This document shows, one piece after another, positions 1 through 34,171 of a stretch of 34,171 nt of DNA; position 1 is the stretch's first letter, and each line of letters opens with the position of its first letter. The notes below the pieces were generated by a model, which saw only the letters and a program-made list of their open reading frames with translations, searched no databases and had not been told where the DNA came from. Origin of the DNA: Deltaproteobacteria bacterium (GTDB taxonomy: Bacteria; Desulfobacterota; Desulfuromonadia; Geobacterales; Pseudopelobacteraceae); the NCBI GenBank assembly GCA_021779135.1, contig JAJYBH010000020.1:1-34171 (forward strand). Reading direction: 5' to 3'. The translations under genes and the position numbers were made by a program.

Positions 1-562
1 TGTTGCGCACGGCCCACAGGATGGAGGGCACCAGGTAGGCCAGGGACTTGCCGGTGCCGGTGCCGGCCTCGACCAGGACGACCTTGTCGTTGTTGAAGGC
101 CTCGGCCACGGCAAAGGCCATGCGCAACTGTTCGTCGCGCTGCTCGTAGCCCTTCAGGTGCGCCATCAGGCCATCGGCCGCGAAGACCCTGCCGATCTCG
201 TCCAGGGAGAGCAGCTCGCCTTTCTGTTCGGCAAAGGGGGTAACCACCTGGTAGCAACGGCTGCAGGCGTTGTCGACGATGGCAAATCCGATGCCCTGAT
301 TGCCGGCCACCGAAGCGATCTCCATGTCGGCCGACGAAGGCTCCAGACTGCCGGAGGGGTGGTTGTGGATGACCACATCACCACAGACGGCGCGGGCCAG
401 GATGGCGGGAACCGCCGTCCTGGTGCCACGGGCAATGACCTCCAGCTCGCAGATGATGCCATCCACATTGGTGCGGCCGATAAAAAAGACCTCGTTGCCG
501 GAGGCCTCTCCAATTTCATGACGCATCAGCAGCAGCGCGTCGTCGGTGAAATAGTTATTCAT
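1..562 (-). CDS. JAMM/RadC-like domain fused to DinG-type helicase (partial, runs off left edge)
   Basis: The minus strand reads open for 187 codons from the ATG at 562 to the window edge, so only the N-terminus is present. Residues about 1-115 look like a RadC/JAMM metal-binding domain: Glu24 in the segment GNEVFFIGR, then HNHPSG (His66, His68) and a downstream Ser/Asp (residues 77-79). After a short linker the sequence becomes a superfamily 2 helicase, with Walker A GTGTGKS at residues 167-173 followed by LAYLVPSILWAV, the pattern of DinG/XPD-like DNA helicases. Inferred role: DNA repair or structure-specific DNA processing, with a JAMM module that could be a peptidase/isopeptidase-like or nuclease-like domain. 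It follows the chromate transporter genes by seven bases, so it is probably their operon partner, although no functional link is obvious. The ribosome binding site is weak. The helicase C-terminus and any Fe-S cluster motif lie outside the window. Confidence 0.8.
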   Translation of the reverse strand, partial: MNNYFTDDALLLMRHEIGEASGNEVFFIGRTNVDGIICELEVIARGTRTAVPAILARAVCGDVVIHNHPSGSLEPSSADMEIASVAGNQGIGFAIVDNACSRCYQVVTPFAEQKGELLSLDEIGRVFAADGLMAHLKGYEQRDEQLRMAFAVAEAFNNDKVVLVEAGTGTGKSLAYLVPSILWAVRN

Positions 563-569
563 GATTTTC

Positions 570-1088
570 TCAATTCAGTAATAACCCCACCATGCCCGCC
601 CCCAGAATCACCAGCATCGGATTGACCTTGGTCCACTTGAAGAGCGCAAAACCGACCGCCAGGGTGATGAATTCCTTCGCCCCGGAGAGAGATGAAGCGC
701 CCAGATTCCAGGCCGCGGCCGCCACCAGGCCCACCACCGCCGGCAGGAGGCCATCCAGGGTGTTTTTGATGAGGTCGATGTTCTTCATACGTGCGTAATT
801 GCGGCCGACGACCAGCATCAGTACGACACAGGGCACGAAGATAAAGACCGTGGCCACCAGCCCCCCCAGAAAGCCCGCGGCTCGGAAACCGGTGAAGGTG
901 GCCAGCATGGCCAGCGGGCCGGGGGTCAGCTGCGAGAGGGCCAGACCGTCCAGGAACTGCCGCTGTGACAGCCACTGGTACTTTTCCACCATGATGTGAT
1001 TGAGCAGCGGGATCAGTACGTAGCCGCCGCCGACAAAGATCAGGCCGATGCGGAAGTAGATCCAGGCCAGGGAGAACAGGGACGTCAT
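570..1088 (-). CDS. Chromate transporter half-subunit (CHR family), second gene
   Basis: A 172-residue hydrophobic protein of the short CHR (ChrA) family, members of which act in pairs as an inner-membrane chromate or sulfate-type anion transporter. Diagnostic features are the FRIGLIFVGGGYVLIPLL segment near the N-terminus and the LALSQLTPGPLAMLATFTGF block, both typical of CHR domains, followed by several membrane-spanning stretches. The start was put at the ATG at 1088 because it overlaps the stop of the upstream CHR gene by one base (TGATG), which suggests translational coupling. A longer reading frame extends upstream to 1121 but would lie inside the neighbour. Chromate specificity is a family label only; the physiological substrate cannot be read from sequence. 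Confidence 0.88.
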   Translation of the reverse strand: MTSLFSLAWIYFRIGLIFVGGGYVLIPLLNHIMVEKYQWLSQRQFLDGLALSQLTPGPLAMLATFTGFRAAGFLGGLVATVFIFVPCVVLMLVVGRNYARMKNIDLIKNTLDGLLPAVVGLVAAAAWNLGASSLSGAKEFITLAVGFALFKWTKVNPMLVILGAGMVGLLLN

Positions 1089-1645
1089 CAGCAATGCCTC
1101 CGTCGGTAGATACACATGCACAGCGACCAGACCGCGGCCGCCAGCAGGACCCAGGCGGCATTAAGCTTGAAAAAGACCGTGGCGGCAAAGGCAACCAGGG
1201 CCATCAGCATGCCGTTATAGCCCTTGATCTGCTTGCGTCCCATGTCGATGGCCACGACCACGATCAGACCGATAACCACCGGGTTGGTGCCCTTGAGGGC
1301 GGCCTGCAGTTGCGGCAGCTTGTTATAGGTGAAGTAGAGCCAGGAAAGCAGCGACACCAGCAGGAAGGAAGGCAGGATAAAACCGACCGCGGCGGTAACG
1401 CCCCCCCGGATGCCGCGCAGGTGGTGACCGGTAAAGGTGCAGACATTCAGGGAGAAGGGGCCCAGGATCTGGCCAAAGGCCAGACCGTGCAGGAATTCTT
1501 CACTGTCGATCCACTGCTTTTCCCTGACGCAGATCCGTTCCACCAGGGCAACGATGGCCATGCCGCCGCCGAAACCCGTTAAACCGATCTTGGCAAAGGT
1601 CAGGAAGATCTCTTTCAAACCAACTTTATTCCCGTGGACAGGCAT
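1088..1645 (-). CDS. Chromate transporter half-subunit (CHR family), first gene
   Basis: A 185-residue membrane protein, the partner CHR half. It carries LTFAKIGLTGFGGGMAIVALVE near the N-terminus, then the LAFGQILGPFSLNVCTFTGHHL segment equivalent to the proline-containing block of the second half. Two consecutive genes with inverted-topology halves are the usual arrangement of short-chain CHR transporters. The start was placed at the ATG at 1645 (MPVHGNK), because the frame extends to 1720 only through sequence with no transporter character that crosses the likely promoter region of the divergent mtnA gene. No strong Shine-Dalgarno sequence is visible, so the exact start is uncertain. Confidence 0.85.
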   Translation of the reverse strand: MPVHGNKVGLKEIFLTFAKIGLTGFGGGMAIVALVERICVREKQWIDSEEFLHGLAFGQILGPFSLNVCTFTGHHLRGIRGGVTAAVGFILPSFLLVSLLSWLYFTYNKLPQLQAALKGTNPVVIGLIVVVAIDMGRKQIKGYNGMLMALVAFAATVFFKLNAAWVLLAAAVWSLCMCIYRRRHC

Positions 1646-1691
1646 ACAGCAGTTATACCAGCGCCGGCACCGTATCAGCAAGGAGAAATGA

Positions 1692-1719
1692 TTGCCTGAA
1701 TCCGCCCCTCCGTGATACA
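1692..1719 (+). promoter_or_regulatory. Possible sigma-70-type promoter for mtnA
   Basis: TTGCCT at 1692-1697 is followed after 16 bases by GATACA at 1714-1719, about 40 bases before the mtnA start. Both hexamers are imperfect, so this is only a candidate. A good ribosome binding site AAGGAG lies at 1748-1753. Confidence 0.25.
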
Positions 1720-1759
1720 TTTAATCTTCGATTTTCACCTTCTTCACAAGGAGCCCTAC

Positions 1760-2800
1760 ATGTCCTTCCGCACCATAGAATGGCGCGACGACGCTGTTAT
1801 CATGATCGACCAGACCCGTCTGCCGGGCGAGGAGATTTACAACACCTACACCGATTTCAAGGCGGTGGCGGAAGCCATCAAAGGCATGATCATCCGTGGG
1901 GCCCCGGCCATCGGCGTGGCGGCGGCCATGGGCATTGCCCTGGGTGCGCGGGACATCATCGCCGACACCCATGAGTCCTTCTTCAAACAGTTGGAGAACG
2001 TCTGCGACGTCATGGCCCGCACCCGTCCCACGGCAGTCAACCTCTTCTGGGGCATAGAACGCATGAAGCGGGTCGCCGAGGCCAATCGCGACAAAAAACT
2101 CAGCCAGATCAAAGAGATTCTCAAGAAGGAAGCCATACTCATCGAGGAAGACGACCTGACCATCTGCCGCAATATCGGCAAGTGGGGCGCCACCCTGATC
2201 CCGGAAGGTGCCACGGTCCTGACCCACTGCAATGCCGGCGGACTGGCCACGGCCGGTTACGGCACCGCCCTGGGCGTGATCCGAGCCGCCCAGGAAGCCG
2301 GCAAGGATATCCGGGTCTTCGCCGACGAGACCCGACCGTGGCTGCAGGGAGCCCGTCTGACCGCCTGGGAGCTGATGAAAGAGGGCATTCCCGTGACCTT
2401 GATCTCCGATAACATGGCCGGTTTCTTCATGAACCGGGGCGAGATCACCTGCTGCGTGGTCGGTGCCGACCGCATCGCGGCCAATGGCGACACGGCCAAC
2501 AAGATCGGCACCTATTCCGTGGCCGTACTGGCAAAGGAAAACAACATCCCCTTCTATGTGGCAGCACCCGTTTCCACCCTGGACCTGACCCTCAGTGACG
2601 GCAGCAAGATCCCCATTGAAGAACGTCCGGCCAGCGAAGTGACCCATATCAAGGGGGTTGCCATAGCTCCCGGGGGTGTCGCTGTCCGCAACCCGTCCTT
2701 CGATGTGACCCCGGCCCGCTACATCACCGCCATAATCACCGAAAACGGCATCGTCAAGGATGATTTCCAGGCGGGTCTGCGCAAGATGGCGGGTTGCTGA
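1760..2800 (+). CDS. mtnA: S-methyl-5-thioribose-1-phosphate isomerase
   Basis: A 346-residue protein that converts 5-methylthioribose-1-phosphate to 5-methylthioribulose-1-phosphate in methionine salvage (cytoplasm). Its length matches the family. Visible hallmarks are [14 protein letters not shown] near residue 50, the catalytic-cysteine segment [13 protein letters not shown] (Cys157), the [16 protein letters not shown] block, and [19 protein letters not shown] with the catalytic Asp237. The ATG at 1760 was chosen because it has an AAGGAG site 6 bases upstream and begins at the conserved MSFRTIEW N-terminus; a longer frame from 1712 adds non-conserved residues. It is followed two bases later by glnE, suggesting cotranscription. 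The eIF2B-alpha-like family also includes ribose-1,5-bisphosphate isomerases, but the residues seen favour MtnA. Confidence 0.96.
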
Positions 2801-2802
2801 CC

Positions 2803-5800
2803 ATGCATGTGGAGCGTTTTTCCCGGGATTTCCGCCGCATCATGTCTATTGAGGAAAGCGCCGGGCGAGCCGCCGAGCTGGCGGCGTTCCTCCAGAGCCA
2901 CGGCTATATTTACGGGGCACGGTCGGCGGATAATATCCTTCTGATCCAGTCGCTCTTCCCGGTTGAAACGCTGCACCGCATTGTCGTCTCCGCCTTTTTG
3001 ACCCCATCGCCGGATATGGCGCTCAACACGTTCGAGCGGCTGATAACGGTCATTCATCCGGCCGACGTGCTGGAGATCGCCCGCCACAAGAAGCGTCTCG
3101 CCCAGTTTCTTCAGGTCTGCGGTTCATCTCCCTTCCTGGTCAACCTGATCTTCAAGACACCCGACACCTTCCGCTGGCTGTTTCTGGAAGACGGCATTAA
3201 CATCAGCCGCTCAGCCGGCGATATGCTGGTCGAACTGCTTCGTCAGGCCGAGGGATCGACCGATTTCGCGGCGCTGCTCAAGACGCTGCGCTGCTTCAAG
3301 AGATCCGAGATCCTGCGTATCGCGGCCCGGGACCTGAACGGACTGGCGTCGCTGGAGGAGGTGACCGCCGAGCTCTCCAGTCTGGCGTCCGCCTCTCTGC
3401 AGGTGGCCCACGATGTCTGTCTCCAATGCCTGATCCGCGAGTGCGGCATCCCGCTGATGCGAACCGAGAGCGGACCGCGCCAGGCACGGATGACCGTGCT
3501 CGGTATGGGCAAACTGGGTGGCAATGAGCTCAATTTTTCCTCCGATATCGACATAATCTTTTTCTACGAGTCGGACAAGGGCGAAACCAGCGGCATCAGT
3601 GACGGCTCGGGCGGCATGAAAGGGTCCATCTCCCTGCATGCCTTTTTCAACAAGCTGGGCGAGATGATCAGCAAGGCCCTGTCCCTGGTGACCGAGGACG
3701 GCTTTGTGTTCCGCGTTGATGTAGGCTTGCGGCCGGAGGGCAAATCCGGCGACATGGCGATTTCGCTGCGCTCGGCCGAGGTCTACTACGAGTCGTGGGG
3801 CCAGTCCTGGGAACGGACCGCCATGCTCAAGGCCCGACCGGTGGCCGGTTCCCTGGAATTGGGTGAGCAGCTCTTGAAGATGCTGCAGCCGTTCGTGTAC
3901 CGGAAATATCTCGATTACAACCTGATCGAGGATATGAAGAACATGAAGCAGAAGATCGATGCCTCGCTGACCCGCTCCATGGAGGGTGAGACCAACCTCA
4001 AGCTGGGACGGGGCGGCATCCGCGAAATAGAGTTCTTTATCCAGGCCCTGCAACTGGTCTACGCCGGAAAGGACCCACTCCTGCGCGAGCGCAACTCGCT
4101 GAAATCATTGGATTCACTGCTGTCGGCCCGCCTGATCAGCGCCGAAGACCACCTCCGGCTTTCCGACGCCTACCGTTTCCTGCGCACGGTCGAGCACCGC
4201 ATCCAGGTTGTGCAGGAGCGGCAGACCCACAACCTGCCCACCAAGGGAGACGAAATCCTGGCGCTTTCCCGAAGGTGCGGCTTTCTGCGCCAGTACGGGC
4301 TCGAACAGTTCCGCGAGGTTCTGGAGGGGCACCGCCGCAACGTCTCGGCCATTTACGGCAACCTGTTTCTCTCCCGTGACGAGAAGCTGGAACAGGATAC
4401 GACCCCCGAGGTTCTCTTCTTTCTGGACCACAAGGCCGATGCCGACCTGGTCAAGGATATGCTGGCGGAACGGCAATTCGAGAACGTTGACCGGGCCTAC
4501 GAGAACCTGCTCTCGCTGAGAAACGGGCCGGTCAGGGCCAATCTGACCGAACGCAGCCGCAGGCTTCTCGAAAAGATATCTCCCCTGCTGTTGCAGGAGA
4601 TCTTCGAATCTCCCGATCCGGACATGGCGCTGGCCAACCTGGAACGCTTCCTGACCATGATCGGTACCCGCTCCTCCTACTACGCCCTGCTGGCAGAGAA
4701 TCGGGAGACTCTCCGGCTGCTGGTGTCGCTGTTCGGCATGTCCGAATTCCTCTCCAAGATCCTGATCAACCACCCGGAGCTGCTGGACAGCCTGGTGGCC
4801 CGTGGTGATACCTCCGCCATAAAGCCCAGGGAGACCATGCTTTCGGACCTGGATTACCTGCTGGAACAGAGCGACTACTTCGAGGAGCAGCTCGATGTCC
4901 TGCGTCGCTACCGCAATGAGGAATTCCTGCGCATCGGACTGAATGACATTCACGGGCGGCTGGGGCAGAGCGAAGTTACCTCGCAGCTGAGCCTGCTGGG
5001 TGAGGCCTGTCTTGAGGCGGCCTTTGGGCTGGCCGTGGGTGAGTTGAAGCGCTTCGGCAAACCGATGTACCGTTCCGAGGGGAGTGACCGGCAGGCAGGC
5101 ATGGCGGTCATCGCCATGGGCAAGCTGGGTGGCGGGGATCTCAATTACCACTCCGACCTGGACATAATCTTCGTCTATGACCACCAGGGCACTACGGATG
5201 GCGACAGACAGATCACTAACCATGAGTATTTCGCCAAACTGGCCCAGAAAGTCATCTCCATCCTCAGCCTGCAGACCCGCGAGGGGTATGTCTACAAGAT
5301 CGACACCCGTCTGCGCCCCTCGGGAAACGCCGGCCCGCTGGTCACCTCGCTGGACTCGTTTCTCGAATATCACCGCAAGGAGGCCCAGGTCTGGGAGCGG
5401 CAGGCGCTAACCAAGGCCCGCGTTGTGCTGGGCGACCAAAAGCTGGCCAGTCTTCTGGATGATGTCGTTCGCCAGACCGTCTATGGCGCCTCCATCGATG
5501 ACGATGGGCGCCGGGAGATCCACCGCCTGCGCATGCGCATGGAAAACGAACTGGCCAAGGAAACCGCCGACACCTACAACATCAAGACCGGCCGGGGCGG
5601 CATGGTGGATGTGGAATTCGCCGTACAATACCTGCTGCTCAAATATGGCTGCCGCTATCCGGAACTGCGCAGCGTCAGCACCATCGTGGCGCTCAAGGAG
5701 ATCCGCTCCCTGGGCCTCCTCAAGGAGGGGGACGCCGAAACGCTGCTGAACGGCTACAAGTTCCTGCGCAAACTGGAAAACCGCCTGCGCATCATCCATG

Positions 5801-5976
5801 ATTATTCGGTAAACGATCTGAGTGGTCCCAAGGGCTACATCAACAAACTTGCCCGCAGGCTGGGCTATGATCCGAAACTGAAAAATCCGGGCGCGAGCCT
5901 GATCAGCGATTACGAGGAGACAACCGGCAGGATCCGCGACTGTTATGACCGGATCCTGGGAGAGGGGACAGCATGA
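2803..5976 (+). CDS. glnE: Bifunctional glutamine synthetase adenylyltransferase/adenylyl-removing enzyme
   Basis: A 1057-residue protein that adenylylates and deadenylylates glutamine synthetase in response to PII and nitrogen status. It has the diagnostic duplicated nucleotidyltransferase architecture: an N-terminal adenylyl-removase domain with GMGKLGGNELNFSSDIDIIF (Asp248 and Asp250) and a C-terminal adenylyl-transferase domain with AMGKLGGGDLNYHSDLDIIF (Asp785 and Asp787). Each is followed by helical regions with GRGGIREIEF and GRGGMVDVEF, the conserved GlnE-type motifs. At 1057 residues it is somewhat longer than the 946-residue E. coli enzyme. The ATG at 2803 is two bases after the mtnA stop; a TTG at 2794 is also in frame. 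The 3' end overlaps the next gene by four bases (ATGA). Confidence 0.96.
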   Translation: MHVERFSRDFRRIMSIEESAGRAAELAAFLQSHGYIYGARSADNILLIQSLFPVETLHRIVVSAFLTPSPDMALNTFERLITVIHPADVLEIARHKKRLAQFLQVCGSSPFLVNLIFKTPDTFRWLFLEDGINISRSAGDMLVELLRQAEGSTDFAALLKTLRCFKRSEILRIAARDLNGLASLEEVTAELSSLASASLQVAHDVCLQCLIRECGIPLMRTESGPRQARMTVLGMGKLGGNELNFSSDIDIIFFYESDKGETSGISDGSGGMKGSISLHAFFNKLGEMISKALSLVTEDGFVFRVDVGLRPEGKSGDMAISLRSAEVYYESWGQSWERTAMLKARPVAGSLELGEQLLKMLQPFVYRKYLDYNLIEDMKNMKQKIDASLTRSMEGETNLKLGRGGIREIEFFIQALQLVYAGKDPLLRERNSLKSLDSLLSARLISAEDHLRLSDAYRFLRTVEHRIQVVQERQTHNLPTKGDEILALSRRCGFLRQYGLEQFREVLEGHRRNVSAIYGNLFLSRDEKLEQDTTPEVLFFLDHKADADLVKDMLAERQFENVDRAYENLLSLRNGPVRANLTERSRRLLEKISPLLLQEIFESPDPDMALANLERFLTMIGTRSSYYALLAENRETLRLLVSLFGMSEFLSKILINHPELLDSLVARGDTSAIKPRETMLSDLDYLLEQSDYFEEQLDVLRRYRNEEFLRIGLNDIHGRLGQSEVTSQLSLLGEACLEAAFGLAVGELKRFGKPMYRSEGSDRQAGMAVIAMGKLGGGDLNYHSDLDIIFVYDHQGTTDGDRQITNHEYFAKLAQKVISILSLQTREGYVYKIDTRLRPSGNAGPLVTSLDSFLEYHRKEAQVWERQALTKARVVLGDQKLASLLDDVVRQTVYGASIDDDGRREIHRLRMRMENELAKETADTYNIKTGRGGMVDVEFAVQYLLLKYGCRYPELRSVSTIVALKEIRSLGLLKEGDAETLLNGYKFLRKLENRLRIIHDYSVNDLSGPKGYINKLARRLGYDPKLKNPGASLISDYEETTGRIRDCYDRILGEGTA

Positions 5977-6221
5977 ATATCCGCAAGAAGTTTCTCGACT
6001 ACGAGTACGAAGAGGTTCTGGATACGAAGACCCGCGAACTGATCCGGGTCGGCTGCGCCATTGCAGTGGGATGCCCCACCTGACTGAAGAAACACTTCGC
6101 GGTCGCGAAGGAAGCGGGGGCAACCAGGGAGGAACTGCGCGAGGCGATCGCCTACGGCATCATCGCCCCGTCAGGCAGGGCCAAGAACTTTGCCCTGGGG
6201 ATGCTGGAAGAGGTGGAGTAA
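5973..6221 (+). CDS. AhpD/carboxymuconolactone decarboxylase-like selenoprotein (CPTU active site; in-frame UGA)
   Basis: An 82-residue protein whose codon 37 is TGA (6081-6083), read here as selenocysteine. The reading frame continues with strong family character on both sides of the TGA: VGCAIAVGCPT before, and LKKHFAVAKEAGATREELRE then AIAYGIIAPSG after, ending at TAA 6219-6221. The Cys34-Pro-Thr-Sec37 motif and His41 four residues later copy the CxxC...H arrangement of AhpD-type thiol peroxidase/disulfide reductases, with Sec replacing the second Cys. The ATG overlaps the glnE stop (ATGA) and has AGAGGGGA just upstream. A SECIS-like hairpin directly follows the UGA. Inferred role: peroxide or disulfide redox chemistry in the cytoplasm. 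AhpD-like selenoproteins have been reported in deltaproteobacteria from computational surveys (recalled, not checked). The alternative, a nonsense-mutated gene, is unlikely given the hairpin. Confidence 0.9.
6081..6110 (+). promoter_or_regulatory. Bacterial SECIS element directing UGA to selenocysteine
   Basis: The UGA at 6081-6083 is followed by exactly 11 bases and then a perfect 6-bp stem, CTTCGC (6095-6100) with GCGAAG (6105-6110), closing a GGTC tetraloop (6101-6104). The E. coli fdhF SECIS, as I recall it, also has 11 bases between UGA and the apical stem and a GGUC apical loop contacted by SelB. The spacing and loop therefore match the best-known bacterial SECIS, while the stem sequence differs and also encodes conserved protein residues. 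Confidence 0.88.
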
Positions 6222-6244
6222 ACCGCTGAGCCGGAAGGCTGAGG

Positions 6245-7042
6245 TCAGCTGTCAGCTGTGGCAGGATCGTCGATCAGGAGGATCTGGCTCAGGGCGTCGT
6301 CGATCTTGCCCACGTCAACGGTGGTGTTGAAGCAGGGACCGAAGGGACGGTCGTTGAGGATGCCGATCACCGGCAGCGGGTAGCAGTCCTTGATGCCGGA
6401 GGTGAGATCGCGCTCGCAGGCCACGGCCAGCACCAGCTTGGGGCGCTTTTCCACGATGACCTTGCGGGCCAGGGTGCCGCCGGTGGCAACGGAGATATCG
6501 ATATGGTATTTGCGGCTGATCTCCACAAGCCCCTTGATGTCGCAGCGGCCGCACAGCACGCATTTGTTGATATCCCCGGTGACCTTGATCTCGCAGTCAA
6601 ACAACTGGATGCAGTGCGGCAGCAGCACCAGGATGCGGTCCGGGCTGATCTTTTGCCGCTGGGAAATCACCAGGCTGTTGTTCATGGCGATAAACGACTG
6701 GCGGATGCCGTCCTTGTCAATACCCAGCATGCGACCGACGAACTCGATCACCGGCAGCAGGAACTTGATCACCACCAGCCGCATGAAGCGGGTGAAGAAG
6801 ATGTCCTTGCCCAGGGCGGTGGTCAATACCAGCAGGCCGGTACCCAGGATGGCGACCCCGGACAGCACCGCCACGGCAATGCCGACAATGTGCGGCAGAT
6901 TGGGGTGGATGTTGGCCAGGCCACGGTTGGGAACCCACCAGATCAGAAAAATCAGTCCCACCAGGATCAGGCAGGTGAGCCCCATGAGTGAGATGAACAG
7001 CCGCTTGCGCGGCGGCGCGATTTTTTCTTCGGCAGCGGTCAT
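6245..7042 (-). CDS. DUF116 membrane protein
   Basis: A 265-residue protein matching the DUF116 family. Two hydrophobic segments (about residues 14-36 and 45-75) are followed by a soluble domain with a cysteine cluster: LPHCIQLFDC, then NKCVLCGRCDIKGL, then VACERDLTSGIKDCYPLPVIG. The Cys spacing looks able to bind metal or an Fe-S cluster. The function is not established. It is the last gene of the def-fmt operon: its ATG overlaps the fmt stop by four bases, so it is almost certainly cotranslated with the formylation/deformylation genes. A role connected with protein N-terminal processing is only an inference from that linkage. Confidence 0.85.
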   Translation of the reverse strand: MTAAEEKIAPPRKRLFISLMGLTCLILVGLIFLIWWVPNRGLANIHPNLPHIVGIAVAVLSGVAILGTGLLVLTTALGKDIFFTRFMRLVVIKFLLPVIEFVGRMLGIDKDGIRQSFIAMNNSLVISQRQKISPDRILVLLPHCIQLFDCEIKVTGDINKCVLCGRCDIKGLVEISRKYHIDISVATGGTLARKVIVEKRPKLVLAVACERDLTSGIKDCYPLPVIGILNDRPFGPCFNTTVDVGKIDDALSQILLIDDPATADS

Positions 7043-7998
7043 GCCTGGTTACCCCCGTCCTGTTCGCCGGAAAACAGTGTCCCGACAGGGATTGCGAACC
7101 CGGCAAGAAGACTGGCGGCATCCAGCCGCTTTCTTCCGGCCAGTTGCATCTCTTCCAGAATAAGACTACCCTTCAGACACGCCACCTCAAGACCATGCCT
7201 ATCGGCCCGCAGCACCGTGCCCGGCACACCATCCCCCTCGCCTACCCTGCTGCGGTAGACCTTGAGCACCTGGTCTCCCAGAAAGGTGTAGGCAACCGGC
7301 CAGACCGCCAGACCGCGGACAAGATTGTGGATGCTGCGGGCGTCGCGATGCCAGTCGATCCGTCCGTCTTCCTTCTTCAAGAGCGGCGCGTAGCAGCTCA
7401 GGGAATCATCCTGCTGCTGCGGGACGATCGTGCCGGCAGCCAGGCCGTCCAGGGTCTCGGACAGAAGTTCGGCGCCCATGGCCGACATGCGGTCATGCAA
7501 CGCCACGATATCTTCGTCCTGATCGAGCGGTGTCGATTGTTTCAGCAGCATGGGACCGGTGTCCAGCCCGGCATCCATCAGCATGGTGGTGACGCCGGTT
7601 TCGTTCTCGCCGTTGATGATGCACCAATTGAGCGGTGCGGCTCCCCGGTAGCGCGGCAGCAGCGAGGCATGCACATTGATGCAACCCAGGGGAGGGATGT
7701 CCAGCAGTGATTGAGGGAGGATTTGACCAAACGCGACAACGATGATCACATCGGGAGACAGGTTGCGAAGGATCTCTATAACATCGGGATTACGCACCCG
7801 GGCCGGCTGATATACCGGGATGGCATGCCGGATGGCCAACTCCTTGACTGGCGGCGGCATCAGATGCTGGCCCCGTCCCTTGGGCCGATCGGGCTGGGTT
7901 ACCACCGCCACGACCTGCTCGCCGCGGTCGATCAGTTTTTGCAGTGTGGGACAGGCAAAATCCGGTGTGCCCATGAAAATGACCCGCAGACCGCTCAC
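7039..7998 (-). CDS. fmt: Methionyl-tRNA formyltransferase
   Basis: A 319-residue enzyme that transfers a formyl group from 10-formyltetrahydrofolate to initiator Met-tRNA. Conserved features are the N-terminal RVIFMGTPDFACP strand/turn, the TQPDRPKGRGQ loop, the formyl-transfer motif HASLLPRYRGAAPLNW, and MLMDAGLDTGPML, followed by a C-terminal OB-like domain. It starts with GTG at 7998, overlapping the def stop by four bases (GTGA), and ends overlapping the next ATG. This is the common bacterial def-fmt arrangement, with DUF116 added. Confidence 0.97.
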   Translation of the reverse strand: MSGLRVIFMGTPDFACPTLQKLIDRGEQVVAVVTQPDRPKGRGQHLMPPPVKELAIRHAIPVYQPARVRNPDVIEILRNLSPDVIIVVAFGQILPQSLLDIPPLGCINVHASLLPRYRGAAPLNWCIINGENETGVTTMLMDAGLDTGPMLLKQSTPLDQDEDIVALHDRMSAMGAELLSETLDGLAAGTIVPQQQDDSLSCYAPLLKKEDGRIDWHRDARSIHNLVRGLAVWPVAYTFLGDQVLKVYRSRVGEGDGVPGTVLRADRHGLEVACLKGSLILEEMQLAGRKRLDAASLLAGFAIPVGTLFSGEQDGGNQA

Positions 7999-8510
7999 GG
8001 TTTATCCCCGCTCGATTCCGCCAGCCTGCGCGCCCGTCGTTTGAAGAGATCACGCTTGAGCGGCGAGAGGTGGTCCACAAACAGGATGCCGTCCAGGTGG
8101 TCGATTTCATGCTGGAAGGCAATCGCCAGCAGTTCATCGGCCCGCCAGGTCTGCTCGTTGCCCTCCAGATCGAGCGCCTTGACCACCACCCGGGCATGGC
8201 GACGCACATTGGCGGCATAGCCGGGAACGGACAGGCAGCCTTCTTCCTCATAGGCCTCGCCTTCGGAGTGAACAATAACGGGGTTTATCGCCACGATCAG
8301 ATCCGGCGCTTCGTCCTTGCCGGATACATCAATGACGATGATGCGCTGGTGCACGCCGATCTGCGGCGCGGCCAGCCCGACTCCCGGCGCGTCGTACATG
8401 GTCTCGGCCATATCCCGCGCCACTTCACGGATGCTGTCATTGATAACAACCACGGGCGCGGATTTCTTCTTAAGTTCTGGATCAGGGTAGGTGAGGATGG
8501 TGCGGATCAT
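7995..8510 (-). CDS. def: Peptide deformylase
   Basis: A 171-residue metalloenzyme that removes the formyl group from nascent proteins. All three family motifs are present: GVGLAAPQIGV (motif I), EEGCLSVPG with the metal-binding Cys (motif II), and QHEIDHLDGILFVDH with the two metal-binding His and catalytic Glu (motif III). The ATG at 8510 was chosen because it gives the conserved MIRTILTYPDPELKKK start and has an AAGG sequence upstream; the open frame extends to 8588 but those residues are not conserved. First gene of the def-fmt-DUF116 operon. Confidence 0.97.
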   Translation of the reverse strand: MIRTILTYPDPELKKKSAPVVVINDSIREVARDMAETMYDAPGVGLAAPQIGVHQRIIVIDVSGKDEAPDLIVAINPVIVHSEGEAYEEEGCLSVPGYAANVRRHARVVVKALDLEGNEQTWRADELLAIAFQHEIDHLDGILFVDHLSPLKRDLFKRRARRLAESSGDKP

Positions 8511-8596
8511 GGTGCCCTTCACAACTTTGGTTTCTAAATTCCGACATGTGACAAACGTCCCTCGGCGCTGCCTGACAAGCAGCACCACATCGATTC

Positions 8597-8625
8597 ATTA
8601 TCCACATCCTGCTGCAAATAATCAA
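8597..8625 (-). promoter_or_regulatory. Sigma-70-type promoter for def-fmt-DUF116
   Basis: On the minus strand TTGATT (8625-8620) is separated by 17 bases from GATAAT (8602-8597), about 85 bases upstream of the def ATG. Both hexamers match the consensus at four or five positions with ideal spacing. Confidence 0.6.
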
Positions 8626-8642
8626 GGACTTCGCCTAAATAA

Positions 8643-8671
8643 TTGAAACTTTGCCGGAGGGCATGTATAAT
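8643..8671 (+). promoter_or_regulatory. Sigma-70-type promoter for the TPR gene
   Basis: TTGAAA at 8643-8648, a 17-base spacer, and a perfect TATAAT at 8666-8671. Transcription would begin near 8678, about 30 bases before the ATG at 8709, leaving room for the AAGGA ribosome binding site just upstream of it. Confidence 0.75.
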
Positions 8672-8708
8672 CGTCACCCACTAACGCGCCAACCAAGGAT
8701 ACATCTAT

Positions 8709-10607
8709 ATGCACAAGCTTTTTACCTGCCTCATGCTGTTCTGCGCTGCCACCTTGCTGACTGGTTTCACCTGGGGGTTTGCGAGCAGCAACCCTTGCAA
8801 GGATGCGCTCGAACTGGCTGGTTCCCTGGAAAACATGCAGGGCGAGGTCCAAATCCGTCAAACCGAGGCCAAGATTTTATCTCTCTGCCCCGATGGAGCG
8901 GCGGGGCACTACGTCTCGGGTCTGCAACTGGAACGGGTTGGCAATTCTGATGGCGCCATCAGCGAATATCGCAAGGCCCTGCAACAGGAACCGGCCTTTC
9001 AACTCGCCAGCGGAAACCTGGGACTGCTGTATGCCCAGAAAGGCATGACGGACGAAGCCATGGTCGATCTGGCCCGCGGTCTTTCCGCCAGTTCCAATCC
9101 CAGGTACCACAAGGCCATGGCCCGCATCCTGGCCGAGCGCAAGATCTATCCCCTGGCGATCTATCACTACGATGAAGCCTCCCGCAAGCTGCCCCGCGAT
9201 GCCGAGGTATTCAATGGCCTGGCGGATGCCTATGTTGCCACCAAACAACCCGAAAAGGCTCTGGAGGCGTATCGGCAGGCCTTGGTGGCCGATCCGAACT
9301 CCGTAGCGGCCCACATTGGCATAGCCTCCATCCATCTTGCGCGCAAAGAACAGGACAAGGCCCTTGAGTCACTGAAAGTGGCTGAAAGGAGCAACCCGCA
9401 AAACCGCGAAATCCATCTGATGCTGGCCGCCATCTACGATAAAAAGGGTGATGCCAAGTCCGCGGAATATCAGTACCTTCTCGGGGGCAAACCAAAACTT
9501 GCCGCAGTAGCCCCCACCCAGCAAAAGACGGGGGGAGATGCCTCCCTGACCGGCGATCCGTCCGGCGACATCGAGTCGATCCTAACCGCCATCAAAAAGA
9601 ATCCGGCCTCGGCGCCCCTCTATGAAAAGCTTGGAAACCTCTACCGTTCCAGCAACAAGGACACCGAGGCAATTGCCGCCTATAAGGAAGCCATCCATCT
9701 CAACAGCACGAACCCCGAAGTCTATCTGAATCTGGGCATCCTTCAGGAAAAACGCTCTCAACTCGATGAAGCAGTGGTTTCCTACAAGCAGGCAATCCGG
9801 ATCAAACCGGACTATGCCGATGCCCATCTGCGGCTGGCAGACCTGCGCAACAAACGCGGACTCTATCAGGAAGCGGTCACACACTACGGTGAATTTCTCA
9901 AGCTGAAGCCGGACAGCCCTGACATACAGCTGAAACTTGCCCGCATCTTTGCCCGCATCAAGGAAAACGCCCTGGCCATCGATGCCTATAACGCATTTCT
10001 GAAGCATTCGCCCGAAAACGCCGATGCCAACCGAGAGATTGCCGCTCTGTACCGGGCCAAAGGGGATAACGACAAGGCCATTGAACATTATGTCAAGGTG
10101 CTTAAAAAGCAGAAAGACGACATGGAAACCCGCAACGCCCTGGTCTCCCTCTACGTCAAAAACAAGCAGTACGACGAGATCACCGGGCTGCTCAAGGATA
10201 CGGCCGAACAGTTCCCCGATGATCCCAACAATCACTACAAACTCGGGCTGATCTACGAATTCAGGAAAGATTACGATAATGCCATCGCCAGCTACAAGAA
10301 GGCGGTAGAGTTAAAGGCCGACCACGCCCGCTCGCTCAACGCACTCGGGCGTCTCTACATGAAAACCGGCCGGATCAGTGAGGCCAAGGAGATGCTTGAG
10401 GCCGCCAAAAAGGCAGACCCCAGCCTTGAGGAGACCACGGTACTGCTCAACAACATCAGGGACGATTTCAATCCTGAGCCTCACAAGATTACCAAGCACA
10501 AGAAAAGCCGGGGCAAAAAAGCTAAAAAGGGATCAAAAAGCAAGAAAACTAAGAAAACCGGAAAAACCTCGGGAAAGAAGCCCGGGCGCTCCAGCAAAAA
10601 ACATTAA
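8709..10607 (+). CDS. Exported TPR-repeat protein with lysine-rich C-terminal tail
   Basis: A 632-residue protein. Residues 1-25 form a hydrophobic signal-like segment (LFTCLMLFCAATLLTGF) with a plausible cleavage after FAS, so it is probably periplasmic or surface-located. Most of the rest is tetratricopeptide repeats of about 34 residues, recognised by recurring patterns such as A-I-x-x-Y-x-x-A-L, NPEVYLNLGILQEK and GDNDKAIEHYVKVLKKQ; roughly a dozen repeats are visible, in two blocks separated by a proline/threonine/glycine-rich linker near residues 260-285. The last 35 or so residues are almost entirely Lys, Ser, Gly and Thr, a very basic tail. The TPR part suggests a protein-protein scaffold; the tail could bind nucleic acid, lipopolysaccharide or polyphosphate. 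Partner unknown. A strong promoter lies directly upstream. Confidence 0.85.
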   Translation: MHKLFTCLMLFCAATLLTGFTWGFASSNPCKDALELAGSLENMQGEVQIRQTEAKILSLCPDGAAGHYVSGLQLERVGNSDGAISEYRKALQQEPAFQLASGNLGLLYAQKGMTDEAMVDLARGLSASSNPRYHKAMARILAERKIYPLAIYHYDEASRKLPRDAEVFNGLADAYVATKQPEKALEAYRQALVADPNSVAAHIGIASIHLARKEQDKALESLKVAERSNPQNREIHLMLAAIYDKKGDAKSAEYQYLLGGKPKLAAVAPTQQKTGGDASLTGDPSGDIESILTAIKKNPASAPLYEKLGNLYRSSNKDTEAIAAYKEAIHLNSTNPEVYLNLGILQEKRSQLDEAVVSYKQAIRIKPDYADAHLRLADLRNKRGLYQEAVTHYGEFLKLKPDSPDIQLKLARIFARIKENALAIDAYNAFLKHSPENADANREIAALYRAKGDNDKAIEHYVKVLKKQKDDMETRNALVSLYVKNKQYDEITGLLKDTAEQFPDDPNNHYKLGLIYEFRKDYDNAIASYKKAVELKADHARSLNALGRLYMKTGRISEAKEMLEAAKKADPSLEETTVLLNNIRDDFNPEPHKITKHKKSRGKKAKKGSKSKKTKKTGKTSGKKPGRSSKKH

Positions 10608-10729
10608 TCGCCCCCCAGGTCCAAGTGGCCCCGGGGTGTGACAGCCCCTAAACCAGATGCGCCGGATATGTACATTATCGTACCAATGGGCAGAACCCAG
10701 CATACTGTTTCAGACCACCGGACACCCTC

Positions 10730-13700
10730 ATGACTGAACACAGCTACTCGGCACCATATTTCCCTCATGTCCTCCAGATAGATACCCACCACTGGCGTTC
10801 CCTCGACCTGGGCACCCTCTCGTCGCAGATATCCAGCCGTTCCATCCCCGACATCATCTTTTACCGCCAACTGGCACTGCGCATGAACCGGCGGCGTTCG
10901 GATACAAGCCTGACCGTTCATGCCGGCCAACTCAACATGTACGCGACCCTGCTCAAGATATATCATCACCTGATTGACGAGGTCGCCGAGACAGCGACCC
11001 CGGACGTGCTGGCTGACGCCCTGCGTCGGAGCGGACAGGATCCCGCCGGGGCTGCAGCCGAGCAAACAGCGCTGGCGTTCGCACGACTTTTTCCGCCCGG
11101 TGATGTTCACCCGGATATCGTGATGCACTGGTGGCATACCGCTGAAAAACGTCGGCTGATTCTGCGTGAGCTCCTGCTCCTGCGGCTGGCCGCCGAAAAC
11201 CCCGCCCTCGACAGTTTCCGCGAAATCCTGGATGACAGCCAACTGGCTACGACAGCGCCCTCATACCAACGGGTGGTGGCCGATATGGAACAGGCGCTTG
11301 CAGATACACCGCTGCTGCCGGGGCTGGAAATGACCCTGTCCGAGGCGTTGCGGGCGCCTGTCCTGGCCAGTCCCCACTCTCTTGCCGGCCAGGTCGGCTA
11401 CATCCGCGAGCATTGGAGCACGCTGCTTCCGCCCGTGCTGCTGGAGGAGGTGCTGATCTCCTTCGACATCCTGCTGGAGGAAGAACGCGCCTGGGGGGGC
11501 GCCGGCGAACCCGGGCCGCCGCCGGTAATGGAGTTTGGACGGACCGGCGGGACTGCCGGCCATGGCGGAGCGGGCGATGGCTTCAGCGCCGACGGCAGTT
11601 CGGTATTCGGTGGCTATGAATATCCAGAATATGAGCATTTTTCGGCGGATGCCGATTGGATGTCCAATGTCGTCCTGATGGCCAAGATGGTCTATGTCTG
11701 GCTGCAGCAGCTCTCACAGGTGTACGGGCGACCCATCATCAGCCTCGACCAGATACCGGACGCCGAGCTCGACCGTCTGTCAGGCGGCGGCTTCACCGGG
11801 TTGTGGTTGATCGGGATCTGGGAGCGCTCGCCGGCCTCCCAGCGCATCAAGCAACTGTGTGGCAACCCCGAGGCCATCGCCTCGGCCTATTCGCTCTACG
11901 ACTACGAAATCGCCGCCGACCTGGGCGGCTGGCCGGCCCTGCACAATCTGAAGGAACGCGCCGCGCGGCGCGGCATCCGCCTGGCCAGCGACATGGTTCC
12001 CAACCACACCGGCATCTACTCGCGCTGGGTCATGCAGCACCCGGACTGGTTTGTCCAGACGGACTATCCCCCCTTCCCCACCTACCAGTTCAACGGTGAG
12101 GATCTTTCCTCCTCCGGCGACTGCTTCATCCAGATCGAGGATGGCTACTGGACCAAGACCGATGCCGCCGTCGTCTTCCGCCTGATCGAACGCGGCACGG
12201 GCCGCATCCGCTACATCTATCACGGCAACGACGGCACCTCAATCCCCTGGAACGACACCGCCCAGCTCAACTACCTGATCCCCGAGGTGCGGGAGGCGGT
12301 CATCCAGACCATCCTGCACGTCGCCCGCAGCTTCCCGATCATCCGCTTCGACGCCGCCATGACCCTGGCCAAGAAGCACTTCCAGAGGCTCTGGTTTCCG
12401 GTGCGCGGCCTGGGCGGCGGCATCCCCTCCCGCGCCGGACACGGCATGAGCCGCGAGGAGTTTGACGCCGTATTTCCGACCGAATTCTGGCGCGAAGTGG
12501 TCGATCGGGTGGCGGCCGAGGTGCCGGGGACACTGCTCCTGGCCGAGGCCTTCTGGCTGATGGAAGGGTATTTCGTTCGCACCCTCGGCATGCACCGGGT
12601 CTACAACAGCGCCTTCATGAACATGCTCAAGCAGGAGGAAAACGCCAAGTACCGCCAGACCATCAAGAATGTGCTGGAGTTCAATCCCGAGGTGCTCAAG
12701 CGCTTCGTCAACTTCATGAACAACCCGGATGAAAAGACCGCCGTAGAGCAGTTCGGCCGAGAAGGAAAGTACTTCGGCGCCTGCGTGCTGCTGGCTACCA
12801 TGCCGGGCCTGCCCATGTTCGGCCATGGCCAGATCGAGGGCTTCCACGAGAAGTACGGCATGGAATACAAACGCTCCTACTGGAATGAAGAGCCGGACGC
12901 CCACCTGATCTGGCTGCACGAACAACGCATCTTCCCGCTGCTGCGGCGGCGCTGGCTCTTTTCCGGCTCGGAGAATTTCGTACTGTATGACTTCTACGCC
13001 GGGGATTCGGTCGATGAAAACGTCTTCGCCTATTCCAACCGGGTTGGCGGACAGCGCGGGCTGGTGCTGTACCATAACAGCTACGCGACCACTGCCGGCT
13101 GGATCAGGGAATCGGCCGCCTTCGCGGTCCAGGGGGATGGAGAAACTCCTCGGCTGCGCCGCACAACACTGGCACAGGCCCTGGATCTGGCCGACGATGA
13201 CCGGGTGTACTATGCCTTCCGCGACCACTCGCTGGGACTGGTCTTTCTGCGCAACAGCCGGGAGCTGGCAGCACAGGGGCTCTATGCCGAACTGGGCGAG
13301 TATGAGTTTCATGTCTTTACCGACTTCCGCGAGATCCGGGATGAGGAAGACGGCGCCTGGGGCCGACTCTGTACAGCCCTGAACGGACGCGGTGTGGAGA
13401 GCCTGGAGGAAGAACTCAAGCAGCTCAAGTATGCAGACCTTAATTCCGCCTTCCGGGTGGCGTTGGAGATGGAACCGGCAACCGGCAAAATCACGTTGAG
13501 CTACAAAAAACGGCTCGTCGCCGCAGCACGCGACTTTCTCGGCGTTCTGGCAACACACTCCGGCGTACGCGCAAACAAAAAGGATGCCGTACTGGAAGAA
13601 CTGCCGGCCATCCAGGACCTTCTGGCGGTACTTACGTCCCACAAGCCAGCCGCCCGGCCAGCCGCCCGCCTGCTCGCCCACCTGAATGGCCGTCTTGAGA

Positions 13701-14296
13701 CGCGGGCAGGGAGAAGAGTTCTGCTGGCATGGCTGCTGCTCAAGGGCAGAAAGACGCAGCCGGACCAGTTCGGACTCGATTACAGCCTGAAACTGACCTT
13801 TGGACAGGAAACTGTTTCCGAGGGCCTGCATGCCGTACAGCTTCTGCAGGCGCTTTTGGCCTGGGAGGAAAGCGAGGGCACATCGGAAGGGGACACGGTG
13901 GCGCAACGGGCCTTTGCAACTGAGGCCTGTTGCAACTTCATGCGGGTGCATGAGAGCGGTGGAACGGAGTGGTTCAACAAGGAGCGCTTTGAAGAACTGC
14001 TGGAGTGGTTTTCGATACGTGCACTTATGGGAGACGCCACCCACAAACCGACGCCACGGGCAATTTCAGCCCGGCTTGGCCGTCTGGCAGCTGAATACCT
14101 GAGGCTGACCGGCTTGGCGGCGCATGCCGGCTACCGCGTTAAATTGCTGCGGCGACAGTTGGAGCCGGTTACCCTGCAGCCGGCCATCACTGCAACCGAG
14201 GCACCATCAAAGAAGAGAACAGGGAAGCGGACCGATGTACAAAGCAGTGCTCGAACGCATTCGACAAAAGCACCGGACCACAAAGTACCCCGCTGA
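10730..14296 (+). CDS. Large GH13 (alpha-amylase superfamily) protein with long flanking domains
   Basis: A 1188-residue protein. The central part (about residues 330-780) is a GH13 TIM barrel with recognisable conserved regions: DMVPNH (Asp421), IRFDAAM (nucleophile Asp541), LLAEAFW (acid/base Glu606), and FMNNPDE (Asp667), where the usual His before the third acidic residue is replaced by Pro. The full catalytic triad appears present, so it is probably an active glycoside hydrolase or transglycosidase acting on alpha-glucans, though the specificity cannot be told. The N-terminal ~300 and C-terminal ~400 residues match nothing I recognise, and no signal peptide is seen, so it is likely cytoplasmic. 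Its last 62 bases overlap the start of the next gene in another frame. Confidence 0.85.
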   Translation: MTEHSYSAPYFPHVLQIDTHHWRSLDLGTLSSQISSRSIPDIIFYRQLALRMNRRRSDTSLTVHAGQLNMYATLLKIYHHLIDEVAETATPDVLADALRRSGQDPAGAAAEQTALAFARLFPPGDVHPDIVMHWWHTAEKRRLILRELLLLRLAAENPALDSFREILDDSQLATTAPSYQRVVADMEQALADTPLLPGLEMTLSEALRAPVLASPHSLAGQVGYIREHWSTLLPPVLLEEVLISFDILLEEERAWGGAGEPGPPPVMEFGRTGGTAGHGGAGDGFSADGSSVFGGYEYPEYEHFSADADWMSNVVLMAKMVYVWLQQLSQVYGRPIISLDQIPDAELDRLSGGGFTGLWLIGIWERSPASQRIKQLCGNPEAIASAYSLYDYEIAADLGGWPALHNLKERAARRGIRLASDMVPNHTGIYSRWVMQHPDWFVQTDYPPFPTYQFNGEDLSSSGDCFIQIEDGYWTKTDAAVVFRLIERGTGRIRYIYHGNDGTSIPWNDTAQLNYLIPEVREAVIQTILHVARSFPIIRFDAAMTLAKKHFQRLWFPVRGLGGGIPSRAGHGMSREEFDAVFPTEFWREVVDRVAAEVPGTLLLAEAFWLMEGYFVRTLGMHRVYNSAFMNMLKQEENAKYRQTIKNVLEFNPEVLKRFVNFMNNPDEKTAVEQFGREGKYFGACVLLATMPGLPMFGHGQIEGFHEKYGMEYKRSYWNEEPDAHLIWLHEQRIFPLLRRRWLFSGSENFVLYDFYAGDSVDENVFAYSNRVGGQRGLVLYHNSYATTAGWIRESAAFAVQGDGETPRLRRTTLAQALDLADDDRVYYAFRDHSLGLVFLRNSRELAAQGLYAELGEYEFHVFTDFREIRDEEDGAWGRLCTALNGRGVESLEEELKQLKYADLNSAFRVALEMEPATGKITLSYKKRLVAAARDFLGVLATHSGVRANKKDAVLEELPAIQDLLAVLTSHKPAARPAARLLAHLNGRLETRAGRRVLLAWLLLKGRKTQPDQFGLDYSLKLTFGQETVSEGLHAVQLLQALLAWEESEGTSEGDTVAQRAFATEACCNFMRVHESGGTEWFNKERFEELLEWFSIRALMGDATHKPTPRAISARLGRLAAEYLRLTGLAAHAGYRVKLLRRQLEPVTLQPAITATEAPSKKRTGKRTDVQSSARTHSTKAPDHKVPR

Positions 14297-14990
14297 GCCG
14301 GCGCGACTCCCGGAACTTTTCCGCGGTTATCCGCGCCTCGACCAGGACCTCTGTCCTGACGGCTGCGATGCCTGCGCCGGCGTCTGCCCGACCGGCGCGA
14401 TCAGCAACCGCAATGGGCTGGAGCTGGATATGGGCACCTGCCTGTTCTGCCCGGAATGCCTGCGGGCCTGCCCGACCGGCGCGGTGGCCTTTGAGCGCGA
14501 CGAAAAACTTTCGGCCTCAAATCGGGAGGACCTGCTGGTTCGCCAGGGTGAAGAACGTAAACTGGCACATGCCCTGGACAAGGAACTGGTCTCGCTCTTC
14601 GGCCGGTCATTCAAGCTGCGCGAGGTCAGCGCCGGCGGCTGCAACGCCTGCGAGGCCGACACCAATGTCCTCTCGACGGTCGGCTTCGACCTGGGCCGTT
14701 TTGGCATCCAGTTCGTAGCCTCGCCCCGGCATGCCGACGGCATCTTCGTCACCGGACCGGTCACCGAGAACATGCGCATCGCCCTGCTCAAGACCTGGGA
14801 GGCGATCCCCGGCCCCAAGGTGGTCATTGCCTCCGGGGCCTGTGCCATCAGCGGCGGACCCTATCGCGGCAACCAAGAGGTGCATGACGGTGTCGACAAG
14901 TTCCTGCCGGTAGACCTGTACATCCCCGGCTGCCCCCCCCATCCATTGACCATCCTCGACGGCCTGCTTCGACTGATCGGACGGCTGTAG
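14235..14990 (+). CDS. Orphan 4Fe-4S ferredoxin/NuoB-like hydrogenase small-subunit protein
   Basis: A 251-residue Fe-S protein. Residues about 30-95 hold two 4Fe-4S ferredoxin motifs (CPDGCDACAGVCP and CLFCPECLRACP). The rest resembles the NuoB/HycG 20-kDa subunit of complex I and group 4 [NiFe]-hydrogenases, with GGCNACEAD, VIASGACAISGG and IPGCPPHP providing the proximal-cluster cysteines. Such subunits normally sit beside a large catalytic subunit and membrane subunits; none is encoded nearby, so this is a stand-alone gene. The ATG at 14235 was chosen because it gives a clean Fe-S protein start with AGGGAAGCGG upstream; it lies inside the 3' end of the GH13 gene, implying translational coupling. 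Likely role: electron transfer to or from an unlinked oxidoreductase. Confidence 0.88.
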   Translation: MYKAVLERIRQKHRTTKYPAEPARLPELFRGYPRLDQDLCPDGCDACAGVCPTGAISNRNGLELDMGTCLFCPECLRACPTGAVAFERDEKLSASNREDLLVRQGEERKLAHALDKELVSLFGRSFKLREVSAGGCNACEADTNVLSTVGFDLGRFGIQFVASPRHADGIFVTGPVTENMRIALLKTWEAIPGPKVVIASGACAISGGPYRGNQEVHDGVDKFLPVDLYIPGCPPHPLTILDGLLRLIGRL

Positions 14991-15005
14991 GTGTTTTAAA
15001 ACACC
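14990..15005. terminator. 16-bp palindrome between convergent genes
   Basis: GGTGTTTTAAAACACC is perfectly self-complementary and spans the junction of two convergent genes, touching the last base of one stop codon (14988-14990) and containing the mlaD stop (14996-14998). It could be a compact bidirectional terminator, though it has little GC and no separate U-tract. Confidence 0.4.
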
Positions 15006-16078
15006 GAAAACTTGATGTACTTGCGCGGGTGTTCCTTGAAGTCCCTGACCAGAGCATTCACGTCATCAACCATCCGGTTCATGCGCTCGTAGAGCTCCTT
15101 GTCATTCACCAGCCGGCCGGCAGTCCCCTCGCCATTATTGACCTTATCGGCAATACTCTCGATGGATTTGACCGAATTATCCGCCCGGGTAAGCAGTGAG
15201 AGACCCTTGTCGTAAAACTCACGGTCATTTATCAACAGCCCCAGGGTACCATCCTTGGAAGTTATCTTCTTGTTCAACTCACGCACTTCATCGGCAGCCT
15301 GGTTGCTCTTATCGGCAAGCGTCACAAGCTTGTCGTAGAGGGTCTTGTCGTAGATCAATTTGTTCAGCGTGCCGTTCGAGGCCTGGATATCCTGCAGGGT
15401 CCGGTCCGCGCGGTTGAGGATCGTGATCAGCCGGTCGTATGGTTCGGGACTGCGAGCCAGCCTGCCCAGAGAGCCGTCGCCATGGTTGATGGTGACGGCC
15501 AGCGAGCTCAACTCTCCGGTCAGCGTGACGATATTGTTGTACAGCTTCGGATCGCTATTCAACTTGCCCAGCGTGCCCTTGCCCTCGGTGATGTTGCCGA
15601 CGATCACATTCAGGCGGTCAAAGGTGGCGCCCGCCTTCTGAACCACATCATCCAGCCTGGCGACCGTTGTTCCCTGCAGGACTTCGGCCGGTTTCTCCGA
15701 ATACTGCCGCGATGGGGTGATATCCACATACTTCTCCCCCATCAGCCCGCGGGTCTTGATGGTGATCACCGAATCCGGCCCGATCTTGTGCAAGGAATCA
15801 TAATCGGCTTCCAGCAGGATCTCCACTTTGTTGCTGTGCTTCGGGTCGAGGAAGGCGATGCGGGTAACCACGCCCACATCCACGCCGGCCAGCCAGACCG
15901 GGGCGCCTTCCTTGAGCCCGGCCACATCATCCATCATTATCCGCAGTTGCCCCTTGGCAACGAACATCTTGGTCTTCTGCCCCATCAGCAGCACGCCACC
16001 TGCAATGCAAACCAGCGCCACGAGGATGAACACCCCGGCCCGTACCTGCGCCCAGCCTATGCGATCACTTCGTTCCAT
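14996..16078 (-). CDS. mlaD: MCE/MlaD-family lipid-transport substrate-binding protein
   Basis: A 360-residue protein anchored by one N-terminal membrane helix (about residues 12-31), followed by an MCE domain (about 40-120) with VAGLKEGAPVWLAGVDVGVV and TRGLMGEKYVDITPS. It would form the periplasmic ring of an Mla-type ABC lipid transporter with MlaF and MlaE. The C-terminal half is built of at least five similar units of the form G-x-G-T-L-G-x-L-x-x-D-x-x-L-Y, for instance GTLGKLNSDPKLY and GTLGLLINDREFY, which probably extend the helical needle or tunnel. The ATG at 16078 is preceded by AAGGCGG. It lies 52 bases downstream of mlaF. The exact lipid carried is unknown. Confidence 0.9.
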   Translation of the reverse strand: MERSDRIGWAQVRAGVFILVALVCIAGGVLLMGQKTKMFVAKGQLRIMMDDVAGLKEGAPVWLAGVDVGVVTRIAFLDPKHSNKVEILLEADYDSLHKIGPDSVITIKTRGLMGEKYVDITPSRQYSEKPAEVLQGTTVARLDDVVQKAGATFDRLNVIVGNITEGKGTLGKLNSDPKLYNNIVTLTGELSSLAVTINHGDGSLGRLARSPEPYDRLITILNRADRTLQDIQASNGTLNKLIYDKTLYDKLVTLADKSNQAADEVRELNKKITSKDGTLGLLINDREFYDKGLSLLTRADNSVKSIESIADKVNNGEGTAGRLVNDKELYERMNRMVDDVNALVRDFKEHPRKYIKFSVF

Positions 16079-16130
16079 ACGGTTTCCGCCTTGTCATCAT
16101 CTCACATCCGATGCCGTGGATATTGTTCCC

Positions 16131-16883
16131 TCATACAAACAGCGACGCATCCGTCGGCTGCAAGAACTGTTGCACCTCCGGCAGTTCGCTCAAGCGCATA
16201 TCTTCCTCGGTCCCTTCGAAGATCATACGGCTCTGGTGCAGAAAGGTGAAACGCTGCGAGACACTGAAGGCGGTCGCCAGATCATGGGTCACCATCAGGG
16301 TGGTCTTTCCCTCGGCCTGCAGGCGCTGTATCAGGTTGCAGATATTGTACACGCCGATCGGATCGAGCCCGGTTGTCGGTTCGTCGAAGAAGATGTAGTC
16401 AGGGTCGGCGGCCAGGGCCCGGGCAATGGCAACCCGCTTTTTCATGCCGCCCGAAAGCTCGGCGGGGTAGAGGTCAAGTGCCGCTTCAACGCCGACGAAG
16501 CTGAGTTTTTCCCGGACAATCCGCTCGATTTCCACCTGGGACAGACGCCCCTCCTCGAACAGACGGTAACCGACATTCTCACCCACGGTCATGGAGTCGA
16601 ACAGCGCCCCGCCCTGAAAAACGATGGCAATCCGCTTGCGAAGCTCCATGAAGTGCGCTTCCGGTACGCCGGTGATGCACACATCCCCGATACAGACCCG
16701 GCCGGCATCGGGCTGCAACAACCCCAGCAGAAGCTTGAGGATGGTGGTCTTCCCCGCGCCACTGACCCCCAGAATCGTACGGTTGACACCACGTTCCAGC
16801 GTAAAATCAAAATTCTCCAGGATCCGGCGGCCGCCAATGGAGTAGGACAGGTCCTCCATCCTGATAGAATCGGCGACGCCCAT
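16131..16883 (-). CDS. mlaF: Mla-type ABC transporter ATP-binding protein
   Basis: A 250-residue ABC ATPase with Walker A GVSGAGKT (residues 39-46), the Q-loop FQGGALFDSMTV, the signature LSGGM followed by KKRVAIARAL, Walker B YIFFDEPTTGLDP, and a His switch in VTHDL. FQGGALFDSMTV and LSGGMKKRVAIARAL are typical of the MlaF/Ttg2A branch. The ATG at 16883 overlaps the stop of the EVE-domain gene by one base (TGATG), so it was preferred over the upstream in-frame ATG at 16922, which lies inside that gene. Pairs with mlaE and mlaD to power phospholipid movement between membranes. Confidence 0.93.
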   Translation of the reverse strand: MGVADSIRMEDLSYSIGGRRILENFDFTLERGVNRTILGVSGAGKTTILKLLLGLLQPDAGRVCIGDVCITGVPEAHFMELRKRIAIVFQGGALFDSMTVGENVGYRLFEEGRLSQVEIERIVREKLSFVGVEAALDLYPAELSGGMKKRVAIARALAADPDYIFFDEPTTGLDPIGVYNICNLIQRLQAEGKTTLMVTHDLATAFSVSQRFTFLHQSRMIFEGTEEDMRLSELPEVQQFLQPTDASLFV

Positions 16884-17350
16884 CAGGATTTGACCCCACC
16901 CATGGCGAGGATGGCCTGCCATTCGTCCCGGGTCACCGGTTGGATCGAGAGACGGCTGCGCTTGACCAGCGGCATGTTTTCCAGCAGGGGATTGCCCTTG
17001 ATGGCCTCCAGCGTGACCTGTTTCGGCAGCGGCTGCAGATAGCGCACGTCCACCATGTACCAGATCGGGTTGGCCGGTGTTGCCTTGGGATCAAAGTGTT
17101 CCCCGTTGGGGTCGAGGGCCGTGAAGTCCGGATACCCGTCCCGCACCACCTCCGCTAGGCCGACCACGGCCGGTTCCGGGATGCTGCTGTGGTAAAACAG
17201 GACCCGATCGCCGGTCTTGATGGAATCGCGGAGAAAGTTGCGGGCCTGGTAGTTGCGCACCCCGTCCCAATGCTCGGTCATATCCGGTCGCCCCTTCAGG
17301 TCGTCGAAAGAAAAGCAGCCTGGTTCAGTTTTGAAAAGCCAGTAGTTCAT
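16883..17350 (-). CDS. EVE-domain protein
   Basis: A 155-residue protein consisting of one EVE (PUA/YTH-like) domain, recognised by the start MNYWLFKTEPGCFSFDDL, the central WDGVRNYQARNFLRD, and YHSSIPEPAVVGLAEVV. EVE domains bind modified bases in DNA or RNA, and homologues range from housekeeping proteins to specificity modules in defence enzymes. The start has AGGA six bases upstream. It is translationally coupled to mlaF (TGATG), so here it looks like a housekeeping operon member rather than part of the adjacent nuclease segment, though it lies immediately beside that segment. Confidence 0.9.
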   Translation of the reverse strand: MNYWLFKTEPGCFSFDDLKGRPDMTEHWDGVRNYQARNFLRDSIKTGDRVLFYHSSIPEPAVVGLAEVVRDGYPDFTALDPNGEHFDPKATPANPIWYMVDVRYLQPLPKQVTLEAIKGNPLLENMPLVKRSRLSIQPVTRDEWQAILAMGGVKS

Positions 17351-17510
17351 GAAGATTCCTATAATAGGTGCAACAGCATGCTATATAGAATTGTTTTAAT
17401 TTTTGCGCTTCCAAGGCGACCTTACAGAAACTGTTTATCCTCGTTTCACTTCATACAGTTGAGAGCCCTAACGGCTTTGCGAATGACCTGGGAGTGAAGC
17501 GAGGCAGGTT

Positions 17511-17882
17511 CTATTCGCTTGTTCGGTTGCTCGTTGCTTCGGCGCTCTCTGCTCCCCACACCCGCGTTAATTCAAGTGCCTCACTCAGAGTCATTTCCAG
17601 GTGAGCCAAATCTGCTGGCTTTCGGAAATGGTATTGCTGCCGCTCCCTATGGAATGTGTGCTTCTTGGCACCACGTTCAAGTAAGTCCGCTCCGACCACA
17701 ACTGTTGATTTGCCGTTTATCCGGTCGAGGATGGCAGAAATTCCATATTGGTCACAGCAACTATCTACAACAGTCATAGATCGCACTTCTTCATCTTTAT
17801 ACCGCGTCATGACATACAACTTGTGCGTTTCGGCCCAAGGGAGAAGGATGAGGTCAATATCTTTGTAGGTTATTTCATTCAT
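17511..17882 (-). CDS. Hypothetical protein in inserted segment
   Basis: A 123-residue protein with no family I recognise. The N-terminus (ITYKDIDLILLPWAETHKLYV) and the following DEEVRSMTVVDSCCDQYGIS suggest a small alpha/beta fold; the C-terminus is Ser/Thr/Asn/Glu-rich and probably disordered. No membrane segment or signal peptide. It lies between the EVE gene and the YhcG-like nuclease, in a stretch of more A+T-rich sequence that separates mlaE from its partners, and shares an intergenic long inverted repeat with the nuclease gene. It could be cargo carried with the nuclease. Weak ribosome binding site. Confidence 0.55.
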   Translation of the reverse strand: MNEITYKDIDLILLPWAETHKLYVMTRYKDEEVRSMTVVDSCCDQYGISAILDRINGKSTVVVGADLLERGAKKHTFHRERQQYHFRKPADLAHLEMTLSEALELTRVWGAESAEATSNRTSE

Positions 17883-17909
17883 CTGGATTCACCGAACCCG
17901 TTAATCTAC

Positions 17910-17970
17910 GGTTTCCCTATATAAGTGACTTGTTGCCTAGATAGGGCGCTTGCTACTTATATAGGTAACC
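17910..17970. repeat. Long imperfect inverted repeat between two cargo genes
   Basis: CCTATATAAGT at 17916-17926 and its exact reverse complement ACTTATATAGG at 17955-17965 are flanked further out by GGTT (17910) and AACC (17967-17970). The inner arms are partly complementary as well. The whole 61-base segment could fold into one long hairpin or serve as a recombination or protein-binding site. No U-tract follows, so a terminator is less likely. Confidence 0.6.
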
Positions 17971-18010
17971 CAAAATTGTCTGCTTCCATTCGAAAAAAAT
18001 CTGGATTCCA

Positions 18011-19105
18011 TCACTCATCACGCTCTCCCGACAACTCCGCCTCAATCTCTTCAATACTCGGCAGACTGGATTTGAGATTTTCTGGCAGGGATTGAGTGAG
18101 CTGGTACTCTGAAACTCCAATGGGTTTGTGGATATCGCTCAGGGCATATTCAGCCACCAGCTTGTCTTTGCTTTTACATAGCAGGATACCGATGGTCGGC
18201 TCATCCCCCATCTGGCGCAACTGTTCGTCAACGGCTTTTATATAAAAGTTCAGCTTGCCGGCATGTTCAGGCTCAAAGTCCGTAGTTTTAAGCTCAATCA
18301 CCACATAACAGTGCAAACGGGCATGATAAAACAGCAGGTCGATAAAAAACTCCCGCTCACCCACCTGCAAGGGAACCTGGCGGCCAAGGTAGGCAAAGCC
18401 AGCTCCCAGCTCTAACAGAAAATGGGTAATATGCTCCACCAGAGTGTTTTCCAGCTCCCGCTCGTTGTAATTCGTACTCAGAGCTAGAAAATCAAAGACA
18501 TAGGGATCCTTGAGGGTTTGTTGGGCAAGGTCGGACTGAGGCTTGGGGAGCGCTTCGGTAAAGTTGGTGATCGCCTTCCCTTCCCGATGGTATAGGCCGC
18601 TTTCTATCTGATGCACCAGGACACTGCGGCTCCAGTTGTTGGTAATGGTGCTGCACACATAATACAAAGCTTCTTCCCTGTTTTTGCACTTGGAAATGAT
18701 GGCAATGTTATGTCCCCAGGGAATCCGGGTAATAAGCGTGTCAGACTCTTGTAATTGGGCAACAGCTTGTTGCCCAATTTGGTCAACAGCTTGTTGGCTT
18801 ATTTCGTTGACCTCCGAATAAAACTGGTACCATTGTTTGATGTACTTCAGATTGCGGAGAGAAAATCCTTTCATCTCCGGAAATTCACCCATCAGATCTT
18901 TGCTGAGCTGATTGAGGAAACCATCACCCCAGTTGCTCTGTAATTGTCTTTGAACAATCTCCGCCCCCATTTCCCAATAAAACGACAACAGTTCCCTATT
19001 AACGGAAATGGCGGCTTTTATACGGGCAGTGCGGACTTTGTCCTTAAGGTCGGACAGCCAGCCAGCATACAATGGATTGTTATGAATGGTGATGGTTGGT
19101 TCCAT
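18011..19105 (-). CDS. YhcG/DUF1016-type PD-(D/E)XK nuclease
   Basis: A 364-residue protein with the two-part architecture of YhcG-like proteins: an N-terminal DUF1016 helical domain (about residues 1-170, including YWEMGAEIVQRQ, FSLRNLKYIKQWYQFY and IPWGHN) and a C-terminal PD-(D/E)XK nuclease domain with FFIDLLFYHARLHCYVVIELK, where Asp and the Glu-x-Lys form the catalytic core. Such genes are frequent in mobile and defence-associated segments; the exact substrate is not settled. The ATG at 19105 has a plausible promoter upstream (19138-19167). Together with the unknown gene downstream it separates mlaE from EVE-mlaF-mlaD, so it is probably acquired. A perfect 12-bp palindrome lies inside the linker-coding region. 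Confidence 0.9.
   Translation of the reverse strand: MEPTITIHNNPLYAGWLSDLKDKVRTARIKAAISVNRELLSFYWEMGAEIVQRQLQSNWGDGFLNQLSKDLMGEFPEMKGFSLRNLKYIKQWYQFYSEVNEISQQAVDQIGQQAVAQLQESDTLITRIPWGHNIAIISKCKNREEALYYVCSTITNNWSRSVLVHQIESGLYHREGKAITNFTEALPKPQSDLAQQTLKDPYVFDFLALSTNYNERELENTLVEHITHFLLELGAGFAYLGRQVPLQVGEREFFIDLLFYHARLHCYVVIELKTTDFEPEHAGKLNFYIKAVDEQLRQMGDEPTIGILLCKSKDKLVAEYALSDIHKPIGVSEYQLTQSLPENLKSSLPSIEEIEAELSGERDE
18753..18779. repeat. Perfect 12-bp inverted repeat inside the nuclease gene
   Basis: AATTGGGCAACA (18753-18764), GCT loop, TGTTGCCCAATT (18768-18779). It encodes part of a QIGQQAVAQL stretch in the DUF1016 domain, where a similar QQAV sequence is repeated just before it, so it may have arisen by local duplication. 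Confidence 0.7.
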
Positions 19106-19137
19106 ACAAAACCTGTCTTTGGCTAACTGATTGAAGA

Positions 19138-19167
19138 TCTATACGATAAAATAGTGCTACCGGTAAA
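19138..19167 (-). promoter_or_regulatory. Possible promoter for the YhcG-like nuclease gene
   Basis: Minus strand TTTACC (19167-19162), 18-base spacer, TATAGA (19143-19138), about 33 bases before the ATG. Moderate match only. Confidence 0.4.
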
Positions 19168-19238
19168 CTTCACGCCATAGCAGCAGAGTATACTTCGGAG
19201 CTCGACCCGCGTTGTGCGCAGAAAACCATCGATTCAGC

Positions 19239-20009
19239 TCACCTGAACGCCACAAACACCTTGGAGATAAAGAAATCGGACATCAGGATCAGCACCGATG
19301 AGAGCACCACCGCCTGCTTGGCGGCATTGCCCACCCCCTCGGCGCCACCGCGGGTGTTCAAGCCGATATGGCAGCTGGTCATGGTGATGATCATCCCGAA
19401 AAAAACCGGCTTTGCCAGCCCCTCGATCAGGTCCTGGAACACCATGAACTGCGGCAGGCCGTTGATATACATGGTCAGATTGATGCCATAGCCCGCCGAC
19501 ATGATATAGCCGCCCATGAGCGCAATGACATCGGTCACGACGGTCAACAGCGGCATGGCCAGCAGCATGGCCTTCATGCGCGGCACGACCAGGCGCTGGA
19601 CAATATCGGTACCCTCGACCCGCATGGCGTCCACCTGCTCGGTGACCACCATCGTGCCCAGTTCGGCGGTAATGGCCGATCCGACCCGGCCGGCCACCAT
19701 CAACGCGGTCAGCACCGGCCCGAGCTCCTTGATCATGGTAGCGGCCACCATCCCCCCCACGTAACTGGTGGCGGCAAATGGCTTGAGCTGGATCAGGGCC
19801 TGCAGCGCCATGACCATGCCCGTAAATAATCCGGTCAGGATGCAGATGAAGAGGGAGGAAAAACCGAGCTTATCGAACTGGATGGCAAATTCACGATAAT
19901 AGAAGGGACGCCGCACCATGCGCAGGAGGCTGCGGCCGGCAAGGAAAAAGTAGCCCTGCAGTTCGGCGAAAAAATGCAGCATTTTTTTGTCGATGATGGA
20001 AATATTCAT
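19239..20009 (-). CDS. mlaE: Mla-type ABC transporter permease
   Basis: A 256-residue integral membrane protein of the MlaE family, the transmembrane component of the lipid transporter. Recognisable features are GMVMALQALIQLKPFAA, the MIKELGPVLTALMVAGRVGSA block and the coupling motif ELGTMVVTEQVDAMRV. About five or six membrane segments are visible. The ATG at 20009 has little Shine-Dalgarno character; a second in-frame ATG nine codons later is possible. It has its own promoter (20075-20104). Its functional partners mlaF and mlaD lie on the same strand but more than 2.3 kb downstream, beyond the nuclease segment and the EVE gene. Confidence 0.93.
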   Translation of the reverse strand: MNISIIDKKMLHFFAELQGYFFLAGRSLLRMVRRPFYYREFAIQFDKLGFSSLFICILTGLFTGMVMALQALIQLKPFAATSYVGGMVAATMIKELGPVLTALMVAGRVGSAITAELGTMVVTEQVDAMRVEGTDIVQRLVVPRMKAMLLAMPLLTVVTDVIALMGGYIMSAGYGINLTMYINGLPQFMVFQDLIEGLAKPVFFGMIITMTSCHIGLNTRGGAEGVGNAAKQAVVLSSVLILMSDFFISKVFVAFR

Positions 20010-20074
20010 TCAGGGTCCGGAATCCCGGCATGGCCAACTGCGGCAGGGATAATTGAGCGCTGGCTGCCTGCGGC

Positions 20075-20104
20075 ACTATATCAGCTAAGCAGGCAGATGT
20101 TCAA
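20075..20104 (-). promoter_or_regulatory. Sigma-70-type promoter for mlaE
   Basis: Minus strand TTGAAC (20104-20099), 18-base spacer, TATAGT (20080-20075), about 65 bases before the mlaE start. Confidence 0.55.
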
Positions 20105-20183
20105 TTGAAATCACTTTCGGGAGGGTCTGCGGCGCAGCAATCGACGGCTGTCTCTTTCCTGACGGCACGGAGTATTGGGAAAC

Positions 20184-21713
20184 TCAGGAGGCCTCCAGAA
20201 CCAGTCGCACGCCGAAGGCCTTCTCCAGAAGGTCTTTCTTGGCCGTGGCTCCAAAGATCTCCACCGACATGTCTTCACCCCCCTCCAGGCGTACCGTGAA
20301 GAGCGTGCCGCCGAAGGCGCAGGATACGGACTGGACCGCCGAGCTTCTGCGCCGGTCGAGGCCGTCGGCCAGGCGCAGGATGCCGCCCAGGCGCCCTACC
20401 CGTTGCCGGTCGGCTTCGTTCAACGCCTGAAAGCTTTCGTGCTTGCGCTTGGGGAGGGATTTGCGGTGGTAGCGCGCTATCTGGGCGATCAGCTCACGTT
20501 CGCGGGGGGAGAAGCCAAACAGCTCGGCGTGGCGGATAAGATGGTAGGAGTGCTTGTGATGACTGCTGTAGGCGATGAAATAGCCGACGTCGTGCAGCAG
20601 GGCGGCGGCCTCCAGCAGCTTGCGGTCCGATTTTTTCAGGTTGAAGGGCGCTGAAAGCCCATCGAATAGGGACATCGCCAGTCGGGCCACATGCAGAGAA
20701 TGAGGCTCGTCAACGTGGCAGGACCTGACAAAGTCCAGGGCCGACTCCCGCCAGGTCCTCGGCGCTGGCGCGGCCGATATCAGGCCATGTTTCTCCATGG
20801 CCCGGATGATCAGCCCCTCGCGGATGCCGCGCTCATTGACCAGAAGCTGGTTGGCGCCGAAAAAGCGCATCAGCTCTCCGACCACGGCAATCCCGGCCAC
20901 GATGATATCGGCCCGATCGGCGTTCAGGCCGGGCACCATCCGGCGTTCCGGCAGGCTCTTGCGCGTCAGCATGGCCAGCAGGTGGACGACCTCGGAACGG
21001 AGTACCTCGTAGCCATGGATAGACGCATAGGATCCGCCCAGTGAGTTCATGACCATGGAGCCTATGGCGGTTGTCGTGCCTCCCGATCCAATCAGGGTAT
21101 GAAACTGCCCCTTGGATATGTCCACCTTTTTTTTCAGTTGCGAGCGGACATGACGCTGCAGCTTTTCCAGATCTCCTGCCAGGGGGGGATCGTGCTTGAG
21201 AAACTGTTCGGTCATGACCACGGCGCCGAGGTCGAGCGAGTAGAACTCTTCGATATGGTTTCCCAGAGCGGTAGTGATCTCCAGACTCCCCCCGCCGATA
21301 TCGAACACGGCGTAGCGTTTGTATTCCATGTCGAAGTGGCGCTGGGCGGAAACCATGGCCAGTTCGGCCTCCTCCTCGCCCGTAATGATCCTGATCTCGT
21401 GGCCGAATTCCGCCGAAAGGGCATCCAGCAGCTCTTGTCCGTTAGCGGCACTGCGCATGGCGCTGGTGGCAATCGCTTCAACCGCGCTCACCTTCAATCC
21501 GGCGATCAGTTTGCGGAAATGACCAACCGCTGCCAACGCACGCTCCGCAGCCTGGGGCGATATGATTCCGGTGCGGGCAAGCTGTTCACCGAGCCTGACC
21601 GTGCTTTTTTCATCATCCAGAACCTTGTAGCCACCCTTGTGGTCCACTTCCACAACGATGCAGCGGATCGAGTTGGTGCCGATATCCATGGCGGCCAGTC
21701 GTTGTGTATTCAT
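20184..21713 (-). CDS. Ppx/GppA phosphatase with C-terminal HD domain
   Basis: A 509-residue exopolyphosphatase/pppGpp phosphatase-like protein. The N-terminal half is an actin-fold Ppx/GppA domain with AAMDIGTNSIRCIVVEV, EEEAELAMVSAQ and AVFDIGGGSLEI, and a later GSGGTTTAIGS. The C-terminal half carries an HD-type region with AALLHDVGYFIAYSSHHKHS and IAQIARYHRKSLPK, as in long Ppx proteins. The ATG at 21713 was chosen because GAGGAG lies upstream and the conserved domain begins directly; the frame to 21803 overlaps the CHAD gene. It follows the CHAD gene by 13 bases, so the two form an operon likely acting on polyphosphate. Whether the substrate is polyphosphate or pppGpp cannot be decided from sequence. 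Confidence 0.92.
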   Translation of the reverse strand: MNTQRLAAMDIGTNSIRCIVVEVDHKGGYKVLDDEKSTVRLGEQLARTGIISPQAAERALAAVGHFRKLIAGLKVSAVEAIATSAMRSAANGQELLDALSAEFGHEIRIITGEEEAELAMVSAQRHFDMEYKRYAVFDIGGGSLEITTALGNHIEEFYSLDLGAVVMTEQFLKHDPPLAGDLEKLQRHVRSQLKKKVDISKGQFHTLIGSGGTTTAIGSMVMNSLGGSYASIHGYEVLRSEVVHLLAMLTRKSLPERRMVPGLNADRADIIVAGIAVVGELMRFFGANQLLVNERGIREGLIIRAMEKHGLISAAPAPRTWRESALDFVRSCHVDEPHSLHVARLAMSLFDGLSAPFNLKKSDRKLLEAAALLHDVGYFIAYSSHHKHSYHLIRHAELFGFSPRERELIAQIARYHRKSLPKRKHESFQALNEADRQRVGRLGGILRLADGLDRRRSSAVQSVSCAFGGTLFTVRLEGGEDMSVEIFGATAKKDLLEKAFGVRLVLEAS

Positions 21714-21726
21714 GGGCGGGCGCTCC

Positions 21727-22566
21727 TCACAGGATGAAGGTGTATTGCAGCGGCTTGGACGCAACGGTCGCGATGAATTGTGCCAGGTATGAGGCGGAGT
21801 CACGGTCCAGCGCAGCTGAAATCTCTTCGATCTCGTGCCGCGGGAGTTTCAGCGCGGCGCATAATCCGGCAAACTCAACCATGTCATTCAGCCTCCCCAG
21901 CAGGGTCTGATACTCTTTCAGTGTGTCCAGCATGGCGGCATAATCCTTTTGGCAGACCTGCCCGAGGATCTCCAGCAGGTAGCGCCACTTTTTGATAGCT
22001 ATCCTGAGCGCATGGCGCGTCTCCACGTTCTCCGGGATCGTGGCCGGAAGCAACAGTTCAAATACGGCCTGATAGCGCTGGATGGATGTTTCCGACAGGT
22101 AGACCGGCAGGGCTTGATCAACCTTTCGATCCTCCATCAGGTCCGCCACCGCCTCGCGGAGCATCCTGTCCATACGCGACCGGGGGAACCGCTTCACCAC
22201 ATCGACAACAACCTTGATCTCCTCTTCGCGGGCCGCTGAGAGCTGCCCTGCCAGGGCAGGGAGCGGTACGGACAGCGAGCCAGCATAGATGAGGGCCTCA
22301 TCAATATTGCGCAGGCGTCCCAGCGCGCGGGTGACCCGCCGGAACTCCTTCGAGCTACTCTTGACGGCCCTGGGAGCAAGATACGGTGCAAACAGTCCGA
22401 TTGCCGCCCGCATCCGGCGCGATGCCACCCGCAGGTCATGGATGGAATCGGTGTCCCCCTTTTTGAGCACAAGCTCCCGCAAGCCGCAGAAGTCGTTCCA
22501 CCGGGAGAAAAGGGCCACACCCGACTGTTCACCCAGCCCGACCGTATGTGCGCTCTTTTTTCTCAT
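21727..22566 (-). CDS. CHAD-domain protein (polyphosphate-binding type)
   Basis: A 279-residue all-helical protein with the conserved-histidine CHAD domain: IHDLRVASRRMRAAIGLF, LGRLRNIDEAL, ALRIAIKKWRYLLEILG and YQTLLGRLNDMVE, the basic Arg/Lys/His residues that line the CHAD pore. CHAD domains bind inorganic polyphosphate and often sit beside polyphosphate enzymes. The gene directly precedes ppx/gppA on the same strand, which strengthens a polyphosphate role. No enzymatic CYTH domain is fused. Function likely to bind or localise polyphosphate granules (inference). Confidence 0.92.
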   Translation of the reverse strand: MRKKSAHTVGLGEQSGVALFSRWNDFCGLRELVLKKGDTDSIHDLRVASRRMRAAIGLFAPYLAPRAVKSSSKEFRRVTRALGRLRNIDEALIYAGSLSVPLPALAGQLSAAREEEIKVVVDVVKRFPRSRMDRMLREAVADLMEDRKVDQALPVYLSETSIQRYQAVFELLLPATIPENVETRHALRIAIKKWRYLLEILGQVCQKDYAAMLDTLKEYQTLLGRLNDMVEFAGLCAALKLPRHEIEEISAALDRDSASYLAQFIATVASKPLQYTFIL

Positions 22567-22664
22567 GAATCCCTGGATCCCTTTTTCATGTGAGTTTTCC
22601 GCAGTTCAACAGGCACGTTAAGTATATGCCTTGCTGAACGCAATGCAATAGTCGATACCGGGCT

Positions 22665-22680
22665 GTTTCAGGATTGAAAC
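22665..22680. repeat. Small hairpin upstream of the CHAD gene
   Basis: GTTTCA (22665-22670), GGAT loop, TGAAAC (22675-22680) in the 149-base gap between the DUF2064 and CHAD genes. It might be a weak transcription signal. The gap otherwise shows nothing clear. Confidence 0.3.
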
Positions 22681-22715
22681 ATCGGGATGAGAACGAACAG
22701 CGGGCAGGAAATGAG

Positions 22716-23363
22716 TCACCCCCGGAGCGGATCCAGCAGTCCCCGCGCAACCAGCCACGCATTGGTCGTGGGCGCGGATCCGGACGGTCTGCGACAATAG
22801 TCCGCCAGATCGTTCATTGTATCAATATCCTGACGAGGTTCCAGCAGGTCATACGAAAGGCCTTGAGCTGAGCAGACGGCGATGGTCGTCTCCAGGACGG
22901 CGGAAGTGCTCCAGGGAATTCCCTGAAACATCCCGTTATGGTAGCGACAATTCCGTGAGGCGACCAGGCAGTACCCGCCGTCATGTGCCGGGGAGAACAC
23001 AACATCATGCTCATTCATGGCCCCCTGGGCAGAATGCAGCAACCCGGCGTCGATGCCGGGGATGTCACTACCGGTCAGGATCACCCCCTTGGCGCCGGAA
23101 GCGAACGAGCGCTGAAAGGCCGCATCCATCCTCTCACCAAGCGAATCCCCCTCCTGACTGAAAGTTCTGTCGGCGGCCGCACGCCACTCAGGCGGCAGGC
23201 CGCCGGCATCCGGCCCGTCATGAAAGAGGAACAGGGGAAAGCCGGCGCCCCTTACATTGGCAATACAATCCGCAACCATGGCCCGGTAAAGATCGCAGGC
23301 CGCCTCATCGCCCAGGTCGCGGGCCAGGCGCGTCTTGACCCGTCCCGGAACAGGCGGGCGCAC
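22716..23363 (-). CDS. DUF2064 / TIGR04282-type glycosyltransferase-like protein (start codon anomalous)
   Basis: A 215-residue protein from the only canonical start (GTG at 23363) with RPPVPGRVKTRLARDLG, LTGSDIPGIDAGLL, FSPAHDGGYCLVASR and GIPWSTSAVLETT, the pattern of DUF2064 nucleotide-diphosphosugar transferase-like proteins. The conserved first beta strand (VVAIFV) lies immediately upstream of this GTG in the same open frame. No ATG, GTG or TTG occurs between the preceding stop and that point; the best-placed codon is ATA (about 23408) six bases after AGAGG. Either a rare start codon is used, an ATG mutated to ATA, or a shortened protein is made. The gene stands alone on the minus strand. 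Substrate unknown. Confidence 0.82.
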   Translation of the reverse strand: MRPPVPGRVKTRLARDLGDEAACDLYRAMVADCIANVRGAGFPLFLFHDGPDAGGLPPEWRAAADRTFSQEGDSLGERMDAAFQRSFASGAKGVILTGSDIPGIDAGLLHSAQGAMNEHDVVFSPAHDGGYCLVASRNCRYHNGMFQGIPWSTSAVLETTIAVCSAQGLSYDLLEPRQDIDTMNDLADYCRRPSGSAPTTNAWLVARGLLDPLRG

Positions 23364-23509
23364 GAAGATTGCAACAACGTCGTGTTGCTGGAGAGCGTTT
23401 TCTCTTATGCCGCACCTCTGACGATGTGATCCAGCCTGAATTGATTGTCAATACAGGATTTGGAGACAACCACGCCTAAAATAATAATTGCTATCTCCAT
23501 GTTTTTTGC

Positions 23510-23522
23510 TAGTATTTTCATA
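23510..23522 (+). promoter_or_regulatory. Possible -10 element immediately before the HEAT gene (leaderless transcript candidate)
   Basis: TAGTAT at 23510-23515, with TTGCTA 16 bases upstream (23488-23493). Transcription would start at or next to the ATG at 23522, and no Shine-Dalgarno sequence is visible, consistent with a leaderless mRNA. Both hexamers are weak. Confidence 0.25.
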
Positions 23523-24118
23523 TGAATACATTCGAATCGACACGAAACCGGCGAGAAGCCCTGTCAGCAATGCTGACCGACTCCAGCGAAGAGGTACGAA
23601 CAGCGGCGGCAGAATCTTTGGAACGGCTGGAAGGAATCGGCAATCTCCCTGAAGTATTTGAAGCGCTGAAAAAAGGAAACCTCGGAACAAAAATCAAGGC
23701 GCTCTACGCCCTCAACAAGATTGGTGGAGAAGAAGTCCTTCCCGCTCTGCTCTACTGTTCCACCCGGCCGGAGGTGGATTTGAAATCGGCGGCCGTGGAA
23801 ATACTCGGCAATCTGGCCAACCCCCGTGCACTTCCCGTCCTCCTGGAGTGCCTTAAAGATACGAATCCGGTGATTCAGGCCAAGGCGATTGCGGCACTGG
23901 GGAACTTCAAAAACCCCTCGATCATTGAGGCATTGCTCCCTTTTCTCGATGCGGGTGACGGACTCCTCGATGCTGAAGCCATCATCTCACTGGGACGAAT
24001 CGGGGACGGCGCACTGGAGGCAAGATTTATCGAACTGCTCCGTTCGCCCCATACGCAGACCCGTGAAGCCGCCGCACATGCCCTCGGCGAACTGCGCATC
24101 ATGCCAGCAGGTAGCTAG
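23522..24118 (+). CDS. HEAT-repeat protein
   Basis: A 198-residue protein made of about five HEAT repeats (for example VRTAAAESLERLEGIGNLPE, AVEILGNLANPRALPVLLECL, AIAALGNFKNPSIIEALLPFL). Such proteins are scaffolds; in this family many resemble phycobilisome-lyase-type HEAT proteins of unknown function. No catalytic motif, signal peptide or membrane segment is seen. The 3' end overlaps by 20 bases, tail to tail, with the HD-GYP gene on the other strand, and the neighbouring large HEAT protein suggests a shared signalling theme. Confidence 0.8.
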   Translation: MNTFESTRNRREALSAMLTDSSEEVRTAAAESLERLEGIGNLPEVFEALKKGNLGTKIKALYALNKIGGEEVLPALLYCSTRPEVDLKSAAVEILGNLANPRALPVLLECLKDTNPVIQAKAIAALGNFKNPSIIEALLPFLDAGDGLLDAEAIISLGRIGDGALEARFIELLRSPHTQTREAAAHALGELRIMPAGS

Positions 24119-25466
24119 ATATATCCACGTTCTTCAGGAAGGGATCGACCGGCGCCACGATTGTGGCAGCCCGCTTTCCATCCGTAAGCGCCAGGCTTAT
24201 CATCTTCGGTTCCGCCAGCACCTCGCCCCTGGAGTCGATAATCACCTTGACGGAGGGGATCTTGTTTTCCAGTGGATGAGGCCTCACTACCAGGGCTATT
24301 TCGTTCGTATCGAGCCTGACGAGGGTACCGACCGGATATCTCCCCATCATTTCCTCAAATTTCATTACCAGTTTATCGTTCAGTGCGGTACCGGCCAGGC
24401 GGCGCAGGATATCCATCGCCTCTTTCGGTGAAACAGGCGCGCTGTAACTGCGCAGGGTGGTAGTCGCGTCATAGCAGTCGGCCACGGCCACGATTTCGTT
24501 AATAGTGCCGAATTCCCTCTCTTTGGCCCATTCGGGGTAGCCAGAACGGTTGAATTTTATGTGGTGGCCAAGCACCGCGTCTGCCACCCGGTGATGGATG
24601 TCCTTCATCTTGTCGACTATTTCCGCCCCCATTTCGGGGTGTTTCTTGATTACATCGTACTCTTCGGCGGAAAGTTTTCCCGGTTTATTGAGTATGTTCT
24701 TATCGATCCCGGTCTTTCCGATATCATGGAGAAGGCCGGCGGTATTGGTGTCATGCAGTCCTTCCCGGTCCATGCCGATGTAAGCCGCAAGTGCCAGGGA
24801 CAGGATGCCTACGTTAACCGAATGGTTGAAGGTGTAGTTATCGTAATCCTTGATCATGGCCAGCCCGAGAAGGGTCGTATGATCCTTCATCGTCTCCGAA
24901 ACCATGTTTCCCACGACGGCATTGATCCGGTCGCTGGAGGGAATTCCGCCGTTTTCTATCTCGCGGATGATATCGCGCATGACGCCGAGGGCTTCGAAAT
25001 AGGTACGCGAGCGAGCAGAGCCGGCCTCATTATCCGAGCCTCCGTACACCAGCTGATCAATCCCCAGACGGATCGTCCGGACGCCATTCTTTTCCAGTTC
25101 TGCGGAAAGCTGCTCGGCAGTGGTTTCCCGATCTGCGATGAGCAGGGCAAAACGAAACAGGTCGTCAGGTGTCACCCCGACATAGATGGTCAGTGCGTCG
25201 ATCCCCTTCTGTGAGAAGCGTTCAACCAGCGCGGATACCGCGGCGTTGGGGTTGACGAACAGGTGCCTCTCCATGAAAAAGACACCCTTGACCACGCCAA
25301 GATGAATTTCCGGCTGCTCCTTGAGGATATCGCCCAGGATCCCGGCAAGCTCCTGCAGGGGTTGCCGGACCGCGGGATGGGCCTGTGGATAAAAGGTGAC
25401 TGATTTAATGGCGGCCATCAGGAGCATGGCAGCCCGCTGCACCTCATTCAAGGTTATCTCACTCAT
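24099..25466 (-). CDS. HD-GYP-domain phosphodiesterase-like protein
   Basis: A 455-residue protein. The C-terminal half (about residues 185-400) is an HD-GYP domain: FNHSVNVG (His215), LLHDIGKTG (His247, Asp248), KKHPEMGAEIV, GHHIKFNRSGYP (His301-His302, GYP 309-311) and VAVADCYDATTT. These residues support metal binding and cyclic-di-GMP hydrolysis, which is the known family activity. The N-terminal half carries no known sensor domain but shares an AIKSVTFYPQAHPAVRQPL segment with the upstream HEAT protein. The ATG overlaps that gene's end by eight bases. Likely cytoplasmic c-di-GMP signalling partner. Confidence 0.92.
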   Translation of the reverse strand: MSEITLNEVQRAAMLLMAAIKSVTFYPQAHPAVRQPLQELAGILGDILKEQPEIHLGVVKGVFFMERHLFVNPNAAVSALVERFSQKGIDALTIYVGVTPDDLFRFALLIADRETTAEQLSAELEKNGVRTIRLGIDQLVYGGSDNEAGSARSRTYFEALGVMRDIIREIENGGIPSSDRINAVVGNMVSETMKDHTTLLGLAMIKDYDNYTFNHSVNVGILSLALAAYIGMDREGLHDTNTAGLLHDIGKTGIDKNILNKPGKLSAEEYDVIKKHPEMGAEIVDKMKDIHHRVADAVLGHHIKFNRSGYPEWAKEREFGTINEIVAVADCYDATTTLRSYSAPVSPKEAMDILRRLAGTALNDKLVMKFEEMMGRYPVGTLVRLDTNEIALVVRPHPLENKIPSVKVIIDSRGEVLAEPKMISLALTDGKRAATIVAPVDPFLKNVDISSYLLA

Positions 25467-27078
25467 GGTTGTTTGCGGCCCTTTGTCCCATGGTTTTCAG
25501 TGCGGATGAGCTGGCACGGCCAATGCGGCCGCTCCGGGCCGCCAGTTTTTCCAGAAATTCTTTCGCTGATTCCCCTCCCAGGCTAGCGATGGTTTCAGCG
25601 GCGAGTATCTGCAACTCTTCCTGACGGCTCGGAAAGATCCAATGCCTTTTCTTCGCTATCCTGAACAACGGGTCGAGGGACTGCCGATCGCCGATTCGCC
25701 CGATAGCAAGCAGGGCCTCCTTCTTGAGATACAGCATTTTTCCCAGCACGTCCCGTTTTTTTATCATCTGGATGAGTGGATCGAGTCCCTTCTGGTTCCC
25801 GGTGTGGCCGATCCACTCTATGGCCTGCTTCCGTACGGCCAGATTGTCGTCTTGCAGGAGATCAATCAGTGCCTCGGTGGCCTCTCTTCCCCCGATCCTT
25901 GCCAGGGAACGGACTGATTCCAACCTCAGCCGGGTATCGTTGTGATACGCGGTCAGCATAAGTCCCTTCACGGAATCCCTGCTCTTCATCTCTCCCAGAA
26001 TATTTATGGCAGAGCGCACAACTTGCCAATCACGATCCTTCAGCATCTCGATCAGCGCCGGCACCGCAGGCTGGCCAATCCGGTGTATCGCGGTTGCCAG
26101 CGCGTATTTGGCAAACTCGTTATCAGCGGCAACAAACCGGCTGATAACTTCATTGACGACCTCACTCCCCAATTGATTGAGGATAAGATACACAAATTCT
26201 TGCTGACCGAAGTCCTTATCTTCCAGATGATCAAGCAGATGCTCGGCCATTTGCCCCCGGGCAAGTTGCTGAAAAACCATGAGGGAGCTGTTGCGGCGCG
26301 AGGTGCTCTTTGTCACGTCGGCATTCTGGTCCACCAGGCCAAGGAGTACGGGATAAAGCCGGTTAAAATCCCGTTCCGCCTTCAGTGACTGCCCTTTTAC
26401 CAGCAGTATCCCGGACAGTTGCTGATATCTGTTGTCATCCTCTTCTGAAAGCATCAGGGCCAGCACCTCTTCGATCTTCAGATCGTTCAGGTGGTCGGGG
26501 AGCGCACCTTCAAACGGGGATGTAATCTCTTCATGATCTTCCTGAACCACGGTTCCTTCTGCAACCGAATCATCCGCTGCCTCGCCCAGCCTTTTTTTCG
26601 AATACACCTCGGAAATATCGATTTTATTGCAGATGATTGTCTGGATACCGCGCTTGGCCAGCATCCCGGCGAGTCCACCTTCTTCAATGACCTTGTTGGA
26701 ATCCAGCGCCAGAAGCGAGAGAAACTCGATAAATTCCGTCAGTGAAAGCTGGGGCAGCAGGGTGAGGCCCTGTATCTCGCGGGTAAACAGTTCTTTCGCC
26801 AGGGCCATGACCATCGGGGTATTTTCGATCTCGGATGCGTTGCCCGCGATAGACAGTCCGTTTCGCTGGACGATCAAGGACACCCCGTCCTTATCCATTA
26901 GTTTGATCAGCGCCTGATAGGCATTGTGCGGGATTTTTTCGCGAAGGGGATGGTTCGAGGGATAAAACGTAACGGCCTTCAGCGCCTTGCAGGTTTCTGT
27001 AAGGGCCTCGTTGGCCGCCTGATTCTTCCCGTCACCGACTTTGGGAGGAGAACTGGTATGTTTTCTGTTTACGATCAC
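25459..27078 (-). CDS. HEAT-repeat protein sharing an N-terminal module with its HD-GYP partner
   Basis: A 539-residue protein starting with GTG at 27078 (the ATG two bases upstream is out of frame and hits TGA). The N-terminus holds ALKAVTFYPSNHPLREKIP, closely resembling the N-terminus of the HD-GYP protein next door; the C-terminal ~250 residues are HEAT repeats (IGQPAVPALIEMLKDRDWQV, IGGREATEALIDLLQDDN). The middle (about residues 170-230) is acidic and linker-like. The overlap with the HD-GYP gene suggests the proteins work together, the HEAT protein perhaps as an adaptor. A good promoter lies just upstream (27104-27132). Confidence 0.85.
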   Translation of the reverse strand: MIVNRKHTSSPPKVGDGKNQAANEALTETCKALKAVTFYPSNHPLREKIPHNAYQALIKLMDKDGVSLIVQRNGLSIAGNASEIENTPMVMALAKELFTREIQGLTLLPQLSLTEFIEFLSLLALDSNKVIEEGGLAGMLAKRGIQTIICNKIDISEVYSKKRLGEAADDSVAEGTVVQEDHEEITSPFEGALPDHLNDLKIEEVLALMLSEEDDNRYQQLSGILLVKGQSLKAERDFNRLYPVLLGLVDQNADVTKSTSRRNSSLMVFQQLARGQMAEHLLDHLEDKDFGQQEFVYLILNQLGSEVVNEVISRFVAADNEFAKYALATAIHRIGQPAVPALIEMLKDRDWQVVRSAINILGEMKSRDSVKGLMLTAYHNDTRLRLESVRSLARIGGREATEALIDLLQDDNLAVRKQAIEWIGHTGNQKGLDPLIQMIKKRDVLGKMLYLKKEALLAIGRIGDRQSLDPLFRIAKKRHWIFPSRQEELQILAAETIASLGGESAKEFLEKLAARSGRIGRASSSALKTMGQRAANNHE

Positions 27079-27103
27079 ATTATTTCTCGATGTTTGGTGA
27101 GGA

Positions 27104-27132
27104 ATTTTATCCTAAAAAATAATATCTTTCAA
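27104..27132 (-). promoter_or_regulatory. Sigma-70-type promoter for the HEAT/HD-GYP operon
   Basis: Minus strand TTGAAA (27132-27127), 17-base spacer, TAAAAT (27109-27104). Start of transcription would be close to 27097, about 20 bases before the GTG. Confidence 0.65.
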
Positions 27133-27188
27133 ATAGGAAAAAAATCTGACCGATAGTAGCAAGAAATATGGACCGGAAACAGCGTGAA

Positions 27189-27249
27189 GGAAGGGAGGTC
27201 TTTGTTCCGTCGGCGGGAGCAGTGAAATTTACAACAAAGGCGCCCTTCC
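27189..27249 (-). terminator. Long hairpin directly after the DUF445 gene
   Basis: GGAAGGG (27189-27195) pairs with CCCTTCC (27243-27249), and CTTTGTT (27200-27206) with AACAAAG (27233-27239), separated by a small internal loop and a 26-base apical loop. It begins immediately after the DUF445 stop codon. There is no clear U-tract, so it may be a processing or stability element rather than a simple terminator. Confidence 0.45.
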
Positions 27250-28524
27250 CTACATCAGCAGCAAAGCAACCGCATGGAGAAGCAGACCAATAACGCCGCC
27301 AACCAATGTGCCATTCATACGAATAAATTGCAGGTCCGAACCGATACTCAACTCGATTTCAGCAACATAATCGTCGGTTTCCCACTGCTGAACAGTTTCT
27401 GATATGTGCCGGGCAATGGCCGTGCGTAGCCTGTCTCCATAGTTGGTCACCATCTTTTCAAGGTGCTCATTCAAAGAATCTTGTAATGCGTGGTTCCGCG
27501 ACAATGTCCTTCCAAGGCCTGAGACAGCCTCTGCTATCTTCTCCCGGATCATTGAGTGAGGCTGTTTCAGGTCATTATTCAACCAGATTTTGAGATCGCC
27601 TATCAGGTTCAAAACATATTCGGATAAGAACGGGTTTTGCACCGCTTCAAGCTTGATGGCCTCTATCTTGTTTCGTAATTCCCGGTCAGTTTTTAATCTG
27701 GCGATAAAACCGGTTACGGCATCGTCAAAGGTCTGCCTGAGCTCATGGGCAGGATCGACGTTAATCTCCTGGATATATTCGTTCAGCCTTCTGACGATCT
27801 TTTCACCGGCCCCTTTTGAAAATTGGTCCCGGTTGGGAATGAAGTGGCTCAGAAGCGGATATTCCTTTGTAACCATAGTATCTATGGAATTGGCCAGCTT
27901 GGCTTGCGATTCCGGCGTTGAAAGCCAGACGGCAAACCGATTCAGCATCTCATCAAGAACTATCTGGTGACGATTGTCATTCCTGAGCGTATCGAGAAGA
28001 ACCCCAACTGAAGACGAGAGATCAAAGTTTTCAATCCTGTCACTTATTGCCGTTCGAAGTATGTGTTGGACTCTATCGTCATCCAGAAAGCCCAGGGAAT
28101 CTGAAAACACCCGGGTCAACCCGCTTGCCAGTTCATCGGCATTGTTTCTGGACATCAAATAGACCGTAAGACGTTCTGCCGGATTCTGCTCCCTCAGTTT
28201 GCCTATCAGGGTTTCGGGGGCGAGAAACTTGTCACGGATGAAATCTGCCAAATTTCCGGCAATGGCATCCTTCTTGTTTTTGATAATAGCGGTATGCGGA
28301 ATGGGGATGCCCAAAGGATGCCTGAAAAGTGCCACTACGGCAAACCAGTCTGCGAGCGCGCCGACCATGGCCGCTTCTGAAAAAGCGGCAACCCACTCCC
28401 AAGCGCCATGCCCCTTTTGAGTGCGGGCAACCACGAACAGTATCGCCGCCACTGCCATCAAACCGCTGGCAATGGCCTTGTTTCTGGCTAAAATACGTTT
28501 TCTGCTATCCACCACACTCTCCAT
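27250..28524 (-). CDS. DUF445 (YjiN-like) membrane protein
   Basis: A 424-residue protein of the DUF445 family. It has an N-terminal membrane segment (about residues 18-35), the hallmark VGALADWFAVVALFRHPLGIPIPHTAII, a long mostly helical soluble region (residues 80-390) and a C-terminal membrane segment (LVGGVIGLLLHAVALLL). Family function is not well defined; it is a probable inner-membrane protein with a large coiled or helical domain. It sits as a single gene followed by a hairpin, and forms the last core-like gene before the accessory region. Confidence 0.9.
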   Translation of the reverse strand: MESVVDSRKRILARNKAIASGLMAVAAILFVVARTQKGHGAWEWVAAFSEAAMVGALADWFAVVALFRHPLGIPIPHTAIIKNKKDAIAGNLADFIRDKFLAPETLIGKLREQNPAERLTVYLMSRNNADELASGLTRVFSDSLGFLDDDRVQHILRTAISDRIENFDLSSSVGVLLDTLRNDNRHQIVLDEMLNRFAVWLSTPESQAKLANSIDTMVTKEYPLLSHFIPNRDQFSKGAGEKIVRRLNEYIQEINVDPAHELRQTFDDAVTGFIARLKTDRELRNKIEAIKLEAVQNPFLSEYVLNLIGDLKIWLNNDLKQPHSMIREKIAEAVSGLGRTLSRNHALQDSLNEHLEKMVTNYGDRLRTAIARHISETVQQWETDDYVAEIELSIGSDLQFIRMNGTLVGGVIGLLLHAVALLLM

Positions 28525-28600
28525 GACAGGATTTTGTTGTTTGCTACCCGACTCTCATACACATTTTTAGAGACATGACACGAGTCACGAACTTGTTACA

Positions 28601-28637
28601 AAAAAAGGGGCTACGCGTGGCGTAACCCCTTGTTTTT
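28601..28637. terminator. Bidirectional terminator-like hairpin
   Basis: AAGGGG, C, TACG (28605-28615) pairs with CGTA, A, CCCCTT (28621-28631), flanked by an A-run on the left and TGTTTTTT on the right, so it can terminate in either direction. Confidence 0.75.
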
Positions 28638-28639
28638 TA

Positions 28640-28655
28640 TGGCGTCCCTACCGAC
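28640..28655 (-). other. Possible displaced tRNA 3' end / attachment-site core
   Basis: Read on the minus strand the sequence ends in GGTAGGGACGCCA, like a tRNA acceptor 3' strand with encoded CCA, and is followed by the terminator at 28601-28637. No tRNA body is present. It marks the point where core-like sequence changes to accessory sequence, so it may be the remnant of an integration site in a tRNA gene. Low confidence. Confidence 0.3.
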
Positions 28656-28859
28656 TTTATACAGGTGTATAACATCATAGTATTATTGTTTTCGCATTTA
28701 CGGATTATAACTGGCACCCTAAAAAACACCCTCAAAATTAGCTGTTGTAAAAATGCGACACTCTTCATTATTAATATCGACATCATTTATATCGGTTGCC
28801 AAGCAGCACATTCGTTGGCAGATTACCGGGGGAGTTTCCCTCACCGCACCACCCGATGG

Positions 28860-29330
28860 TTATCCATTAATCCACTCAGCCCATTGAATGCGGCCATAAT
28901 GTGAGATCGCAAGGACCCAATCCATAGAAACAGATGTCACGGTAAGATCATCTGATGATGGATACCAGAAGTCTGACCATCTTCCTGTGAACAACTTCCA
29001 AGTGGTCATAATTGCAATCTCCGGTGTCCATGACAGTAAAATCTGTTCTGTCTCTGTGACTGGCAGTTTGATGAGCCAGTCCTGAATCGTGTCATCGTTA
29101 TCGTCATTAGGATAGATTTCCCGGAAGTTATTCGTGAGATTACGATTCAATCCGTATTGTTGGTCTACTGTCAGTAGTTTATTGTGCAGTTTTAGTGAAG
29201 TCTCCGGCTTGAGCGGCCGAATGAGATTCAGTTCTTGGGGAACAAATGCCGTGTGGTTTTCATCAGACCAGCGCCAAAGAAGCGGGAATCCATCAATAGT
29301 GTCAAAGTCAGAATCATGAAGTTCAATCAT
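28860..29330 (-). CDS. Hypothetical protein
   Basis: A 156-residue acidic, tryptophan-rich protein (FPLLWRWSDENHTAF, WKLFTGRWSDFWYPSSDD). I do not recognise a family; the SMI1/immunity-like look of the Trp-rich strands is only suggestive. No signal peptide or membrane segment. The ATG at 29330 has GAGAAAG upstream. The gene is small, single, and separated from the next small gene on the same strand by an attC-like hairpin, an arrangement seen in gene cassettes. Confidence 0.6.
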   Translation of the reverse strand: MIELHDSDFDTIDGFPLLWRWSDENHTAFVPQELNLIRPLKPETSLKLHNKLLTVDQQYGLNRNLTNNFREIYPNDDNDDTIQDWLIKLPVTETEQILLSWTPEIAIMTTWKLFTGRWSDFWYPSSDDLTVTSVSMDWVLAISHYGRIQWAEWING

Positions 29331-29353
29331 TTTTCTTTCTCATTTCTTGGTCT

Positions 29354-29420
29354 GGATAACGGTGTTGCCGCTGAGTCGGGAGCGTCAGCGAATCGGCTCT
29401 AGTGGCGTGTTCGATGTTTA
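29354..29420 (-). repeat. attC-like imperfect hairpin between two small genes
   Basis: On the minus strand the site begins in the stop codon of the upstream gene (TAAAC, 29420-29416) and ends in GTTATCC (29360-29354). Between them GCCACTAGAGCCG can pair with CGACTCAGCGGC with one unpaired A and two mismatches. A stop codon in the left arm, an extrahelical base, a GTTA-type right core and a new gene about 20 bases later resemble integron attC sites, but the left core is imperfect and no integron integrase is in the window. Confidence 0.35.
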
Positions 29421-29816
29421 GTCGCCAGTGAAAGTTACCACTCCTCGACCATTAACTGCTTTTTCCAGAAGATCCTGGAGGGAGTTGATAAAAGACCTGA
29501 CATCTTTCCTTGAAATTGTCTGTGTCAATGTCTTGCGGACCGGGCGGATTTGCTCACCAATTTTCTGTTCCCACACATCAGGCTGCAATTCTAAACTTGT
29601 CAATGCTTCTCTAAGAATAATATCGAGAGGAACAATGTTTTCAGCAGAGAATTTGGCGTCACCATACAAATCAATCAATTGACCTGTCTGATTTCCCAGT
29701 CGCTCGAAAAATGGGAATAGATACCAGTAAATCCCACCGTCATGCAATTCAAGTCTCCGAGCTAGCAGATCGGTAGATGTACCTTTTGGTTGAAACAATT
29801 CAATGTCTATTGGCAT
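29418..29816 (-). CDS. Hypothetical protein (cassette-like)
   Basis: A 132-residue soluble protein from the ATG at 29816 (a GTG at 29828 is also in frame). Notable stretches are RLELHDGGIYWYLFPFFERL and GQLIDLYGDAKFS. I recall similar small hypothetical proteins from gene cassettes and islands but cannot assign a function. Its stop codon lies inside the attC-like hairpin. Base composition is A+T-richer than the core genes. No catalytic motif is evident. Confidence 0.55.
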   Translation of the reverse strand: MPIDIELFQPKGTSTDLLARRLELHDGGIYWYLFPFFERLGNQTGQLIDLYGDAKFSAENIVPLDIILREALTSLELQPDVWEQKIGEQIRPVRKTLTQTISRKDVRSFINSLQDLLEKAVNGRGVVTFTGD

Positions 29817-29924
29817 TTTAATATTCACTCATCGAACTAGGGGATATGCCGCATCTCTTTTAATCTTCAATTTGTTACATTTTTGACCCTATAACATGAA
29901 ATTATGTAGTGCTAGCGACACATT

Positions 29925-30278
29925 TTAATCAGAATTAGCTGCATAACCTCCCAAATCGGGGTGGATATATCGCATCTTCATAATTCCAGATATTTTTATG
30001 TCCGAGCCATATTGAGTCAAAGCAATCAATGACAGATATGTTTTTACAATAATCAACGCAAGTGTCTCTCCAGGACAAAACTCGAAGCAGTGCGTCGAGT
30101 TTTGGAAAAGCAAGATAAAAGCCCCACATATTCGAGAGATTTGAACGATCAAACCCTTTACCGTGCGGGCAGCCAGCTCCTTGGCCAGATTCTCAATCAA
30201 CGCTTTGCCGTATGGTATTTCACATCGCTGCAGTCCCTTGGTGGTGATATCTTCACACACAGCTGGGGGGCATTTCAA
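29925..30278 (-). pseudogene. Frameshifted remnant of a DUF1016/YhcG-type gene
   Basis: One minus-strand frame reads YGKALIENLAKELAARTVKG, and the adjacent frame continues FDRSNLSNMWGFYLAFPK then LDALLRVLSW. Joined across a frameshift near 30145-30150 they form a normal DUF1016 N-terminal domain (compare the YGKALI...L, GF-x-x-x-NL-x-x-M, FY-x-x-FP and LSW landmarks). The PD-(D/E)XK nuclease half is missing, so this is a truncated and broken relic, distinct from the intact copy at 18011-19105. Confidence 0.7.
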
Positions 30279-30295
30279 CGGAATTCGAGCGACAA

Positions 30296-30538
30296 TTAAT
30301 TTTCAACTGCCTGCCTGACAAACTTATACTCCTGAATCAACCTCAGCAGATCAAGAGCTGTCATTCCCGTATCCTTGTAATACCAGTTCCGTGCCCGTTC
30401 GACAGGGATGTTAAGGTCACGAGCCGCCTGTTTTGTCGTAATTCCCTGCTCTCGTAGCAACTTTACAATATATCTCGTTAGATCGCCATTGTTGAGTTCG
30501 TTTTTGTGGCAAATCTGCCACAGAATCATTGTAGACAT
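30296..30538 (-). CDS. Small helix-turn-helix protein
   Basis: An 80-residue protein with a central helix-turn-helix-like segment ITTKQAARDLNIPVERARNW preceded by LTRYIVKLLREQG. The ATG at 30538 has AAGGGG seven bases upstream; the frame extends further only into the promoter region of the divergent recombinase gene. A perfect 7-bp palindrome lies in its first codons. Divergent placement next to the recombinase operon suggests it could regulate that operon and itself (inference). It is followed by the broken DUF1016 gene. Confidence 0.7.
   Translation of the reverse strand: MSTMILWQICHKNELNNGDLTRYIVKLLREQGITTKQAARDLNIPVERARNWYYKDTGMTALDLLRLIQEYKFVRQAVEN
30505..30522. promoter_or_regulatory. 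Candidate operator palindrome in the HTH gene
   Basis: TGTGGCA (30505-30511), AATC, TGCCACA (30516-30522), a perfect inverted repeat near the start of the HTH coding sequence and about 85 bases from the recombinase start. It may bind the HTH protein. Confidence 0.4.
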
Positions 30539-30603
30539 ACGCCCCTTGTTGGTTGAAAGTAATACCGGAATATTCTGAAGTGTAATTAAGGAGATATCCG
30601 GAA

Positions 30604-32208
30604 ATGCAACAAGCGGGAACGGCATATACACCGGCTGATATCAAAAGCCTGCACCTGAAGGGTGCGATGTATATCCGCATGTCCACAGAGTTGCAGGTGG
30701 AGTCGCCGGAAAATCAGGAACGGGCAATACGAACCTATGCCGCTGAATACGGCATTGAAATCGTCAAGACCTATGCCGATCTGGGTGTCAGCGGGATCAA
30801 CACGGAAAAGCGGGAACAGTTTCAGACCTTGATTGATGATGTGGAACAGGGTCGGAACGGATACAACATTGTCCTGTACCTGGATGAAAGTCGCTGGGGA
30901 CGGTTTGTAGACAGCCGCGAGGCTGAGTATCACCGGATGAGGCTGGAACGCAGAAACGTCGTGTGCCAGTCCTGCGAAAAGCCGGTGACGTTGACCAGCA
31001 ACCTTGCCGACAGGATTATGACCCTGCTGCGGGACGAAAGTGCCAGCGACTATTGCCGCCAGCTCTCTCAGAAAGTATGGGCGGGACAATGCAATCTGGT
31101 ATCAAAAGGATACCGGCAGGGAGGTGTGGCGGGGTTCGGGCTGCGGCGTATGTTGTTGGACGAGGCAGGTAGACCCAAGCAGGAACTGGCGATGGGGCAG
31201 CGGAAAAGCCTGCTCACCGAGCGGGTGATTCTGATGCCGGGGTCAGACGAGGATTGTCGGATTGTGCTCTGGATTTATGACCAGTTCATTGCCGGGACGA
31301 GTGAAACTGACATTGCGGCGCTGCTGAACGCACAAGGGGTGAAAACCCATTTTGACCGCCCATGGTCACGAGGGACCGTGTGCGAGGTGCTGACCAATGA
31401 AAAATATGTCGGCAACAATTTATTCAACCGCACATCGGGCAAGATGAAGAGCAGAGCCAAACCGAATCCGGAAAACGAGTGGGTCCGCAAGGATCGCGCC
31501 TTTGAGCCCGTAGTGGACATGGAGCGATTCTGGATTGTGCAGGGGATTTACCGGGAGCGGAACAAAAAGACCACCGACGAAGAGCTGCTGCAGGGGCTAC
31601 GGGATTTGTACGCCAAGCAAGGGCGCCTTTCCGCGCTGATAATTGACGAAGCTGATTTTTTACCTCCCTGCAGTCTGATCCGCAATCGTTTCGGCGGACT
31701 GCTGCGAGTCTACCAGATGATCGGCTATACCCCGAAGCGCGACTATCAGTATGTTGCCATCAACCAGCGCTTGCGCGCCCTTCATGCCGAGATCGTGGCC
31801 GATGTCGTTCGTGATATTGAAAGCCTCTGCGGAAGGAAGATTCCCATGGACAAGGAAAGCTGCCTGCTGGAATTGAATCACAATCTCTTCATTTCAGTCG
31901 TTATCAGCCGCTGTTTCACTACCCCAGCCGGAATCCGGCGCTGGAAAATCCGTTTCGACAGCGGACTGCGTCCTGACGTAACCGTAGCGGTACGCATGGA
32001 TATCCATAATGAAGCGATCCAGGACTATTACATCCTGCCCGCGCTGGAATTTTCTGATGGGCAGTTGAAGCTGTCGGAGGAGAACGCAGGATTTCTTGAC
32101 GGCTTTCGTACCGACACTCTGGATTACTTGCTGAAGCTGAGCATCAACATCTCTCTCGACAAGGCGGTGGAACATGGAGCATGGGGCCGTAGCGCTTATT
32201 CCTATTGA
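30604..32208 (+). CDS. Large serine recombinase
   Basis: A 534-residue resolvase/invertase-superfamily protein. The catalytic domain begins GAMYIRMSTELQVES, with Ser27 the likely nucleophile, and continues with YADLGVSGIN and LDESRWGRFVD (catalytic arginines). A Recombinase domain follows (GGVAGFGLRRM, then WSRGTVCEVLTNEKYVGNNLFNR). The C-terminal ~220 residues differ from phage-type zinc-ribbon recombinases: TDEELLQGLRDLYAKQGRLS and SLIRNRFGGLLRVYQMIGYTP resemble helical DNA-binding repeats found in homing-nuclease-associated and related recombinase families. AAGGAG lies at 30588-30593; a second in-frame ATG at 30667 also has a ribosome site. Its 3' end overlaps the ParB-like gene by 35 bases. 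Likely the DNA-rearranging enzyme of the mobile element. Confidence 0.92.
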   Translation: MQQAGTAYTPADIKSLHLKGAMYIRMSTELQVESPENQERAIRTYAAEYGIEIVKTYADLGVSGINTEKREQFQTLIDDVEQGRNGYNIVLYLDESRWGRFVDSREAEYHRMRLERRNVVCQSCEKPVTLTSNLADRIMTLLRDESASDYCRQLSQKVWAGQCNLVSKGYRQGGVAGFGLRRMLLDEAGRPKQELAMGQRKSLLTERVILMPGSDEDCRIVLWIYDQFIAGTSETDIAALLNAQGVKTHFDRPWSRGTVCEVLTNEKYVGNNLFNRTSGKMKSRAKPNPENEWVRKDRAFEPVVDMERFWIVQGIYRERNKKTTDEELLQGLRDLYAKQGRLSALIIDEADFLPPCSLIRNRFGGLLRVYQMIGYTPKRDYQYVAINQRLRALHAEIVADVVRDIESLCGRKIPMDKESCLLELNHNLFISVVISRCFTTPAGIRRWKIRFDSGLRPDVTVAVRMDIHNEAIQDYYILPALEFSDGQLKLSEENAGFLDGFRTDTLDYLLKLSINISLDKAVEHGAWGRSAYSY

Positions 32209-33040
32209 AGATATTCACATCCTGAACCCACGGGTGCGTAATCAGATCATTGCCGAAGAAATACGGCAAAACATTCGGAGCGTCGGCCTGAAAAGGCCCA
32301 TAACGGTCGCTCCCAGGAAAGACGCAAAAAATGGCAAGAAGTATGACCTGGTGTGCGGCCAGGGGAGGATTGAAGCCTTCATTGCAGCCGGGGTGACTGA
32401 AATCCCCGCAATCGTTCGCGAGGTTAGTGAAGAAGATGCGCATCTTATGAGCCTGGTGGAAAATATCGCCAGGCGCAACAGCAGTGCCCTGGAACTTCTG
32501 CAAAGCATCAAGTATCTGAAAGGCCAGGGGTACGCGGACGATGCCATCGCTGCCAAGACCAATCTTGGCAAAGACTATATTCGGGGCATCATCCGTCTGC
32601 TCGAAGATGGTGAGGAATACCTGGTCAACGCCGTAGAAAAGGGGCGAATCCCTTTATACCAGGCGCTGAACATAGCTGCGGAAGATGACGCCGCCGTACA
32701 AACGGCCTTGACGGAAGCGTATGAATCGGGGGCGTTGACCGGGAAGAAGCTGGTCGTTTTGCAGAAAATCATCTCCCGGCGCAAACACTACGGCAAAGGA
32801 CTTTCAGCTCCACACCGTGATAATGCCAAAGTCTCGGCAGAAGATCTGATCGCAGCCTATGAAAATGGAGCCAGAGAAAAGAAACGGCTGCTGGCTCAGT
32901 CGAACTATATCAAGGATGTATTGGATTACACAGCCGTGGCTTTGCGCCAGTTATTGAACGATGTCCATTTCACCAATCAGCTGAAGGCCGTTGGCATGTA
33001 TGAAATACCTCTGCATGTAACGGATCTTCTGAAAAGGTAG
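32174..33040 (+). CDS. ParB/Spo0J-family protein
   Basis: A 288-residue protein with an N-terminal ParB-like domain (IPIEDIHILNPR, IRSVGLKRPITVAP, VCGQGRIEAFIAAGVTEIPA and SLVENIARRN), the region that in ParB binds CTP and clamps DNA. A helix-turn-helix region follows (YADDAIAAKTNLGKDYIRGI). The C-terminal third is helical with many Lys/Arg residues. It starts within the recombinase gene and is followed five bases later by a second ParB-like gene. In this context it may act as a DNA-binding or synapsis factor for recombination rather than in chromosome partition; no ParA-type ATPase is encoded nearby. Confidence 0.88.
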   Translation: MEHGAVALIPIEDIHILNPRVRNQIIAEEIRQNIRSVGLKRPITVAPRKDAKNGKKYDLVCGQGRIEAFIAAGVTEIPAIVREVSEEDAHLMSLVENIARRNSSALELLQSIKYLKGQGYADDAIAAKTNLGKDYIRGIIRLLEDGEEYLVNAVEKGRIPLYQALNIAAEDDAAVQTALTEAYESGALTGKKLVVLQKIISRRKHYGKGLSAPHRDNAKVSAEDLIAAYENGAREKKRLLAQSNYIKDVLDYTAVALRQLLNDVHFTNQLKAVGMYEIPLHVTDLLKR

Positions 33041-33045
33041 CGGCC

Positions 33046-33939
33046 ATGGCGAACATAATAAAGCAGGGGTTCCAGGAAAAACTGATCGAACTTGCCGTGG
33101 AGGAGTTGCTCCCCACCAAAAGCATTTCCATCTGTGCCAGGAAATGCAGAAAGTATGCTCAGGTCCTTTCCTCAATTCGGGAAGTGGGCCTTATCGAAGC
33201 TCCTGTGGTCGCACCGTTAAAAAAAGGAAAAGGATATCTCTTGCTCGATGGCCATCTGCGGATCATGGCCTTGAAGGAATTGGGAGTGGAGCGCGTCTTC
33301 TGTCTGATCTCCACCGACGACGAGACCTATACCTACAACAAATACATCAATCGGCTTTCAGCAATTCAGGAACATCGAATGATCGTGAAGGCAGTTCAGT
33401 CAGGAGTCTCTGAAGAAAAGCTCGCCCGTGTATTGAATCTTGACATCGGAACAATCAGAAATAAGAAAAATTTGCTTGAAGGTATTTGTCCGGAGGCTGT
33501 CGAACTCCTGAAGGATAAGGCCGTGCCGGAACCGGTTTTCAGGGTATTGAGAAAAATGAAGGCGCCCCGTCAGATTAACGCTGCCATGCTGATGAATGAC
33601 CAGAACAAATTCAACTGCAACTATGCCAAGGCCCTTTTGGATGCAACGCCGGTGAATCAGCTCGTCAACAAAGGCAAACCGAAAAAGGATACTCCGGCAA
33701 TACTGGCCCGCCAGGCTCGTCTTGAGGAAGAGAGTCTTGCCCTGTCCACGGAAATAGGCTCATTGAAGGAGCAGTATGGTACAGCCATGATAGACATGAC
33801 TTCTATGCAGGCATATTTGAAAAGTTTGCTTGGCAACGAAGCGGTTGCAAAATATCTGCGTGAATTACATGGGCCAACTTATGACAAATTCAAGCATATC
33901 GCTGAGCTTGACTTTTTCAGGCTGAAAAATATGGAGTGA
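33046..33939 (+). CDS. ParB-like protein with RepB C-terminal-type domain
   Basis: A 297-residue protein with a degenerate ParB N-terminal domain (SSIREVGLIEAPVVAP, LLLDGHLRIMALKELGVERV and NRLSAIQEHRMI) and an HTH-like segment (SEEKLARVLNLDIGTIRNKK). Its C-terminal half (from about residue 170) fits proteins annotated as plasmid partitioning RepB C-terminal-type. The ATG follows AAAAGG. It differs from the preceding ParB in box sequences, so the two could form a heteromeric pair. No plasmid origin or ParA is seen. Confidence 0.85.
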   Translation: MANIIKQGFQEKLIELAVEELLPTKSISICARKCRKYAQVLSSIREVGLIEAPVVAPLKKGKGYLLLDGHLRIMALKELGVERVFCLISTDDETYTYNKYINRLSAIQEHRMIVKAVQSGVSEEKLARVLNLDIGTIRNKKNLLEGICPEAVELLKDKAVPEPVFRVLRKMKAPRQINAAMLMNDQNKFNCNYAKALLDATPVNQLVNKGKPKKDTPAILARQARLEEESLALSTEIGSLKEQYGTAMIDMTSMQAYLKSLLGNEAVAKYLRELHGPTYDKFKHIAELDFFRLKNME

Positions 33940-34006
33940 GAAAGTTAACTGCGGTCGCTTTTGATCTTGAATATATGAAGTTAGCCCGTTAGTAGCGTCT
34001 ATTTGC

Positions 34007-34030
34007 ATCGCCTAAGCGATATCTTTTCTA
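34007..34030 (+). terminator. Weak terminator-like hairpin after the recombinase operon
   Basis: ATCGC (34007-34011), CTAA, GCGAT (34016-34020), followed by ATCTTTTCT. Only five base pairs, so doubtful. The rest of 33940-34049 shows no gene. Confidence 0.3.
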
Positions 34031-34069
34031 TAAGCAAACGCTTTGTAACGGCTCTTCGTTGTCGTGAAT

Positions 34070-34104
34070 GGGTAATGGTATAATCTGTCTTCAATCCATT
34101 ACCC
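34070..34104. repeat. 9-bp hairpin in the transposase leader
   Basis: GGGTAATGG (34070-34078) and CCATTACCC (34096-34104) are perfectly complementary and enclose the TATAAT box. The right arm ends directly before the GGAGG ribosome binding site. Confidence 0.7.
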
Positions 34105-34121
34105 GGAGGTTTTACTGATTT

Positions 34122-34171
34122 ATGCAACCTGAAGCTCTTTTTGGTATGGCCCTTGGCATCGTCCCTCCCTG
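34122..34171 (+). CDS. ISL3-like transposase, 5' fragment
   Basis: Only the first 16 codons are in the window: MQPEALFGMALGIVPP. The pattern of a short start followed by A-L-G-(I/L)-x-P-P-W is common at the N-terminus of ISL3 transposases. A GGAGG site lies 12 bases upstream and the element's left inverted repeat at 34050 supports the assignment. Whether the transposase is intact cannot be seen. Confidence 0.65.
   Translation, partial: MQPEALFGMALGIVPP

Follow-up and report, generated by a model that had tools for sequence, protein, structure and literature searches.

An AhpD-like selenoprotein gene of the GSU3128 family and its SECIS hairpin next to glnE in a member of the Pseudopelobacteraceae

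The gene described here lies on a contig of a Deltaproteobacteria bacterium of the Pseudopelobacteraceae (assembly GCA_021779135.1, contig JAJYBH010000020.1). We analysed a stretch of 34,171 nucleotides, referred to as the window. At the 3′ end of glnE, a short reading frame opens with an ATG, closes with a TAA and contains a single in-frame TGA at codon 37 (Table 1). Its start overlaps the glnE stop as ATGA (5973-5976). With the TGA read as selenocysteine (Sec), the product is MNIRKKFLDYEYEEVLDTKTRELIRVGCAIAVGCPTULKKHFAVAKEAGATREELREAIAYGIIAPSGRAKNFALGMLEEVE, in which Cys34-Pro-Thr-Sec37 forms a redox motif and His41 stands four residues past the UGA. An earlier note on this DNA had claimed the in-frame UGA at 6081, the CPTU motif, the histidine at +4, a hairpin at 11 nt and the overlap with the glnE stop; all of these are present, at exactly the positions it gave.

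Table 1. Features of the selenoprotein locus (positions in the window).
Feature	Coordinates	Strand	Details
GSU3128-family (NF041047) selenoprotein gene	5973..6221	+	82 aa, one Sec
UGA codon, with near certainty selenocysteine (residue 37)	6081..6083	+	TGA in 89/89 distinct orthologues and 137/137 class matches above cut-off
SECIS hairpin (predicted)	6095..6110	+	in 89 sequences: near-absence of synonymous variation, constant pairing, coupled synonymous changes
Active-site segment (predicted)	6072..6095	+	Cys34 (6072-6074), Sec37, His41 (6093-6095)
Glu22	6036-6038	+	invariant in alignment A1
Likely ribosome-binding site, GAGAGGGG	5960..5967	+	within the glnE 3′ end; inferred from sequence
glnE, glutamine synthetase adenylyltransferase	2794..5976	+	NF008292, 779 bits; neighbour, no part in the mechanism

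Profile searches place the product in a defined family. The Pfam domain CMD (PF02627) spans the UGA, covering residues 7-80 (E 1.1e-15, 57.8 bits against a cut-off of 23). The NCBIfam equivalog model NF041047, ‘GSU3128 family (seleno)protein’, scores 152.7 bits (cut-off 110), with residues 1-81 aligned to profile positions 1-82, and this gene is the only one in its genome above that cut-off. The AhpD core (TIGR00778) is also matched (40.8 bits, cut-off 27.8), and AhpD proper (TIGR00777) reaches 15.6 bits where its subfamily cut-off is 191.95. By these scores the product is AhpD-like, not AhpD. Since NF041047 has 84 positions, 82 residues are the usual size for this family, and the small size that had been thought notable is ordinary. 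The window copy has its whole length, CxxU motif, Sec position and lineage in common with NF041047, the ‘distant AhpD homolog’ of the literature; we see no difference of substance, and the copy is an orthologue.

Under Table 11 the UGA is a stop, and the assembly yielded no selC (discussed below). Both points would fit a true stop followed by a decayed remnant or a chance frame. Against this, the NF041047 profile scores across the UGA, and the codon is fixed among relatives. In particular, 79 loci were found among genome contigs, 69 of which are orthologues from Geobacter and its relatives, and every one of the 69 has TGA at codon 37. A class-wide search contributed 30 more loci, giving 89 distinct orthologous sequences; all have TGA at residue 37 (Cys in 0/89), and the codons on both sides of the UGA are conserved. 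We give a true stop practically no credence: it was already refuted because the protein downstream, whose conservation the earlier note had made decisive, is conserved in all orthologues.

The wider searches extend this pattern. The family is present in 136 of the 277 genomes of the class, and all 137 class matches above the cut-off contain the TGA (Cys form, 0/137). The sole class match without it is an incomplete one that stops at profile position 32, ahead of the Sec site. Among the weaker matches outside the class in the phylum sample are five that contain TGA and two that have no stop. A Cys form above the family cut-off was sought in both class and phylum, and none was found. The expected alternation of Cys and Sec at residue 37 is hence unseen within the family, which is Sec only, and Cys occupies this position only in distant CMD/AhpD relatives (in most of them). 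On this comparison of sequences, the UGA at codon 37 has been conserved in a sense role, and Sec is almost certainly inserted there.

Downstream of the TGA, an 11-nt spacer, CTGAAGAAACA (6084-6094), leads into CTTCGC-GGTC-GCGAAG, that is, a 6-bp stem (6095-6100 with 6105-6110) closing a GGTC loop (6101-6104). The UGA-to-loop distance is 17 nt, and loop positions 1 and 2 are both G. The bSECIS model has a UGA-to-loop distance of 16-37 nt and includes a pair across the loop, in the pattern N1-G[G/U]-N-N2 (PMC13188914). The SECIS of E. coli fdhF has the 11-nt spacing, the GGUC apical loop and this loop pairing in common with the window hairpin (PMC13188914, PMC8659212), but it contains a bulged U17 (PMC8659212), whereas the stem in the window is an uninterrupted 6 bp without a bulge. 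The earlier note had likened the hairpin to the classical fdhF element in spacing and loop; both agree, and the one qualification is the bulge.

In folding energy, the hairpin region is unexceptional (z = -0.30), so the case for a SECIS rests on comparison. An Rfam search of the window gave no matches. Over the 89 sequences, the synonymous entropy of the hairpin codons (41-46) averages 0.18 bits, compared to 1.28 bits for the other 71 scored codons, and no other run of six codons in the gene is so low. The loci were picked by their protein letters only, so that the synonymous silence of the hairpin has to be explained by the RNA. None of the 89 sequences breaks any of the six stem pairs. For the outermost pair, 86 sequences have C-G and three have U-A, CAC/AAG having jointly become CAT/AAA in these three. 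The first and fourth bases of the loop are able to pair in all 89 (82 G-C, four C-G and one each of A-U, U-G and G-U), where shuffling predicts 78.6; none of 200,000 shuffles reached 89, in a test that ignores kinship. Two pairs of the hairpin thus show paired synonymous changes. Judged from these patterns, an RNA hairpin 11 nt past the UGA is under selection, and the proposal of an AhpD-like selenoprotein with a CxxU active site and a SECIS is supported by comparison. Weaker family relatives with an in-frame TGA also occur outside the class (loci L157-L160 and genome G512). Of the four outside-class loci read, three carry CTTCGC-N4-GCGAAG hairpins in which N4 is GGGC or GGCC; L159 has GGCG.

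One genus, apparently Trichlorobacter (here g2), retains the UGA in its GSU3128-family gene and has a different hairpin arrangement. Its 11 sequences (loci L178, L179-L186, L130 and L140) are closely related. In all 11, the loop of the ancestral hairpin reads CCTG, CTTG or TCTG and has lost the loop G, and in four the ancestral stem is broken. At synonymous sites, the 11 sequences do not differ anywhere in codons 49-55 (longest silent run 7, permutation P 0.002). These codons lie in a second 6-bp hairpin, CGGCGC-CG[G/U]GA-GCGCCG, about 21 nt downstream of the ancestral one; this second hairpin has a folding energy of about -11.7 kcal/mol, compared to a mean of -2.9 for the equivalent region of other members. 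Its loop begins about 38 nt past the UGA, slightly outside the usual range of 16-37 nt. The context of the selD UGA in g2 genomes is similar to that in other genera, and the g2 genomes in our relatives search carry tRNA-Sec. It is possible, if somewhat short of probable, that this genus replaced its SECIS while retaining the same Sec codon. Because the 11 sequences are closely related, we treat the turnover as a hypothesis. The observation itself looks fresh.

Sec insertion depends on machinery that can be sought in the host genome (3.43 Mb in 221 contigs, 98% complete). The genes selA (606.8 bits), selB (373 bits) and selD (368.1 bits) are all present above cut-off, and selD has one in-frame TGA of its own. 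The tRNA-Sec gene, selC, was not found in this assembly: the candidates examined are tRNAs for Ser, Leu, Arg and Gly, and a query with the G002 selC gave no real counterpart. The search for sel genes proposed earlier is thus borne out for selA, selB and selD; selC is missing from this assembly and present in congeners. Among the 39 genomes of the relatives search, which include the host, 35 have a tRNA-Sec above cut-off. All three congeners carry selC, with the TCA anticodon confirmed by ARAGORN. In congener G003 it adjoins selB, and the corresponding site of the host genome is closed up (selB locus L081, about 1484-1490, versus L108, 4631-4988). In G001 and G002 it has other surroundings, and in G002 it adjoins an integrase-like gene (named by eye). 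The location of selC seems to shift among members of a single genus.

From the absence of tRNA-Sec in 3.43 Mb and the closed-up site next to selB, one could argue that this strain lost selC and makes no Sec, leaving the gene to near-cognate suppression or gradual loss. We consider this very improbable, given that selA, selB, selD and the UGA of selD are intact and that 3/3 congeners retain selC, at differing places. Since the assembly is in 221 contigs, the absence likely reflects an assembly gap at a movable locus.

The neighbourhood had been taken to tie the protein to nitrogen regulation and methionine salvage, in a notable operon placement. In support, the gene overlaps the glnE stop, and 19 of the 69 loci have glnE upstream, preceded in most by mtnA where the contig extends far enough. 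However, glnE and the selenoprotein gene are separated by varying distances, the overlap of start and stop is seen only in the window among the 69 loci, and other lineages have unrelated neighbours (by eye, a MATE-like transporter in several). We therefore find the link unsupported and reject the idea of a glnE/mtnA operon, as the context is unconserved; a joint role with GlnE in nitrogen regulation, or a part in methionine salvage, is most unlikely for the protein. In glnE-type loci, the gene at 6245-7042 in the window, fmt and def usually lie downstream. The 6245-7042 gene (minus strand) encodes a 265-aa protein with hydrophobic N-terminal segments; it has no NCBIfam match at 1e-10, and proteins about 85-90% identical to it lie beside fmt and def in relatives. 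Further along the window (30604-33939, plus strand), a run of three ORFs, by eye serine-recombinase-like and then two ParB/RepB-like, suggests a mobile element.

The AlphaFold2 model of the protein (28 sequences; pLDDT 95.8, pTM 0.85) has a short beta hairpin followed by four helices. Foldseek matches it to the CMD/AhpD proteins 5dik, 1vke, 1p8c, 3bey, 2af7 and 7y4r with a probability of 1.00, although the E-values are weak (3.5e-3 at best), as the chain has only 82 residues, and sequence searches likewise group it with CMD/AhpD proteins. In alignment A1, Glu22 and His41 are invariant and Cys34 is nearly so. The relay of Mycobacterium tuberculosis AhpD consists of Glu118, Cys130, His132, Cys133 and His137 (PMC3141380). 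Glu22, Cys34, Sec37 and His41 are spaced like Glu118, Cys130, Cys133 and His137, so that the redox pair, the spacing of the proton-relay Glu and His and the fold are common to both. The window protein differs in having Sec where AhpD has its second Cys, 82 rather than about 175 residues, and Thr36 at the position of His132.

Other relatives resemble the window protein in part. The small Cys-containing CMD/AhpD-like proteins RclX (7y4r), lpg0406 (5dik) and TTHA0727 (2cwq) have the fold and core sequence in common with it; their chains are 20-40 residues longer, and the matched sequences, as shown or aligned, have Cys and no Sec. ArsM_AhpD_UU (NF041537), MduS (NF045649) and the ocean-survey AhpD-like 1 and 2 also have CxxU in an AhpD/CMD domain, but they are methyltransferase-domain fusions or other subfamilies, unlike the window protein. 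The Pfam name would make the protein a carboxymuconolactone decarboxylase, as the CMD match allows. This is highly improbable: the model for PcaC, the gamma-carboxymuconolactone decarboxylase (TIGR02425), scores 21.9 bits against an equivalog cut-off of 155.7, and the family has CxxU together with Glu and His, whereas gamma-CMD enzymes proper are without the CxxC relay (PMC3141380).

Along the established bacterial pathway, SelB with Sec-tRNA(Sec) would bind the hairpin and insert selenocysteine, giving a mostly helical product of 82 residues with the CMD/AhpD fold and a Cys34-Pro-Thr-Sec37 redox pair. The AhpD proton relay suggests, by analogy, that Glu22 and His41 activate the Sec selenolate, which would attack a peroxide or disulfide. 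Cys34, as the resolving residue, would then close a selenenyl-sulfide bond, to be reduced by a cellular thiol donor. With AhpD-type chemistry of this kind, the protein would most likely reduce peroxides or disulfides as an enzyme, or serve as an AhpD-like adaptor. A role in thiol/peroxide redox chemistry is, on this analogy, probable. We hold the explanation as a whole, that is, a Sec protein of the GSU3128 family with an AhpD-like redox mechanism and an unspecified substrate, with high confidence.

The family has a history. A predicted selenoprotein of G. sulfurreducens was described as resembling 4-carboxymuconolactone decarboxylase (PMC1242214), and a ‘distant AhpD homolog’ appears in a list of selenoproteins from G. 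sulfurreducens and G. uraniumreducens (PMC1794560). A 2026 review tabulates ‘Distant alkylhydroperoxidase (AhpD) homolog, NF041047, CxxU’, with a citation to work from 2006 (PMC13188914). The Sec form was reported for Geobacter in 2005-2006. As both the family and its Sec are already catalogued in these papers, reading the gene as an AhpD-like CxxU selenoprotein is correct but already known. A literature search for ‘GSU3128’ found no paper and no experiment on a family member.

The analysis confirms as a full selenoprotein a gene that is easily annotated as a 36-aa fragment. In the 89-sequence set, a bacterial SECIS can be recognised by synonymous-site silence and paired changes where folding energy is uninformative. 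Finally, the exception in genus g2 could illustrate the route by which one SECIS gives way to another with Sec retained.
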